From NCBI RefSeq assembly GCF_001984155.1, contig NZ_MTQO01000054.1, positions 434,001 through 498,000 of the forward strand: a stretch of DNA of 64,000 nt, read 5' to 3'. A program made the position numbers and the translations under genes. Source of the DNA: Actinosynnema sp. ALI-1.44 (GTDB lineage Bacteria > Actinomycetota > Actinomycetes > Mycobacteriales > Pseudonocardiaceae). The notes beneath the pieces are model-generated. The model was not told where the DNA came from and made no database searches. It was given only the letters and a program-made list of their open reading frames with translations. This document shows, one piece after another, positions 1-64,000 of this stretch (the first letter of the stretch is position 1; the number at the start of each line of letters is the position of its first letter).

Positions 1-1
1 G

Positions 2-184
2 ACCGAGTTGGAGGACTCCGACGCGCGCCGTCTGGTGGACTTCGCGGCGGGTCTGGTTTTCGCCCTTCGAGGCGATATGGACAAGGTCACCAACAAAGTG
101 TTCTTGATCTCACCACCCAACGTCGACGTCAGCGCCGAGGAGCGGCGCAGGCTCGCCGAGGGTGGGTTCGCCAGCAGGGGCTGA
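2..184 (+). CDS. sepF: Cell division protein SepF, C-terminal part
   Basis: Only the last 60 residues are in the window; the start lies upstream. They include the SepF ending with [12 protein letters not shown], then a short stretch with [12 protein letters not shown] and a charged tail. SepF anchors FtsZ to the membrane and acts early in division-septum assembly in Gram-positive bacteria. The reading frame opens at base 2 and stops at TGA 182-184, 19 bases before yggT. The order sepF-yggT-divIVA is the usual actinobacterial end of the division and cell-wall cluster and supports the call. Confidence 0.88.
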
Positions 185-203
185 CCAATGGCAGAGTTGT
201 AAC

Positions 204-488
204 GTGGAACCAGTGCTTCTAGCCGTTTGGTACGTGTTGTTCGCCTTCTGGCTACTGCTCACCGCTCGTGTCATCGTGGAGCTCGTCCGGGCGTTCGCCC
301 GGGAGTGGCATCCGGCAGGCGGGGTTGCGGTCGCGCTGGAGACCATCTACACAGTGACGGACCCTCCGGTCCGGCTGTTCCGTCGGTTGATCCCGATGGT
401 TCGGATCGGAGGCGTAGGACTGGACTTATCGATTATGGTGCTGCTGCTGGTCGTGTTCATCGGAATGCGACTGGTGTATCCAGGGTGA
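204..488 (+). CDS. YggT family membrane protein
   Basis: The product has 94 residues, the normal YggT size. There are two hydrophobic segments, residues about 5-22 (PVLLAVWYVLFAFWLLLTAR) and about 72-92 (LDLSIMVLLLVVFIGMRLVY), around the family motif TDPPVRLFRRLIP. I chose GTG at 204 because it begins the conserved part; an in-frame GTG at 162 would overlap sepF and add an unconserved leader. YggT proteins are small inner-membrane proteins of poorly defined function, placed beside sepF and divIVA across actinobacteria and linked to division or osmotic stress. Confidence 0.85.
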   Translation: MEPVLLAVWYVLFAFWLLLTARVIVELVRAFAREWHPAGGVAVALETIYTVTDPPVRLFRRLIPMVRIGGVGLDLSIMVLLLVVFIGMRLVYPG

Positions 489-534
489 CGGGGAACCCTG
501 GTGCCCGCAGGCCGTGAGTGCGTGAGGTGATCTG

Positions 535-1374
535 ATGTCGTTGACCCCCGCTGACGTGCATAACGTCGCGTTCAGCAAGCCTCCTATCGGGAAGCGGGGC
601 TACAACGAGGACGAGGTGGACGCGTTCCTCGACCTGGTCGAGGGAGAGCTTGCCCGGCTGATCGAGGAGAACAACGACCTGCGTGCGCAGGTCGAGCAGC
701 TGGACGCGCAGCTCGAGGCGTCGCGCGCGGATCTGGACGACGCCAGGGCCAACCTCTCCTCCGGCCCGCCGACCCGCGTCGTGGACGAGCCGCCACCCTC
801 GCGGCGCCTGACGCCTGTGCCACCGCCGAGTGCGATGGAGCAGACCAACCCGGGCGCAGGTGGGGGGGACCACCACGTCCAGGCAGCCAAGGTGCTCGGT
901 CTCGCCCAGGAGATGGCCGACCGGCTCACCGGCGAGGCCAAGGCCGAGTCGGACGGCATGCTCGCGGAGGCCCGCACCAAGGCCGAGCAGCTGCTCTCCG
1001 AGGCGCGCGCCAAGTCGGACACCATGATCAACGAGTCCCGTACCCGGGCCGAGACCATGCTGAACGACGCGCGGACCCGTGCCGAGACGCTGACCAGGGA
1101 AGCCCGTGACAAGGCGACCACGCTGGAGCGCGAGGCGCAGCGCAAGCACACCGAGCTGATCGGCTCGGCGCAGCAGGAGCGGATGACCCTCGAGAAGAAG
1201 CTGGACACGCTGCGGACCTTCGAGCGCGAGTACCGCACTCGCCTGAAGACGCTGCTGCAGTCGTCCTTGCGCGAACTGGAGGACCGGGCACCGGCGGCAC
1301 CGTCGTCGGAGGGGAGCCGGTCGTCCAGCCAGCAGGGTTACTCGTTCGGTCCGCGCGCGGCCGAAGCCGGCTGA
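535..1374 (+). CDS. divIVA: DivIVA/Wag31 polar growth scaffold
   Basis: The 279-residue protein has the DivIVA N-terminal lipid-binding domain ([23 protein letters not shown], then [13 protein letters not shown]) followed by coiled coil to about residue 75. A Pro/Gly-rich linker comes next (residues about 77-115), then a long second coiled coil rich in Ala, Glu and Arg (residues about 118-250). DivIVA (Wag31 in mycobacteria) marks cell poles and directs tip growth in actinobacteria. ATG 535 follows a good ribosome site (GAGGTGA). Size, domain order and location all fit; the call is secure. Confidence 0.95.
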
Positions 1375-1393
1375 GCCCGGTCTGACCTGAAAG

Positions 1394-2173
1394 ATGCTCT
1401 ATCTGGTCCTGTTGCTCGTGGTGGTGTCGCTCGGTCTGCTGATCGCGGCGCTGACCACGGCCAACACGCTGTGGGCATGGATCTCCGTGCTGATCAGCGT
1501 GGTCGCGGCCGTGCTGCTCGTGCTCGACTGGGTCAAGAACAGGCGTCGTCGGTCGCAGGAGGATCCTGCGGCCGACCACGCGCCTGGACCCGACGACCCC
1601 GAGCGGGACGAGTCTCCGGCGGCGCAGCTCGATCCCCGGACGGATTCACGGACCGATTCCCGACCGGTCACCGCACCCGCGGGACCGTCCGCCGATCGGA
1701 TCCCGGACAGCGAGTTCGACGAGTCGTTCGAGGCGTTCGAACAGCAGATGCGGGACTCCGGTCCGAAGGAACCCGCGTTCGACCCGCCTGTCTTCGGGGA
1801 GCCGCCCTTCGGCACGAACCAGCCGGAGCCGGTGACGGCGATCCAGGACGCCGTGCCGAGCGACGTCCCACCGCCGGACCCGGTCACACCGCCCGAGCCG
1901 GTCACGGCCGTCCAGCAGCCGGTGCTCGACGAGAACGTCGAGCCGCTGGAGGAGAACACGGACGCCACCGACCTGCTGGTGGTCAGCGAGCTGCAGGACG
2001 AGGTGGTCGTGATCGACGAGCGGCCGCGCTACCACCTGAGCTCCTGCGCCTGGCTGGGCGAACGCCCGGTGATGGGGTTGCCGATCGCCGAGGCGCGCGA
2101 CCTCGGGTTCACGCCGTGTTCGCTGTGCGCGCCGGACTCGACGCTGGCCGCGCGGCAGAGGGCTCGCTCGTAA
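1394..2173 (+). CDS. Conserved membrane-anchored protein of unknown function
   Basis: The 259-residue protein begins with two closely spaced hydrophobic segments (residues about 1-22 and 26-45) and a basic stop (KNRRRR). A long acidic, Pro-rich, low-complexity region follows (about 50-200). The C-terminal domain of about 50 residues carries HLSSCAWL and, further on, GFTPCSLCAPDSTL. The three cysteines (CAW, CSLC) with the His resemble a small metal site; this is an inference. The gene starts 20 bases after divIVA and is probably co-transcribed with it. I know no assigned function. Confidence 0.75.
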   Translation: MLYLVLLLVVVSLGLLIAALTTANTLWAWISVLISVVAAVLLVLDWVKNRRRRSQEDPAADHAPGPDDPERDESPAAQLDPRTDSRTDSRPVTAPAGPSADRIPDSEFDESFEAFEQQMRDSGPKEPAFDPPVFGEPPFGTNQPEPVTAIQDAVPSDVPPPDPVTPPEPVTAVQQPVLDENVEPLEENTDATDLLVVSELQDEVVVIDERPRYHLSSCAWLGERPVMGLPIAEARDLGFTPCSLCAPDSTLAARQRARS

Positions 2174-2194
2174 CCCGTTTGCCGGTGTTTGTAC

Positions 2195-2440
2195 CCTAGG
2201 GAGTACAGGCACCGATCCGGCCATCACCGGGGAGCCTCCGGAAGAACAGGTCGCGAGCCCCCAGGGGGACACGACCTCAGTAGAACCGGACGGGTAGGCC
2301 CGTCACAGCCGTCAACGAGTGGTTCTCGTCTCACTGTGACTTGTCACTGTGACGAGGGCAACCGGGGTGGTACCGCGGTACGCCGGGAAAGCCCGGCGCG
2401 TCGTCCCCAGGTTTGGGCAGACGACCGCGAGAGGCACCCG
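2195..2440 (+). promoter_or_regulatory. T-box leader of ileS (tRNA-Ile sensor)
   Basis: The leader has the invariant T-box element TGGTACCGCGG at 2368-2378; its TGGT pairs with the ACCA end of uncharged tRNA. A short Stem I lies near 2208-2245 with a candidate specifier codon ATC (Ile) at 2223-2225 in the loop CCATCACCGG. A near-perfect hairpin spans about 2324-2356, built on two copies of TCACTGTGAC. A further hairpin (GTCGTC...GACGAC, 2400-2426) leads into the GAGAGG ribosome site at 2429-2434. There is no U-run after the hairpin, so control is probably at translation initiation, as known for actinobacterial ileS T-boxes. Confidence 0.9.
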
Positions 2441-2443
2441 GAC

Positions 2444-5400
2444 ATGCCGTACCCCAAGGCCACCCACGGCGGCGAGGCGACCGTGCCCGCCCAGCCGTCC
2501 TTCCCGAAGCTCGAGGCCGAGGTACTCCAGTACTGGGAGATCGACCGGACGTTCACCGCGTCGGTCGAGGCACGGCCCGCGGGCGACAACGGCTCGAACG
2601 AGTTCGTGTTCTACGACGGCCCGCCGTTCGCCAACGGTCTGCCGCACTACGGCCACCTGCTGACCGGCTACGTCAAGGACGTCGTCCCGCGCTTCCAGAC
2701 GATGAAGGGCAAGCACGTCGAGCGCCGCTTCGGCTGGGACACCCACGGCATGCCCGCCGAGGTGACCGCGGAGAAGGAACTCGGCTTCAAGACCAAGGCC
2801 GACATCGAGGACTTCGGCGTCGCCGCGTTCAACGAGGCGTGCCGCAAGTCCGTGCTGCGGTTCACCTCCGAGTGGCGCGACTACGTCACCCGCCAGGCAC
2901 GCTGGGTCGACTTCGACAACGACTACAAGACGCTCGACCTCGACTACATGGAGAGCGTCATCTGGGCGTTCAAGTCCTTGTGGGACAAGGGCTTGATCTA
3001 CGAGGGCTTCAAGGTGATGTGGTACTGCTGGCGTTGCGAGACGCCGCTGTCCAACACCGAGACCAAGATGGACGAGGTCTACAAGGACCGGCAGGACCCG
3101 GCCGTCACGGTCAGCCTGCGGCTGGACAGCGGCGAGGAGGCGCTGGTCTGGACGACCACGCCGTGGACGCTGCCGAGCAACCTCGCCGCGGCCGTGCACC
3201 CGGACGTCGACTACGTGACGGTGGAGCACGACGGCCACCGCTACATCCTCGCGGAGGCGCGCCTCGGTGCGTACGCGCGTGAGCTCGGTGAGGACGCCGC
3301 CGAGCGGGTTGTCGCACGGTTCAAGGGAACCGAACTCCTCGGCCGCCGTTACCGGCCGCCGTTCGACTTCTTCTACGGCAAGCAGCCCAACGCGCACCAG
3401 ATCCTGGCCGCTGACTACGTCACGACCGACGACGGTACGGGCATCGTCCACATCGCACCGGCCTACGGTGAAGAGGACAAGGTCGTCACGGACGCGGCGA
3501 GCATCACGGTCGTCGGCCCGGTCAACCCGCACGGCGAGTTCACCGACGAGGTGCCGCCGTACGAGGGCATGCACGTGTTCGACGCCAACAAGGTGATCAT
3601 CCGCGACCTCAAGGACGCGGGATTGCTGCTGCGGCACGAGACCTACGACCACCCGTACCCGCACTGCTGGCGTTGCGACAACCCGCTCATCCAGCGTGCC
3701 GTGTCGTCGTGGTTCGTCGCGGTGACGCAGTTCCGTGACCGCATGGTCGAGTTGAACCAGCAGATCGAGTGGGTTCCCGGGCACATCAAGGACGGCCAGT
3801 TCGGCAAGTGGCTGGCCAACGCGATCGACTGGGGCATCTCGCGAAACCGGTACTGGGGTTCGCCGATCCCGGTGTGGCGCTCGGACAACCCCGAGTACCC
3901 GCGCGTGGACGTCTACGGCTCGCTGGACGACATCGAGCGTGATTTCGGTGTCCGCCCAACGGATCTGCACCGGCCCGCGGTCGACGAGCTGGTCCGCCCG
4001 AACCCGGACGACCCGACCGGCAAGTCGATGATGCGCCGCGTTCCCGAGGTGCTGGACTGCTGGTTCGACTCCGGGTCGATGCCGTTCGCCCAGGTGCACT
4101 ACCCGTTCGAGAACCGCGACTGGTTCGACCACCACTACCCCGGCGACTTCATCGTCGAGTACAACGGTCAGACGCGTGGCTGGTTCTACCTGATGCACGT
4201 GCTGGCGACGGCGCTGTTCGACCGGCCCGCGTTCCGCAACTGCATGGCGCACGGGATCGTGCTCGGCGACGACGGGCAGAAGATGTCCAAGTCGCTGAAG
4301 AACTACCCGGACGTCAACGAGGTGTTCGAGCGGGACGGCTCGGACGCGATGCGCTGGTTCCTGATGGCGTCGCCGATCCTGCGTGGTGGCAACCTGATCG
4401 TCACCGAGCGGGGAATCCGCGACGCTGTCCGGCAAGCGGTGCTGCCGCTGTGGAACTCGTACTACTTCCTCGCGTTGTACGCCAACGCCGAGGGCGTGGA
4501 GGGGACCTGGCGGACCGACAGCACGCACGTGCTCGACCGCTACATCCTTGCCAAGACACATGATCTGGCCGCGACGGTGCGCGTCGGGTTGGAGACGTAC
4601 GACATCTCCGGCGCGTGCGCCGCGGTCCGTGAGTACCTGGAGGTGCTGACCAACTGGTACGTGCGGCGCTCGCGCGACCGGTTCTGGGCGGGCGACAAGG
4701 ACGCGATCGACACGCTGCACACCGTGCTCGAAGTTGTCAGCCGGTTGGCCGCGCCGCTGCTTCCGTTGACGACGGAAACGGTGTGGCGTGGGCTGACTGG
4801 CGAGCGTTCCGTGCACATGACCGACTGGCCGTCGGAGGAGTTGCTGCCTGCCGACGACGCGTTGGTCGCGGGTATGGACCGCGTGCGTCAGGTCGCTTCG
4901 GCGGCGTTGTCGTTGCGCAAGGCCAACAAGCTGCGCGTGCGGTTGCCGTTGGCGCGTCTGGTGATCGCGGCCGAGGACGCCGCCGTGCTCGAACCGTTCA
5001 CCGAGCTGCTGCAGGACGAGGTCAACGTCAAGCAGGTCGAGCTGACTACGGATGTGGCCGCGCACGGGCACTTCGAGCTCGCGGTGAACGCGCGTGCGGC
5101 CGGCCCGCGGCTGGGCAAGGACGTGCAGACCGTGATCAAGGCCGTCAAGGCCGGTGAGTGGTCCACGGCCGAGTCGGGCGCGGTCGTCGCGGCCGGGATC
5201 GAGCTGCTGGAAGGGGAGTACGAGCGCAGGCTGGTCACCGGTGACCACGGTGTGGCGGCTCCGCTGCCGGGTGGTTCGGGGCTGTGCGTGCTGGACACGG
5301 ACGTCACGCCCGAACTGTCCGACGAAGGCGTCGTGCGCGACCTCATCCGGGTCGTGCAGCAGGCGCGGCGGTCGGCCGGTCTGGACGTGGCCGACCGGAT

Positions 5401-5575
5401 CCTGCTGGTGCTCGAAGTCCCCGGCGAGGTCGAGCGGGCGGCACGGCACCACGAGGCCTTCGTGGCGTCGGAAACCCTTGCGGAATCGGTGACCTACGGT
5501 CCAGTTGGGCCGGACGCCGAAGAGGGCGCGGTCGGCGACGGTGTGGCTGTTCGGGTGGGCGTCAGCAAGAAATAG
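2444..5575 (+). CDS. ileS: Isoleucyl-tRNA synthetase
   Basis: This cytoplasmic class I synthetase charges tRNA-Ile. The 1043-residue protein shows the HIGH-type motif as HYGH (in [18 protein letters not shown]), a CP1 editing domain, paired Cys motifs ([18 protein letters not shown]), and KMSKS in [14 protein letters not shown]. It has the C-terminal anticodon-binding domain. The length and motif wording match the long, eukaryote-like IleS type. ATG 2444 is chosen because it follows the T-box and GAGAGG; the open frame runs upstream to 2189 only through the leader. A 1165-codon antisense frame is a GC shadow. Confidence 0.97.
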
Positions 5576-5591
5576 CTCACATGTCGCGCGG

Positions 5592-5620
5592 TTGACACTT
5601 CTGGCATGCTCCCCTGAATG
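5592..5620 (+). promoter_or_regulatory. Candidate promoter for the penicillin-binding protein gene
   Basis: A perfect -35 hexamer TTGACA (5592-5597) is followed after 17 bases by TGAATG (5615-5620), a weak -10. It lies in the only gap between ileS and the next gene, 38 bases ahead of the GTG. The -35 is convincing, the -10 is not. Confidence 0.35.
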
Positions 5621-5657
5621 GGGTGGGGTTGACCCAATACAGCGGGGGTATACCGAA

Positions 5658-7304
5658 GTGACTGAGGGCAAGAGACGCGCGATCATCATTGGCGGGGCCC
5701 TGGCAGCGGTGGCGATCATCGTTGCCGGGGTCCTCGTCTTATGGCCGACGTCCTCCGACAGCAAACCGGCGGCGGCGACGGACGGCCCCGAGGTCCCGAC
5801 GATCGCCAACCAGGGACCAGCGGCCGGTCAGGTGCTCGACTCGTTCCTGAAGGTCCTGACCTCGGGCGACTCGGCCGCGGCCGCGCTGCTGACCGACAAC
5901 CCCACCGCCGCACAGGAAGCCATCACCGCGCTGCACAAGAACATTCCCGCGGGGTCGCTGGTCTACACCCGTGCGTCCTCGGCGAGTCCCACGCAGGGTG
6001 CCAAAACGGTTACCGCGCCCGTTGACGCGAAGCTGACCGTCGCCAGCCCGAATCCGTGGAAGACGTCGGTCCAATTGGCCGAGATCAACGGCAAGTGGGT
6101 GGTGAAGTGGGCGCCGACGGTGATCCACCCGAAGCTGCAGGCGGGGCAGACCGTCGCGGTGATCGGCAAGGTCGGCACATCCGGACAGCCCGCGGTGCTC
6201 GGCGAGGACGGCCAGCCGATCGCCGTCTGGGACGGCACGACGGCGAAGCCGACGGACCCCAAGATCTCCCCGTTGCTGATGAAGACCCTCGTCGGCGGCA
6301 CGAGGGGCGGGTCGACGGACACCCGGTACGTCGCGATCGTCGACGCGGCGGGCAAGGAGGTGGGCGAGCCGCTGTTCGGCACGAAACCGGCGGAAACGGC
6401 CACCGAGGCGCTGAAGTCGACGCTGAACGGCAAGATCGCCGTCGCCGCGCAGAACGCGGTGGACAAGGCGAGCCTGCCGACCATGCTGGTGGCGATCAAG
6501 CCGTCGACCGGCGGGATCCTCGCGGTGACGCAGAACGACGCGGCGGGCAGCGCGCTCACCGCGCTCAACGGCCTCTACGCACCCGGTTCCTCGTTCAAGA
6601 TCGTCACCGCGGCCGCGGCCATCCAGCAGGCGAACCTGAACCCGGAGTCCCCGGTGGAGTGTCCCGCCGAGGCGAACATCGGCGGCAGGCGGCTGAAGAA
6701 CGCGGACTTCCAAGTGGCCGGTGCGAACCTGCGCAAGGCGTTCGCCCGCTCGTGCAACACGACGTTCGGCCAGATCGCCAGCCAACTGCCCGCCGACGGC
6801 CTGCTGACGGCCGCGAACCAGTTCGGCCTGAACGCGGACTACGACATCTCCGGCATCAAGACCGAACTGGGCAAGGTCGAGGCCGCGGGCAGCGCCGTGC
6901 AGCGCGTGGAGGACAGCATCGGCCAGGGCCGGATCCAGGCCTCGCCGCTGGGCATGGCGGTGGTGGCCGCGACCGTCGCGGCGAAGAAGGCCGTCACCCC
7001 GTCGCTGGTCAAGACCGAGAAAACCCAGGTGCTGACCGGTTACCAGGCCCCGCCGGCCGCGGTGCTCGGCCAGATCCAGTCGATGATGGCCGACGTGGTG
7101 TCGTCGGGGACGGCGACGGAGCTGAAGAGGTTCAGATCGGTCTACGGCAAGACCGGTACGGCGGAAACCGAAAGCCAGGGCGACAACGCGCACGGCTGGT
7201 TCGTCGGCGTCCGCGGCGACGTGGCCTTCGCGGTCCTGGTCAAGGACGGCAAGACGTCCGCGCAGGCGGTGAGCGTGACGTCGGCGTTCCTCAGCGGCTT
7301 CTGA
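5658..7304 (+). CDS. Penicillin-binding protein (transpeptidase) with NTF2-like N-terminal domain
   Basis: The protein is about 548 residues. An N-terminal signal anchor (IIIGGALAAVAIIVAGVLVLW, residues about 9-29) is followed by an NTF2-like MecA-N-type domain (about 50-155) and a dimerisation-like region. The transpeptidase domain shows the three active-site motifs: SSFK (APGSSFKIVTA, about residue 315), SCN (FARSCNTTFGQ) and KTG (YGKTGTAE). It should cross-link peptidoglycan outside the membrane. GTG 5658 is chosen because it precedes the basic N-terminus and anchor and follows GGGGG; earlier codons run into ileS. No glycosyltransferase domain is present, so this is class B type. Confidence 0.9.
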   Translation: MTEGKRRAIIIGGALAAVAIIVAGVLVLWPTSSDSKPAAATDGPEVPTIANQGPAAGQVLDSFLKVLTSGDSAAAALLTDNPTAAQEAITALHKNIPAGSLVYTRASSASPTQGAKTVTAPVDAKLTVASPNPWKTSVQLAEINGKWVVKWAPTVIHPKLQAGQTVAVIGKVGTSGQPAVLGEDGQPIAVWDGTTAKPTDPKISPLLMKTLVGGTRGGSTDTRYVAIVDAAGKEVGEPLFGTKPAETATEALKSTLNGKIAVAAQNAVDKASLPTMLVAIKPSTGGILAVTQNDAAGSALTALNGLYAPGSSFKIVTAAAAIQQANLNPESPVECPAEANIGGRRLKNADFQVAGANLRKAFARSCNTTFGQIASQLPADGLLTAANQFGLNADYDISGIKTELGKVEAAGSAVQRVEDSIGQGRIQASPLGMAVVAATVAAKKAVTPSLVKTEKTQVLTGYQAPPAAVLGQIQSMMADVVSSGTATELKRFRSVYGKTGTAETESQGDNAHGWFVGVRGDVAFAVLVKDGKTSAQAVSVTSAFLSGF

Positions 7305-7374
7305 ACCGTACTTTCGTCTCCTGTGGAGGACCCGGCAGCCCTGGTTGCATATTGGCGACCTGAGGAGGCACTTG

Positions 7375-8619
7375 GTGAACCCACTGCTGCGCGGGGCTGT
7401 GACCTGCGGGATCGTCGTCGGCTCGCTGATCGCCGCGGCACCGCTCGCGATCGCGCGGACCGACAGCCGCGACTGCTTCGACCCCGCCGCGCCGATGACG
7501 GTGTCCGAGCGCAGGCTGGATCTCGCGGTTCCGCAGGAGATCCTTCGCCGCAGCGGGTTCGACCGGTTCGGGACCAAGTTCCGGCGCGCGCTGTGCGCGG
7601 TGGGGTCCAGGTACACGGCCGCACTGTTGGTGAAGGCCGAGGGCATTGCCCTGTGGCGTGCGGCGGTCGACCGGGTGCAGGGCCGTGGCCCGGCGGGCGG
7701 CGACCTCGCGCGTGCCGACGACCGCCCGCTGTACTGGGCACGCCTGGAGCTGACCAGGAGCCTGCGGCAATGGCAGCCCCGGTTCCCGCTGTCTCCCACG
7801 GCCCGGACCGAGCTGATCAACTCGATGGAGACCAGCTCACGCGGTCAGAACTCGGTGTTCTTCCCGCCCGGTCTCAAGCACGTGATGGTCAGCGGGTTCG
7901 ACCCGTTCCAGTTGGATGGCGACATCCGCCGCAGCAACCCGTCCGGCGCGACCGCGTTGGCACTCGACGGTGTCGTCCTGCGGACCCCGTCCGGCCCGGC
8001 ACTCGTGCGGACGGCGATGTTCCCGGTGCTGTGGAGCCCCTTCGAGGCGGGAATGGTGGAACGCACCTTCCTGCCGGTCATGCCGGAACTGGACATGTTC
8101 ACGACGGTCAGCCAGGGCCGGGTCGGGCGAATCGACATCGAGCGCCACAACGGCCGCTGGCACACCGGCCTTGACAACGACAACGAGGTCCGGGCAACCA
8201 CGATCCCCGTTCCCAGCGGCATTCCCACGGTCACCCCGCAGCCCGAGTTCGTGCCGACGACCCTGCCGTACGAGAAGATCGTCGCCGCGGCCACCGGCCG
8301 GTTCCCCGTCTACGACAACACGTCGGTCACCGAGATCCCGCCTGGAGCAACCACTCCCGTGGTCTCGCCGACCGGCCCGACACCGGGTTCGGTCGCGCGT
8401 GCTGGCGGCGGCGGGAGCTACCTGTCCAACGAGATCGCCTACCGCACAACGCTTCTGCGTGACGCGTTGGAACTCGAGGTTCCCGGTGGTCACGTGCACA
8501 CGCCGGTCCTGCAGTTCTCGCCCGACAACACCAGCGCGGTGACCGACCCGGTGTTCGAAGCCAACCGCGCCGACATCGTGGCCCAGATCCGCAGGATCAT
8601 CGAAACCGCGTTGTCCTGA
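7375..8619 (+). CDS. Secreted pyroglutamyl-peptidase I (C15)-like protein with Cys-to-Ser change
   Basis: The protein has about 414 residues with an N-terminal signal peptide (to about residue 28, ending AIA-RTD). From about residue 170 it matches peptidase family C15: VSGFDPF at 172-178, then NPSGATALALDG, then GRIDIER with the Glu at about 256. Near the end comes SYLSNEIAYR (about 348-357) and GGHVHTP. In C15 enzymes the triad is Glu-Cys-His, with Cys in a YxCN context; here that position is Ser (about 351). It is also secreted and twice the usual length of about 215. GTG 7375 follows GAGGAGG. It may be inactive or use Ser. Confidence 0.72.
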   Translation: MNPLLRGAVTCGIVVGSLIAAAPLAIARTDSRDCFDPAAPMTVSERRLDLAVPQEILRRSGFDRFGTKFRRALCAVGSRYTAALLVKAEGIALWRAAVDRVQGRGPAGGDLARADDRPLYWARLELTRSLRQWQPRFPLSPTARTELINSMETSSRGQNSVFFPPGLKHVMVSGFDPFQLDGDIRRSNPSGATALALDGVVLRTPSGPALVRTAMFPVLWSPFEAGMVERTFLPVMPELDMFTTVSQGRVGRIDIERHNGRWHTGLDNDNEVRATTIPVPSGIPTVTPQPEFVPTTLPYEKIVAAATGRFPVYDNTSVTEIPPGATTPVVSPTGPTPGSVARAGGGGSYLSNEIAYRTTLLRDALELEVPGGHVHTPVLQFSPDNTSAVTDPVFEANRADIVAQIRRIIETALS

Positions 8620-8631
8620 CATACTCGTTCG

Positions 8632-8922
8632 GTGGGATTCCGTTTCGCTGTCCGGGTCAAACCCGGTGCGCGCAAGGACCGGATCGGCGGCCGATGGGGT
8701 GAGAACGCTCTCATCGTTGCTGTCGCCGCACCCGCGGTCGAAGGCAAGGCCAACGAGCACCTGTGCGCCGTTCTGGCCAAGGCTTTCGGTGTGCGCAAGG
8801 CGGATGTGTCGCTTGTGGCAGGTGAACGAGGCCGGGACAAGGTTGTCGAGCTGTCGCCCGCACCAACCGGTGCCGCCGAACGGCTCAACGAGCTGCTGGA
8901 CCTGAGCACTGTGGACAGATGA
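8632..8922 (+). CDS. DUF167 (YggU) family protein
   Basis: The 96-residue protein has the compact family pattern: FAVRVKPGARKDRI, then NALIVAVAAPAVEGKANEHL, then LVAGERGRDKVVEL. This is a small cytoplasmic alpha/beta fold found in all domains, with no settled function. The GTG start at 8632 is 12 bases after the preceding stop. Although the gene often sits near yggT, here it is 8 kb away. Confidence 0.85.
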   Translation: MGFRFAVRVKPGARKDRIGGRWGENALIVAVAAPAVEGKANEHLCAVLAKAFGVRKADVSLVAGERGRDKVVELSPAPTGAAERLNELLDLSTVDR

Positions 8923-8934
8923 GACAATGCTCGG

Positions 8935-10413
8935 GTGAACGGGCTGACCCTCGCCCTGGGTATCGGGGCCGCCGTCGTGCTCGTGGCCGTGCTCGCGGTC
9001 CGGGTGTCGGTCCGGCTCGGCCTCCCGTCGTTGTTGGTGTACCTGGGCATCGGGGTCGCGATCGGCGAGGCGGGACTGGGCATCCGCTTCGACAACCCGC
9101 AGCTCACGCAGGCGTTGGGGCTCGCTGCGCTCGTCCTGATCCTGACCGAGGGCGGGCTGACCACGCGCTGGGCGGACGTCCGGCCGTCGCTCGGCATCGG
9201 CGTCGCACTGTCCACAGTGGCCGTAACGGTCAGTGTCGGGGTGACCGCGACGTGTTTGCACTTCTTCCTCGGCCTCGACTGGAAGCTGGCCGCGCTGTGG
9301 GGCGCGGTGCTCGCGTCGACCGACGCCGCCGCTGTCTTCAGCGTTCTCCGTGGCCTCGGGGTCAGCAAACGCGTGGTCGGCTCGCTCGAAATCGAGTCCG
9401 GCATCAACGACGCGCCCTCGTACATCGCGGTGGTGGTGCTGTCCACCTCGGTGACGATCGACTGGGTGTCCCCGCTGCTCGTCGTGTACGAACTCGCGGC
9501 GGGCGCGGTGATCGGCCTCGGCCTCGGCTGGCTCGGCGCACTCGCGCTGCGCCGGGTCGCCCTTCCCGCCACCGGCCTGTACCCGCTGGCCACGGTCGCG
9601 GTGTGCGTCGCCGCGTTCTCCACCGGCCAGCTGGCCCACGCCTCCGGCCTGCTGGCGACGTACGTCGCGGGCCTGGTCCTCGGCAACTCCCGGCTGCCGC
9701 ACCGCGGCGACACGGTGTCGTTCGCCGAAGGCCTCGGCTGGCTGTCGCAGATCGGCCTGTTCGTCCTGCTCGGCCTGTTCGCCTCGCCCTCCCGTGTGCT
9801 CGACGCGGTCGTTCCCGGCGTCGTCGCGGCGGCGGTGCTGTTGTTGCTGGCCCGCCCGTTGTCGGTCTTCCTGGCGGCCCAGCCGTTCCGCGTCCCCTGG
9901 CGAGAACAGGTGTTCCTGTCCTGGGCCGGGTTACGCGGCGCGGTCCCGATCGTGCTCGCGATGATCCCGCTCAGCGAGGGCCTGCCGGGCGCCCGGCAGC
10001 TGGTCGACGCGGTGTTCGTGCTCGTGATCGTGCTGACCCTCGTGCAGGGCAGCACCCTGCCGCTGTTCGCCAGGATCCTCGGGCTGTCCAAGGGCGCGCA
10101 GTCCACGCAGGTCGAGGTCGACGCGGCCCCGCTGGACGAACTGGGCGCAGAGCTGCTCACGGTCAAGATCCCGAAGGGGTCCCGGATCCACGGCATCTAC
10201 CTGACCGAGCTGCGCCTGCCGCCCGGAGCCACGGTCAGCCTGGTGACCCGCGACGGCGAGGCGTTCACCCCTGAGGCGACGACCCGCCTGCAGACCAACG
10301 ACCAGATCCTCGTCGTCACCACGCAGAAGGCCCGCTCGGCCACCGAACGCCGCATCCGCGCGGTCGACCGCGCTGGTCGCTACGCCCGGTGGCGCGGAGA
10401 GCACGGCGACTGA
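8935..10413 (+). CDS. Cation/proton antiporter, CPA1 (CvrA/NhaP2) type
   Basis: The 492-residue protein has about 12 membrane segments from residue 5 to about 385. It includes the acidic transport motif in GAVLASTDAAAVFSVL and LEIESGINDAPSYIAVV, and SWAGLRGAVPIVLA near the end of the membrane part. A cytoplasmic C-terminal domain (about 400-480, LLTVKIPKGSRIHGIYLTEL...NDQILVVTT) looks like a TrkA/RCK C-terminal nucleotide- or ion-sensing domain. It probably exchanges K+ or Na+ for H+. GTG 8935 lies 12 bases after the DUF167 stop, so the pair may be one unit. Confidence 0.88.
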   Translation: MNGLTLALGIGAAVVLVAVLAVRVSVRLGLPSLLVYLGIGVAIGEAGLGIRFDNPQLTQALGLAALVLILTEGGLTTRWADVRPSLGIGVALSTVAVTVSVGVTATCLHFFLGLDWKLAALWGAVLASTDAAAVFSVLRGLGVSKRVVGSLEIESGINDAPSYIAVVVLSTSVTIDWVSPLLVVYELAAGAVIGLGLGWLGALALRRVALPATGLYPLATVAVCVAAFSTGQLAHASGLLATYVAGLVLGNSRLPHRGDTVSFAEGLGWLSQIGLFVLLGLFASPSRVLDAVVPGVVAAAVLLLLARPLSVFLAAQPFRVPWREQVFLSWAGLRGAVPIVLAMIPLSEGLPGARQLVDAVFVLVIVLTLVQGSTLPLFARILGLSKGAQSTQVEVDAAPLDELGAELLTVKIPKGSRIHGIYLTELRLPPGATVSLVTRDGEAFTPEATTRLQTNDQILVVTTQKARSATERRIRAVDRAGRYARWRGEHGD

Positions 10414-10487
10414 CGATCTTGTGGCATGCCGCACAATTCAGCGGGATGGATGTCGCGTCGGACGGGCTCCGTCCGCTATGTTCGAAG

Positions 10488-10620
10488 CGAAGGTCATGAG
10501 TGCCAGCGCGAAGCCCCGGCTTGCTGGCCGGCAACCCTCCTACCGCGGTGGGGTGCCCCGGGTGAGGACCAGGCCCGCCACAAGCCGTGGTTGGGCAAGC
10601 GCGGACCCTCGTGGGTCCCT
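10488..10620 (+). promoter_or_regulatory. SAM-IV riboswitch
   Basis: The leader contains GGTCATGAGTGCCAGCG (10492-10508), then AAGCCCCGGCTTGCTGGCC, GGCAACCCTCC and CGCGGTGGGGTGCCCCGGGTG, closing with GACCAGG (10566-10572). This is the actinobacterial SAM-IV core, with the SAM-I-like binding site but a different peripheral layout. A downstream segment ends in a GGACCC-TCGT-GGGTCC hairpin (10603-10618), followed 21 bases later by the ATG. No U-run follows, so SAM probably represses translation. Confidence 0.88.
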
Positions 10621-10639
10621 GAGGCCCGGAGAAGCCAGC

Positions 10640-12001
10640 ATGACGCTCGCACTGCCCAGCCAACGCCAGTCCGCCCCCCAGCACCTGGCACAGGACCACG
10701 TGCAGGTCCCGCCTGTGGTCAGCGCCAGTCTGACGGTCCCGCTCGCCACGGGTGAGCAGATCCAGTACGCCAACCTCGACCACGCCGCGAGCGCGCCTTG
10801 TCTGCGCAGCGTGCAGGACGCCGTCGACGAGCTGCTGCCCTGGTACGCCAGCGTGCACCGCGGCGCAGGGTTCGCCTCCCAGGTCTCCACCAAGGTCTAC
10901 GAGCGCGCCCGCGGCGTGCTGCGCGAGTTCGTCGGCGCCCGCACCCGCGACACCGTCGTGTTCACCCGCAACTCCACGGACTCCCTCAACCTGCTGGCCC
11001 GGTCGCTGCCGAAGGCGACCTCGGTGGTGCTGTTCGACACCGAGCACCACGCCGCGCTGCTGCCGTGGCGCGGACCGTGGGTGCGCCGCGTCCAGACCCC
11101 GGCATCCGCCGGTGACGCGGTGATCGCGCTGGACGCGGCCCTGGCCGCGGCGCCCGTGGGCCCCCGTCTCGTCGTGATCACCGGAGCGTCCAATGTGACC
11201 GGTGAACTGTGGCCGGTCGAGGACCTGGCTGCCGTGGCGCACCGGCACGGCGCCCGGGTGGCGTTGGACGCGGCCCAGTTGGCGCCGCACCGCCCGATCG
11301 ACATCAAGTCGTGGAACGTCGACTACGTGGTGCTGTCCGCGCACAAGCTCTACGCGCCGCTCGGTGCCGGTGTGCTGGTCGGCCGCGCCGACTGGCTGCA
11401 GGCGGCGGACCCGTACCTGGCGGGCGGCGGCGCGACCAAGCAGGTGGTCAACTGGGGTGACCGGCTGGGCGTCGCCTGGTCGGCGGTGCCGGAGCGGCAC
11501 GAGGCCGGGTCCCCGAACGTCGTCGGTGTGCACGCCCTCGCCGTGGCCTGCAAGACCATCTCCGCGCGGTGGGCGGAGATCGAAGCGCACGAGATCGCCC
11601 TGCTGCACCGGCTGCGCACCGGCCTGCGTGACGTGCCGGGCCTCGCGGAGCTCAGCATCTTCGACGGCCCGAGGGTCGGCGTCGTCAGCTTCACGATCGC
11701 CGGTCACGACGCGGGCCTGATCGCGGCGGCGCTGTCGGCCGAGTACGGCATCGGCGTGCGGGACGGCGCGTTCTGCGCCCACATCGCCACCCGTCGCCTG
11801 CTGGGCAAGGTCGGCTCGACGGAGCAGCGCGCCCTGCGCGCCAGCATCGGCCTGGGCACCACGGCCGAACACGTGGACCGGCTCGTGCACGCGCTGCGCA
11901 CGCTCGTCACCAACGGTCCGGCGCTGAACTACGTCCTCGAAGACGGTCGTTGGGTGCCGGAGGCCGACACCAGGCAGCTGCCGTCCTTCCTGACGGACTG
12001 A
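10640..12001 (+). CDS. Class V aminotransferase (cysteine-desulfurase-like PLP enzyme) under SAM control
   Basis: The 453-residue protein has the class V fold: NLDHAASAPCLRSV near the start, TRNSTDSLNLLA, then ALDAAQLAPHRPIDI and, with the PLP lysine, VVLSAHKLYAPLGAGVLVG. This motif set is shared with SufS/Csd and related sulfur or selenium lyases. Because the gene is behind a SAM-IV riboswitch, a role in sulfur or methionine supply is likely, though the substrate is not evident. ATG 10640 is the first start after the riboswitch; the open frame extends upstream only through it. Confidence 0.85.
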   Translation: MTLALPSQRQSAPQHLAQDHVQVPPVVSASLTVPLATGEQIQYANLDHAASAPCLRSVQDAVDELLPWYASVHRGAGFASQVSTKVYERARGVLREFVGARTRDTVVFTRNSTDSLNLLARSLPKATSVVLFDTEHHAALLPWRGPWVRRVQTPASAGDAVIALDAALAAAPVGPRLVVITGASNVTGELWPVEDLAAVAHRHGARVALDAAQLAPHRPIDIKSWNVDYVVLSAHKLYAPLGAGVLVGRADWLQAADPYLAGGGATKQVVNWGDRLGVAWSAVPERHEAGSPNVVGVHALAVACKTISARWAEIEAHEIALLHRLRTGLRDVPGLAELSIFDGPRVGVVSFTIAGHDAGLIAAALSAEYGIGVRDGAFCAHIATRRLLGKVGSTEQRALRASIGLGTTAEHVDRLVHALRTLVTNGPALNYVLEDGRWVPEADTRQLPSFLTD

Positions 12002-12042
12002 TTCTCCGACAAACTGGTCGACCATCGTCGATACTGCCAACC

Positions 12043-12534
12043 ATGAACTACCCGGGCCATGGTTGGCCGCAGCAGCCGTACGGCGGCTACGCCCCGCGTC
12101 CGAACACAGCGCCCGCCTACATCGCGGCCGCGTTGTTCGTGGTGTGCGGTGTGTTCTCGCTCGTGATCTCGATCCTGTCGATCAGCCGCTCGACGAGAAC
12201 CGTGGAGATGTTCATCGCGGTTCCCGGAATGGCGTTCTCGGAGGACATCACCGGCAACGGTGACTTCGGCTACTCGACCGGGATCTCGGTCGGGTGCACG
12301 TTCACGGTCCTCGGACTGCTGCTGGCGTTCCGGCTCGCGTTCGTCCGCTGGCTGCTCGTGGCGCTCGGTGGTCTCGTGGCCGCGTACTACGTCTACGCGG
12401 TCATCAAGGTGCTCGCCGACGGCGGCGGGGAGTTCGTCGCGGCCTTGGCACTGGCGTTGGTGCTGTGGTTGATCACCGAGGTCGCCGTGCTTCTTCCACC
12501 TGTCGGGCAAGCGATGCGCGGCCGTCCGCACTAG
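12043..12534 (+). CDS. Small integral membrane protein, function unknown
   Basis: The 163-residue protein starts with a Pro/Gly/Tyr-rich cytoplasmic tail (NYPGHGWPQQPYGGYAPRP). It then has about four hydrophobic segments (residues about 25-47, 78-98, 103-125 and 130-152). No catalytic motif is visible. TACTGC lies 5 bases before the ATG and there is no Shine-Dalgarno sequence, so it may be leaderless. Confidence 0.65.
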   Translation: MNYPGHGWPQQPYGGYAPRPNTAPAYIAAALFVVCGVFSLVISILSISRSTRTVEMFIAVPGMAFSEDITGNGDFGYSTGISVGCTFTVLGLLLAFRLAFVRWLLVALGGLVAAYYVYAVIKVLADGGGEFVAALALALVLWLITEVAVLLPPVGQAMRGRPH

Positions 12535-12549
12535 ACATACCCTGAGCCG

Positions 12550-13374
12550 GTGGCACAGTCGGATGTGGACTTCACCGCGCGGGCACCGCACCCCGCGCTA
12601 CGCCACCTTGTCCGGCGCTACATCGGGTACACGCAGCACGACGTCAGCCTGCCCGTGCACCGCGGCCTGCCGTCGGGAACGGTCACGTTGATCATCAGCC
12701 TGGCCGAGCCGGTCAGGGTGGTCGGCGGCCGGTCAAGCCAGGCCCTGGTCGGCGGGCTGCACCTGGAGCCGACGCTGATCCGGCAGGACCCCTTCCAGCA
12801 GGGGATCCACATCGAACTGAACCCGGTCGGCCTGCGCGCGCTGCTCGGGATACCAGCGACCGAGCTGACCTCGGACGTGGTCGACCTGGCCGACCTGCCG
12901 GTGCGCTGGGCGGCCTCGCTGCCGGACCGGCTGACCTCGGCGCCGACGTGGGACGCCCGGTTCACGCTGCTCGACGCCGAACTCACCGGTGCGCTGCGCC
13001 CGGTCAACCTGGTGGCCGAGGTGCAGTGGGCGTGGCGGCGGATGGTGACCGGGCGCGGCGCGCAGCCCGTCACCGACCTGGCGGACGAGGTCGGCTGGAG
13101 CAGACGGCACTTCACGTCCCGCTTCGCCGGTGAAGTGGGGCTCGGGCCGAAGCAGATGTCCCGGCTGATCCGGTTCGAGCACAGCGCGTCGCTGCTGCGG
13201 GCGGGCCGGTCGCTGGCCGACGCCGCCATCGTGGCGGGTTACTACGACCAGGCGCACATGACGAACGAGTGGCGCGAGTTCGCGGGATGCACCCCGGCGA
13301 CCTGGGTCCGCGAGGAGGTCCCGTTTCTCCAAGACCTGGACGAGGGAGACCCGGCACAGTCGTCCCATGACTGA
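12550..13374 (+). CDS. AraC family transcriptional regulator
   Basis: The 274-residue protein has an N-terminal sensing domain of the kind beginning APHPALRHLVRRYIGY (DUF6597-like) and a C-terminal AraC double helix-turn-helix. The latter runs from about residue 160, with VTDLADEVGWSRRHFTSRFAGEVGLGPKQMSRLIRF and ADAAIVAGYYDQAHMTNEWREFAG. A TACCCT hexamer (12538-12543) lies 6 bases before the GTG, which suggests leaderless expression. It overlaps the next gene (VOC protein) by 8 bases, so the two are translated together. Confidence 0.87.
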   Translation: MAQSDVDFTARAPHPALRHLVRRYIGYTQHDVSLPVHRGLPSGTVTLIISLAEPVRVVGGRSSQALVGGLHLEPTLIRQDPFQQGIHIELNPVGLRALLGIPATELTSDVVDLADLPVRWAASLPDRLTSAPTWDARFTLLDAELTGALRPVNLVAEVQWAWRRMVTGRGAQPVTDLADEVGWSRRHFTSRFAGEVGLGPKQMSRLIRFEHSASLLRAGRSLADAAIVAGYYDQAHMTNEWREFAGCTPATWVREEVPFLQDLDEGDPAQSSHD

Positions 13375-13768
13375 GACCACTAATCCCGGTGTCTGGGCCT
13401 GCCTGATCTACTCCGACGCCGAGGCCGCCAGGGTGTTCATGACCGACGTGCTCGGCTTCACCGAGACCACGACCGTCCGTGACGACAAGGACCCGTCCCG
13501 GATCGTGCACGCCGAGGTGAAGTGGCCCGAAGGCGGCGGCGTCATGTACGGATCCAGCGGCAACCAGCCCGACTACCCGCAGCCCGTTCCCGGCAGGCAG
13601 TGGGTGTACGTCTGCACCGCTGACGTCGGTGCCGTCCACCGCCGTGTCGTCGACGCGGGCGGCAAGGTGATCACCGAGCCGCAGGACACCGACTACGGCT
13701 CGCGCAACGTGGCCGTCGCCGATCCGGAGGGCAACGTCTGGACCTTCGGCACCTATCCGGGCGCCTGA
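13367..13768 (+). CDS. VOC (glyoxalase/bleomycin resistance) family protein
   Basis: The 133-residue protein has paired beta-alpha-beta-beta-beta VOC modules: LIYSDAEAARVFMTDVLGFTE in the first half, and VYVCTADVGAVHRRVVDAGGKVITEP followed by VAVADPEGNVWTFGTY in the second. It probably binds a metal and a small substrate; the substrate is unknown. Its start overlaps the araC stop region by 8 bases. AraC/VOC gene pairs are common in actinomycetes, and the regulator may control its partner. Confidence 0.85.
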   Translation: MTETTNPGVWACLIYSDAEAARVFMTDVLGFTETTTVRDDKDPSRIVHAEVKWPEGGGVMYGSSGNQPDYPQPVPGRQWVYVCTADVGAVHRRVVDAGGKVITEPQDTDYGSRNVAVADPEGNVWTFGTYPGA

Positions 13769-13790
13769 CCACACCCGGTGCCGGAGCGCC

Positions 13791-14360
13791 GTGGACAATG
13801 GCGTGGTGAGTACCGAAAGCGAACCGGAGGAGACAAGGCCGCCGCGCAAGGCCGCGTTCCTGCTGGGCACGGCCGTTGTGTTCTTCGCGCTCGACCTGGT
13901 GACCAAGGTCGTCGCGCTGGCGCAACTGGAGGGCAAGGAGCCCGTCCGCGCCCTCGGCGGGCTGGTCTACCTGCAGATCGTTCGCAATCCGGGTGCCGCG
14001 TTCTCCATCGCGACCGGGATGACGTGGGTGCTCGCGCTCGTGGCCATCGGCGTCGTCGTCGCGATCATCTGGGTGCTGCCGAAGCTGCGGTCCACCGGGT
14101 GGGCCATCGGGCTTGGCCTGGTGCTCGCCGGTGCCGTCGGCAACCTGGTGGACCGGTTCTTCCGCGCCCCGGGGCCGCTGCGCGGGCACGTGGTGGACTT
14201 CCTGTCGCTGTTCGCGCCGAACGGCGAGGTCTGGCCGGTCTTCAACGTGGCGGACTCCAGCATCGTCGTCGGCGGGATCCTGATCGTCGTGTTGTCCCTG
14301 TTCGGTCACGAGTACGACGGCCGCCGTTCCCGCGACAAGGAGGCCGCGTCCAGTGAGTGA
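13791..14360 (+). CDS. lspA: Lipoprotein signal peptidase (signal peptidase II)
   Basis: This membrane aspartyl protease removes signal peptides from prolipoproteins. The roughly 189-residue protein has four membrane segments and all the LspA boxes: [28 protein letters not shown] (catalytic Asp) and [12 protein letters not shown] (second catalytic Asp). The start could be GTG 13791 (GGAG four bases upstream) or GTG 13803/13806. It overlaps the downstream pseudouridine synthase by 8 bases, the usual lspA-rluD arrangement. Confidence 0.95.
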
Positions 14361-15282
14361 CCTGCGAACCCTTCCCGTCCCCGACGGGCTGGACGGCATG
14401 CGCGTGGACGCCGGGCTGTCCAAACTGCTCGGCCTGTCCAGGACCGCCGTCGCCGCGATCGCGGAGGCGGGCGACGTCGTGATCGACGGGCGGCCCGCGG
14501 GCAAGTCCGACCGGCTGATGGCGGGCTCGATGCTCGAGGTGACGCTGCCCGCGCCCGAACGCCCGGTGCAGGTGATCCCGGTGCCCGTGGACGGGCTGCG
14601 GGTCATCTTCGAGGACGACGACATCGTCGTGGTGGACAAGCCGGTCGGCGTCGCCGCGCACCCCAGCCCCGGCTGGACCGGGCCGACCGTGATCGGCGGG
14701 CTCGCCGCCGCGGGCGTGCGGGTGTCCACATCGGGCTCGGAGGAACGGCAGGGCGTGGTGCACCGGCTCGACGTCGGCACCACCGGCGTGATGGTCGTGG
14801 CCAAGAGCGAACACGCCTACACCGTGCTCAAACGTGCGTTCAAGGAACGGACGGTCGACAAGACCTACCACGCCATCGTGCAGGGCCACCCCGACCCGAT
14901 GGTCGGCACGATCGACGCGCCGATCGACCGCCACCCCAAGCACGACTACAAGTTCGCCGTGGTGGCGTCCGGCAAGCCGAGCGTCACCCACTACGAGGTG
15001 CTGGAGGCGTTCCGGGCCGCGTCGCTGGTCGAGGTGAAGCTGGAGACCGGCCGGACACACCAGATCCGCGTGCACTTCTCGGCACTGCGCCACCCGTGCG
15101 TCGGGGACCTGACCTACGGCGCCGACCCGGCATTGGCCAAGCGGCTCGGCATCACCCGGCAATGGCTGCACGCCAGGGCACTGGCGTTCGACCACCCGGC
15201 GGACGGCCGCTGGGTGGAGTTCACCAGCGACTACCCGGACGACCTGGCCACCGCGCTCGAAGGCCTCCGCACCGCCTCCTGA
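14353..15282 (+). CDS. RluA/RluD family rRNA pseudouridine synthase
   Basis: The 309-residue protein has an S4 RNA-binding domain (residues about 13-70, [30 protein letters not shown]) and then the synthase domain. The catalytic motif is [15 protein letters not shown] (Asp in RLD). Also present are [21 protein letters not shown] and LHARALAF. It isomerises uridines in 23S rRNA; RluD-type is likely from the domain plan and its place after lspA, but the exact sites cannot be read from sequence. The start overlaps lspA by 8 bases. Confidence 0.92.
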
Positions 15283-15288
15283 ATTTTC

Positions 15289-15345
15289 GTGCAACCAATG
15301 TGGCCTTCGTTGCCAAATGTGCAACGAAGGCCACATTGGTTGCAC
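15289..15345. repeat. Perfect 25-base inverted repeat between convergent genes
   Basis: Arms at 15289-15313 and 15321-15345 are exact reverse complements with a 7-base loop, preceded by TTTT and followed by AAAAA. The unit (core CCAATGTGGCCTTCGTTG) recurs twice near 36225-36281. Position between converging stop codons suggests a two-way transcription stop, but neither strand has a U-run directly after the stem. Confidence 0.9.
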
Positions 15346-15359
15346 AAAAAGTGCAGGTG

Positions 15360-16463
15360 TTAGAGGACGACTTCCCAGGTCAGGGCGCGTGAGGTGTCGT
15401 CGGGGCGGGCGGTCCAGCGGATCGACGTGATCTCGGTGTGCTCGGGCAGCACGTAGACCGCGTGGCCGCCCGCTGTCTCTCCTGGCGCCACACCGATCCG
15501 GTGCGGCGGCCTGGAGGACAGCGACACCGGCGCCTTCGACACCGCCTGCCCGTCCTTGGTCATCAGGACCAGGTAGAGGTCCGGCAACGAGTTGAACGCC
15601 TGGTTGCCCCGGTTGACCATCTCGGTGTGCACGACGACCGAGCGTTCCCCCTCCTGCAGCCGGTAACCGGCCGCGGTGAACAGGAAGTCCGCCGGGTCGA
15701 CCAGTTCGACCAGTTGGATCGCCAGGTGCTCGCCTTCGAGACCCTCGGTTTCCAGCGTCTCGCCGACTTTCCCCGTCCGTGTCGTCGGGGCGCGTTGCGG
15801 CTGGTGGGCCGGCTGGGGCGGGGCTTGGACGCCCGGTTGGTCCCCGCGGGCCCAGCCTGCCGTCTGCGGCGGCCCCCAGGTGCTCATCACCGGGTCGGGG
15901 GGCGGCGGCGGTGGCTGGACGGGAATGGGCTGGCTCGGTGGCTGCGGTGGGCCCTGGTAGCGGCCCGACGGCGTGCCGTGCACCTGGTAGGCGCCGGACG
16001 GCGTGGACTGGTAGGGCCCGGGCGGCGGCGGCGGTGGTGGGTAGACGCCCGACGGGGTGCCCATCACCGGGTGGGGCTGTGGCTGGGGATACGCGTTGGC
16101 GCCGGACGGCGGGCCCATCGGATAGCCGTGGCCGCTGGGGGGCGGCGGGTACGCACCAGGCTGAGGCACATTCTGGGGCCCGCTCTGCGGGTAGGAACTG
16201 GCTGGGTACACGCCGGAAGGCGTTCCCTGTACCGGGTGGTAACCCGGCGGCGGCGAGGCCGACGCGAGCAGGGCGCGTATCTTGCCCGGGTCGCATTCCA
16301 CGCCGACCACCAGCGGCAAACCGTTGGCCGACAGTGCGACAAGCCGGGACGCCGCCTCCCTGGGATCCATCCCCAACCGGGCGGCGACCTCGTGCACGGC
16401 GGCCCTGCCCATCTCGGCGAGCAGGGTCAGCAGGCGCATGTCCACGGGATCGGGGGTCACCAC
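15360..16463 (-). CDS. Winged-helix protein with Pro-rich repeat linker and C-terminal beta domain
   Basis: The protein has about 367 residues. Residues 1-65 look like an AsnC/MarR-style winged helix (MRLLTLLAEMGRAAVHEVAARLGMDPREAASRLVALSANG). A low-complexity Pro/Gly/Tyr linker follows (about 75-235), with TPSGxY repeated four times. A C-terminal beta-rich domain (about 240-367) begins GETLETEGLEGEHLAIQLVE and ends near ITSIRWTARPD. Start GTG 16463 follows TAGCGT by 8 bases and directly precedes the conserved TPDPVDMR; GTG 16460 is equally possible. There is no signal peptide. Function is unknown; it may be a cytoplasmic regulator or scaffold. Confidence 0.7.
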   Translation of the reverse strand: MVTPDPVDMRLLTLLAEMGRAAVHEVAARLGMDPREAASRLVALSANGLPLVVGVECDPGKIRALLASASPPPGYHPVQGTPSGVYPASSYPQSGPQNVPQPGAYPPPPSGHGYPMGPPSGANAYPQPQPHPVMGTPSGVYPPPPPPPGPYQSTPSGAYQVHGTPSGRYQGPPQPPSQPIPVQPPPPPPDPVMSTWGPPQTAGWARGDQPGVQAPPQPAHQPQRAPTTRTGKVGETLETEGLEGEHLAIQLVELVDPADFLFTAAGYRLQEGERSVVVHTEMVNRGNQAFNSLPDLYLVLMTKDGQAVSKAPVSLSSRPPHRIGVAPGETAGGHAVYVLPEHTEITSIRWTARPDDTSRALTWEVVL

Positions 16464-16627
16464 GGCACGAAACGCTACCCCGTCGAACTGATCAGTGCGT
16501 GCACCGCCATATCCGTCTCGCCCGAACGGCTGGTCGCCTCTCTTGTCATCGATCACCCGGTGAGGAGAGGATACGGCCACCCAACCGCCAGTGGGTTCGG
16601 TGAAGTTTCCACTTGGGAGGCGCGACG

Positions 16628-18025
16628 ATGCGACTGAGGCCCATGCTGTCCCTGCTGGTCGTGGTGCCGCTGCTGGCAGCGGGCTGCGTCGGCAAACCCG
16701 CCGAGCAGAACACCGGCCAGAACGCCGACGCCAAGGAGTTCACCCTCGTCATCGGGGCGAACGCGCTGGCAGGTGGCAAGAACGCGAACACAGCCAAGTG
16801 GACCGCCGAGTACGTCATCCCGAAGTTCGTCGAGGCGCAGAAAGCCAAGGGCGTCAACGCCACGGTGCGGTTCGAGGGCAACGGCGCCGACGACAAGGAC
16901 TACAAGACCAAGGTCGCGCTGGACGCCAAGACCGGTGGCGGCGCCGACGTGCTGGAGATCGACGGCATCTGGCTCGGCGAGTTCGCACAGGCCGGGCAGG
17001 CCAAGCCGCTCGCCGATCTGGTCGGGCAGGACAAAGTGGACGCGTGGGACGGCTGGTCGAAGATCCCGGAGGCGGTCGCCGCGCTCGGCGACTTCGACGG
17101 CAGGCGCTACGGCGTCCCGGTCGGCACGGACGGCCGCGTCCTGTACTTCAACAAGAAGCTGTTCGCGCAGGCCGGGCTGCCCGCCGACTGGCAGCCGCGC
17201 AGCTGGGAGGACGTGCTGCAGGCCGGGCGGAAACTCACGGCCGTCGCCGGAATCGTGCCCATCCAGCTCAACGCGGGCACGGCGATGACCGAGGCGACGA
17301 CCATGCAGGGTGTGCTGCCGTTGCTCGCGGGAACCGGGAAACCCGTGTACGACAACGGCAAATGGCAAGGTGCGACGCAGAACGTCAAGGACGTGCTCGG
17401 GCTGTACCAGAAGGTCTACTCCGGTGGCCTCGGCGACCCGCTGCTGCAGCAGGAGGCCAAGGGCCGCGACAAGTCCTTCGCCCAGTTCGCCGACAACAAG
17501 ATCGGCATCCTGCTGGAGAGCGACTACTTCTGGCGCTCGGTGATCAACCCGGCCAACGGGGTGGCCAGGATGACCGACCGCGACACCGCCGTCGGCTGGG
17601 CCAAGGTTCCGGCGCAGCGCGCCGGGTCCGGCGTCGGCGGCCAGGACTTCGTGAGCATGTCCGGCGGTTCGGTCCGCGTGGTCAACCCGAACACCAAGTA
17701 CCCGCGGCAGGCGTGGGAACTGCTGCAGTTCATGAACTCCTTCGACGCCACCAGGGCAAGGGTGGCCGACACACCGCAGATCACCGTGCGCAGCGACGTC
17801 AACGACGAGGTGCTCAAGGGCGACCCGATGCTGACGTACGTGGCCAAGGAAGTCCTGCCGATCACCCGGTACCGGCCGGGGCTCGCCCAGTACACCCAGG
17901 TCTCCGCGGCGTTGCAGCAGGCGACGGCCGACGTGGTCGCGGGCAAGAGCCCCGACGACGCGGCCGCGGCCTACCAGCAGGCGGTGGTCAAGGCCGTCGG
18001 CGAGGCCGGCGTTGCGGGCAACTGA
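16628..18025 (+). CDS. Sugar ABC transporter substrate-binding lipoprotein
   Basis: The 465-residue protein has a lipoprotein signal peptide with lipobox LLAAGC (Cys about residue 20). A family 1 extracellular solute-binding fold follows, with ADVLEIDGIWLGEFAQAG, YGVPVGTDGRVLYFNKKLFAQAGLP and GGSVRVVNPNTKYP. It delivers a sugar or oligosaccharide to the permeases downstream. ATG 16628 follows GGGAGGCG. It is the first gene of a four-gene set that overlaps at each join. The substrate cannot be read from sequence. Confidence 0.9.
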   Translation: MRLRPMLSLLVVVPLLAAGCVGKPAEQNTGQNADAKEFTLVIGANALAGGKNANTAKWTAEYVIPKFVEAQKAKGVNATVRFEGNGADDKDYKTKVALDAKTGGGADVLEIDGIWLGEFAQAGQAKPLADLVGQDKVDAWDGWSKIPEAVAALGDFDGRRYGVPVGTDGRVLYFNKKLFAQAGLPADWQPRSWEDVLQAGRKLTAVAGIVPIQLNAGTAMTEATTMQGVLPLLAGTGKPVYDNGKWQGATQNVKDVLGLYQKVYSGGLGDPLLQQEAKGRDKSFAQFADNKIGILLESDYFWRSVINPANGVARMTDRDTAVGWAKVPAQRAGSGVGGQDFVSMSGGSVRVVNPNTKYPRQAWELLQFMNSFDATRARVADTPQITVRSDVNDEVLKGDPMLTYVAKEVLPITRYRPGLAQYTQVSAALQQATADVVAGKSPDDAAAAYQQAVVKAVGEAGVAGN

Positions 18026-18887
18026 CTCGGCGGGCCTCGGCCGGGGCAGGGCACTGGCGTTCGTCGCGCCCGCGCTGGTGCTGATCGGGATCTTCCTGGT
18101 CTTCCCCGCGCTCTGGAGCATCTACATCGGACTGACCGACTACGCGCTCACCGGCCCGTCGTCGGTGAACCCGCGACTGGTCGGCACCGGCAACATCACA
18201 GGGGCGCTGAGCGACCCGCTGTTCGGCAACTCGCTGTGGCTGACGCTGCTGTTCGTGTTCGGCTCGGCCTTGATCGGCCAGAACGTCCTCGGCTTCACGC
18301 TGGCGTGGTCCCTGCGTGGCGCACGCCGCGGGCTGCGCCGCCTGGTCGAAGGACTGGTGCTGCTGGCGTGGATCCTGCCGAGCACAGTCGTGGCCTACCT
18401 GTGGGTCGCCGTGCTGGACAGGGACGGCGGCACCCTCAACGCCCTGTTGAACACGCCGGGCACGGCATGGCTCGTGCAGTACCCCATGGCGAGCCTGATC
18501 GTGTTCAACCTGTGGCGCGGCACGGCGTTCTCGATGCTGCTGTACAGCTCCGCGCTCAACGTCGTGCCGCCGTCCCAGCTCGAGACAGCGAGGATGGTCG
18601 GGGCGGGCAGGTTCAGCACGCTGAAGGACGTCGTGTTCCCGCACATCCGCGGCCACGTGCTGACCAACACCCTGCTGATCTCGTTGTGGACGGCGAACGA
18701 CTTCACGCCGTTCCTGCTGACGTCGGGCGGCCCCGACCACAGGTCGGAGACACTGCCGGTGTTCATCTACCAGCAGGCGCTCGGTTCGGGAGCGCTGGGC
18801 TACGCGTCGGCGATCTCGTTGCTGCTGCTGCTCGTGAACCTGGTGATCGCCTTGGTGTACCTGCGGTTGCTGCGGAGGCGTGGATGA
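18012..18887 (+). CDS. Sugar ABC transporter permease (MalF type)
   Basis: The 291-residue protein has six membrane segments and the permease EAA-like loop (SQLETARMVGAGRFSTLKDVVFPHIRG). The TTG start at 18012 overlaps the binding-protein gene by 14 bases; no better start is visible before the first membrane helix. It pairs with the next permease to form the membrane channel. Confidence 0.88.
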   Translation: MRATDSAGLGRGRALAFVAPALVLIGIFLVFPALWSIYIGLTDYALTGPSSVNPRLVGTGNITGALSDPLFGNSLWLTLLFVFGSALIGQNVLGFTLAWSLRGARRGLRRLVEGLVLLAWILPSTVVAYLWVAVLDRDGGTLNALLNTPGTAWLVQYPMASLIVFNLWRGTAFSMLLYSSALNVVPPSQLETARMVGAGRFSTLKDVVFPHIRGHVLTNTLLISLWTANDFTPFLLTSGGPDHRSETLPVFIYQQALGSGALGYASAISLLLLLVNLVIALVYLRLLRRRG

Positions 18888-19705
18888 CGACCACTCTGGT
18901 GTTGCGGCGGATCGGCTACAGCGCGTTCTTCGCGGTGATCCTCGCCTTCTTCGCGATCCCGATGCTGTGGCTGGCGAGTGCGCCGTTCGACAGCAGACCG
19001 GGCCTCGGCCTGCGCTGGCCGGACTGGACACTCGACAACGTGGCGGCCACCTTCGACCACCCCTACGCACTGACCTCGCTGGTCAACTCGTTGGTGTTGT
19101 GCGGATTGGCGATGGTCGTCACGACCGTCCTCGCGGCGTGCGCGGCGTATGCGTTGTCCCGCGTTCGGATTCCGGGCAGAGATGTCCTGTTGTACGTGCT
19201 GCTGTTGTTGTCGAGCGTGGTCACCGGGACAGCGGCGATGGTACCGATCTTCGTGATGATGTACCAGCTGGGCCTGATCAACTCGCAGTACGGGACGGCA
19301 CTGGTGATAGCGGGCGGGATGCTCCCTGCGGCGATCTTCATCCTGAAGGACTTCGTCGACGCCGTCCCGCGCTCGTACGAGGAATCGGCGCGCGTCTTCG
19401 GAGCGTCGCCCCGCCAGATCCTGCTGCACGTCGTCCTGCCGATCGCGCGACCGGGGATCGCGACGATCGTGGTGTGGTCGTTCGTGCAGGCGTGGGGGAA
19501 CTTCCTGCTGCCGTTCCTGCTGCTCAGAGACATCACCAGCCAACCCGCCGCGGTGCTGATGCGCACCCTGTACGACGAGGGCGGCAGCGCGAACCTGACC
19601 GTGATCCCGGTCTTCTCGCTGCTGTACTCCATCCCGGTCGTCGTGCTGTACCTGTTCGTGAGCAGACGATACGGCTTCCGGTTCCACGGAGGGATCAAGA
19701 GCTGA
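18884..19705 (+). CDS. Sugar ABC transporter permease (MalG type)
   Basis: The 273-residue protein has six membrane segments and a clear EAA loop, YEESARVFGASPRQILLHVV, followed by LPIARPGIATIVVWSFVQAWGNFLLPF. ATG 18884 overlaps the previous stop by 4 bases (ATGA). It is the second half of the permease pair. Confidence 0.9.
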   Translation: MTTTLVLRRIGYSAFFAVILAFFAIPMLWLASAPFDSRPGLGLRWPDWTLDNVAATFDHPYALTSLVNSLVLCGLAMVVTTVLAACAAYALSRVRIPGRDVLLYVLLLLSSVVTGTAAMVPIFVMMYQLGLINSQYGTALVIAGGMLPAAIFILKDFVDAVPRSYEESARVFGASPRQILLHVVLPIARPGIATIVVWSFVQAWGNFLLPFLLLRDITSQPAAVLMRTLYDEGGSANLTVIPVFSLLYSIPVVVLYLFVSRRYGFRFHGGIKS

Positions 19706-20766
19706 TGGCCCAGATCAAGACGGCCGGACTGTCCACTGTGTACCCGAACGGTGTGCGAGCGGTGGACGCGCTGGACCTGGAAATAGCCGACGGCGAGTTC
19801 TTCGCCCTCCTCGGACCCTCCGGCTGCGGGAAGACGACCTTGCTGCGCACCATCGCGGGCCTGGAACAAGCCAGCGAGGGAACGGTGACAATAGGCGACA
19901 AGGACATGACCGCGACAGACCCGGGCCGCCGCAAGGTGGCGATGGTGTTCCAGGACTACGCCTTGTTCCCGCACATGACAGTGGCGGAGAACATCGCGTA
20001 CCCGCTGAAGGTCCGCCGCCACCCCAAGCCCCGTCAGCGGGAGGTGGCGGAACGAACAGCGGCCAGTCTGAGTCTCGGCGGCCTGCTGGAACGCCGACCA
20101 GGACAGCTGTCGGGCGGGCAGCAGCAGAGAGTGGCGCTGGCCAGAGCGGTGGCGGTCGACGCGGACGTCCTGCTGCTCGACGAGCCCCTGTCCAACCTGG
20201 ACGCGAGACTGCGCCTGGAAGCGAGGACGTTCCTCAAGCGCCTGCAGAAGGAACTGGGAATCACCACGGTCTTCGTCACCCACGACCAAGCCGAGGCACT
20301 GGCGCTGGCCGACCGGATAGCGGTGATGGAATCCGGCCGGATCCGCCAGCTGGGCACCCCGAGAGAGGTGTTCGGCCGCCCGGCGGACACCTTCGTGGCC
20401 AACTTCATCGGCTCGACCCCGATGAACCTCCTGGACGGCACGGTCACCGACCGCGGCCTGGCGGTCGCGGGCGCCATACTGCCGTCACCCACTGACCTGC
20501 CGGACAACACGATGGTGACCGTCGGTGTACGCCCCGAGTACCTGGCGCTCGAACCAGGCGGGCAGGGCATCACCGGAACGGTGTCCACGGTCGAGAACCT
20601 CGGCGTGAGCTCGTTGGTGACGCTGGAATGCCCGGACGGCAGCCTCCTGGGCCTGACAGTCCGTGAGCAACACGAGCCCGCGATCGGTTCGGAAGTGACC
20701 GCGGCACCCGACCCCGGCCGCGTCCTGCTCTACGACAAGGAGTCCGGCGCCCTTCTCTCGTCATGA
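19705..20766 (+). CDS. Sugar ABC transporter ATPase (UgpC/MsmK type)
   Basis: The 353-residue protein has Walker A GPSGCGKTT (about residues 37-45), the Q-loop at VFQDYALFPHM, signature LSGGQQQRVALARA, Walker B VLLLDEPLSNLDARL, and the H-loop in VFVTHDQAEAL. A C-terminal TOBE regulatory domain (about 240-350) is typical of sugar importers. ATG 19705 shares a base with the preceding TGA. It completes the importer, so this locus does not depend on a shared MsiK-type ATPase elsewhere. Confidence 0.93.
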   Translation: MAQIKTAGLSTVYPNGVRAVDALDLEIADGEFFALLGPSGCGKTTLLRTIAGLEQASEGTVTIGDKDMTATDPGRRKVAMVFQDYALFPHMTVAENIAYPLKVRRHPKPRQREVAERTAASLSLGGLLERRPGQLSGGQQQRVALARAVAVDADVLLLDEPLSNLDARLRLEARTFLKRLQKELGITTVFVTHDQAEALALADRIAVMESGRIRQLGTPREVFGRPADTFVANFIGSTPMNLLDGTVTDRGLAVAGAILPSPTDLPDNTMVTVGVRPEYLALEPGGQGITGTVSTVENLGVSSLVTLECPDGSLLGLTVREQHEPAIGSEVTAAPDPGRVLLYDKESGALLSS

Positions 20767-20833
20767 ACGCGTCCTTGAAGGAACGAGTTCGCCTACCGCC
20801 GAGGACTTCGTAACCAGGTCGGTGGTGTGTGCC

Positions 20834-21811
20834 TCAGCCGTTGAACCCGGCGAAGATCTTGGAGAACTCGTACGGCGACTGGGCCACATTGGTGCACCGG
20901 TAGAGCGCCCCGTTGCAGGCGTTCGCATCCCGGCCCTGCTCCCAGGTGGAGAGCATGCCGAGGTGGACCGACGAGGCGAAGCTGACCAACGCCCGAGCGT
21001 CCTTCTGCAGGAAGATCTCGTTGCGGGAGTCGTTGACGCCGAGCATCGGCGTGACCCCGATCTTCTTCCAGGCGGCGGCGTCGTCGGAGATGCCCAGGAC
21101 CGTCTTCATCTGTGCCTGGGTCGCCTTGGCGGCTGCTATGGCTTTGGCTCCCTGGTCCGCGGGGCCCTGGTAGTAGTCCATCGCCATGATGTTGACGAGA
21201 TCCAGGTTCACCCCGGCGTTCTTGGCCTGCTGGACGACGTTGACGCCGTCGGCGGTCAACCCGGTCGGCAGGACGGGCAGCGTGAGCGAGATCTTCAGGC
21301 CAGGGTTCTTGTCCTGGAGGATCTTCAGTGCCTGGGACCGCCGCGCGATGGTGGCCGGGTCGGCGACGGCGGACCCCTCGATGTCGAAGTCCACGTACTT
21401 CAACGCGTAAGCCTTGACCACGGCGTCGTACTCGGCGGCGAGGGCAGCCGGAGTCATGCAGTAGTAGGCCAACTCGATCCCGGACGCGCCACCGAAGGAG
21501 ATCTTCACGTCCCCGCCAGCCGCGCGGAGCTTGTCGATCTCGTCGCGCTGCCAGCCCGTGTGCGGGTCGTAGGCGGCGAACCAGCTCGCCTTGCAGCCGT
21601 TCGACGTGACGAAGCCGAGGGTGAAGCTCTTGACGTTGCCTTGTTTGGCCATTGTGGACAGTACGGGCGTCGGCCACGCGCCCATGTCGACGTAGGGCGC
21701 GACCGGGATCGCTGTCGCCGTCGTTGTCGCTGTCGCTGTGGTTTCGGCGTGCCCGGTCTGGACCGGGAACAGCGCGGCGGCCACGACCACCGCGGTCATG
21801 ATCTTGCGCAT
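20834..21811 (-). CDS. Secreted GH18 chitinase
   Basis: The 325-residue protein has a signal peptide (MRKIMTAVVVAAALFPVQTGHA) and a short Thr/Ala linker, then a GH18 TIM barrel. The catalytic DxDxE motif is in KYVDFDIEGSAV (about residue 150) and the SxGG motif is KISFGGASG. It should hydrolyse chitin outside the cell. There is no separate chitin-binding domain. ATG 21811 follows GGAGG. The divergent-promoter side carries a DasR-like site (21853-21864) 42 bases upstream of the start. Confidence 0.92.
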   Translation of the reverse strand: MRKIMTAVVVAAALFPVQTGHAETTATATTTATAIPVAPYVDMGAWPTPVLSTMAKQGNVKSFTLGFVTSNGCKASWFAAYDPHTGWQRDEIDKLRAAGGDVKISFGGASGIELAYYCMTPAALAAEYDAVVKAYALKYVDFDIEGSAVADPATIARRSQALKILQDKNPGLKISLTLPVLPTGLTADGVNVVQQAKNAGVNLDLVNIMAMDYYQGPADQGAKAIAAAKATQAQMKTVLGISDDAAAWKKIGVTPMLGVNDSRNEIFLQKDARALVSFASSVHLGMLSTWEQGRDANACNGALYRCTNVAQSPYEFSKIFAGFNG

Positions 21812-21852
21812 GATGGAACCTCCGCGTGCAGGGTGTGCGGAACCTCATCAAT

Positions 21853-21864
21853 TGGTATAGACCA
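21853..21864 (-). promoter_or_regulatory. DasR-type operator (dre) ahead of the chitinase
   Basis: On the minus strand the site reads TGGTCTATACCA, one base from the palindrome TGGTCTAGACCA that DasR (GlcN-6-P-responsive GntR repressor) recognises in actinomycetes. It lies 42 bases upstream of a chitinase start, which is where known dre sites sit. Confidence 0.6.
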
Positions 21865-21887
21865 TCGCGGTCGGAATAGCCAGGTCC

Positions 21888-22490
21888 CTAGGTACTTCGC
21901 ATCGCGGGGTGGTTCGGGTCGTCGATCCTGACCGCCACGTCCGCGGTGGTCAACGGGTCGGCTTCGGTGTCGTACCTGGCGAGAACGGGCAGGCTCCACG
22001 CGTCACCCGGCTCGGTCCGCCTGGCGAGCGCCCCGGCCGACAGCCAGAGGTGGACCGTCACGTCGAACGGCAACCCACGACCCAGCAACAGTTCCCCGTC
22101 GATGACCACCACGCCCTCCGGTGGCAACGCAACGTAGTCGGCGCGGGTGGCGCGATCGGTCCGCGCGTTCCACAATGACGGCAGGACTTTGTCGCCTGTC
22201 AGCACTTCGCGGCGCAGCGCGCCTTCGTCCAGCCAGGACGAGTAACGCGACTCCTCGTCGGTCTTGCCCTGCTCGAACCGCAGCGACGCGGGCCGGAGGA
22301 AATCCTCCGCACGCACCCGGACCACCGACCGGCCGAGCACCCGCAGCGGGTCGACCAGCGCGTCGGCGAGCTCACCGGGCCGGGCGGCCGCCGCGCCGTC
22401 GATCGCCACCCGGACCTGGCCGGGTACAGCGGTTATGCGTGAGACGACGTGGTCGACAAGTGCGGCGTAGGTCACTGGTCGGAATCGCAT
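21888..22490 (-). CDS. Uridine-kinase-like P-loop-fold protein with degenerate Walker A
   Basis: The protein is about 200 residues (209 if it starts at 22517). It matches the actinobacterial proteins annotated uridine kinase: VRVAIDGAAAARPGELADALV where the P-loop should be, DFLRPASLRFEQG, then VVVIDGELLLGRGLPFDVTVHLWLS. The Walker A lacks the GK(S/T) lysine, so ATP binding in the usual way is doubtful. ATG 22490 starts the conserved part (MRFRPVTYAALV). The gene is divergent from dnaE with an 83-base gap. Confidence 0.65.
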   Translation of the reverse strand: MRFRPVTYAALVDHVVSRITAVPGQVRVAIDGAAAARPGELADALVDPLRVLGRSVVRVRAEDFLRPASLRFEQGKTDEESRYSSWLDEGALRREVLTGDKVLPSLWNARTDRATRADYVALPPEGVVVIDGELLLGRGLPFDVTVHLWLSAGALARRTEPGDAWSLPVLARYDTEADPLTTADVAVRIDDPNHPAMRST

Positions 22491-22573
22491 GGCACTCAAG
22501 ATTGTCACACCCGTCATGTTCGACCGGGGTGGTGCCGTCGGTTACACCGAGGAGACGTTTAGGGTGATGGATC

Positions 22574-25500
22574 GTGGCCGCTGACTCCTTCACTCACCTT
22601 CATGTGCACACCGAGTACTCGATGCTCGACGGAGCGGCGAAGCTGAAGGACATGTTCGCCCAGTGCGAGGCACTGGGCATGACGTCCGTGGCGATCACCG
22701 ACCACGGCCACATGAACGGTGTCTACGACTTCTTCAAGCAGGCCACGGCCGCGGGCATCAAGCCCATCCTCGGCATCGAGGCCTACCTCGCCCCCGGATC
22801 GCGGCACGTGAAGGACCGCATCCGGTGGGGCGATCCGTCGCAGAAGTCCGACGACGTCTCGGCCAGCGGCGCCTACACCCACCAGACGATCTGGGCGAAG
22901 AACGACACCGGCCTGCGCAACCTGATGCGCGCCGCCAGCCTCGCCTCGATGGAGGGCCAACTGGGCAAGTGGCCGCGGATGGACAGGGAGCTCCTGGCGA
23001 GCCTGTCCGACGGCCTGATGGCCACGACGGGGTGCCCGTCCGGCGAGGTCCAGACCAGGCTGCGCCTCGGCCACTTCGACGAGGCCGTGAAGGCCGCGGG
23101 TGAGTGGCAGGACATCTACGGCAAGGACAATTTCTACGTCGAGCTGATGAACCACGGCATCGACATCGAGCTCAAGGTCCGCAACGAGCTGCTCGACGTG
23201 GCCAAGAAGGTCGGCATCCCGTTCGTGGTCACCAACGACTCGCACTACACGTACGAGCACGAACGTGACGCCCACGACGCGCTGCTCTGCGTGCAGACCG
23301 GCAAGACGATGCAGGACCCGACCAGGTTCAAGTTCGACGGCTCCGGTTACTACCTGAAGTCACCGGAGGAGATGCGCGCGATCGACTCGTCCGACGCCTG
23401 GCAGGAGGGGTGCCGCAACACCCTGCTGATCGCCGAGAAGGTCTCGACGGAAGGCATGTTCACCTCCCGCAACCTGATGCCGAAGTTCCCCATCCCCGAG
23501 GGGATGACCGAGGGCGAGTACTTCAAGCAGCAGGTGTGGGAGGGCATGCACCGCCGCTTCCCGGACGGCATCGACGACCTGCACAAGCAGCAGGTCGAGT
23601 TCGAGATCGGCGTCATCCTGCAGATGGGCTTCCCGGCCTACTTCCTCGTGGTCGCGGACCTGATCAACTGGGCCAAGTCCAACGGCATCCGCGTCGGCCC
23701 CGGCCGTGGCTCTGCCGCAGGCGCGCTGATCGCGTACGCGATGGGCATCACGGACCTCGACCCGCTCGCCCACGGGCTGATCTTCGAGCGGTTCCTCAAC
23801 CCGGACCGCGTGTCCCCGCCTGACATCGACATCGACTTCGACGAGCGCCGTCGCGGTGACGTCATCCGGTACACCACGGAGCGGTGGGGCGAGGACAAGG
23901 TCGCCCAGGTGATCACGTTCGGCACGATCAAGGCCAAGGCTGCGATCAAGGACGCCGCCCGTGTGCTGTTCGGCCAGCCCGGCTACGCGGTGGCCGACCG
24001 GATCGCCAAGGCGTACCCGCCCGCCGTGATGGCCAAGGACATCCCCCTGTCGGGCATCCACGACCCGCAGCACAAGCGGTACAAGGAAGCCACCGAGATC
24101 CGGGCGCTCTACGACCAGGACCCGCAGGTCAAGCAGATCATCGACACCGGAAAGGGCCTGGAGGGCCTGATCCGCAACGCCGGTGTGCACGCCTGTGCGG
24201 TGATCCTGAGCGCCGAGCCGCTGCTGGACGTGATCCCGCTGTGGAAGCGCCCGCAGGACGGGTCGATCATCACCCAGTTCGACTACCCGACGTGCGAGTC
24301 GCTCGGTCTGCTGAAGATGGACTTCCTTGGCCTGCGCAACCTGACGGTCATCGACGACTGCCTGCGCAACATGGAGCTCAACGGCAAACAGCCGGTCGAC
24401 CTGCAGACCCTCGCACTGGACGACAAGGCCACGTACGAGCTGCTCTCCCGGGGGGACACGCTCGGCGTGTTCCAGCTCGATGGTGGCCCCATGCGAGACC
24501 TGTTGCGTCTGATGCGACCCGACAACTTCGAGGACATCTCGGCCGTCGGCGCGCTGTACCGCCCCGGCCCGATGGGTGCGAAATCGCACACCAACTACGC
24601 GCTGCGCAAGAACAAGCAGCAGGAGATCACGCCGATCCACCCGGCACTGGCCAAGGACCTCGAGGACATCCTGGGCACGACGTACGGCCTGATCGTCTAC
24701 CAGGAGCAGGTCATGGCGATCGCCCAGAAGCTCGCCGGGTACACGCTCGGACAAGCAGACCTGCTCCGCCGCGCCATGGGCAAGAAGAAGAAGGAGATCC
24801 TGGACAAGGAGTACGCCGGGTTCGAGAAGGGCATGCTGGACAACGGCTACCCGAAGGACGCGGTCAAGACCCTCTGGGAGATCCTGGTCCCGTTCGCCGA
24901 CTACGCGTTCAACAAGGCCCACTCGGCCGCGTACGGCCTGGTGTCGTACTGGACGGCGTACCTCAAGGCGAACTACCCCGCCGAGTACATGGCCGGCCTG
25001 CTCACCTCGGTGCGCGACGACAAGGACAAAGCAGCCATCTACCTGGCCGAATGCCGCAAGATGGGCATCACGGTGCTGCCGCCGGACGTCAACGAGTCGG
25101 CGCGCGACTTCGCGCCGGTCGGCGAGGACATCCGCTTCGGCCTCGGCGCGATCCGCAACGTCGGCGCGAACGTGGTCGAATCGATCATCAAGGCCCGCGA
25201 GGAGAAGGGCGCGTTCGTCGACTTCTCCGACTTCCTGCGCAAGGTCGACGCGCAGGCGTGCAACAAGAAGGTCGTCGAATCGCTGATCAAGGCAGGCGCG
25301 TTCGACTCGCTCAAGCACCCCCGCAAGGGCCTGTTCCTCGTGCACACCGACGCCATCGACGCGGTCATGGACACCAAGCGCGCCGAGGCCGTCGGCCAGT
25401 TCGACCTGTTCGGCGGCGGTGACTCGACCGACGACGACGTGGCGTCGGTGTTCGACGTGAAGGTCCCCGAGGACGCGTGGGAGACCAAGCACCAGTTGGC

Positions 25501-26113
25501 GCTCGAGCGGGAGATGCTGGGCCTGTACGTGTCCGGGCACCCGCTCGACGGCGTCGAGCACATCCTGTCCGCGCAGTCCGACACGCCGATCGCGGCGATC
25601 CTGGAAGGCACCGTCAACGACGGCGCCCAGGTGACCATCGGCGGCATCCTCGCCTCGGTGACGCGGCGCGTGAACAAGAACGGTGAGCCGTGGGCCTCCG
25701 CCCAGCTGGAGGACCTGGCCGGTGGCATCGAGGCCCTGTTCTTCCCGAAGACCTACTCGGTGATCGGGATGAGCGTGGTCGAGGACGCGATCGTGCTGGT
25801 CAAGGCCAGGGTGGCCAAGCGCGACGACCGGATCTCGCTGATCGCCAACGACCTGGTCGTGCCGGACCTGGAAGCGATGGCGGGCAGTCAGCCGTTCCGC
25901 GTCAGCATGCCCGCGTCGAAGTGCACGCCGGACATCGTCGCCCAGCTGAAGGAAGCCCTGTCGACGCACCCCGGCACCACCGAGGTGCACCTGCGGCTGA
26001 TCAACGGTTCACGCAAAACGCTGCTGAAGCTCGACGACACCCTGCGGGTCAACCCGAACCCGGCGCTGATGGGCGACCTCAAGGCGTTGCTCGGGCCTGC
26101 CTGCATGGCTTGA
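22574..26113 (+). CDS. dnaE: DNA polymerase III alpha subunit (replicative DnaE)
   Basis: This is the catalytic subunit of the replicative polymerase, 1179 residues. The N-terminal PHP domain begins [17 protein letters not shown]. The polymerase core has the catalytic Asp motif [17 protein letters not shown] and [19 protein letters not shown]. HhH and OB-fold regions follow near the C-terminus ([22 protein letters not shown]). The GTG start has no Shine-Dalgarno sequence; TAGGGT at 22560-22565 lies 8 bases ahead, suggesting a leaderless message. The 3' end overlaps the next, opposite gene by 35 bases. Confidence 0.97.
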
Positions 26114-26927
26114 TCGCCCCGGCCTGGCCCGCCAGCGTCAACTGGTGGCGGGCCATGGCCGCGACCGGGGTGTGTGAGTTGGACAGCAGCGCTTCGTAGT
26201 CCCCGGCCAGCATGCCGACTTCGTCCCTTGTCGGGGCGAGTGCCTTGTGCACCTGCAGGAAGCCGTTGAGGTCCGCTGCCCTGCCGCCCCGGCGCAGCCG
26301 GTACAGGCAGCCTTCGAGCATCATCGTCCGGTCCAGCGCCGGGTCGGCCGCCAGCTTCTCCGGCCAGCCGCCGTCTTCCAGCAGCGGGCCGACACCGTCT
26401 ACTTCGAACAGCCTGCGGGCCAGTGCCGAGCGGCCGGTGTCGGCGTGGCCGGTGGCGATCCACGAGTACACCAGGCCGTCGGTGGCCAGCGGGGCGATAC
26501 CGGTGTGGGCCGCGAGGCTGGTGACCAACTGACGAAGATCGGTGTCCAACCGGTCGGACGGCAGCCGCAGCGCCAACCGGTCGACCAGGTCCGGCAGCCA
26601 CGACACCCGCCGGTCCCGCAGGACCGCCACGACCAGGTCGATCACGTCCGTGCCTGTTTCGTCCTCGCGCAGGCCGTTGCGGGCGATCCACACGGCCACA
26701 CTTGACGCAGTCGGTAGCAGAGCCGCGCCCGCGACCGTGAGCGCGCACAGCCGTGGACCCCAGTACCTGTTGCTCACGAACGTGCCGGTCCGCAGCTCTT
26801 TCTCGTACGCCCGCAGCGGCTCGACCAGCGATTTCCGGGCGGCGGCCGTCAGGTCGCGCGTCAGGCGCACGACGTTGTCGGGGTCCCCGGCGTCGATGAT
26901 CGGGTGCAGAGCGGTCCACTCGGTCAT
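26079..26927 (-). CDS. Hypothetical protein, alpha-helical, possibly truncated
   Basis: The 282-residue protein is mainly helical with no catalytic motif that I recognise. Conserved-looking stretches are [15 protein letters not shown] and [21 protein letters not shown], and it resembles the N-terminal part of longer actinomycete proteins of unknown function (DUF6493-like). The last dozen residues (to the stop at 26079) are antisense to the dnaE tail, so the C-terminus may be a chance read-through after truncation. TACCGT lies 8 bases before the ATG. Confidence 0.55.
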
Positions 26928-26992
26928 GGCGTCTGACGGTAGCTTGCCCGCACGATCGGCTGACGACCTGGCCAGACGCGGGTATGTGGCCT

Positions 26993-27017
26993 AATAGGTC
27001 CCAAGATGCGACCAATT
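26993..27017. promoter_or_regulatory. Inverted repeat in the bioA promoter
   Basis: AATAGGTC-N9-GACCAATT, 7 of 8 arm positions paired, ends 17 bases before the bioA start. A TAGTGT hexamer (27023-27028) lies between it and GTG 27035. It could be a biotin-regulator operator, but I do not see it at bioD or bioB. Confidence 0.3.
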
Positions 27018-27034
27018 GGCACTAGTGTCGGTCC

Positions 27035-28315
27035 GTGGACGTCGCCGAGCTGATCGCGTTGGACCGCGCGCACGTCTGGCATCCGTATGGTCCGATGCCG
27101 GGCACCAGGGATCCGTACGTCGTGGAATCCGCGTCGGGGGTCCGACTGCACTTGACCGACGGCCGTGACCTGGTCGACGGCATGTCCTCGTGGTGGGCGG
27201 CCATCCACGGTTACCGGCACCCGCGGCTGGACCAGGCCATGGCCGACCAGGCCGGTCGGATGAGCCACGTGATGTTCGGCGGGCTGACCCACGAGCCCGC
27301 CGTGCGCCTGGCGGCCAAGCTCGTGCAGATCACGCCGACCCCGTTGCAGCACGTGTTCCTCTGCGATTCCGGCTCGGTGTCGGTGGAAGTCGCCGTGAAG
27401 ATGTGCCTGCAGTACTGGCGTTCCATCGGCCGCCCGGAGAAACGCCGCCTGTTGACGTGGCGCGGTGGCTACCACGGTGACACGTTCCACCCGATGAGCG
27501 TCTGCGACCCGGACGGCGGGATGCACTCGCTGTGGCGTGGCGTCCTGCCGGAGCAGATCTTCGCGCCGACGCCGCCTGCGGGGTCCGACGCGGGTGTCGA
27601 CCACGAGTACGTCGCCACCCTCGCGGACCTGATCGAGCAGAACGCCGACGAGCTGGCGGCCGTGATCGTCGAGCCGCTGGTCCAGGGCGCGGGCGGGATG
27701 CGGTTCCACGACCCGCGCTACCTGCACGTCCTGCGTGAGCTGACGCTCGCCAACGACGTCCTGCTGATCTTCGACGAGATCGCGACCGGCTTCGGCCGCA
27801 CCGGCACCCTGTTCGCGGCCGACCACGCGGCGGTCAGCCCGGACGTGATGTGCCTGGGCAAGGCGCTGACCGGCGGCTACGTGTCGATGGCCGCGACGCT
27901 GTGCACCGCCCAGATCGCCGACGGGATCTCGCAGGGCGACCTGCCCGTGCTCGCGCACGGCCCGACCTTCATGGGCAACCCGCTGTCGGCGGCGATCGCC
28001 AACGCCTCGATCGACCTGCTGCTGGAGGGCGACTGGTCCGACGCGATCAGACGGATCGAGCACGCCCTGGTCACCGGCCTCGAACCGGCGCTCGACCTGC
28101 CCGGTGTGCTCGACGTGCGGGTGCTCGGTGCGATCGGGGTGGTCCAGCTCGACCACCAGGTCGACATCACCGCGGCGACGAAGGCGACTGTCGAGGAAGG
28201 CGTGTGGCTGCGGCCGTTCCGCGATCTGATCTACACCATGCCGCCGTACATCACGTGCGACGAGGATCTGGCGCTGATCACGAAGGCTCTCTGTGCGGCA
28301 GTGGCTGTGGGTTGA
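27035..28315 (+). CDS. bioA: Adenosylmethionine-8-amino-7-oxononanoate aminotransferase
   Basis: BioA converts KAPA to DAPA with SAM as amino donor (biotin pathway). The 426-residue protein has VWHPYGPM at the start, [13 protein letters not shown], the PLP region [16 protein letters not shown], and [13 protein letters not shown], with the lysine in [10 protein letters not shown]. The leaderless-looking GTG 27035 follows TAGTGT by 6 bases. The 3' end overlaps the convergent membrane gene by 38 bases. The usual neighbour bioF is missing from the window. Confidence 0.95.
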
Positions 28316-29204
28316 CGCAGCGAGGCCTGGTCCTGCGCTGAAATGACAACGCTGTCACCGCAGCCGCGACACCAAAGCCGCCGAAGCCCAACGCGCCCAC
28401 AGCGACCACCCAAACTGGCAACTCACTGTGCACAGCACCGGTGAGTGCCAGTAGAACCCACCCCATCCCGACGACGCCGTACGGACCGAGCAACGCGGCC
28501 AGCCAGGCCGGCGCCAACAGAAGCCAGCGAGGAACCACCTGCCCCCACTGGCTCACCAGCGCCCACAGCAGGACCATGCCCATCAGCGCCGCGAGCGACG
28601 TGCCGTCGATCCCGTACCGCCCAAGGAAGCCGTACAACCCGTCGCTGGTGGTGAGGTCTGGCCCGGCCATGCCGTCGATGCGCAACCCGATCGCCCACAA
28701 CACTTTCATCACCACGTAGGGCACGAACGCGACGGCTCCGGCGATGGCGGTACGCCGCACCCCTTTCGATACAGGGGGCGGCGGGGGCTCATTCGCGTCG
28801 TGCACCTGAGCACAGCGTGGGCACAGACCGTGCGCACGGCGGCGTGCCGCGACCGCTGTGGCCGTGAACAGGATCCCGCCAAGCAGGCACAGGGCTTGCC
28901 TAGCCGCGCCGGTCCAGCTGTCGACCGTGCCGGTGAGCGCGAACGCGACGACGGTCAGCACCGTGAACACCCCGCCTGCCAACGCGAACGCGGCCACGGC
29001 GAACGCGCCCAGCCATGCCGCCGCGGGTGGTTTCGGCCGGGTGCACGCCACTGCCACAAGGAATCCGACCAGACCTCCGGCGGCGATCAGCCAGCCCGCG
29101 GTCGTCGTGCCGCCCGCAATCCGGTACGCCCCAAGCCCGGCCGCCGCCGCGGCCCACCCGGCCGCCGCGTGCGCCGACCACCGGGGCCAGCTTCTTCCAG
29201 TCAT
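28278..29204 (-). CDS. Multi-pass membrane protein, function unknown
   Basis: The protein is about 308 residues from ATG 29204 (321 if from GTG 29243). It has about eight hydrophobic segments, broken after the fourth by a cytoplasmic loop with the pair CPRC ([20 protein letters not shown]). That loop resembles a small zinc knuckle. Similar actinomycete membrane proteins have no known function. It overlaps bioA by 38 bases tail to tail. Confidence 0.65.
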
Positions 29205-29279
29205 ACGAACAGGTTGCCGCGCGGTAGGGTCCCCCCGACTCACACTACGGGGTGAAGGCGATCCCTCACCAGGATGAGC

Positions 29280-30080
29280 TCACAGCACGTGCTCCTGGTA
29301 GGTGTCGATGACCCGGTCGACCACCTCGTCGCCGGGGGAGTCCCAGATCGCCTGGTTGAAGATCTCCACCTCGATCGGGCCCGAGTAACCCGTGGCGTCG
29401 ACCGCCTCCCGCAGCCGCCGCAACTCGATGCAGCCGTCGCCCATCATGCCCCGGCCGAGCAGGACGCCTTCGGGCAGCGGCGTGATCCAGTCGCACACCT
29501 GGAAGATCGAGATCCGCTCGGCGGCCCGCTCGATCGCCTGGTACACACCGGGATCCCACCAGACGTGGTACGTGTCCACGCACACACCGACCTGGTTGGC
29601 GGGGAACAGCAGCGCCATGTCCAGTGCCTGGTCCAGAGTGGACACCACACACCGGTCGGACGCGAACATCGGGTGCAGCGGCTCGATCGACAGCTGGACG
29701 CCTTGCGCCGCCGCGTAGGGCGCGAGCTCGGCGATCGAGTCGAGCACGTTCTGCCGCGCCGCGTCGATGTCCTGGCTGCCTGGCGGAAGACCGCCGGAGA
29801 CCAGGACCAGGATCGGTGCGCCCAGCGCCGCGGCTTCGTCGATCGCTTTGCGGTTGTCGGCGATCGCGTCCGTATCGGCGAAGAAACCACCACGGCACAG
29901 CGAGGTCACGGTCAGGCCCGCGTCGCGGACCAGCTTGGCCGTCCGGTCGAGCCCGTAGTCCGCCACCGGGCCACGCCACAGACCCACCTGGGTCAGGCCT
30001 GCCCGAGCGCATCCATCCACCAGGGCGGGAATGTCCCACTGGGTGGTGGTGGCCTGGTTGAGGCTCAGCCGGGAGCTCAC
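29280..30080 (-). CDS. Sugar phosphate isomerase/epimerase (xylose-isomerase-like TIM barrel)
   Basis: The 266-residue protein has an AP-endonuclease-2-type TIM barrel: LSLNQATTTQWDIPALVDGCARAGL at the start, LSIEPLHPMF (metal-binding Glu), VGVCVDTYHVWWD (metal-binding Asp and His), and PIEVEIFNQ near the end. It probably isomerises a keto-sugar or inositol derivative. GTG 30080 overlaps the DUF993 stop by 4 bases, so it is the third gene of the operon read from 32352. Confidence 0.85.
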   Translation of the reverse strand: MSSRLSLNQATTTQWDIPALVDGCARAGLTQVGLWRGPVADYGLDRTAKLVRDAGLTVTSLCRGGFFADTDAIADNRKAIDEAAALGAPILVLVSGGLPPGSQDIDAARQNVLDSIAELAPYAAAQGVQLSIEPLHPMFASDRCVVSTLDQALDMALLFPANQVGVCVDTYHVWWDPGVYQAIERAAERISIFQVCDWITPLPEGVLLGRGMMGDGCIELRRLREAVDATGYSGPIEVEIFNQAIWDSPGDEVVDRVIDTYQEHVL

Positions 30081-31204
30081 GTCGACACCTCCAGGAACGC
30101 GCGCATCCGGGCCGCTGCCAGATCCGGGTCCGGCAGCAGCCCGGCCGCGTCGGCCAGTCTGAACAGCTCGACCAGGTGTGGCACGGACCGCGCGCTCTCC
30201 AGCCCGCCGACCATCCGGAAGTGGGACTGGTACCCGGCCAGCCAGGCCAGGAACACGATGCCCGTCTTGTAGTAGTAAGTCGGTGTGCCGAAGATGTGCC
30301 GGGACAACGGCACAGTCGGCGCGAGGATCTCGTTGTACGAAGCGGTGTCCGATTCGTCCAACGCTCGCACGGCGGCTGCCGCCGCTGGGGCGATCGCGTC
30401 GAAGATGCCCAGCAGCGCGTCGCTGTACCCCTCGGAGTCACCCAGGATCAGCTCGGGGTAGTGGAAGTCGTCGCCGGTGTAGCACCGCACACCCACCGGC
30501 AGCCTGCGGCGCAGGTCCACTTCACGTGACGCGTCCAGTAGCGAGATCTTCACACCGTCCACAGCCGACGCGTGGGACTTGATGATCTCGGCGAACACGT
30601 CGGTGGCCGCGTCGAGGTCCGGCGCGCCCCAGTAGCCGTCCAGCGCCGGGTCGAACATCGGGCCGAGCCAGTGCAGGATCACCGGTGACGACACCTGGCG
30701 CAGCAGGTGCCCGTACACCCGGTGGTAGTCGTCGGATCCCGACGCCGCCGCGGCCAAGGCCCGGCTGGCCATCAGGATCACCTGGCCGCCGGTCTCCTCG
30801 ATCACGGCGACCTGCTCGGTGTACGCCTCGATCACGTCGTCGACCGTGTGCGGGCCCGGCGCGAGCTGGTCCGTTCCCGCGCCGCACGCGAACGGGCCTG
30901 CGGCGTTCGCCCCGGTCCGGCGGATCAGTTCCCTGGTCGCGGCCCAGTCGAGGCCCATCCCGCGCTGCGCGGTGTCCATCGCCTCCGCGACACCGAAACC
31001 GTGGTCCCACAGGTGGTTGCGGTAGGCGAGGGTGGCGTCCCAGTCGACGGCGGCGGGACTGCCTGGGGTGTTGTCCCCCAACGGGTCCGCCACCACGTGG
31101 GCCGCCGCGAGCAGGCGGCGGCTCAGCGGTGCGGGTCCGGGGGAGTACCCGCCGGACGACCGGATCTCGTAGGGGCCGGTCGGCAGTTCGATGATCACAC
31201 TCAC
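30077..31204 (-). CDS. DUF993 family protein (DHDPS-like aldolase fold)
   Basis: The 375-residue protein has conserved blocks: VDWDATLAYRNHLWDHGFGVAEAMDTAQRG, GVKISLLDASREVDLRRRLP, YTGDDFHYPELI and FGTPTYYYKTGIVFLAWLAG. The KISLLD segment matches the place of the Schiff-base lysine in the dihydrodipicolinate-synthase superfamily. DUF993 genes are usually found beside Gfo/Idh and sugar isomerase genes, as here. GTG 31204 overlaps the upstream stop by 4 bases. Function: probably an aldolase or hydratase step in carbohydrate breakdown, unproven. Confidence 0.82.
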   Translation of the reverse strand: MSVIIELPTGPYEIRSSGGYSPGPAPLSRRLLAAAHVVADPLGDNTPGSPAAVDWDATLAYRNHLWDHGFGVAEAMDTAQRGMGLDWAATRELIRRTGANAAGPFACGAGTDQLAPGPHTVDDVIEAYTEQVAVIEETGGQVILMASRALAAAASGSDDYHRVYGHLLRQVSSPVILHWLGPMFDPALDGYWGAPDLDAATDVFAEIIKSHASAVDGVKISLLDASREVDLRRRLPVGVRCYTGDDFHYPELILGDSEGYSDALLGIFDAIAPAAAAAVRALDESDTASYNEILAPTVPLSRHIFGTPTYYYKTGIVFLAWLAGYQSHFRMVGGLESARSVPHLVELFRLADAAGLLPDPDLAAARMRAFLEVST

Positions 31205-32352
31205 AGCTCCAGGTCCGGAATGGACAACCGCTGGCCTTCGCGTGCCGACCGCAGCCCGAGCTCCGCGAGCTGCACGCCACGCGCACCGGCCACCAGGTCC
31301 CAGTGCCACGGCGTGTCCAGCACGACGTGCTTGAGGAACAGCTCCCACTGGGCCTTGAACCCGTTGTCGAACACCTGGTTGTCCGGGACTTCCTGCCACT
31401 GCGACCGGAAGTCCTCGGTCGGCGGCAGGTCCGGGTTCCACACCGGCATCGGCGTGGCCGACCGGTGCTGCACGCGGCAGCGGCGCAGCCCGGCGACCGC
31501 GCTGCCTTCCGTACCGTCCACTTGGAACTCGACGAGCTCGTCGCGGAACACCCGCGTCGCCCACGACGAGTTGATCTGCGCGACGATCCCGCCGTCCAGT
31601 TCGAAGATCCCGTACGCCGCGTCGTCGGCGGTCGCCCGGTACTCGGCGCCCTGCTCGTCCCAGCGTGACGGGATGTGCGTCGCGGCAAGGGCCTGCACGG
31701 TCAGCGGCTTGCCGAAGAGGTGGTCGAGCACGTACTGCCAGTGGCAGAACATGTCGAGGACGATCCCGCCGTCATCCTCGGCGCGGTAGTTCCACGACGG
31801 CCGGTTGATCGGCTGCCAGTCGCCTTCGAAGACCCAGTAGCCGAACTCGCCGCGCACCGACAGGATCCGGCCGAAGAAGCCGCCGTCGACGAGGCGCTTG
31901 AGCTTCAGCAGGCCGGGCAGGAAGATCTTGTCCTGCACCACGCCGTTCTTCACGCCCGCGTCCCTGGCCAGCTTGGCCAGTTCCAGCGCGGTCGTCAGGT
32001 CCGAGGCGGTGGGCTTCTCGCAGTAGACGTGCTTGCCCGCGGCGATCGCCTCGCGCACGGTCCGCTGCCGCTCGCCGGTGACCAGCGAGTCGAAGTACAC
32101 CTGCACACCCGGGTCGGCCAGCGCCTCGGTCAGGTTCGTCGTCCACGGCAGGTCGTGCTCGTCGGCGATCGCCTTGACCTTGTGCTCGTTGCGGCCGATC
32201 AGGACCGGTTCCGGCCAAATCACGCTGCCGTCGCCGACCGGGATGCCGCCCTGCTCCCTGATCGCCAGTACCGACCGCAGCAGGTGCTGCCGCAGCCCCA
32301 TCCGCCCGGTGACGCCGTTCATCGCGATACCGACCGGCCGCCGATCCGCCAT
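31201..32352 (-). CDS. Gfo/Idh/MocA family oxidoreductase
   Basis: The 383-residue protein has an N-terminal NAD(P)-binding fold (GIAMNGVTGRMGLRQHLLRS) and the family lysine motif in HVYCEKPTASDL (EKP). A C-terminal substrate domain has DMFCHWQYVLDHLFG. It likely oxidises a sugar or inositol derivative. ATG 32352 follows GGGGAG; the frame upstream is not conserved. It is the first gene of the three-gene operon, divergent from lacI, with an operator directly upstream. Confidence 0.88.
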   Translation of the reverse strand: MADRRPVGIAMNGVTGRMGLRQHLLRSVLAIREQGGIPVGDGSVIWPEPVLIGRNEHKVKAIADEHDLPWTTNLTEALADPGVQVYFDSLVTGERQRTVREAIAAGKHVYCEKPTASDLTTALELAKLARDAGVKNGVVQDKIFLPGLLKLKRLVDGGFFGRILSVRGEFGYWVFEGDWQPINRPSWNYRAEDDGGIVLDMFCHWQYVLDHLFGKPLTVQALAATHIPSRWDEQGAEYRATADDAAYGIFELDGGIVAQINSSWATRVFRDELVEFQVDGTEGSAVAGLRRCRVQHRSATPMPVWNPDLPPTEDFRSQWQEVPDNQVFDNGFKAQWELFLKHVVLDTPWHWDLVAGARGVQLAELGLRSAREGQRLSIPDLEL

Positions 32353-32371
32353 GGTCTCCCCTTCTCGGCAT

Positions 32372-32384
32372 AGAAAGCGCTTAC
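32372..32384. promoter_or_regulatory. LacI-family operator, copy 1
   Basis: AGAAAGCGCTTAC, centred on the palindrome AAGCGCTT typical of LacI-family sites. It lies between the divergent oxidoreductase operon and lacI. The exact reverse complement is at 33461-33473. Confidence 0.75.
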
Positions 32385-32447
32385 TATCAGCGTAAGCTAG
32401 GCAGGCACCGGACCGGGTGTCAATAGGTTGTGCTGGGAGGTAGCCGG

Positions 32448-33464
32448 ATGGCGGCGACATTGGCGGACGTCGCGGCGCGTGCGGGGGTGTCCACCGCGAC
32501 CGTGTCGCGAGTGCTCAACGGCAACTACCCCGTCTCCGCCGTGACCCGCGAACGCGTGCACCGCGCGCTGGGCGAACTCGACTACGTGGTGAACGGCCCG
32601 GCCAGGGCGCTGGCCGCGGCGACGTCCGAAGTGATCGGCGTGATCGTCAACGACGTCTCCGACCCGTTCTTCTCCATCCAGGCCAGCGGCACGCAGTGGG
32701 AGGCCGCGAGCGCGGACCTGCTCGCCGTGATCTGCAACACGGCCGGGTCGCCGTCGGACGAGCTGAAGTACATCAGCATGCTGCTGCGCCAACGGGTTCG
32801 CGGCGTCGTGCTGACCGGCGGCACCCGTGAGGAACCCGAACACCTGCGGGCCATCGCGAAGCTCATCAGCCAGGCGCTGTCAGCGGGTACCGCGGTGGTC
32901 ATGTGCGGGCGGCCCGCGCCGCCGGACGTCGACGTGCCGTGCGTGGCGTTCGACAACGAAGGCGGCGCGCGAGCGCTGACCAGACACGTGATCACGATGG
33001 GACACAAGCGGATCGCCTACGTGGCAGGCCCGGCGGGCAACAGCACGACCACCGCGCGGCTCAAAGGGCACCTCTCGGCGCTCGACGAGCACGGTCTCGA
33101 CAAGTCCGTGGTGGTGCACGGCGACTTCTCCCGCGCGTCCGGGTTCGACGCGGCGATGGAGCTGATCGGCGCCGACGTGACCGCGATCGTCGCGGGCAAC
33201 GACCTGATGGCCCTCGGCGTGATCGCGGCGCTGCGGCAGCGGGGAGTCCAGGTGCCGCGGGACATCTCGGTGGCGGGATTCGACGACCTGCCCTCGGCCG
33301 TCGACGTCGTCCCGGCGCTGACCACCGTGCGGCTGCCGCTCGACCAGGGCGCACGGCGAGCGGGCCGGATCGCCAGTGGCGTGGAGGCGGTCACCGGCCC
33401 GACGACGCTGTGGATGCCCGCCGAACTGATGGTCCGCGACTCAGTGGCAAGACTCACAGAGTAA
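32448..33464 (+). CDS. LacI family transcriptional repressor
   Basis: The 338-residue protein has an N-terminal LacI helix-turn-helix and hinge (ATLADVAARAGVSTATVSRVLNGNYPVSAVTRERV). A periplasmic-binding-protein-like sugar domain follows (residues about 60-335, with VIGVIVNDVSDPFFS and IVAGNDLMALGVIAALRQRG). ATG 32448 follows GGGAGG. It most likely represses the divergent Gfo/DUF993/isomerase operon and itself through the AAGCGCTT sites at both ends of the gene. Confidence 0.93.
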   Translation: MAATLADVAARAGVSTATVSRVLNGNYPVSAVTRERVHRALGELDYVVNGPARALAAATSEVIGVIVNDVSDPFFSIQASGTQWEAASADLLAVICNTAGSPSDELKYISMLLRQRVRGVVLTGGTREEPEHLRAIAKLISQALSAGTAVVMCGRPAPPDVDVPCVAFDNEGGARALTRHVITMGHKRIAYVAGPAGNSTTTARLKGHLSALDEHGLDKSVVVHGDFSRASGFDAAMELIGADVTAIVAGNDLMALGVIAALRQRGVQVPRDISVAGFDDLPSAVDVVPALTTVRLPLDQGARRAGRIASGVEAVTGPTTLWMPAELMVRDSVARLTE

Positions 33465-33473
33465 GCGCTTTCT
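33461..33473. promoter_or_regulatory. LacI-family operator, copy 2
   Basis: GTAAGCGCTTTCT, the exact reverse complement of copy 1, overlaps the lacI stop codon and lies 49 bases before bioD. The site may serve looping, block read-through, or control bioD. Confidence 0.7.
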
Positions 33474-33522
33474 CGGCCCCCGGCGTGTCGCAGTCACGGT
33501 ACAGCTCGTAATCTGGTTCGAC

Positions 33523-34242
33523 GTGAGCGTGATCGTGGTCACCGGTACCGGAACCGAGGTCGGCAAGACGATCGTCACGTCGGGGATCGCCGCGCTGGCC
33601 AAGGCCGACGGCAGGCGAGTCGCCGTGGTCAAACCCGCCCAGGCGGGCCTCAACGAGGACGGCACCGGCGACCTGGACACCGTCCGCAGACTCGCGGGCG
33701 ACGTGACCACCGTCGAGCTGGTCCGTTACACCGACCCTCTCGCACCGGAGACGGCGGCCCGGCGCAGCGGTATGCCCACGATCGGGCCCGCCGACATCGC
33801 GGCCGCGGTGTCCCGGCTGGACGAGGACCATGACCTGGTCCTCGTCGAAGGGTCGGGCGGCCTGCTCGTCCGGTTCGACAGCAACGGCTCGACGATCGCG
33901 GACGCCGCGTGGGCGATGGGCGTACCCGTGGTGGTCGTGGCCGCGGCCGGGCTCGGCACGCTGAACGCGACCACGCTGACCGCCGAGGCGCTGCTGCGCC
34001 GGGGCATCGAGTCGCTGGGCGTGGTGGTCGGCAGTTGGCCGGCCGAACCCGATCTGGCGACCCGCTGCAACCTGGAGGACCTGCCGGTCGCGGCGGGCGC
34101 TCCGCTGCTGGGCGCGTTGCCGCACGGCTCCGGCGCGCTGGATCAGGCCCGGTTCGTCGAAGTCGCCCGTGCGGGCCTTTCCCCCTGGTTCGGTGGCGAT
34201 TTCGATCCCGAACAGTTCGTGATGACGTACAAGTCCTCGTGA
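33523..34242 (+). CDS. bioD: Dethiobiotin synthetase
   Basis: BioD closes the ureido ring of dethiobiotin with ATP and CO2. The 239-residue protein has the P-loop GTGTEVGKT (about residues 7-15), VAVVKPAQAGLN and LVEGSGGLLV. GTG 33523 is preceded by TAATCT (33509-33514) at 8 bases and no Shine-Dalgarno sequence, so a leaderless message is likely. It is followed by bioB after 89 bases. Confidence 0.95.
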   Translation: MSVIVVTGTGTEVGKTIVTSGIAALAKADGRRVAVVKPAQAGLNEDGTGDLDTVRRLAGDVTTVELVRYTDPLAPETAARRSGMPTIGPADIAAAVSRLDEDHDLVLVEGSGGLLVRFDSNGSTIADAAWAMGVPVVVVAAAGLGTLNATTLTAEALLRRGIESLGVVVGSWPAEPDLATRCNLEDLPVAAGAPLLGALPHGSGALDQARFVEVARAGLSPWFGGDFDPEQFVMTYKSS

Positions 34243-34331
34243 CCAGGTGCGTGAGCTACGTCCCTCACCGGCCGGCCTTTTCTGAGGCAGACTGACCAGT
34301 CGCAACAGCCACTGGCTTTCAGGGAGGACCG

Positions 34332-35348
34332 TTGACGGCGGCAGCTGAGAGGACCGGCATTCTCAAGGTCGCGCGGGAGCAGGTGCTCGAGCGCGGGGTC
34401 GGACTGTCCCAGGAGCAGCTCGTCGAGGTGCTCACCCTGGGTGACGACCGGTTGGCGGAGTTGCTGGGCCTCGCGCACGAGGTCCGGATGCGCTGGTGCG
34501 GTCCGGAGGTCGAGGTCGAGGGCATCATCAGCCTGAAGACCGGCGGTTGTCCCGAGGACTGCCACTTCTGCTCGCAGTCCGGCCGGTTCCCCACACCGGT
34601 GCGGTCCGCCTGGCTGGACATCCCCGGCCTGGTCAAGGCCGCACGGCAGACCCTGGCGACCGGCGCGACCGAGTTCTGCATCGTCGCGGCCGTCCGTGGC
34701 CCGGACAAACGTCTGCTCTCCCAGGTCCGCGACGGCATCAAGGCCATCCGCGAGGACGGCAACGACATCCAGATCGCCTGCTCGCTCGGCATGCTCACGC
34801 AGGAGCAGGTCGACGAACTCGTCGAAATGGGCTGCCACCGCTACAACCACAACCTCGAGACCGCGCGCTCGCACTTCCCGAACGTGGTCACCACGCACGC
34901 GTGGGAGGAGCGCTGGGAGACGCTGCGGATGGTCCGCGAGGCGGGCATGGAGGTGTGCTCCGGCGGCATCATCGGCATGGGCGAGTCGATCGAGCAGCGC
35001 GCCGAGTTCGCGGTGCAGCTCGCCGAGTTGGAGCCGGACGAGGTGCCGATGAACTTCCTCATCCCCAACCCCGGCACGCCGTACGAGGATTACCCGATCG
35101 TGGAAGGCCCGGAGGCGTTGCGCACAGTCGCCGCGTTCCGGCTGGCCATGCCCCGCACGATGCTGCGGTTCGCGGGCGGCCGTGAGCTCACCCTCGGTGA
35201 CCTCGGCGCGGAGAAGGGCATGCTCGGCGGCATCAACGCCATCATCGTCGGCAACTACCTGACCAACCTCGGTCGCCCGGCCAGCCAGGACCTGGACATG
35301 CTCGCCGAGCTGAAGATGCCCATCAAGGCACTGAACGAGACGCTCTGA
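34332..35348 (+). CDS. bioB: Biotin synthase (radical SAM)
   Basis: BioB inserts sulfur into dethiobiotin. The 338-residue protein has the radical-SAM cluster motif CPEDCHFC (CxxxCxxC), [10 protein letters not shown] context, and [22 protein letters not shown] and [15 protein letters not shown] 34332 follows GGGAGG at 7 bases. In actinobacteria BioB may work with the small Cys-rich protein encoded directly downstream. Confidence 0.96.
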
Positions 35349-35357
35349 AGGGACCCC

Positions 35358-35567
35358 GTGACCGATCCGGTGACCTACTGTGGCTGGTGCGGCAAGCCCG
35401 GCACCGAAGGTGTGCACGAGGTGTGCCGCAAACGGTTGGCCCTGGTGGACCCGCCGCGGTTCTGTCGGCACTGCGCGCGGCGGATGGTCGTTCAGGTGAC
35501 CCCGGCCGGGTGGTCGGCGCGGTGCAGTCGGCACGGCGAGTCAACATCCGCTCCGGTCACGGGATAA
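35358..35567 (+). CDS. bsaP: Biotin synthase auxiliary protein (BsaP-like)
   Basis: The 69-residue protein has three Cys pairs or singles ([26 protein letters not shown]), six Cys in all, consistent with metal or iron-sulfur binding. It starts 9 bases after bioB, as Rv1590 follows bioB (Rv1589) in M. tuberculosis. This family has been reported as an auxiliary factor needed by actinobacterial BioB. The assignment rests on size, Cys pattern and synteny. Confidence 0.8.
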
Positions 35568-35605
35568 GCTCGGCTCCCGGGGAGACGAGAAGGTGAGGTT
35601 CGGCT

Positions 35606-36214
35606 GTGGCGGAACAGCCCGTCGAGGCGCAGCAACGCGATGCGCCACCGGAGGTTCCGCTGTATCCGCCGTACGGCGTGCCGTACTACCTGCCGCCCCA
35701 GCCCAGGTCACGCGTAGTGATCAAGGCGGACCTGCTGCCCGCGATCAGCGTGCTGTCGCTGGTGAGCCTGGTCGGTGTTCCGCTGGCATGGCTGTGGGCG
35801 CAGCTCGCGCCGGGGCAGCTCAAGCAGATCACCGTGCGCGGCCCGATCCCGCTGACCGCCGAGAGCTACCACCGGTTCGACTCGATCGCCGTGTTCGTGC
35901 TGCTGGGGCTGGGTGCCGGGCTCGTCGTCGGCGTCACCGTGTGGTTCATGCGCGAACGGCGTGGCCCGGTGACGATGATCGCCGCTGTGCTCGGGTCCTT
36001 GGGCGCGGCCTACCTCGCCACGTTGATGACGGGGATGTTCACCGGCTGGATCTACGACGTGCCGTCGCAGACCAACGTCGGTGAGCAGGTCACGGTCGCG
36101 CCGACGCTGGAGTCCGTCTGGGTGATCCTGGCCCAGCCGTTGGCCACCGCGCTGGCGTACGGCGTTCTGGCCGCGTGGAACGGAATGGACGACCTCGGCC
36201 GCCGCCTCGGCTAA
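35606..36214 (+). CDS. DUF2567 family membrane protein
   Basis: The 202-residue protein has a Pro-rich start (EVPLYPPYGVPYYLPPQPR) and four membrane segments (about 43-62, 92-114, 122-143, 170-190). The place after bioB and bsaP matches Rv1591 in M. tuberculosis, also a DUF2567 protein. Function is unknown; synteny hints at a link with biotin or simply conserved order. Confidence 0.8.
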   Translation: MAEQPVEAQQRDAPPEVPLYPPYGVPYYLPPQPRSRVVIKADLLPAISVLSLVSLVGVPLAWLWAQLAPGQLKQITVRGPIPLTAESYHRFDSIAVFVLLGLGAGLVVGVTVWFMRERRGPVTMIAAVLGSLGAAYLATLMTGMFTGWIYDVPSQTNVGEQVTVAPTLESVWVILAQPLATALAYGVLAAWNGMDDLGRRLG

Positions 36215-36224
36215 CGCCCGACGC

Positions 36225-36281
36225 GTGCAACCAATGTGGCCTTTGTTGCGTTTTTGGCTACCAATGTGGCCTTCGTTGCAC
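36225..36281. repeat. Tandem copies of the CCAATGTGGCC repeat
   Basis: Copy A at 36225-36249 differs from the 15289 arm at one base. Copy B at 36260-36279 is exact over a 20-base core, in the same orientation. They sit between the convergent DUF2567 and TetR genes, as the inverted pair at 15289-15345 sits between convergent genes. A TTTTT run separates the copies. Confidence 0.85.
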
Positions 36282-36292
36282 ACCTAGCGGGG

Positions 36293-36994
36293 TTAGTGGC
36301 GGTTGGCCACCAGGCCGTCGAGTACCGCGTTGAGTCCGTGGTCGAACATGACCTCCGGGGTGTTCGCCGCGGCGGCTTCGATTGACGCGGTGAGCCGGGG
36401 GTAGGGCGCGACCGCCGCCATGACGATCGGCTGGATCCGTTCCGCCCACTGTTCGTCGCTCAGGCCGCTGCGGGCCAACGAGGTCTGCCACGCGGCGACG
36501 CCGACCCCTGAGCCGATCACGAAAGCCTGCACGGCACGCAGCGCGAGGTCGCTCTCGGCCAGGCTGAAGCCGCCCTTCTCGAACAGCGCCAGCATGCCGT
36601 CGCTCATCCGCATCACGTTGGGGCCCAGGTAGGACAGGCCGATCTGGCCGAGGACCGAGGCGACCCACGGGTGGTTGTTGATCATCGCGAGGCTGCTGTG
36701 CGCGCAGCTGACGACGCCCGCCCGCCATTCGGTCGTGTCGGGCGACGGCACCTCGATCTCGCCGTGCACCTCGTCGATCGCCAACTCGATCAGCTCGTCC
36801 TTGTTGGCCACGTGCCGGTAGAGCGAGGTCGCGCCCGCGTCCAGGCGTTTGCCCAGGTTGCGCATGCTCAGCGCGTCCAGCCCCTCGGTGTCCAGCAGCT
36901 TGATGGCCTCGCCGACGATCTGCTCCCGGCTCAGCGCCGGCTGGTCGCGGCCCTTCTTCGGCCGGGCCCACACGGACGGGATGTCGCTGTTCAT
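36293..36994 (-). CDS. TetR family regulator
   Basis: The 233-residue protein has the TetR HTH (IVGEAIKLLDTEGLDALSMRNLGKRLDAGATSLYRHVANKDELIELAID, residues about 25-72) and a TetR-C-like ligand domain. ATG 36994 begins MNSDIPSVWARPKKG and is preceded by TACCGT at 6 bases, fitting leaderless expression. It is divergent from the MFS transporter and probably represses it. Confidence 0.9.
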   Translation of the reverse strand: MNSDIPSVWARPKKGRDQPALSREQIVGEAIKLLDTEGLDALSMRNLGKRLDAGATSLYRHVANKDELIELAIDEVHGEIEVPSPDTTEWRAGVVSCAHSSLAMINNHPWVASVLGQIGLSYLGPNVMRMSDGMLALFEKGGFSLAESDLALRAVQAFVIGSGVGVAAWQTSLARSGLSDEQWAERIQPIVMAAVAPYPRLTASIEAAAANTPEVMFDHGLNAVLDGLVANRH

Positions 36995-37038
36995 GGGCTC
37001 ACGGTAGCGCACGATGTTCGCTCTTGCATCACTGTTCG

Positions 37039-37080
37039 CAGTGTGCGTACAGTGTGCGCATCGACGGAACAACGTACGCA
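37039..37080. promoter_or_regulatory. Candidate TetR operator between tetR and the MFS gene
   Basis: CAGTGTGCG is repeated directly at 37039-37047 and 37050-37058 (11-base spacing). TGCGTAC (37044-37050) is mirrored by GTACGCA (37074-37080). The repeats fill the 106-base divergent gap. Confidence 0.5.
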
Positions 37081-37100
37081 AGCCGAGGGGACTGAGTCGG

Positions 37101-38570
37101 ATGCAAGAGCGGAACCCACGCCGCTGGTGGATCTTGGTGGTTCTGGTGCTCAGCACATTGGTGCTGGTCATCGACAACATGGTGCTGACCGTGGCGGTCC
37201 CGCCACTGAGCGAGGACATCGACGCGGGCCCTCAGGACATCCAGTGGATCCTGGATTCCTACATCCTGGTCTTCGCCGGGCTGCTGCTCACCTCGGGCAG
37301 CCTCGGTGACCGGTTCGGCCGCCGGAAGATCATGATCATCGGCCTGGTGCTGTTCGGCGCCTCGTCACTGCTGGCGGCCTTCGCCGCCGACCCGGCCCAG
37401 CTGATCATCGCGCGGACGGTGATGGGCGTCGGTGGTGCGCTGATCATGCCGAGCACGCTGTCCATCCTGATCACGGTCTTCGACGACAAGGAACGCCCCA
37501 AGGCCATGGCCGTGTGGAGCGCCGCCGCGACGGTCGGCTTCGTCGGCGGCCCGGTGCTGGGTGGTGCGCTGATCGCGTGGTTCTGGTGGGGTGCGGTGTT
37601 CCTGATCAACGTGCCGGTCGCCGTGCTGGCCATCATCGCCGCGCTCACCCTGATGCCGGAGTCCAAGGGCCCGTGGCAGAAGCCGGACCCGCTCGGCGCG
37701 CTGCTGTCCGCGGCCGGGATGACCGCCTTCGTCTGGACGATCATCGAGCTGCCCAAGTACTCGGTCACCGACCCGAACGTCGTCGTGCCGTTCGTGATCG
37801 CGGTGGTGAGCTTGACCGCGTTCGTGGTCTGGGAGAAGCGCACCCCGTCACCGATGGTCCCGCTCAAGCTGTTCCGGGCCCGCAACTTCAGCGGTGGCAG
37901 CTTCTCCTTGACGCTGGTGCAGATCGGCAACGGCGGCCTGATGATCGTGGTCACCCAGTACCTGCAGTTCGTGCTCGGCTTCACGCCGACCGAGGCCGGT
38001 CTCGCCTTCCTGCCGATGGCCGCCGGTTCGTTGCTGTTCAACGGTCTCGGCGCCACGCTCGGCCAGAAGCTGGGCAACAGGCTGATGGCGTCCATCGGTC
38101 TCGCCGTGATCGCCGGTTCGTTCTTCTTCCTGTCCACCCTCTCGGCCGGTTCGGGCTTCGTCGGCATCGGTGCGGCACTGTTCGTGCTGGGCGCTGGTGG
38201 CGGCTTGGCGATGCCTGCCGCGATCGCCGCGCTGATGGGCACGGTCCCGCCCGAGCAGGCCGGTGTCGGCTCCGCGCTCAACGACACCATCCAGCAGTTG
38301 GGTGCCGCGCTCGGTGTTGCCGCGCTGGGCAGCATCCTCAGCGGCGCCTTCGCCAAGGAGATGCCCGCCGGGTCACCCACGTCCTTCGGTGACGCCATCG
38401 CCGTTCCCGGCCTCGCCGACACGGCCAAGACCGCCTTCACCGACGCGATGTCCACCACGTTCGTGATCAGCGGGATCGCCGTCCTCGTCGCCTCCGCCCT
38501 CGCCCTGATCGTCATGCGGGACAAGAAGACCGACGAGACGGCCGCCGAGCAGCCGGTCCTCGCCCACTGA
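37101..38570 (+). CDS. MFS multidrug exporter, DHA2 (14-TM) type
   Basis: The 489-residue protein has about 14 hydrophobic segments and DHA2 motifs: LDSYILVFAGLLLTSGSLGDRFGRRKIM (motif A) and RTVMGVGGALIMPSTLSIL (motifs B/C region). It probably exports a toxic compound or antibiotic by proton antiport. ATG 37101 comes before the first helix (RRWWILVVLVLSTLVL). Divergent from tetR, which likely controls it. Confidence 0.9.
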   Translation: MQERNPRRWWILVVLVLSTLVLVIDNMVLTVAVPPLSEDIDAGPQDIQWILDSYILVFAGLLLTSGSLGDRFGRRKIMIIGLVLFGASSLLAAFAADPAQLIIARTVMGVGGALIMPSTLSILITVFDDKERPKAMAVWSAAATVGFVGGPVLGGALIAWFWWGAVFLINVPVAVLAIIAALTLMPESKGPWQKPDPLGALLSAAGMTAFVWTIIELPKYSVTDPNVVVPFVIAVVSLTAFVVWEKRTPSPMVPLKLFRARNFSGGSFSLTLVQIGNGGLMIVVTQYLQFVLGFTPTEAGLAFLPMAAGSLLFNGLGATLGQKLGNRLMASIGLAVIAGSFFFLSTLSAGSGFVGIGAALFVLGAGGGLAMPAAIAALMGTVPPEQAGVGSALNDTIQQLGAALGVAALGSILSGAFAKEMPAGSPTSFGDAIAVPGLADTAKTAFTDAMSTTFVISGIAVLVASALALIVMRDKKTDETAAEQPVLAH

Positions 38571-38597
38571 AGTCCCACCACACGGAGCCTCGAGGGG

Positions 38598-39278
38598 TCA
38601 GTTGAGGTTCATCTTGGCGGCGAAAGCCGATGCGGGAGCGGGGACAGCGTGCAACGCCGCGATGATCCCCGCTTCCCGCGTGAGCAGCGAGTAGACCATC
38701 CGCAGCCGGTGTGCCGCCCGGGTTTCCTCGAGCAGGGCCTGGCGGTCCTCGATCGGCAGCAGGGCGTCGGCGGCCAGCAGGTGCGCCAGGTCGGCCGGGT
38801 CTGTGTCGTCCGCCGGTTCGTCCCAGTCGCCTCGTTCCCACGCTGTGTCGCAGTAACGGCGATACGCCGCCCGCGCCGAGTCGGCCAGCGAGCCGATCCG
38901 CTGGGCCATCGCGGGCGGGGTCTGGCTGTCCGGGATCCAGTCGACCGTGCCGGTCAGGTACGGCGCGCTCGTCGCGTCGAGGTCGAGCAGCCGGAACCGG
39001 CGTTCACCGGTGGTGATGATGTCGTAGCGGCCGTCCGGCAGGCGGGTGGCCTGGCGCAGGACGGCCGAACACCCGACGGCCAGCAGCTGGTCGACCTTGT
39101 CGACTTCCTCGGTGACCGGTGCCTTGATCGCGACCACGCCGAAGCGCTTGTCCGGCACGGTCCCGGTGACCAGGTCGACGGTCAGCTGCCGGTAGCGCGG
39201 CTCGAAGATGTGCAGGGGCAGGTTCGCGCCCGGCAGCAGCACTGTCTGCAGGGGAAACAGCGGAAGCGTCTCGGGCAC
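38598..39278 (-). CDS. Lon N-terminal (substrate-binding) domain protein
   Basis: The 226-residue protein consists of the Lon N-domain alone: LPLFPLQTVLLPGANLPLHIFEPRYRQL, GRYDIITTGERRFRLLD and a helical tail. There is no ATPase or protease domain. GTG 39278 lies 19 bases after the nrtR stop, so the two are probably one transcript. Such free Lon-N proteins are widespread; their role is not settled. Confidence 0.87.
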   Translation of the reverse strand: MPETLPLFPLQTVLLPGANLPLHIFEPRYRQLTVDLVTGTVPDKRFGVVAIKAPVTEEVDKVDQLLAVGCSAVLRQATRLPDGRYDIITTGERRFRLLDLDATSAPYLTGTVDWIPDSQTPPAMAQRIGSLADSARAAYRRYCDTAWERGDWDEPADDTDPADLAHLLAADALLPIEDRQALLEETRAAHRLRMVYSLLTREAGIIAALHAVPAPASAFAAKMNLN

Positions 39279-39297
39279 ACCAATCAAAGTACGGGCA

Positions 39298-40002
39298 TCA
39301 CCGGGTTTTCGCAGCGGGCGGGCGCAGAACAGCGAACTCGTCGGTGACCTGCATGCCACGCACAGTGAAGTGGAACAGGGCGGCGGGCCGCCCGCCCGCC
39401 CGGCCCGGCTTCGTCGTTTCCCCAGTTGGTTCCAGCAGTCCACGCCTGGACAGCACCCGTTGCAGGTTCGTCGACGACACGGTGTACCCGAGGGCGGCCG
39501 AGTAGATCTCCCGCAGTTCGGACATGGTGAACGCGGGCGGGGCCAGTGCGAAGCCGATGTTGGTGTACGACAGCTTCGAGCGCAGCCGGTGCTGGGCCCG
39601 CCGCACGATCGCCTCGTGGTCGAAAGCCGTCGTGGGCAAGGCGTCGACCGGGTGCCAGCGGGTGTCCGGCGGCACCTCGGGGTCGTTGTCGGACGGCACG
39701 AGCCCGAGGAACGCCGACGCGACCAAACGAGGTCCCGGCACTCGGTCGGGCGCGCTGAACACGGCAAGCTGCTCGACGTGTGCGAGTTGTCTCACATCGA
39801 CTTTTTCCTTCAGCTGGCGGCGGATCGAGTGCTCGACGTCCTCGTCGAGGCGCAGCCTGCCACCAGGCAGTGACCAGCGGTGCACATCGGGTTCCCTGGC
39901 CCTTTCCCACAGCAGGACCTGGAGTGATTCGTCTCTCACTTGGAGGACCGCGGCCAAAACCTCATGGCCGAGCAGGGGTGGCTCGGTGGTAGCATCAGGC
40001 AT
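39298..40002 (-). CDS. nrtR: NrtR-type Nudix/winged-helix regulator of NAD synthesis
   Basis: The 234-residue protein has an N-terminal Nudix-fold domain (VLLWERAREPDVHRWSLPGGRLRLDEDVEHSIRRQLKEKV), in which the Nudix box GX5EX7REUXEEXGU is degraded. A C-terminal winged helix follows (about 150-220, FTMSELREIYSAALGYTVSSTNLQRVLSRRGLL). This is the NrtR plan: ADP-ribose or NAD sensor plus DNA binding. It is divergent from nadABC with a palindrome touching its ATG. The same gene order is found in mycobacteria. Confidence 0.85.
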   Translation of the reverse strand: MPDATTEPPLLGHEVLAAVLQVRDESLQVLLWERAREPDVHRWSLPGGRLRLDEDVEHSIRRQLKEKVDVRQLAHVEQLAVFSAPDRVPGPRLVASAFLGLVPSDNDPEVPPDTRWHPVDALPTTAFDHEAIVRRAQHRLRSKLSYTNIGFALAPPAFTMSELREIYSAALGYTVSSTNLQRVLSRRGLLEPTGETTKPGRAGGRPAALFHFTVRGMQVTDEFAVLRPPAAKTR

Positions 40003-40025
40003 GTTTTCGCTCCTTAGGCGAAAAC
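40003..40025. promoter_or_regulatory. Candidate NrtR operator
   Basis: GTTTTCGC-N7-GCGAAAAC, perfect 8-base arms, abuts the nrtR ATG (40000-40002). On the minus strand its loop is CTAAGGA, which holds the nrtR ribosome site AAGGAG, so bound regulator would block nrtR expression directly. nadA starts 34 bases to the right. Confidence 0.75.
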
Positions 40026-40059
40026 CTCGGGGGTGAGAACCCGGAGCTAGGAGGACCTG

Positions 40060-41054
<995 letters not shown>

Positions 41055-41058
<4 letters not shown>

Positions 41059-42677
41059 GCCCCCGCTGGGAGGCTCGCGCCGACGTCATCGTGGTCGGGA
41101 CCGGCGTCGCGGGGCTGACCGCCGCGCTGGAGGCCCGTGAGCTCGGTCTGCGCGTCCTGGTCATCACCAAGGCGGCGGCCAGTGCGGGCAACACGCGCTG
41201 GGCGCAGGGTGGCGTCGCCGTGGTCCTGCCGGACGAGCACGACGAAGGCGACTCGGTCACCGCGCACATCGAGGACACACTGGTGGCGGGCGGTGGCCTC
41301 TGCGCGGACGACGCAGTCGCCGCGATCCTGGCGGACGGCGCGGACGCCGTGACGCGGCTGCGCGAGCTCGGTGCGGTCTTCGACCCCGGTGCGGACGGCA
41401 ACCTGGCCCGGACCAGGGAAGGCGGGCACAGCGCGTTCCGCGTGGTGCACGCGGGCGGGGACGCGACAGGTGCGGAAATCGAGCGCGCACTGCTGTCGGC
41501 GGCGCAGGACGGCCGGGTTCCGTTGCTGGAGAACCACATCGCGGTCGACGCGGTCCGGACCGCGACCGGCGCGGTCGTCGGTCTGGTCGTGCTGGACCAG
41601 AACGGCGTGCCCGGGGTGGTGAGCGCCCCCGCGGTGCTGCTGGCCACCGGCGGGCTGGGGCAGCTGTACCAGGCCACGTCGAACCCCGAGGTGGCGACGG
41701 CCGACGGCCTGGCGTTGGCCCTGCGGGCAGGCGCTCCCGTCGCGGACGTGGAGTTCGTGCAGTTCCACCCGACCGTGCTCTACACGGGCCCGGGTGCACG
41801 CGGCCGGTGCCCGCTGGTGACCGAGGCCGTGCGCGGGGAAGGCGCGGTGCTGGTCGACGCGCTGGGCGAGCGTGTGATGAAAGGCGTGCACCCCCGGGAG
41901 GACCTCGCGCCGCGTGACGTCGTCGCCGCGGCGATCACGCGCCGGATGGCGACGGAACCCGGCGGGGTGGGCGACCACGTCTACCTCGACGCCACGCACC
42001 TGGACACCGAGCTGTTCCGGCGGCGGTTCCCCACTGTGCTGGCGGCGTGCCAGTCGATCGGCGTGGACCCGTCGGCCGACCCGATCCCCGTGTCGCCCGC
42101 CGCCCACTTCGCGTGCGGCGGTGTCGCGTCCACTGTGGATGGCCGGACCGGTGTGATCGGGCTCTACGCCGTCGGCGAGGTCGCCAGGACCGGCCTGCAC
42201 GGCGCGAACCGGCTGGCGTCCAACAGCTTGCTCGAAGGTCTCGTGGTCGGTGCCCGCGCGGCGCGGGCGATCGCGGCGGACATCGCGGCGTGCCTGCTGG
42301 CCGACCCGCGTGCCGCCGTGCGGGCGCCGCTGCCGACGGCCCCGGTCGCCGACCGGGACGTGTTGCAGCGCGTGATGAGCAGGTACGCGGGGATCGGCAG
42401 GGACGCCGAAGGTCTCGCGGTCGTCGGCTCGGTGCTCGACGTGTCCGCTGTGGACACGGTGCTCAAGACGAAACAGCGCGTCGAGGACGCGGCGCTGACG
42501 TTGGTCGCGCGGGCCCTGATCGCGGCCGCGTCGGCGCGCACCGAAAGCCGCGGCTGCCACGTGCGGACCGACTTCCCCGACAGCGATCCCGCGTGGCAGC
42601 ACAGCCTCGCGGTCCGGCTCAACCCCTCCGGCCAGCCCGTGCTGGCCGCCCCGACTTCGCTGAGGAGCGCGGCGTGA
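41055..42677 (+). CDS. nadB: L-aspartate oxidase
   Basis: NadB oxidises aspartate to iminoaspartate with FAD. The 540-residue protein has the FAD dinucleotide motif [38 protein letters not shown] and [27 protein letters not shown] 41055 overlaps nadA by 4 bases. Confidence 0.96.
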
Positions 42678-43549
42678 ACGAACAGGAGACGGCCGAGACG
42701 CTGGCCGTGGTGGACCGGGCGCTCGCCGAGGACCTGCGCTACGGCCCGGACGTGACCACCGAGTCCACGGTGCCTGCCGACGCGGTCGGCACGGCGGCGA
42801 TCACTCCGCGTCAACCCGGTGTGCTCGCGGGGATCGAGGTCGCGTTGACCGTTTTCCACCGCCGCCTGTCCGATCTCGAGATCCTGACGGCTGTCCAGGA
42901 CGGCGCACGGCTGGTGCCGGGCGAGCCCGTCCTGGCCGTCCGCGGCTCGTTGCGTGGCCTGCTCACGGCCGAGCGCACGGCGTTGAACCTGGTTTCGCAC
43001 CTGTCCGGGGTGGCGACGCTCACGCGCGCCTGGGTGGACGCGATCGACGGCACCGGCTGCGTGATCCGTGACACCCGCAAGACAACGCCGGGCATGCGGT
43101 TGCTGGAGAAGCACGCCGTGCGCATGGGCGGCGGGCGGAACCACCGCCTCGGTCTCGGTGACGCCGTGCTGATCAAGGACAACCACGTGCTGGCGGCCGG
43201 GTCGATCACGGCCGCGTTCACCGCCGCTCGCGCCCACGCGCCGAACCTGCCGTGCGAGGTGGAGGTGGACACGCTCGACCAGCTCGACGAGGCACTGGGG
43301 CTCGCCGTCGAACTGGTCCTGCTGGACAACTTCACGCCAGATCAGTGCGCCGAGGCCGTCCGGCGGGCCGCGGCGGCGGGTGGCCGGACCGAACTGGAGG
43401 CGTCCGGCGGGCTGACGCTGGACGTCGCGCGGGCGTACGCCGAGACAGGTGTGCACTACCTGGCCGTGGGCGGCCTGACGCACTCCGCGCCGATCGTCGA
43501 CATCGGGATGGATCTCGCTCCGGTGGAAAGCGCGGCGGCGATTTCATAG
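42674..43549 (+). CDS. nadC: Nicotinate-nucleotide pyrophosphorylase (QPRTase)
   Basis: NadC joins quinolinate and PRPP, releasing CO2. The 291-residue protein has the family motifs RDTRKTTPGMRLLEKHAVRMGGGRNHR, DAVLIKDNH, EVEVDTLDQL, LEASGGL and AVGGLTHSAP. GTG 42674 overlaps nadB by 4 bases. It closes the nadABC operon. Confidence 0.96.
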   Translation: MNEQETAETLAVVDRALAEDLRYGPDVTTESTVPADAVGTAAITPRQPGVLAGIEVALTVFHRRLSDLEILTAVQDGARLVPGEPVLAVRGSLRGLLTAERTALNLVSHLSGVATLTRAWVDAIDGTGCVIRDTRKTTPGMRLLEKHAVRMGGGRNHRLGLGDAVLIKDNHVLAAGSITAAFTAARAHAPNLPCEVEVDTLDQLDEALGLAVELVLLDNFTPDQCAEAVRRAAAAGGRTELEASGGLTLDVARAYAETGVHYLAVGGLTHSAPIVDIGMDLAPVESAAAIS

Positions 43550-43568
43550 GGGCGCTAGGGTGCGCAGT

Positions 43569-45173
43569 GTGCCCCGTCGTCGAATCCTGCTGAGCTCTGG
43601 CGCGCTCTGTACCGTCCTCGGGCTGGTCGGTTGCACGGCAGCGCCGACGCCGACCGCCTCCGGCAGCACGGACAGCACCGCGCTTGTGCTCGCGGTGCCG
43701 TCCGAACCGGCCAACGTGCACCCGTTGGCCGGGTACGGCCAGAACGGCGCGGCGCAGGTGTACGACGGCCTGCTGGAGCACCAGGCGGACGCGGGCCTGC
43801 GCACGGCGTTGGCCGCCGAGATGCCGACGCCGTCGCCCGACGGCAAGTCGTGGACCGTGAAACTCCGTAGTGACGTGCGGTTTCACGACGGCAGCGCGTT
43901 CGACGGCAAAGACGTTGTCGCCACATACCGGGCGTTACTGGATCCGGCGTACGACTCGCCATTGCGTGACCGCTACAGCATGATCACCGCGATCACGGAC
44001 GTCACACCGCCGCCCGCGACGACCACGACAACCGTGCCGCCGTCGTCGTCCAGCCGTGCCGCGCCGCCGCCGCGGAAGGTGCCGGTCGGCAGCACCGTGC
44101 GGTTCGACCTCTCCCAGCCGTACGCACCGTTCCTCGACTTGCTCGTACTGGGGATCGTGCCCAGTGAGACGCTGGCGGAGCCGGGCTCGGCGACCGGCTT
44201 GAAAACCGTCGGCACAGGGCCCTACCAGGTGGAGAACTGGCAACGCGGCACCAGCTTGACGTTGCGCGCCAACACCTCCTACTTCGGCGGCGCGCCCACG
44301 GTCTCCAAGGTGACGGTCGAGTTCGTGCCCGACGACGACGCCAGGGTGAAGCGGATCAGGGACGGCAAGCTGGACAGTGCCGCGTTACCGCCCGCGCAGG
44401 CGAAATCGTTCGAGCAGTCCGATGTGTTCGCTGTCCTGCGTCAGCGCAGCGCCGCCGTGCGCGCGGTCCAGATGCCGGTGGGTAACGCCGTGACAGCCGA
44501 CGCACACATCCGGCTGGCGCTGAACTACGCGGTGAACCGTCGCTCGATGATCGACGGTCCGCTTGCGGGACACGGCACCGAAGCGTTCACGCCACTGTCG
44601 CCTGTGTTGGCGGAGTTCCATGAGCCGACGGCGAAGTTCTCCCATGACGTGCCGACGGCCAAGTCGTTGCTTGACTCGGGTGGTTGGGTCACCGGTTCGA
44701 ACGGCATTCGCACCAAGAACGGTGTTGCGGCACAGTTCGTGCTCAGTTACCCCGCAGGTGACACGGTTGCCCGTGACCTCGCGACGGCGTTCGCCGCCGA
44801 CGCGGACGCGGTGGGTGTGAAGGTCCAGACACGCGTGGGCGCCCCGTCGGCTGGAGACGCGGCGGTGATCGGCACGGGTGACCCGTTCGACCCCGACCTG
44901 GCCCTGTACCCGTTGATGCGCTCCGGCGACGAAAGGATCACCGCGTCGCTGAACGCCGCACGGGTCATGGCCGACCCGGCCCAGCGCGTCGCCGAGTACC
45001 GCAAGCTCCAGCGCACGTACATCGAGGCGCCGAGCATGATCGTGCTCGTCGGCCTTGAGCACACGTACGTCCTGCGCCGCAACTGGACCGGTTACCAGGC
45101 CGTGGTCGACGCCGACAGCCAGGACCCGACGTGGGGCGCTTGGTGGAACCTGTCGCGCTGGCAGCCAAGGTAG
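43569..45173 (+). CDS. Peptide/nickel-type ABC transporter binding lipoprotein (SBP family 5)
   Basis: The protein is about 534 residues. A signal peptide starts PRRRILLSSGALCTVLGLVGC with the lipobox Cys at about 21. The family 5 fold follows (PSEPANVHPLAGY, GKSWTVKLRSDVRFHDGSAFDGKDVVATYRALLD). An odd low-complexity insert rich in Pro, Thr and Ser (PPPATTTTTVPPSSSSRAAPPP) lies at about residues 145-166. GTG 43569 is preferred over 43560 because TAGGGT (43556-43561) lies 7 bases upstream, fitting leaderless expression. No permease or ATPase genes adjoin it. Confidence 0.87.
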   Translation: MPRRRILLSSGALCTVLGLVGCTAAPTPTASGSTDSTALVLAVPSEPANVHPLAGYGQNGAAQVYDGLLEHQADAGLRTALAAEMPTPSPDGKSWTVKLRSDVRFHDGSAFDGKDVVATYRALLDPAYDSPLRDRYSMITAITDVTPPPATTTTTVPPSSSSRAAPPPRKVPVGSTVRFDLSQPYAPFLDLLVLGIVPSETLAEPGSATGLKTVGTGPYQVENWQRGTSLTLRANTSYFGGAPTVSKVTVEFVPDDDARVKRIRDGKLDSAALPPAQAKSFEQSDVFAVLRQRSAAVRAVQMPVGNAVTADAHIRLALNYAVNRRSMIDGPLAGHGTEAFTPLSPVLAEFHEPTAKFSHDVPTAKSLLDSGGWVTGSNGIRTKNGVAAQFVLSYPAGDTVARDLATAFAADADAVGVKVQTRVGAPSAGDAAVIGTGDPFDPDLALYPLMRSGDERITASLNAARVMADPAQRVAEYRKLQRTYIEAPSMIVLVGLEHTYVLRRNWTGYQAVVDADSQDPTWGAWWNLSRWQPR

Positions 45174-45183
45174 CTTGCAGTAT

Positions 45184-46335
45184 GTGATCGACCTAGACTC
45201 GGTGCGCGCGGACACCCCTGGCTGCCATGACCTGATCTTCCTCGACAACGCTGGCTCGTCGCTGCCGCCAAGGCAAGTGCTCGACGAGGTCCAGGCGCAC
45301 TTACGGCGTGAGGCCGAAGTGGGCGGCTACCGAGCAGCCGCTGAACGCGCGGACGACCTGGAAGAAGGCTACTCCGTGCTCGCGGAGTTCCTCGGCTGCG
45401 AGCCGCACGAGGTGGCGTTCACCGACAGCGCGACACGGTCATGGCTGGCGGCTGTCGACGCGATGGCCCTCTCGCCAGGAGACCGGGTCCTGGTCACCGA
45501 GGTCGAATACCACAGCAACGCGCTGGGCCTGCTGAACCTGGGGATCAAGCCCGAGCCGATCCCGTCGGACCCGTCGGGCCTGGTGGACGTGGACGCGTTG
45601 CGGGGGATGCTGGATTCCCGTGTCCGGCTCGTGTCGCTGGTGCACGTGCCGACCAACGGCGGCCTGGTGAACCCGGTGGAGCCCGTGGTGGAGGCCGCGC
45701 ACTCGGTGGGCGCACTGGTTCTGCTGGACGCGTGCCAGTCGATCGGGCAGTTGCCCGTCGACACGGCCGCGCTGGGGGTGGACGTCGTCTCCGGGACCGG
45801 TCGCAAGTGGCTGCGCGGCCCGCGCGGCACAGGTGTGCTCGTGGTCCGTGACCAGTCCGGGCTGCGGCCACGCCTGATCGACGGCAAGGCGGCCGTGTGG
45901 GAGCGGTCCGGCGGCTTCACCGTCGCCCCGGGAGCGCGGGCGTTCGAGTTGTGGGAGTACGGGGTGGCGGAGCGGCTGGGCTTGATCGCGGCCGCCAAAT
46001 ACGCCCTGCGCCTGGGGATTTCCGAGATCGCCTCGGCCGTGGCGGAGAACGCTTCCCTGGCCAGGTCGCTGCTGGCCGAGATCCCCGGCGTGACCGTGCA
46101 CGACCTCGGCAAGGACAAGAGCGGGATCGTGAGCTTCACCCAGGCTGGCCGGTCCGTCGAGGAGGTTCGAGATCGGTTGTGGGACAAGGGAATCGCGGTG
46201 TCGTGCTCGTACTCGTCGTCCACTCGGTACGACATGACCCGCCGGGGGATCGACGCGGTGGTCAGGGCGTCGCCGCACTACTTCGTGTCGCCGGAGCAGA
46301 TCTCCTCGTTCGCCACGGCGTTGACGGACGCGTAA
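45184..46335 (+). CDS. Class V aminotransferase family PLP enzyme
   Basis: The 383-residue protein has class V motifs: IFLDNAGSSLPPRQVLDEV, FTDSATRSWLAAVDAM, LLDACQSIGQLPVD and GTGRKWLRGPRGTGVLVVR with the PLP lysine. It resembles isopenicillin-N-epimerase/cysteine-desulfurase relatives; the substrate is unknown. GTG 45184 follows TAGCTT (45171-45176) by 7 bases with no Shine-Dalgarno sequence. It is the second class V enzyme in the window, but without a riboswitch. Confidence 0.85.
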   Translation: MIDLDSVRADTPGCHDLIFLDNAGSSLPPRQVLDEVQAHLRREAEVGGYRAAAERADDLEEGYSVLAEFLGCEPHEVAFTDSATRSWLAAVDAMALSPGDRVLVTEVEYHSNALGLLNLGIKPEPIPSDPSGLVDVDALRGMLDSRVRLVSLVHVPTNGGLVNPVEPVVEAAHSVGALVLLDACQSIGQLPVDTAALGVDVVSGTGRKWLRGPRGTGVLVVRDQSGLRPRLIDGKAAVWERSGGFTVAPGARAFELWEYGVAERLGLIAAAKYALRLGISEIASAVAENASLARSLLAEIPGVTVHDLGKDKSGIVSFTQAGRSVEEVRDRLWDKGIAVSCSYSSSTRYDMTRRGIDAVVRASPHYFVSPEQISSFATALTDA

Positions 46336-46356
46336 CTCATCGGTTACGCTTTCCCT

Positions 46357-46731
46357 GTGGTTGACCTCGTCGCTGGTGCGATAGCGGACCCGGTGCGCAG
46401 GCAGATCCTGGAGATGTTGCGCACCGGGCCGCTTCCGGCCGGGGTGATCGCGGACAGCTTCGCGATCACTCGCCCCGCGATCAGCCGTCACCTGCGCGTG
46501 CTGCGAGAAAGCGGCCTGGTGCGTGACGAAACCGTTGGTAGGCAACGGGTGTACGCGCTCGAGCCAGCCGCCCTCGACGAGCTGAAGGCATGGTTGGCCG
46601 AGCTGACCGCGCCCGCGGCCGAGTGGGAGCACCGCCTTGACGCGCTGGAAACCGAGGTCTACCGAACCCGACGCGAACGGAGAGCGGACCGTGAAACCAA
46701 TCCCGACCGGAAAACTGGTTCCGACGGATAA
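46357..46731 (+). CDS. ArsR family regulator
   Basis: The 124-residue protein has an ArsR winged helix: AGAIADPVRRQILEMLRTGPLPAGVIADSFAITRPAISRHLRVLRESGLV. There is no ArsR Cys metal motif, so it belongs to the type paired with SRPBCC/AHSA1 partners. TACGCT (46345-46350) lies 6 bases before GTG, so it is probably leaderless. Its 3' end overlaps the SRPBCC gene by 41 bases. Confidence 0.88.
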   Translation: MVDLVAGAIADPVRRQILEMLRTGPLPAGVIADSFAITRPAISRHLRVLRESGLVRDETVGRQRVYALEPAALDELKAWLAELTAPAAEWEHRLDALETEVYRTRRERRADRETNPDRKTGSDG

Positions 46732-47206
46732 GGGCTACGACCTGGTGCTGACGAGAACACTGCGGGCACCCATCGACGACGTGTGGGCCAGTATCACGGA
46801 ATCGCCGCGAACCAGCCGCTGGTTCGGCCCGTGGGAAGGACCGGGCGGAACCGGCAGCACGGCCAAAGTCCAGATGCTGCACGAAGAAGGCCAGCCGTGG
46901 ATGGACATCCACATCGACGCCTGCGAAGCCCCGACCAGGCTGGCCATCTCGACGGAACCGGACGAGCACGGCTCGTGGCACATGGAAGCCCGACTGTCAC
47001 ACGCCGCCGGGGTCACCGAGCTCAACCTGATCCAGCACGTCGAACGCACCGACCTCGTGGGCAGCACGGGACCGGGCTGGGAGTACTACTTGGACATGCT
47101 GATCGCCTCACGCGAGGGCGCCCCGTTCCCGGAGTTCACCGACTACTACCCGTCGCAGCAGAAGTACTACGACGACCTGGTCGCGGCCGCCGTCGACGGG
47201 AAGTAA
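46691..47206 (+). CDS. SRPBCC (AHSA1-like) domain protein
   Basis: The 171-residue protein has the AHSA1 fold markers: LVLTRTLRAPIDDVWASITESPRTSRWFGPWEG, then a beta grip and the end helix GWEYYLDMLIAS. These proteins bind hydrophobic ligands. GTG 46691 follows GGAGAG and lies inside the arsR gene. ArsR-SRPBCC pairs are common, and the regulator probably controls both genes. Confidence 0.87.
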   Translation: MKPIPTGKLVPTDKGYDLVLTRTLRAPIDDVWASITESPRTSRWFGPWEGPGGTGSTAKVQMLHEEGQPWMDIHIDACEAPTRLAISTEPDEHGSWHMEARLSHAAGVTELNLIQHVERTDLVGSTGPGWEYYLDMLIASREGAPFPEFTDYYPSQQKYYDDLVAAAVDGK

Positions 47207-47256
47207 CGACAAAAACAACGCGCGAGCAGGCGGGGTTGTCTGGCACTGTCGATGCG

Positions 47257-48168
47257 GTGACGCTCATCGATCGGATCGAACGGACAACCGGCGTACCAGG
47301 TCTGGCTGGTCTGCTCGCCGACCTGGCGCCTGCCGACCTGAGGTCCCTGTTGCTCGACGTCACCAGGCAGCAGGCCGCGAAACTCACCCCGGCGCAAGTT
47401 CTGGCGCAGTACAAGCGCGACCGGTTCACCGGCGTGGCCACAGTGGACCCCGGTGTACACGCCGACTACGACCTGTTCGCGTTCAGAACCCTGCGGGAGA
47501 GGGGATACACGCCGGTCGAGCTGTCGCCGGTCAGCCCGCTCGGCACAGTGAGCGTGCTGACCGGGATGGACCAGAACCGCGTCATCGCCACCGCGCGCGG
47601 GACCGAGGTGACGGCGGACTCGACCAACGCGTTGGCTTTGGAATCCGCCGTCCGCAGGTCGGGACGGGAGCCGGTGCGGCTGTGCGCGTCACACCGGCTG
47701 GTCCGCGCGCAGCCGTTCCCCGAGGGATGGTCGTCACATTTCCGGCTGCTCGCGCTGACCGTCGCAGGCCGTGACGAGGGTTCGTTCCGGTTCGAAACCG
47801 ACAGTCTGCGGGCACAACTGGGCGCCATGGTGGCGCTGACCGAGCACCTGGCGGATGTCCAGGTGCTGGTCACCGTCCTCGACGAGAGCCGTCGCGACGC
47901 CGTCGCCGAGCGGGTCATCGGCCCGCTCGGCGACGAGTTCCCGCAGGTCAAGGTCGGTTTCGACGACGAGCGGCAGCAGGGCCGCGGCTACTACGCCGAC
48001 GCGTGCTTCGAGGTGAAGGCCGGTGACGTGTCGCTGGCCGACGGCGGTTTCACCACGTGGACACAGCAGTTGCTCGGCAACGCCAAGGAACGGCTGCTGA
48101 CCGGTGGGCTGGGGGTGGACCTCATGCACGCCAGGTTCGGTCCCCGACGAGCCGACCTTTACCCTTGA
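47257..48168 (+). CDS. HisRS/HisZ-like class II synthetase paralogue
   Basis: The 303-residue protein reads as a degenerate HisRS catalytic core. TADSTNALALESAVRR (about 124-139) matches the place of HisRS RPEGTA. RLCASHRLVRAQPFPEGW then SSHFRLLALTVAGRD (141-175) matches class II motif 2. GRGYYADACFEV (242-253) matches the histidine loop (GLDYYTGxVFEV), and LADGGFTTWTQQLLGN...GGLGVDLM (about 263-292) matches GGGRYD...GIGxERL. There is no anticodon-binding domain. It ends 3 bases before hisD, so a HisZ-like role in histidine synthesis is possible. I infer this from motif order only. Confidence 0.65.
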   Translation: MTLIDRIERTTGVPGLAGLLADLAPADLRSLLLDVTRQQAAKLTPAQVLAQYKRDRFTGVATVDPGVHADYDLFAFRTLRERGYTPVELSPVSPLGTVSVLTGMDQNRVIATARGTEVTADSTNALALESAVRRSGREPVRLCASHRLVRAQPFPEGWSSHFRLLALTVAGRDEGSFRFETDSLRAQLGAMVALTEHLADVQVLVTVLDESRRDAVAERVIGPLGDEFPQVKVGFDDERQQGRGYYADACFEVKAGDVSLADGGFTTWTQQLLGNAKERLLTGGLGVDLMHARFGPRRADLYP

Positions 48169-48171
48169 GTC

Positions 48172-51171
<3,000 letters not shown>

Positions 51172-51172
<1 letters not shown>

Positions 51173-51327
51173 TGCCCAAGGAAGTGCCGATCATCGGCTT
51201 GATGATCCTGGCCGGGTTCCTGCTCGGCGGTGTCTACGCGGCCTGGAAGACGGCGAAGGTCTTCGCCGTGCTGCTCGGCGCGCTCGCTGTGCTCGCCGTC
51301 GGCGGCGCGGTCGCCTGGATGCTCTAA
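51172..51327 (+). CDS. Small two-helix membrane protein in the his operon
   Basis: The 51-residue protein begins MPKEVPIIGLMILAGFLLGG and has two hydrophobic segments (about 6-22 and 30-51) joined by YAAWKTAK. Its GTG shares base 51172 with the hisB stop codon, as expected for coupled translation. Small membrane proteins follow hisB in related actinomycetes. Function is unknown. Its stop overlaps the opposite marR stop by 4 bases. Confidence 0.7.
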
Positions 51328-51824
51328 AGCGAACGCAGGATCGACCGCAGGCCGTCGAGGAAGTCCTCGAACCGCTCCAGTTCGGCCGGTGAGTACCGGC
51401 TGACCAGTTCGTCCAGCCGCGCGCTGAACGGCTGGAAGAACTCCCGCGCGGGTTCCTCGATCTGCGGGCTGCTGCGAATGGTCACCTTGCGCCGGTCGGC
51501 GTGCTCACGCGTGCGCACGATGTGACCGAGCCGTTCGAGACGGTTGAGCAGGTTCGTCGTCGCGCCAGTGGTCAAGGAGAGCCGCGTACTCAGCTGCGTG
51601 GGGGACAGTGCCGCGCCGTGGTCTTCGGCGTAGAGGATCTCCACGAGCGCGGCCGCGTCCGTCGAGTGCAGGCCGAGCCAGGCGGCGAACTTGTTGGTGA
51701 TGTCGGTGTAGTCGGCCCCGAATGCCCGCAGCCCGTCGAGGATCCTCAGGGCATGCTCGTTGACCCCGCCTTGCGCCGAGTGCCGGCGCAGGGGGTCTGG
51801 GTTTTCGGCGCGTGTCATCGCCAC
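51324..51824 (-). CDS. MarR family regulator
   Basis: The 166-residue protein has the MarR winged helix: TDAAALVEILYAEDHGAALSPTQLSTRLSLTTGATTNLLNRLERLGHIVRTREHADRRKVTI. GTG 51824 (or ATG 51818) is the likely start. It is divergent from the P450-like gene, with a 17-base palindrome over the latter's promoter, and should repress it. Confidence 0.9.
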   Translation of the reverse strand: MAMTRAENPDPLRRHSAQGGVNEHALRILDGLRAFGADYTDITNKFAAWLGLHSTDAAALVEILYAEDHGAALSPTQLSTRLSLTTGATTNLLNRLERLGHIVRTREHADRRKVTIRSSPQIEEPAREFFQPFSARLDELVSRYSPAELERFEDFLDGLRSILRSL

Positions 51825-51861
51825 TTGGCTGCCCTACCTCCACCACCAACCAAGTCCTGCG

Positions 51862-51904
51862 TTGACAACCTACCTTGTCCAGGTGATAGCTTCATGATGA
51901 AGTT
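51862..51904 (+). promoter_or_regulatory. P450-gene promoter with MarR operator
   Basis: TTGACA (51862-51867), 17 bases, then GATAGC (51885-51890). The palindrome AGCTTCAT-G-ATGAAGTT (51888-51904, 7 of 8 pairs) covers the -10 edge and the start point. That size and symmetry fit a MarR dimer. Confidence 0.65.
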
Positions 51905-51928
51905 ACTTTCTGGGGAAGGTAGTGAGCG

Positions 51929-52972
51929 ATGATTGATCCCTTCGCGCCAACCGAACGCGCGATAACCGAGCCGAACCCGGTGCCCGCCGCGCTGCGGGCT
52001 GCGGGCCCGGTGGTCGCGCTGGACGCGCCCGCGGGTGGTCAGGTGTGGATCGTGACCGACGGGGAACTGGCCAAGCGGGTGCTGGCCGATCCCCGGATCG
52101 TGAAAGACCCGGCGATGGCCCCGCTCGACTGGGACCCGCTGACAGCGGGCCTCGAACCCACGGCGGCCGAGCACCCGTCACTGACCACACTGGACGGGCC
52201 GGACCACGCGACCCTGCGCCGAGCGCAAGCGCCCCTGTTGACAGGTAAGCGAATCCGCGCGCAGCAGGCCAGGATCGAGGAGATCGCCCACGATCTGCTG
52301 GCCGCGCAGACAGGTGTCGTCGACCTGATGGCGGACTTCACGGTCCGCTTCCCGTTGGCAGTCCTGCTGGACATGATGGCCATCCCGTCGGAGAACGTGG
52401 ACGGGGCCATGGCGGCCTGCACGCAGATGTACACCGATCAGGGCGCGGCGATCGCAGCTCTGATGGAGATCGCAGGCAAGGGCCAGGCGGGTGGCCTGGC
52501 AGCGGAACTGCGCGAACGCCTGGCCGGTACGCCGGAGGACGAGGTGCGCTACCACCTGTTCGGCTTGATCCTGGCCAGCCAGATCACCACGGAAGCGGCA
52601 CTGGGCTTCGTGATCGCCGGAATCCTCGGCACCACCGACCCGGACCCGGTCGCGACGGCGCTGCGGGAGAACCCGCCCGCGCCCTTCAGCCTGTGGCGGT
52701 TCACCGCGGAGGAGGTCGAGCTCGCCGGGGTGCGGCTGCCGCCGCGAGCGCCGGTCCTGGTGGACATCGCCGGTCTCGGCCTGACGTTCGGCGCGGGACC
52801 GCACTACTGCGTCGGTGCCCAGTTGGCACAAGCGGAACTCCACGCCGTGCACACGGTTCTGGCGCGTGACTTCCCGTCGGCCCGTCTGGCGGTGCCGTAC
52901 GAGGAACTCGTCCAGCTCGTGGTGGGTGGTGTCGGAACTCGGTTGAAGGAGCTCCCTGTGGTTCTACGGTAG
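51929..52972 (+). CDS. Cytochrome P450-like protein lacking canonical motifs
   Basis: The 347-residue protein clearly has the heme-thiolate motif FGAGPHYCVGAQLAQAE (Cys about 294). It is short (about 400 is usual) and odd in three places. The I-helix reads ILASQITTEAAL instead of AGxDT. The K-helix ExxR is VATALREN with no Glu three before the Arg. The meander of about 20 residues between PVLVDIAG and LTFGAG is missing. It may bind heme but not do normal monooxygenation. ATG 51929 follows GGGGAAGG. It overlaps the Roco gene by 9 bases. Confidence 0.75.
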   Translation: MIDPFAPTERAITEPNPVPAALRAAGPVVALDAPAGGQVWIVTDGELAKRVLADPRIVKDPAMAPLDWDPLTAGLEPTAAEHPSLTTLDGPDHATLRRAQAPLLTGKRIRAQQARIEEIAHDLLAAQTGVVDLMADFTVRFPLAVLLDMMAIPSENVDGAMAACTQMYTDQGAAIAALMEIAGKGQAGGLAAELRERLAGTPEDEVRYHLFGLILASQITTEAALGFVIAGILGTTDPDPVATALRENPPAPFSLWRFTAEEVELAGVRLPPRAPVLVDIAGLGLTFGAGPHYCVGAQLAQAELHAVHTVLARDFPSARLAVPYEELVQLVVGGVGTRLKELPVVLR

Positions 52973-55792
52973 GTAGGCCTTGCGGTGGTCGGCACAGAGG
53001 TACAGGGTCAGGCCCTCGGGTGTGGTGGTGCGGGAAAGGCCGCCCCAGTGCCGCTTCTTGTCCAGTTCGAGCAGCATCGCCTCGAGAGCGCGGAAGTCCG
53101 CGTCGTGCTCGGCCCGGATGGCCGGGGTGGCGTCGCCTTCGTGGACGTCGGTCCGCAGCGAGTCGGGTGCGCGGTTGACGAGTTCCTTCATCAGGTCGCA
53201 GTCGGCCTTGAGCTGCTGGCTGAGCTGGTCGACGGTGATGCCGAGCACCGGACCGGCAAGCGGCGCGGTGTGTTTGAGCACAGTGAGGATCTTCTCCATG
53301 TGCGGGCCGAACTTCCGTACCCACTTGTAGGGCTGCTTGATCGGGTAACATCCCTCGGGCTCGGGAAGCCGGTGCCAGGCACCGGGTTCCTCGCAGTACA
53401 GCCGTAGCTCGAAGCGCCGCTTGCCCTTGGTCTGAACGAGCGCGAACACACTCGGACAGCGTGTTTCCTGCTGTGTCTGGGCGACGGTCCACAGTCGCAA
53501 CAACATCCGCTGGTTGTACTCGGTGTTGTGTTCGAGACGGATGAGCCGTTGGTCGATCTGTTCGAGACTCATCGCGGCGACGTCCCGGTTGGAAGGAGCC
53601 AGGCCGAGCAGAAGACCGCGGATGTCGACGTCCTCGCCGGACCGGTGGCACTCGATGGTGTACTTCGGCTTGGCGAGCCGCTTGCTGAGGTTGTCGTAGT
53701 TGAACAGCTCGGTGCACTCGGGGTCGCAGCGGCACGGCACCTCCCGGCGGATCTCCAAGCCGGGGAACCGTTCCAGTGTCCTGTTGAGACCGTCGTCCAG
53801 GATGGAGAAGAAGGCCGCGGGCGACGGTCCCCTGACTGTCAGCTCAACGGTTTTGCGATGCGCGTCGGCGCGTACCAATGCGTGCTGATCGCCGTGTTTC
53901 AGAAGAGCGCCGGTACGCCAGTGGGTGCTGATGCTGAACCGGTGCGAGCGCGCGATGAACCACGTCGGGATACCGGGAGGCATGGTGTTGAGCCGGTAGA
54001 GGACCCTGATCTCCTGCTGGCCCGCCATGCTGTTCCAGGTGTCCTGATAGGGCGGAGGATTCCAGGAAAGGCGCTCCACGACGAGACTCACGTCGTCCGG
54101 CCGCCCGTCGACCCGGTAGGAGAGGTCGTATTTGTCCATCATGCCAAGGAAATGGTCACTGGTTCCGCGGTCGATCCCGTGCCAGAGCTCCCTGAGGTGT
54201 TTGCGGGTGAGCAGGCCGTGCTCGGCCTCGACCTCATCGCTGTCGAGAACCTTGCTGATGTAGCCGTTGACCCATTCGGGCTGAAGGATGACGGTGTCGC
54301 AGAGCTCGGGATCCTCGCTGTAGTAAAGGATGTCGCCGAGTTCGTGCAGTGCTTTCGCGATGTACCGCTGCTGGACGGGGTCGGTGACACCGGCGTCGGA
54401 CATCCGCTGCCACATCTCGTCCGGCGTGATCCGGTTCTCCTTGGAGCCCCACAGCGCTTCGGCGGCCCGGAACCAGGTGGTCGGCCATTCCGCGCCCATC
54501 AACGGCAGATTGGCGGCTTCCATGGCGATGATCTCGTGCAGCCGGTCGATTCCTTGCCGGGTCCGGTTGTCCACGGCTGTGCTGATGATGATTCGGGGGT
54601 ATTCGCGTTTCAGGTCCTCGATCGGGAAATCGACCGGTCGATCCTCGGCGTGCGTGACGACGAGCATGATCGGCGATTCGGGCGCGCGGGCGGAGATGAT
54701 GTCGAGCCAGTAGCGCAGACGGCCCTGTTCCCAGCCGTGCCGTGAATTCCAGACCAGGAGGAAGAGGGAGCGATTGGTGAGGAAGAACTGGTGGGTGGCG
54801 TGGTAGATCTCCTGCCCGCCGAAGTCCCACACGTTGAGGCGCATGTCGACCTTGCGCCGCTTCGGGTGCGGCAGGGTGAGGTGTTCGATGTTGATGCCGT
54901 GGGTGGAGGCTTCATCGGGGTTGTACTCGGCGTCGGTCAGGGCCTTGAGCAGGGATGTCTTGCCGACGCCGCCTTCGCCGACGATGAGCAACTTGGACAT
55001 CCACAGCGGGACGACACCGTCGCGTCGGGCCTTCAGGAACGTGATGACGGACTGGGATCCGCCAGTCGCGACCTCGGGTGGCGGGCTGACGAGTGGGTTA
55101 CCTTCCAGCCCGAGTTGGGTGAGCTCCGGAAGGTCGGCAATGGCGTCGGGCAATGACCGAATGCGGTTGCCTCGCAGAATCAAGCTGGTGAGCTCGGGCA
55201 GGTTGGCGATATCTTCAGGCAGGGTGGTCATGTAGTTTCTGGATATACTCAAGTGCCGCAGGCCACGCACGTGCCAGATACTTTCAGGAACTGCGGTGAG
55301 CCGATTGTTGTCGAGTGTGATGCCCCTCAGCTTGGTCAGATTCGAGATGCTGCCAGGCAGCGTGTGCAGCCTGTTTCCGGAGATGTGGAGGAAGACGAGA
55401 TCGGTGAGGTGGCCGATCCACTCGGGAATCTCGACCAGACCGTTGTAAACGGCGTTGAGGACTCGAAGGGTCGTGGATTCCGCCAGCCAGGTGGGCAGCG
55501 CCACCACGTCGCAGGCGCTGATGTTGAGGATCTCAAGGCCTTCGAGGTTCAAAATCACCTTGGGAACTTCGCCCAGGGAATTGTTCCCCAGCCCGAGTGT
55601 GGAGAGGTGTTTCAGAGTGGAGAACCAGGCAGGCAGTTCGGTGAGCTTGTTCCCGGACAGGTCGAGTTCGGCGAGGTCGGTGAGCGCGGCAAGTTCTGGA
55701 GGCAAGGTCCGTAGGCCCAGTCCGCCGAGGTTGAGTTCGCGGGCGCCGGTTCGGCGGGCTTCTTCGATGCGGCGCAGGGCCTCGTCCGACAT
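52964..55792 (-). CDS. Roco protein (LRR-Roc-COR GTPase)
   Basis: The 942-residue protein has about nine leucine-rich repeats of about 23 residues (about 18-230, e.g. LAELDLSGNKLTELPAW). A Roc GTPase domain follows (about 262-430) with P-loop GEGGVGKTS, switch II WDFGGQE and a guanine-base motif region at VVTHAED. The COR dimerisation region comes next (about 430-640). The C-terminal part carries CRCDPECTELFNYDNLSKRL. Bacterial Roco proteins are relatives of LRRK2 that cycle between monomer and dimer with GTP; their cell roles are largely unknown. It sits inside the his locus, opposite in direction. Confidence 0.9.
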   Translation of the reverse strand: MSDEALRRIEEARRTGARELNLGGLGLRTLPPELAALTDLAELDLSGNKLTELPAWFSTLKHLSTLGLGNNSLGEVPKVILNLEGLEILNISACDVVALPTWLAESTTLRVLNAVYNGLVEIPEWIGHLTDLVFLHISGNRLHTLPGSISNLTKLRGITLDNNRLTAVPESIWHVRGLRHLSISRNYMTTLPEDIANLPELTSLILRGNRIRSLPDAIADLPELTQLGLEGNPLVSPPPEVATGGSQSVITFLKARRDGVVPLWMSKLLIVGEGGVGKTSLLKALTDAEYNPDEASTHGINIEHLTLPHPKRRKVDMRLNVWDFGGQEIYHATHQFFLTNRSLFLLVWNSRHGWEQGRLRYWLDIISARAPESPIMLVVTHAEDRPVDFPIEDLKREYPRIIISTAVDNRTRQGIDRLHEIIAMEAANLPLMGAEWPTTWFRAAEALWGSKENRITPDEMWQRMSDAGVTDPVQQRYIAKALHELGDILYYSEDPELCDTVILQPEWVNGYISKVLDSDEVEAEHGLLTRKHLRELWHGIDRGTSDHFLGMMDKYDLSYRVDGRPDDVSLVVERLSWNPPPYQDTWNSMAGQQEIRVLYRLNTMPPGIPTWFIARSHRFSISTHWRTGALLKHGDQHALVRADAHRKTVELTVRGPSPAAFFSILDDGLNRTLERFPGLEIRREVPCRCDPECTELFNYDNLSKRLAKPKYTIECHRSGEDVDIRGLLLGLAPSNRDVAAMSLEQIDQRLIRLEHNTEYNQRMLLRLWTVAQTQQETRCPSVFALVQTKGKRRFELRLYCEEPGAWHRLPEPEGCYPIKQPYKWVRKFGPHMEKILTVLKHTAPLAGPVLGITVDQLSQQLKADCDLMKELVNRAPDSLRTDVHEGDATPAIRAEHDADFRALEAMLLELDKKRHWGGLSRTTTPEGLTLYLCADHRKAYLP

Positions 55793-55841
55793 GTAACCAG
55801 CGTCTCAGGCGGGGCATCCGGTGTTAGCCGGTTTGCCCATT

Positions 55842-55869
55842 CTGACCTGTTCGGAGCAACGGGTACTCT
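55842..55869 (+). promoter_or_regulatory. Candidate leaderless promoter of hisH
   Basis: CTGACC (55842-55847), 16 bases, TACTCT (55864-55869), then 6 bases to GTG 55876. A separate promoter would be needed because hisH is cut off from hisDCB by opposite-strand genes. Confidence 0.4.
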
Positions 55870-55875
55870 TCCTCT

Positions 55876-56496
55876 GTGCGAGTTGTCGTATTGGACTACG
55901 GGTCGGGGAACCTTCGCTCCGTCGAACGTGCACTTCAGCGCGTCGGCGCCGAGGTCGAGGTCACCGCTGACCACCATGCGGCGCTCAACGCGGACGGGCT
56001 CGTCGTCCCCGGTGTCGGGGCGTTCGCCGCTTGTATGCGGGGTTTGAAGTCCGTTGAGGGCCACCGTCTCATCGGCACGAGGCTGGCAGGCGGTCGTCCT
56101 GTCCTCGGCATCTGCGTCGGCATGCAGATCTTGTTCGAGCGGGGCATCGAGCACGGCGAGGAGACCGAGGGCTGCGACGAGTGGCCCGGCACCGTCGAGC
56201 GGCTCGAGGCTGATGTCGTCCCGCACATGGGGTGGAACAAGGTTCGCGTTCCCGGTGGCACGCAGTTGTTCGACGGGCTCGACGCGGACACGAGGTTCTA
56301 CTTTGTCCACTCCTACGGGGTGCGCAAGTGGGAGCTCGAACCGTCCGGCACGCTCGCGGCGCCGCTGGTCACCTGGGCGAACCACGGCTGCGACTTCGTC
56401 GCAGCCGTGGAGAACGGCGCCCTGTCGGCGACTCAGTTCCACCCGGAGAAGTCCGGCGACGCCGGAGCGCACCTACTGCGGAACTGGCTCAAGTCC

Positions 56497-56502
<6 letters not shown>
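55876..56502 (+). CDS. hisH: Imidazole glycerol phosphate synthase, glutaminase subunit
   Basis: HisH supplies ammonia from glutamine to HisF. The 208-residue class I amidotransferase has [26 protein letters not shown], the catalytic Cys in [14 protein letters not shown] and the His/Glu pair in [16 protein letters not shown] 55876 is probably leaderless. Its partner hisF is not in this window. Confidence 0.96.
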
Positions 56503-57605
<1,103 letters not shown>

Positions 57606-57683
57606 CCACTCTCATTCGTTGGAGGTGTACGTATGCGTCTCCCGATGGTGGTCATTCGATCATGGTGCTGGAAGCGGTAAAAA

Positions 57684-57712
57684 TTGACACGCGAAAAGGC
57701 CGTAACGATTTC
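57684..57712 (+). promoter_or_regulatory. Possible promoter upstream of hisA
   Basis: TTGACA (57684-57689) followed at 17 bases by GATTTC, weak. A second choice is TAGAGT (57770-57775), 7 bases ahead of GTG 57783, which fits the leaderless pattern seen elsewhere here. Confidence 0.3.
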
Positions 57713-57782
57713 CCGGTTGGGCGCGAAGGCCGAGAATCGGGGGCGGGCGAGGAGTCCGAAGTGGCCAAGTAGAGTTCGTGTC

Positions 57783-58514
57783 GTGACTCTGACGCTGCTC
57801 CCCGCTGTCGACGTGGCCGACGGCAAAGCTGTTCGCCTTGTGCAGGGCGAGGCCGGTACCGAGACCGGTTACGGAGACCCGCTGGACGCCGCTCTGGCCT
57901 GGCAGCGCGACGGTGCGGAATGGATCCACCTGGTCGACCTCGACGCCGCGTTCGGCCGTGGCTCCAACCGCGACCTGATCGCCCGCGTGGTCGGTGAGCT
58001 GGACATCCAGGTCGAACTCGGCGGTGGCATCAGGGACGACGAATCGCTGAAAGCCGCGCTGTCGACGGGCTGCCGACGGGTGAACCTGGGGACCGCGGCA
58101 CTGGAGGACCCGGAGTGGTGCGCCAGGGCGATCGCGGAGTACGGCGACAAGATCGCGGTCGGCCTGGACGTGCGAATCACCGAGGCGGGGCACCGGCTGG
58201 CCGCACGGGGCTGGACGCGGGACGGCGGCGACCTGTGGGACGTGCTCGACCGGCTGGACAGGGACGGCTGCTGCCGGTACGTGGTCACCGACGTCAGCAA
58301 GGACGGCACGCTGCAGGGCCCGAACCTGGACCTGCTCGCGGAGATCTGCGCACGGACGGACGCGCCGATCGTCGCGTCCGGAGGCGTGTCCACTGTGGAT
58401 GACCTGCTGGCCATCTCGCGGCTGGAGCAGGACGGCGTCGAAGGCGCGATCATCGGGAAAGCGTTGTACGCCGGTGCTTTCACCCTGCCCGAGGCGCTGG
58501 CCGCCACTCGCTGA
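57783..58514 (+). CDS. hisA: HisA/PriA isomerase
   Basis: The 243-residue TIM barrel has [19 protein letters not shown] (first catalytic Asp), [38 protein letters not shown] (second catalytic Asp) and [12 protein letters not shown]. In most actinobacteria this enzyme (PriA) serves both histidine (ProFAR) and tryptophan (PRA) synthesis. The GTG 57783 start is chosen because it begins the conserved barrel; the upstream frame is unconserved. TAGAGT lies 7 bases upstream. Confidence 0.95.
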
Positions 58515-58648
58515 ACGCGCTCAGCCGAGGTCGATGGTCACAAACGGATCCGTGATGACCATCTGGCTATGTCGCAGGTCCGTGCGATCGAATGCGGTTG
58601 TCTTGATGCCACGGGTGACCGGCTCCGGTGCCGCTTTCCGGCGCCGTG

Positions 58649-59365
58649 TCACCCCGTCTGCGGCGGCAGCTCGCTGAGGATCGCGGCTTCGATCCGGTCG
58701 ACGGGCACGCCCGCCTCGTCCAAGGTCTCGACGACGGTGCTGTCGTTCAACGCCACCAGGCCGAGCAGGAGGTGTTCGGTCCCGACGTAGTTGTGCCCGA
58801 GCCGCAACGCTTCCCGCACGGTCAGTTCGAGGACCTTTTTGGACTGACCGGAGAACGGGGTGTGGGTGCTCGGCGGGTTCTCGACGGCCGGGCCGAGTTT
58901 GGCGCGCACGGTGTCGACGATGGTCTCCGCCGAGCCACCCAGTGCGGCGATCGCCCTGCCCGCAACGGCTTTCGGCACGGCGAACAGCCCGAGCAGGATG
59001 TGGCCAGGGGTGATCTCGGCGTGCTTCAGGCGCTCGGCTTCCTTCTGCGCCGCCACCGTCGCGACTCTCGCCATGTCGGTGAACCGGGCGAACTGGGAGA
59101 TGTCCAGCTGTTCCGGCGCGTTGGACGTGAACCGCTTCTGCGCGGCCTGCTTGGTCACGCCCATGCTTTGTCCGATGTCCGTCCACGACGCGCCCGAATG
59201 CCGTGCGCGGTCTACGAAGTGGCCGATCAGGTGGTCGGCGATCTCGTCGAGGTGTTGCGCGATCAGCACGGCGTCGGTGAGCCGTTTCAGCGGGTCGCCG
59301 TCGGGGTGCAGCTGTTCGACCGTGTCGATGAGTTCGCCGAGGCGTGGCGTTCCGGAATTCGTCAT
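58649..59365 (-). CDS. Clp N-domain protein with helix-turn-helix
   Basis: The 238-residue protein has an N-terminal helical part with an HTH (GASWTDIGQSMGVTKQAAQKRF, about 50-72). Two Clp-N repeats follow (KHAEITPGHILLGLFA and GHNYVGTEHLLLGLVAL, about 110-235), the substrate-adaptor fold of ClpC/ClpA. There is no ATPase domain. The start ATG 59365 has no Shine-Dalgarno sequence and follows a very well defined promoter. It may link proteolysis or protein stress to gene control and could regulate itself. Confidence 0.82.
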   Translation of the reverse strand: MTNSGTPRLGELIDTVEQLHPDGDPLKRLTDAVLIAQHLDEIADHLIGHFVDRARHSGASWTDIGQSMGVTKQAAQKRFTSNAPEQLDISQFARFTDMARVATVAAQKEAERLKHAEITPGHILLGLFAVPKAVAGRAIAALGGSAETIVDTVRAKLGPAVENPPSTHTPFSGQSKKVLELTVREALRLGHNYVGTEHLLLGLVALNDSTVVETLDEAGVPVDRIEAAILSELPPQTG

Positions 59366-59413
59366 GCGTCAACTGTAGGTTGACGCCATTGGTCCGTCAA
59401 CCTGTAGTTGACG
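59366..59413 (-). promoter_or_regulatory. Leaderless promoter overlaid by two 19-base palindromes
   Basis: On the minus strand: TTGACG (59400-59395), exactly 17 bases, TACAGT (59377-59372), 6 bases, ATG (59365). CGTCAAC-N5-GTTGACG occurs at 59367-59385 (over the -10) and 59395-59413 (over the -35), centres 28 bases apart. The second copy also covers the merR stop codon. Confidence 0.85.
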
Positions 59414-59774
59414 CCGGTGTCCGGCTGACGATCTCCAGGTACTCGGAGATCGCGTCCCGGTTGCGGGTCAGGCACGAGATCCGGGCGGTCATCTTGTCGC
59501 GCTCCGACGCCAGCAGGGCGAGCGTCTCCGGCAAGGCGTCGTCGAAGTGGATCTGCCTCGGCTTGTTGAGGCACGGCAGGATCTGCTTGATGATCCTGGT
59601 CGGCAGCCCGGCGTCGAGCAGGCCGCGGATCTGCAGTACCCGGTCGACGTACGCGTCGTCGTAGTCGCGGTAGCCGTTCGGCAGGCGATTGGCCACAATC
59701 AGGCCTTGTTCCTCGTAGTAGCGCAGCAACCGGCGTGGTGTGTCCGTGCGGGCCGCCAGTTCCCCGATGCGCAT
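59397..59774 (-). CDS. MerR family regulator
   Basis: The 125-residue protein has the MerR HTH (MRIGELAARTDTPRRLLRYYEEQGLIVANRLPNGYRDYDD) and a dimerisation helix. It has no metal-binding Cys cluster (one CL pair only), so it belongs to the small-molecule/efflux type. It is divergent from the MFS gene with a MerR-type site between them. Confidence 0.9.
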   Translation of the reverse strand: MRIGELAARTDTPRRLLRYYEEQGLIVANRLPNGYRDYDDAYVDRVLQIRGLLDAGLPTRIIKQILPCLNKPRQIHFDDALPETLALLASERDKMTARISCLTRNRDAISEYLEIVSRTPASTTG

Positions 59775-59796
59775 GTGTGGTCCCCCTCACGCTGGT

Positions 59797-59820
59797 TTGA
59801 CCTTCACATCGATGTGAGGG
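59797..59820 (+). promoter_or_regulatory. MerR-type operator and -35 of the MFS gene
   Basis: TTGACC (59797-59802) is followed by the near-palindrome CTTCACATC-GATGTGAGG (59802-59819, 8 of 9 pairs), lying where MerR regulators bind between -35 and -10. The -10 itself is not clear. Confidence 0.6.
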
Positions 59821-59836
59821 TTTCAGCATAGCTGTC

Positions 59837-60961
59837 ATGGAACGGAAACTGCCGCTACGCGCGCTGATCGCGCTGGCCACAGCGGCTTTCATCACGGTCG
59901 TGACCGAGGCGCTGCCCGCTGGGCTGCTCACCGGGATGGGCGGCGACCTGGCGGTGAGCGAGTCCGCGATGGGGCAGTCGATCACCGTCTACGCGATCGG
60001 GACCGCCCTGGCGGCGATCCCGTTGTACGTCATGACCGCCGACTGGCGGCGAAAACCCCTGCTGCTGGCGGCGATCACCGGGTTCGCCGTGGCGAACACG
60101 ATCACCGTCCTGTCGTCCGACTACGCGCTGACCATGGGCGCGCGGTTCGTGGCGGGGATGGCGGCGGGCATCGTGTGGTCGGTCATCCCCGGGTACTCCC
60201 GCCGTCTGGCGCCGGAGGGCGCACAGGGCAAGGCGATGGCGATCGTGATGGCCGGTATCCCGATCGCGTTGTCGCTCGGCGTGCCCGCGGGCACGTTCCT
60301 CGGCGGACTGGTCGGCTGGCGGGTGACGTTCGCGATCGTCTCGGGCCTCGCGGCGCTGCTGATCCTGTGGATCGCGACGATGGTTCCCGATCACCCCGGG
60401 CAGGGAGCGGGCGAACGCGTGTCGTTCCGTCGGACACTCGCGGTTCCCGGCGTGGCGGCGACCTTGTTCGTCGTCGTGGCGTTCGTGCTGGCGCACAACG
60501 TGCTCTACACGTACATAGCGCCGTTCCTGAACTACGCGGGTGGGGACGTGGACCTGGTGCTGTTGTTGCTGGGTGTCTCGTCGCTGGCGGGCATCTGGGT
60601 CGTCGGTGTGTTCATTGACCGCAGGCTCCGGCTGTTGTTGGTCGCGAGCACGGTCCTCGTGGCGATCGCGGCCGTCGGGTTGACGGGAAGCCCCTATGTG
60701 GCAGCGGTGTTGTGGGGACTGGGCTGGGGTGGCGTGCCGACTCTGCTGCAGACCGCAGTCGGGCGCGGCGGCGACACCGCGCAGGCGATGCTCGTGACGT
60801 TGTGGAACGCGTCCATGGCCGGTGGTGGCGTGGTCGGCGGCGTCTTCCTGGACACCTTGGGGCCCGTTTCCTTCCCGTGGGTGGCTGTCGCCCTGCTCGT
60901 ACCCGTGTTGGTGGTCGTGGCATCGAGGGTTGACGCGAAGGTCCCGCAGGTTCAGAATTAA
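59837..60961 (+). CDS. MFS exporter (12-TM, DHA1 type)
   Basis: The 374-residue protein has about 12 hydrophobic segments. It matches the AraJ/chloramphenicol-resistance type: VVTEALPAGLLTGMGGDLAVSESAMGQSITVYAIGTALAAIPL, GARFVAGMAAGIVWSVIPGYSRRLAPEGAQGKAMAIVMAGIPIALSLGVPAGTFLGGLVGWR. It probably exports a drug or sugar. It is divergent from merR, which likely activates it. The stop lies inside the palindrome at 60955-60976. Confidence 0.88.
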   Translation: MERKLPLRALIALATAAFITVVTEALPAGLLTGMGGDLAVSESAMGQSITVYAIGTALAAIPLYVMTADWRRKPLLLAAITGFAVANTITVLSSDYALTMGARFVAGMAAGIVWSVIPGYSRRLAPEGAQGKAMAIVMAGIPIALSLGVPAGTFLGGLVGWRVTFAIVSGLAALLILWIATMVPDHPGQGAGERVSFRRTLAVPGVAATLFVVVAFVLAHNVLYTYIAPFLNYAGGDVDLVLLLLGVSSLAGIWVVGVFIDRRLRLLLVASTVLVAIAAVGLTGSPYVAAVLWGLGWGGVPTLLQTAVGRGGDTAQAMLVTLWNASMAGGGVVGGVFLDTLGPVSFPWVAVALLVPVLVVVASRVDAKVPQVQN

Positions 60962-60976
60962 ACACATGGTTAATTC
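60955..60976. promoter_or_regulatory. AT-rich palindrome at the MFS/ABC junction
   Basis: GAATTAA-N8-TTAATTC, perfect 7-base arms, spans the MFS stop codon and the ABC ATPase start. It is strikingly AT-rich for this genome and has the size of a TetR or MarR operator. Confidence 0.5.
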
Positions 60977-61682
60977 GGTGGTTGTCGATGTCGACGGCCT
61001 GACCGTGCGACGGGGCGGCAGGCCGGTGCTGCGTGAGGTCCGATTCCGGGTCGACCGCGGTTCGGTGACCGGCTTGCTGGGCCCGAGCGGGTGCGGCAAG
61101 TCCACGCTGATGCGCGCGATCGTGGGCGCGCAGGTCGTCGAGTCGGGCGCGGTCACTGTCCTCGGCCTGCCCGCGGGCGACCCCGGATTGCGTGACCGGG
61201 TCGGGTACGCCACCCAGAACCCGGCCGTCCACGCCGACCTGACCGTCACGGAAGCCTTGCGCTACTTCGCTTCCGTGCTGAAAGCGGCCCGAACGGACGT
61301 GCGTCGCGTGATCGACGAGGTCGGGCTCACCAACCACGCCAACGCCATGGTCGGGCAGCTGTCCGGCGGCCAACGCAGCAGGGCGAGCCTGGCGGTCGCC
61401 CTGCTCGGCAAGCCCGAACTGCTGGTGCTGGACGAACCCACGGTCGGCCTGGATCCCGTGCTGCGCGAGGAGTTGTGGGCGCTGTTCCACAGCCTGGCCG
61501 CGCGAGGCGTGACGTTGCTGGTCTCCAGCCACGTGATGGACGAAGCCGCGCGCTGCCAACGGTTGTTGCTGATGCGTGAGGGGCGGATTCTCGCCGACGA
61601 CACACCCCAGGGGCTGCGGGAGCGAACCGAGACCGCCGACGTGGAACACGCGTTCCTCAAACTGATCAAGGAAGCCGCATGA
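60966..61682 (+). CDS. ABC-2 exporter ATPase
   Basis: The 238-residue protein has Walker A GPSGCGKST, signature LSGGQRSRASLAVAL, Walker B LLVLDEPTVGLDP and H-loop LVSSHVMDEAARC. It is the DrrA/NodI-type drug exporter ATPase. ATG 60966 is inside an AT-rich palindrome; earlier in-frame codons lie within the MFS gene. Confidence 0.92.
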   Translation: MVNSVVVDVDGLTVRRGGRPVLREVRFRVDRGSVTGLLGPSGCGKSTLMRAIVGAQVVESGAVTVLGLPAGDPGLRDRVGYATQNPAVHADLTVTEALRYFASVLKAARTDVRRVIDEVGLTNHANAMVGQLSGGQRSRASLAVALLGKPELLVLDEPTVGLDPVLREELWALFHSLAARGVTLLVSSHVMDEAARCQRLLLMREGRILADDTPQGLRERTETADVEHAFLKLIKEAA

Positions 61683-62395
61683 GCACCGCCCGCCGGATCC
61701 TGGCCCAGCTCAGGCACGACCCACGGACCGTGGCGATGCTGCTGCTCCTGCCGTCACTGCTGATGGTGTTGTTGCGCTTCGTGTTCAACTCCGAGCAGGC
61801 GTTCAGCCGGGCGGCACCCGCGTTGCTCGGCGTGTTCCCGTTCATCATCATGTTCATGATCGCGTCGATCACGACGCTGCGGGAGCGCACGAGCGGAACG
61901 CTGGAACGCCTGATGACCATGCCGATCAGCAAGCTCGGGTTGATCGGCGGGTACGCCATGGCGTTCGGGATCGTCGCGGTCGCCCAGGTGGCCGTCGCCA
62001 CGCTGGTCTCGGTGTGGTGGCTCGACCTGGACATCACCGGTCCACTGTGGATCCTGCTGGTCATCGCGGTGCTCGACGCGTTGCTCGGTATGGCGCTTGG
62101 CCTGTTCGTCAGCGCCTTCGCGCGCACCGAGTTCCAGGCGATGCAGTTCATGCCGGTGTTCGTGATGCCGCAGATCCTGCTGTGCGGCGTGTTCGTCCCC
62201 CGCGACGAGATGGCCGGTCTGCTGAACTGGCTGTCGGACGTGATGCCCTTGTCCTACGCGGTGCAGGCGCTCACGCACGTCACCCGGTCCGCGGACTTCA
62301 CCGGGTCGCTGGCCCGCGATCTCGTGGTCATCGGCGGCAGCGCGCTGCTGGCGCTGGTCCTCGGCGCCGCTACCCTCCGCAGGCGAACTCCTTGA
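61679..62395 (+). CDS. ABC-2 exporter permease
   Basis: The 238-residue protein has six membrane segments and ABC-2 (DrrB-like) features: AAPALLGVFPFIIMFMIASITTLRERTSGTLERLMTMPIS and FVMPQILLCGVFVPRDEMAGLLNWLSDVMPLSYAVQAL. ATG 61679 overlaps the ATPase gene by 4 bases. Drug or lipid export is likely. Confidence 0.9.
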   Translation: MSTARRILAQLRHDPRTVAMLLLLPSLLMVLLRFVFNSEQAFSRAAPALLGVFPFIIMFMIASITTLRERTSGTLERLMTMPISKLGLIGGYAMAFGIVAVAQVAVATLVSVWWLDLDITGPLWILLVIAVLDALLGMALGLFVSAFARTEFQAMQFMPVFVMPQILLCGVFVPRDEMAGLLNWLSDVMPLSYAVQALTHVTRSADFTGSLARDLVVIGGSALLALVLGAATLRRRTP

Positions 62396-62952
62396 GTATC
62401 CTGGCGAAAGTGGCACCAGTGATCACGGCCGTGAGCCGCAGCGAGAAGTACACCTTCACCAAGCCCAACACGGACAGCATCACGTTGCTCGAAGGGCTCG
62501 GGGTCGAAGGCGACGTCCACCAGGGCGTGACCGTCAAGCACCGGTCGCGTGTCAGGCGTGACCCGAGCCAGCCCAACCTGCGGCAGGTCCACCTGATCCA
62601 CTCGGAGTTGTTCGACGAGTTCCGGCAGGCCGGGTACACCGTCGGCCCGGGGGAGATCGGCGAGAACGTGACCACCCGCGGCATCGACCTGCTCGGCCTG
62701 CCGACCGGCACCCGGCTGCACCTCGGCGCGGAGGCGGTCGTCGAGGTGACCGGGTTGCGCAACCCGTGCGTGCAGATCGACGCCTTCCAGCAGGGCCTGC
62801 TCAAGCACGCGGTCACCCGTGACGAGAACGGCGATCTCGTCCGCAAGACCGGCGTGATGTCGGTCGTGCTCACCGGCGGTGTGGTCCGCCCGGGCGACGA
62901 GATCCGCGTCGAACTACCCGCTGAGCCACACCGGCCGCTCGGGCCGGTCTAG
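62392..62952 (+). CDS. MOSC domain protein
   Basis: The protein is about 186 residues from TTG 62392 (coupled, 4-base overlap) or 180 from GTG 62410. It has MOSC motifs: GLGVEGDVHQGVTVKHRSRVRR, VHLIHSELFDEF, GPGEIGENVTTRGIDL and LRNPCVQIDAF (conserved Cys). MOSC domains move sulfur in Mo-cofactor systems; this stand-alone type lacks other domains. It is last in the exporter operon. Confidence 0.87.
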   Translation: MSILAKVAPVITAVSRSEKYTFTKPNTDSITLLEGLGVEGDVHQGVTVKHRSRVRRDPSQPNLRQVHLIHSELFDEFRQAGYTVGPGEIGENVTTRGIDLLGLPTGTRLHLGAEAVVEVTGLRNPCVQIDAFQQGLLKHAVTRDENGDLVRKTGVMSVVLTGGVVRPGDEIRVELPAEPHRPLGPV

Positions 62953-62958
62953 TGGTCA

Positions 62959-63000
62959 CGAACGGGAGTCTGCCGAATACCCCTGACGAACTCCCGTTCG
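62959..63000. repeat. 11-base inverted repeat upstream of the PPOX gene
   Basis: CGAACGGGAGT (62959-62969) and ACTCCCGTTCG (62990-63000) are exact reverse complements with a 20-base loop, directly after the MOSC stop. It could end transcription from the left or be an operator for the PPOX gene. Confidence 0.6.
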
Positions 63001-63020
63001 CAACCACTAATCTAGCCACT

Positions 63021-63413
63021 GTGGACGCCGAACTAGCCAGGTTGGCCGACAGCAAGTACGTGCTCGTCACGACCTTCCGTAAGGACGGGACGAAGGTGCC
63101 GACGCCGGTCTGGTCGGCGCGCGACGGCGAAGAGCTGATCTTCTGGACCCGCGCCGACTCCGCCAAGGTGAAGCGCTTGCGCCGTGACCAGAACGTGGAG
63201 CTGGCCGAGTGCGACGTGCGCGGCAAGCCGAAGAGCGAGCCGATCACCGGGTCCGCCAGGCTGCTCGACGCGGCCGAGACGGACCGGATGCGCCGGGTGA
63301 TGGCCCGCAAGTACGGTCCGAGCGGCTGGCTGGTGATCTACAGCAGCAAGCTGTTCCGCGGCGCCAAGGGCACGATCTGCTACGCCGTCACATCGCCGGG
63401 GACATCGACGTAG
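63021..63413 (+). CDS. PPOX-class flavin/F420-dependent protein
   Basis: The protein is about 130 residues with a split-barrel flavin fold: SKYVLVTTFRKDGTKVPTPVWSARDGEELIFWTRADSAKVKRLRRDQNVEL. This fits the PPOX/F420-binding family of actinobacteria; F420 is probable but cannot be proved here. GTG 63021 is preferred over 62952 because TAATCT (63008-63013) lies 7 bases before it and the inverted repeat occupies the earlier part. The 3' end overlaps the opposite tetR by 34 bases. Confidence 0.85.
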   Translation: MDAELARLADSKYVLVTTFRKDGTKVPTPVWSARDGEELIFWTRADSAKVKRLRRDQNVELAECDVRGKPKSEPITGSARLLDAAETDRMRRVMARKYGPSGWLVIYSSKLFRGAKGTICYAVTSPGTST

Positions 63414-63970
63414 GACTGGATGATCGGCGCGACCGCGGCGACGAGTTCCTCCACGTCCGCGCCCGCGAGCGGCTCGACCTGGACGACGTAGCGCAGCAGC
63501 GCGAGGCCGACCATGTGCGACGCCGCCGCGGCCAGCCGCAGCCTCGGCACACCGAGGCCTGCCGACACCCTGGCGAGCACCTGGCGTTCGATGAACTGCT
63601 TGAGCATCCGCGCGGCCTGCTCGTTCGTGGTGACCGTGCGGACCATCGCGAGCAGCGGCTCCCTGGTCACCGGGTCGCCCCACGCGGTCAGGAACAGCCG
63701 CACGATCCGCTCCCCGAACTGCGACCGCGGCCCCTCGATCAGGGTGGGCACGACCGTGGCCGGGTCGATCGGCAGCCGCAGCGCGGCCACGAAGACCTGC
63801 TCCTTCGTGCCGAAGAAGTGGTGGATCAGCGCCGGGTTCACGGCGGCCTGCGCGGCGATGCCCCGGATGGTGGCGCCGTCGTAGCCGAGCTCGGCGAACT
63901 GCGCCCTGGCCGCGGCCAGGATCAGCTCGCGGGTCTCGTTCTGCCCAGGTCGGCGTCCGGCGCGTGCCAC
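63380..63970 (-). CDS. TetR family regulator
   Basis: The 196-residue protein has the TetR HTH (ELILAAARAQFAELGYDGATIRGIAAQAAVNPALIHHFFGTKEQVF, residues about 14-60) and a TetR C-terminal domain of the RutR/AefR-like sort. GTG 63970 is the likely start, near GGAGG. The target is unknown; it faces the edge of the window and overlaps the PPOX gene tail to tail. Confidence 0.88.
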   Translation of the reverse strand: MARAGRRPGQNETRELILAAARAQFAELGYDGATIRGIAAQAAVNPALIHHFFGTKEQVFVAALRLPIDPATVVPTLIEGPRSQFGERIVRLFLTAWGDPVTREPLLAMVRTVTTNEQAARMLKQFIERQVLARVSAGLGVPRLRLAAAASHMVGLALLRYVVQVEPLAGADVEELVAAVAPIIQSYVDVPGDVTA

Positions 63971-64000
63971 GTCCTCCAGCGTGCCACGTAGGCTTCCCGC

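Follow-up and report, generated by a model that had tools for sequence, protein, structure and literature searches.

The closest described relatives of the protein discussed here are histidyl-tRNA synthetase (HisRS) and HisZ, the regulatory subunit of ATP phosphoribosyltransferase, which has a HisRS-derived fold. HisZ is without adenylation activity and, in one review's table of duplicated or repurposed synthetases, is the only HisRS paralogue in the HisRS row (PMC9437257). No papers describing a family like the present one were found in the open-licence PMC literature, and we treat it as an undescribed aminoacyl-tRNA-synthetase-like paralogue. A second bacterial HisRS-core family with invariant residues of its own would widen the known roles of this fold and give ligand screens and crystallography a clear target.

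The window analysed is a 64,000-nt stretch of an 11.7 Mb assembly (Actinosynnema sp. ALI-1.44). Loci in three genomes of the same genus (G001, G004 and G007) match contigs of Kibdelosporangium records, which assigns the source genome to the genus of those records. The gene for the HisRS-core-like protein (47257..48168, +) encodes 303 amino acids, with a GTG start that agrees with the family alignment and a TGA stop. Three bases separate this stop from the start, at 48172, of hisD, which encodes histidinol dehydrogenase (48172..49491, +; PF00815 E 9.9e-149, TIGR00069 E 2e-137) and is followed by a hisC-like aminotransferase gene, named from its frame and synteny (49488..50576, +), and by hisB, for imidazoleglycerol-phosphate dehydratase, which has Pfam and NCBIfam matches (50573..51172, +). 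Upstream lie genes for a PLP-dependent enzyme of the cysteine desulfurase/EgtE type, whose matches fall below all cut-offs shown (45055..46335, +), an ArsR-type regulator (46357..46731, +) and an SRPBCC/AHSA1 protein whose true start is probably further in (46637..47206, +). The HisRS-like gene is under purifying selection, with dN/dS of 0.112-0.207 over the whole frame (15 pairs among six congeneric copies), compared with 0.055-0.125 for hisD. These values, together with relatives in several phyla at 34-85% identity, rule out a chance open frame at 47257-48168.

The resemblance to HisRS emerged from structure and profile comparison. The window protein has no Pfam or NCBIfam match at E 1, and thus reaches the cut-off of neither the HisRS model (PF13393) nor the HisZ model (NF008940); among 12 family members, PF13393 was matched by two (best E 0.041) and NF008940 by one (E 0.084). 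Nothing was found among PDB sequences, whether the query was a single sequence or a profile. Two AlphaFold models, with the window protein and a Tengunoibacter protein as lead sequences, were of moderate quality (pLDDT 76.7 and 77.1, pTM 0.70 and 0.71), poorly predicted at residues about 91-120 (pLDDT below 50) and, with the same 12 sequences behind both, not fully independent. Foldseek placed HisRS at the top of the PDB matches for each (1kmm_D, E 1.4e-11, TMq 0.58; 1kmn_A, E 5.8e-10, TMq 0.49), with TM-scores of about 0.5-0.6, and ranked it above HisZ both times. All of the 50 matches listed for the first model were HisRS or HisZ, the latter including 8oy0_C (E 6.5e-10) and 3od1_A (E 2.4e-9). 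The matches listed for the second model also included threonyl-tRNA synthetase (ThrRS) and a few other synthetases, but these class II cores ranked lower, and most of their alignments were shorter, covering about 184-200 columns.

HHalign aligned the family with HisRS at E 4.2e-4 with 12 sequences and at 3.4e-4 and 9.2e-5 with 40, at a probability of only 34-59%; global mode gave no useful alignment of the two. The 40-sequence profile scored 42.3 against HisRS. Shuffling its columns 40 times never gave more than 22.3, the reversed profile scored 15.0, and the score against HisD was 12.0. Since the models match the same fold and the score exceeds its controls, homology to HisRS is remote but real, and the predicted structures show the fold family to be that of HisRS, the closest class II catalytic core by both Foldseek and HHalign. 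This bears out the sequence-only reading of the protein as a class II core of the HisRS/HisZ type that has no anticodon-binding domain.

The two ends of the protein set the family apart from HisRS. A helical N-terminal part (residues about 1-64; 47257..47448, +), delimited by predicted secondary structure and conservation, carries the near-invariant R56-F57 and precedes the motif-1 helix (residues 65-81); HisRS is not known to have such an extension. At the other end, the last elements of the window protein are the motif-3 strand and a single helix, with no C-terminal anticodon-binding domain. In between, HHalign and conservation define three stretches. The motif-2-like stretch (residues 149-162; 47701..47742, +) contains R150, Q152, H161 and F162, aligned opposite R113, E115, Q124 and F125 of E. 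coli HisRS, with R150/Q152/F162 on R113/E115/F125 in a gap-free stretch. HHalign also places GRGYYADACFEV on RGLDYYNRTVFE, and in the HisA-like motif GRGYYADACFE (residues 242-252; 47980..48012, +) sets Y245-Y246 opposite Y263-Y264 of the E. coli enzyme. The third stretch, DGGFTTWTQ...KER...GLGVDL (residues 262-289; 48040..48123, +), comprises a family signature and a motif-3-like strand, with GGF...GLGVDL opposite GGRYD...MGLER of HisRS. Thus the counterparts of GLDYYTG and GGGRYD...GxER that had been picked out by eye hold up in the alignment along with the motif-2 Arg/Phe, while the "RPEGTA-like" motif is only a loose match (RGTEV..D.TN).

Among 40 unique family sequences, twelve of these and other positions are invariant (R114, D121, T123, R150, H161, F162, Y245, Y246, D262, G264, W268 and R279), L89, P91, G96, L126 and A127 are likewise found in 40/40, and Q152 in 37/40. 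According to one study, nine charged residues are conserved in all HisRS (PMC8558854). Four of them were mapped by HHalign: R113 is kept, as R150, while R259, E270 and R287 are lost, their positions holding R, E and R in 1/40, 6/40 and 1/40 sequences, respectively. The motif-3 arginine (R311 in E. coli HisRS) faces L289 of the window protein; this position is R in 25/40 sequences, L in 13, I in one and F in one, and is Leu in all six full-length copies of the genus. We take F125 of HisRS to stack on adenine and the motif-3 arginine to bind ATP. With this arginine and several of the HisRS residues lost, HisRS chemistry is unlikely in the lineage of the window protein, and the aligned Leu in the genus copies speaks against ordinary ATP-dependent adenylation in them.

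Purifying selection and the invariant residues together indicate that the protein does something specific, and residues unchanged over 40 sequences suggest an active site. We propose that the family consists of unnamed HisRS-derived class II cores that would have lost the anticodon-binding domain and gained the N-terminal helical part. Its members are likely enzymes (or strict ligand binders) with a rebuilt HisRS pocket, in which the retained motif-2 arginine and the adenine-side phenylalanine would be used; they would be neither tRNA-charging HisRS nor regulators of HisG. Catalysis and an amino-acid-like class of substrate are what we infer, and we give roughly an even chance to the whole of this reading, a HisRS-core paralogue family, enzyme-like on an amino-acid-like substrate, that was inserted by chance beside hisD. 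More tentatively, and with a fair share of doubt, the HisRS core may have become a stand-alone enzyme for an amino-acid-like small molecule, transferred through several phyla within accessory sets of AHSA1, DinB, RibD_C, GFA and VOC genes. Its non-canonical active site might then comprise the invariant R150, H161, D262, W268 and R279, with the motif-3 arginine dispensable.

The main rival to an enzyme is a non-catalytic binder, namely a sensor of a ligand or of uncharged tRNA that uses the HisRS core and is unrelated to histidine synthesis. Such a role accords with the loss of the motif-3 arginine in 15/40 sequences (13 Leu, 1 Ile, 1 Phe) and with the failure to keep the R259, E270 and R287 positions. 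However, twelve residues invariant over phyla, mostly polar or aromatic, are more than would be expected of a sensor, and neither a fused output domain nor a constant partner gene was found among the family loci; we consider a sensor unlikely.

Class II and class I synthetase paralogues elsewhere attach amino acids to non-tRNA acceptors, and a genuine amino-acid ligase driven by ATP, or an aminoacylating enzyme, either a second HisRS or one acting on a non-tRNA acceptor, would be in keeping with the motif-2 arginine and the F125-aligned phenylalanine in 40/40 sequences and the motif-3 arginine in 25/40. Yet that last arginine is missing in the window's own lineage, the R259 position is Arg in a single sequence of the 40, and the source genome has one ordinary HisRS, identified by PF13393 in another gene elsewhere. 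We think a ligase of this kind improbable.

The proposed coupling of the protein with hisD or histidine biosynthesis was not borne out. Adjacency to hisD is confined to one genus (7/8 genomes) and is no constant feature of the family: around relatives outside the genus, 39 neighbourhoods spanning 3.4 to 18 kb gave no hisD or hisB match at E 1e-4 (several are shortened by contig ends and one, L110, has no clear target). Such a lack of co-occurrence with his genes is one of the two outcomes that the sequence-only reading had named as refuting it. A hisC query gave four weak matches, all in one genus, g8 (29-31% over about 230 aa), which look like a general aminotransferase rather than HisC; weak matches to the PLP gene (25-28%) occurred in 10/39 neighbourhoods and ArsR matches in 14/39. 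In one g8 genome (G014), hisD lies about 296 kb from the family gene on the same contig. The case is a warning against inferring function from adjacency in one genus.

Long HisG needs no HisZ. PF08029, the C-terminal domain of long HisG, was found in all eight genomes of the genus, in frames of 284-292 aa (as a control, the search matched in 7/14 named genomes), so no HisZ is expected there.

The surroundings of hisD in genomes without the gene suggest how the adjacency arose. In the congener G005, which lacks the gene and the block containing ArsR and SRPBCC, the PLP-enzyme gene is followed directly by hisD, an arrangement also seen in two other genera. Across the seven gene-less hisD loci compared for neighbours, three (G005, G026 and G024) have no more than about 110 nt between the end of the PLP gene and hisD, and in the remaining four this gene is farther away or was not found; ArsR and SRPBCC matches were found in none of the seven. 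In tblastn the HisRS-like protein also matched the hisD region of G026 (E 4e-5, 29%), but along a solute-binding-protein gene, and this was taken as chance. The PLP-enzyme gene is probably the ancestral neighbour of hisD, and in Kibdelosporangium the HisRS-like gene would have been inserted between the two, probably together with the ArsR and SRPBCC genes. That the gene was inserted, and not precisely lost from G005, seems the simpler reading.

A promoter-like TANNNT box of hisD, TACCCT (48160..48165, +), forms the last two sense codons of the HisRS-like gene, whose final codons TAC CCT TGA coincide with it; upstream of hisD, G005 has GGACCCTTACCCTTGAGCCATG and the window CGACCTTTACCCTTGAGTCATG, the end of the HisRS-like gene. 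The first T of the window's box lies 12 bases before the hisD ATG, and an earlier study describes leaderless genes as marked by a TANNNT whose first T stands about 12 bp ahead of the start (PMC3160421). A survey of 30 hisD loci, the best 30 of 59 genomes with a hisD match, found such a box 6-7 nt before the ATG in 19, seven with the HisRS-like gene (one reading TACTCT) and 12 without it, these being G005 and 11 of the 22 other gene-less loci; nine of the 30 had a box only 32-48 nt upstream and two had none in 60 nt. Since the box is common to gene-less loci, it predates the arrival of the gene, whose last codons were built on it. The protein tail ADLYP, or a near form, is common to the genus copies and absent from other family members.

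The insert would thus have landed against the promoter-like box of hisD, with the gene's last codons and stop overlapping it; hisD probably keeps its own promoter and may be transcribed independently. The three-base gap is kept in all seven genus copies, which would also be expected if the two genes formed an operon. Adjacency to hisD is probably an accident of insertion, and on the hisD side the locus would offer a small case of a gene that appears operonic after landing against its neighbour's promoter. A riboswitch or attenuator before hisD was rejected, with no Rfam match in 45000-52000.

Two further features of these loci were observed. In L011, L013 and L004, the stretch between the SRPBCC gene and the HisRS-like gene holds repeated units of GTGTCCACC(T/A)TTCC, along with the reverse complements of these, which may represent a small element, mobile or palindromic, at the insertion place; in the window itself only about 50 bases separate the two genes. 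The copy in G006 is partial and sits in a rearranged locus (L111), where two blocks, the his genes and the PLP-ArsR-SRPBCC set, have each been inverted and changed their order with respect to nadC and the solute-binding-protein gene, with the break inside the N-terminal part of the HisRS-like gene.

These comparisons bear on a HisZ-like regulator, which would bind HisG or another his enzyme, sense histidine and owe its operon position with hisD to that role. HisZ combines a HisRS-like fold with the lack of adenylation residues; the present family has the fold, and has lost the motif-3 arginine in only 15/40 sequences. The HisZ structures among the Foldseek matches, the weak NF008940 match of one member and the three-base gap all accord with such a regulator. 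Against it, HisRS ranks above HisZ in both models and the family is linked neither to short HisG nor to his genes: HisG is of the long form throughout the genus, the 39 neighbourhoods hold no hisD or hisB match, and the hisD box is older than the insertion. We regard such a regulator as very improbable, and identity with HisZ and histidine coupling were rejected on the grounds of long HisG, the neighbourhoods and the gene-less congener.

Returning to the proposed enzyme-like family, its distribution is sporadic. At E at most 0.001, with the seeds and the source genome included, relatives were present in 10/60 close genomes, 28/249 genomes of the taxonomic family (some of them fragments), 4/396 genomes of the phylum sample, 6/345 genomes from the phylum of a Chitinophaga and 3/301 from that of an Anaerolineae MAG. 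Within the Tengunoibacter class, the one positive genome of 47 was Tengunoibacter itself, with two copies. One plasmid of 72,556 carried a member, in Chroococcidiopsis; viral carriage was discounted, as none of 28 viral stretches matching a pattern encoded a relative. On that conjugative plasmid, pCHRO.01, the gene lies between VOC and GFA genes (L090), with YciI and sigma factor genes close by.

The phylogeny, a tree of 40 rows in which 18/37 inner branches were strongly supported, grouped the six full-length genus copies together (100/100, branch 0.8); the other Pseudonocardiaceae fall in a separate clade of 17 rows (99/96). This placement suggests, without proving, that the genus acquired its copies separately from other Pseudonocardiaceae. 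Seven of the eight genus genomes have the gene, G005 having none and G006 a truncated copy (a 228-aa frame), and broken or fragmentary matches were seen in other genera (G597, G628, G559, G476 and G643). In genus g16, one species has an intact copy and another a fragment at the same place (L105 and L109), near a gene resembling alaS by eye, which suggests repeated loss. Although these absent and broken copies would suit a passenger gene in decay, its 3' end preserved solely as holder of the hisD promoter, the six intact genus copies with low dN/dS along the whole frame and the conserved residues far from the 3' end make that hardly credible.

The genes beside family members elsewhere provide a lead. 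We examined 25 family loci, and as controls 77 comparable stretches taken for the most part from those genomes, for an accessory panel (AHSA1, ArsR, RibD_C, GFA, YciI, GyrI-like, DinB and VOC) picked after seeing the neighbours. A panel member lay within 2.5 kb at 7/25 family loci and 4/77 controls (Fisher p 0.004, post hoc), leaving 18/25 family loci with no panel match; five of the 25 had shortened flanks. A defence gene was rejected, PADLOC returning nothing for the window protein; JetB2 was matched by one of 12 members (E 0.0058).

Elsewhere in the window, a long frame on the - strand (52964-55792) combines leucine-rich repeats with a GTPase motif, GxxGxGKTSL, presumably a protein resembling bacterial Roco (LRR-Roc-COR) proteins. 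A somewhat short frame of 347 aa (51929-52972, +) ends in FGAGPHYCVGAQLA and looks cytochrome P450-like by eye.
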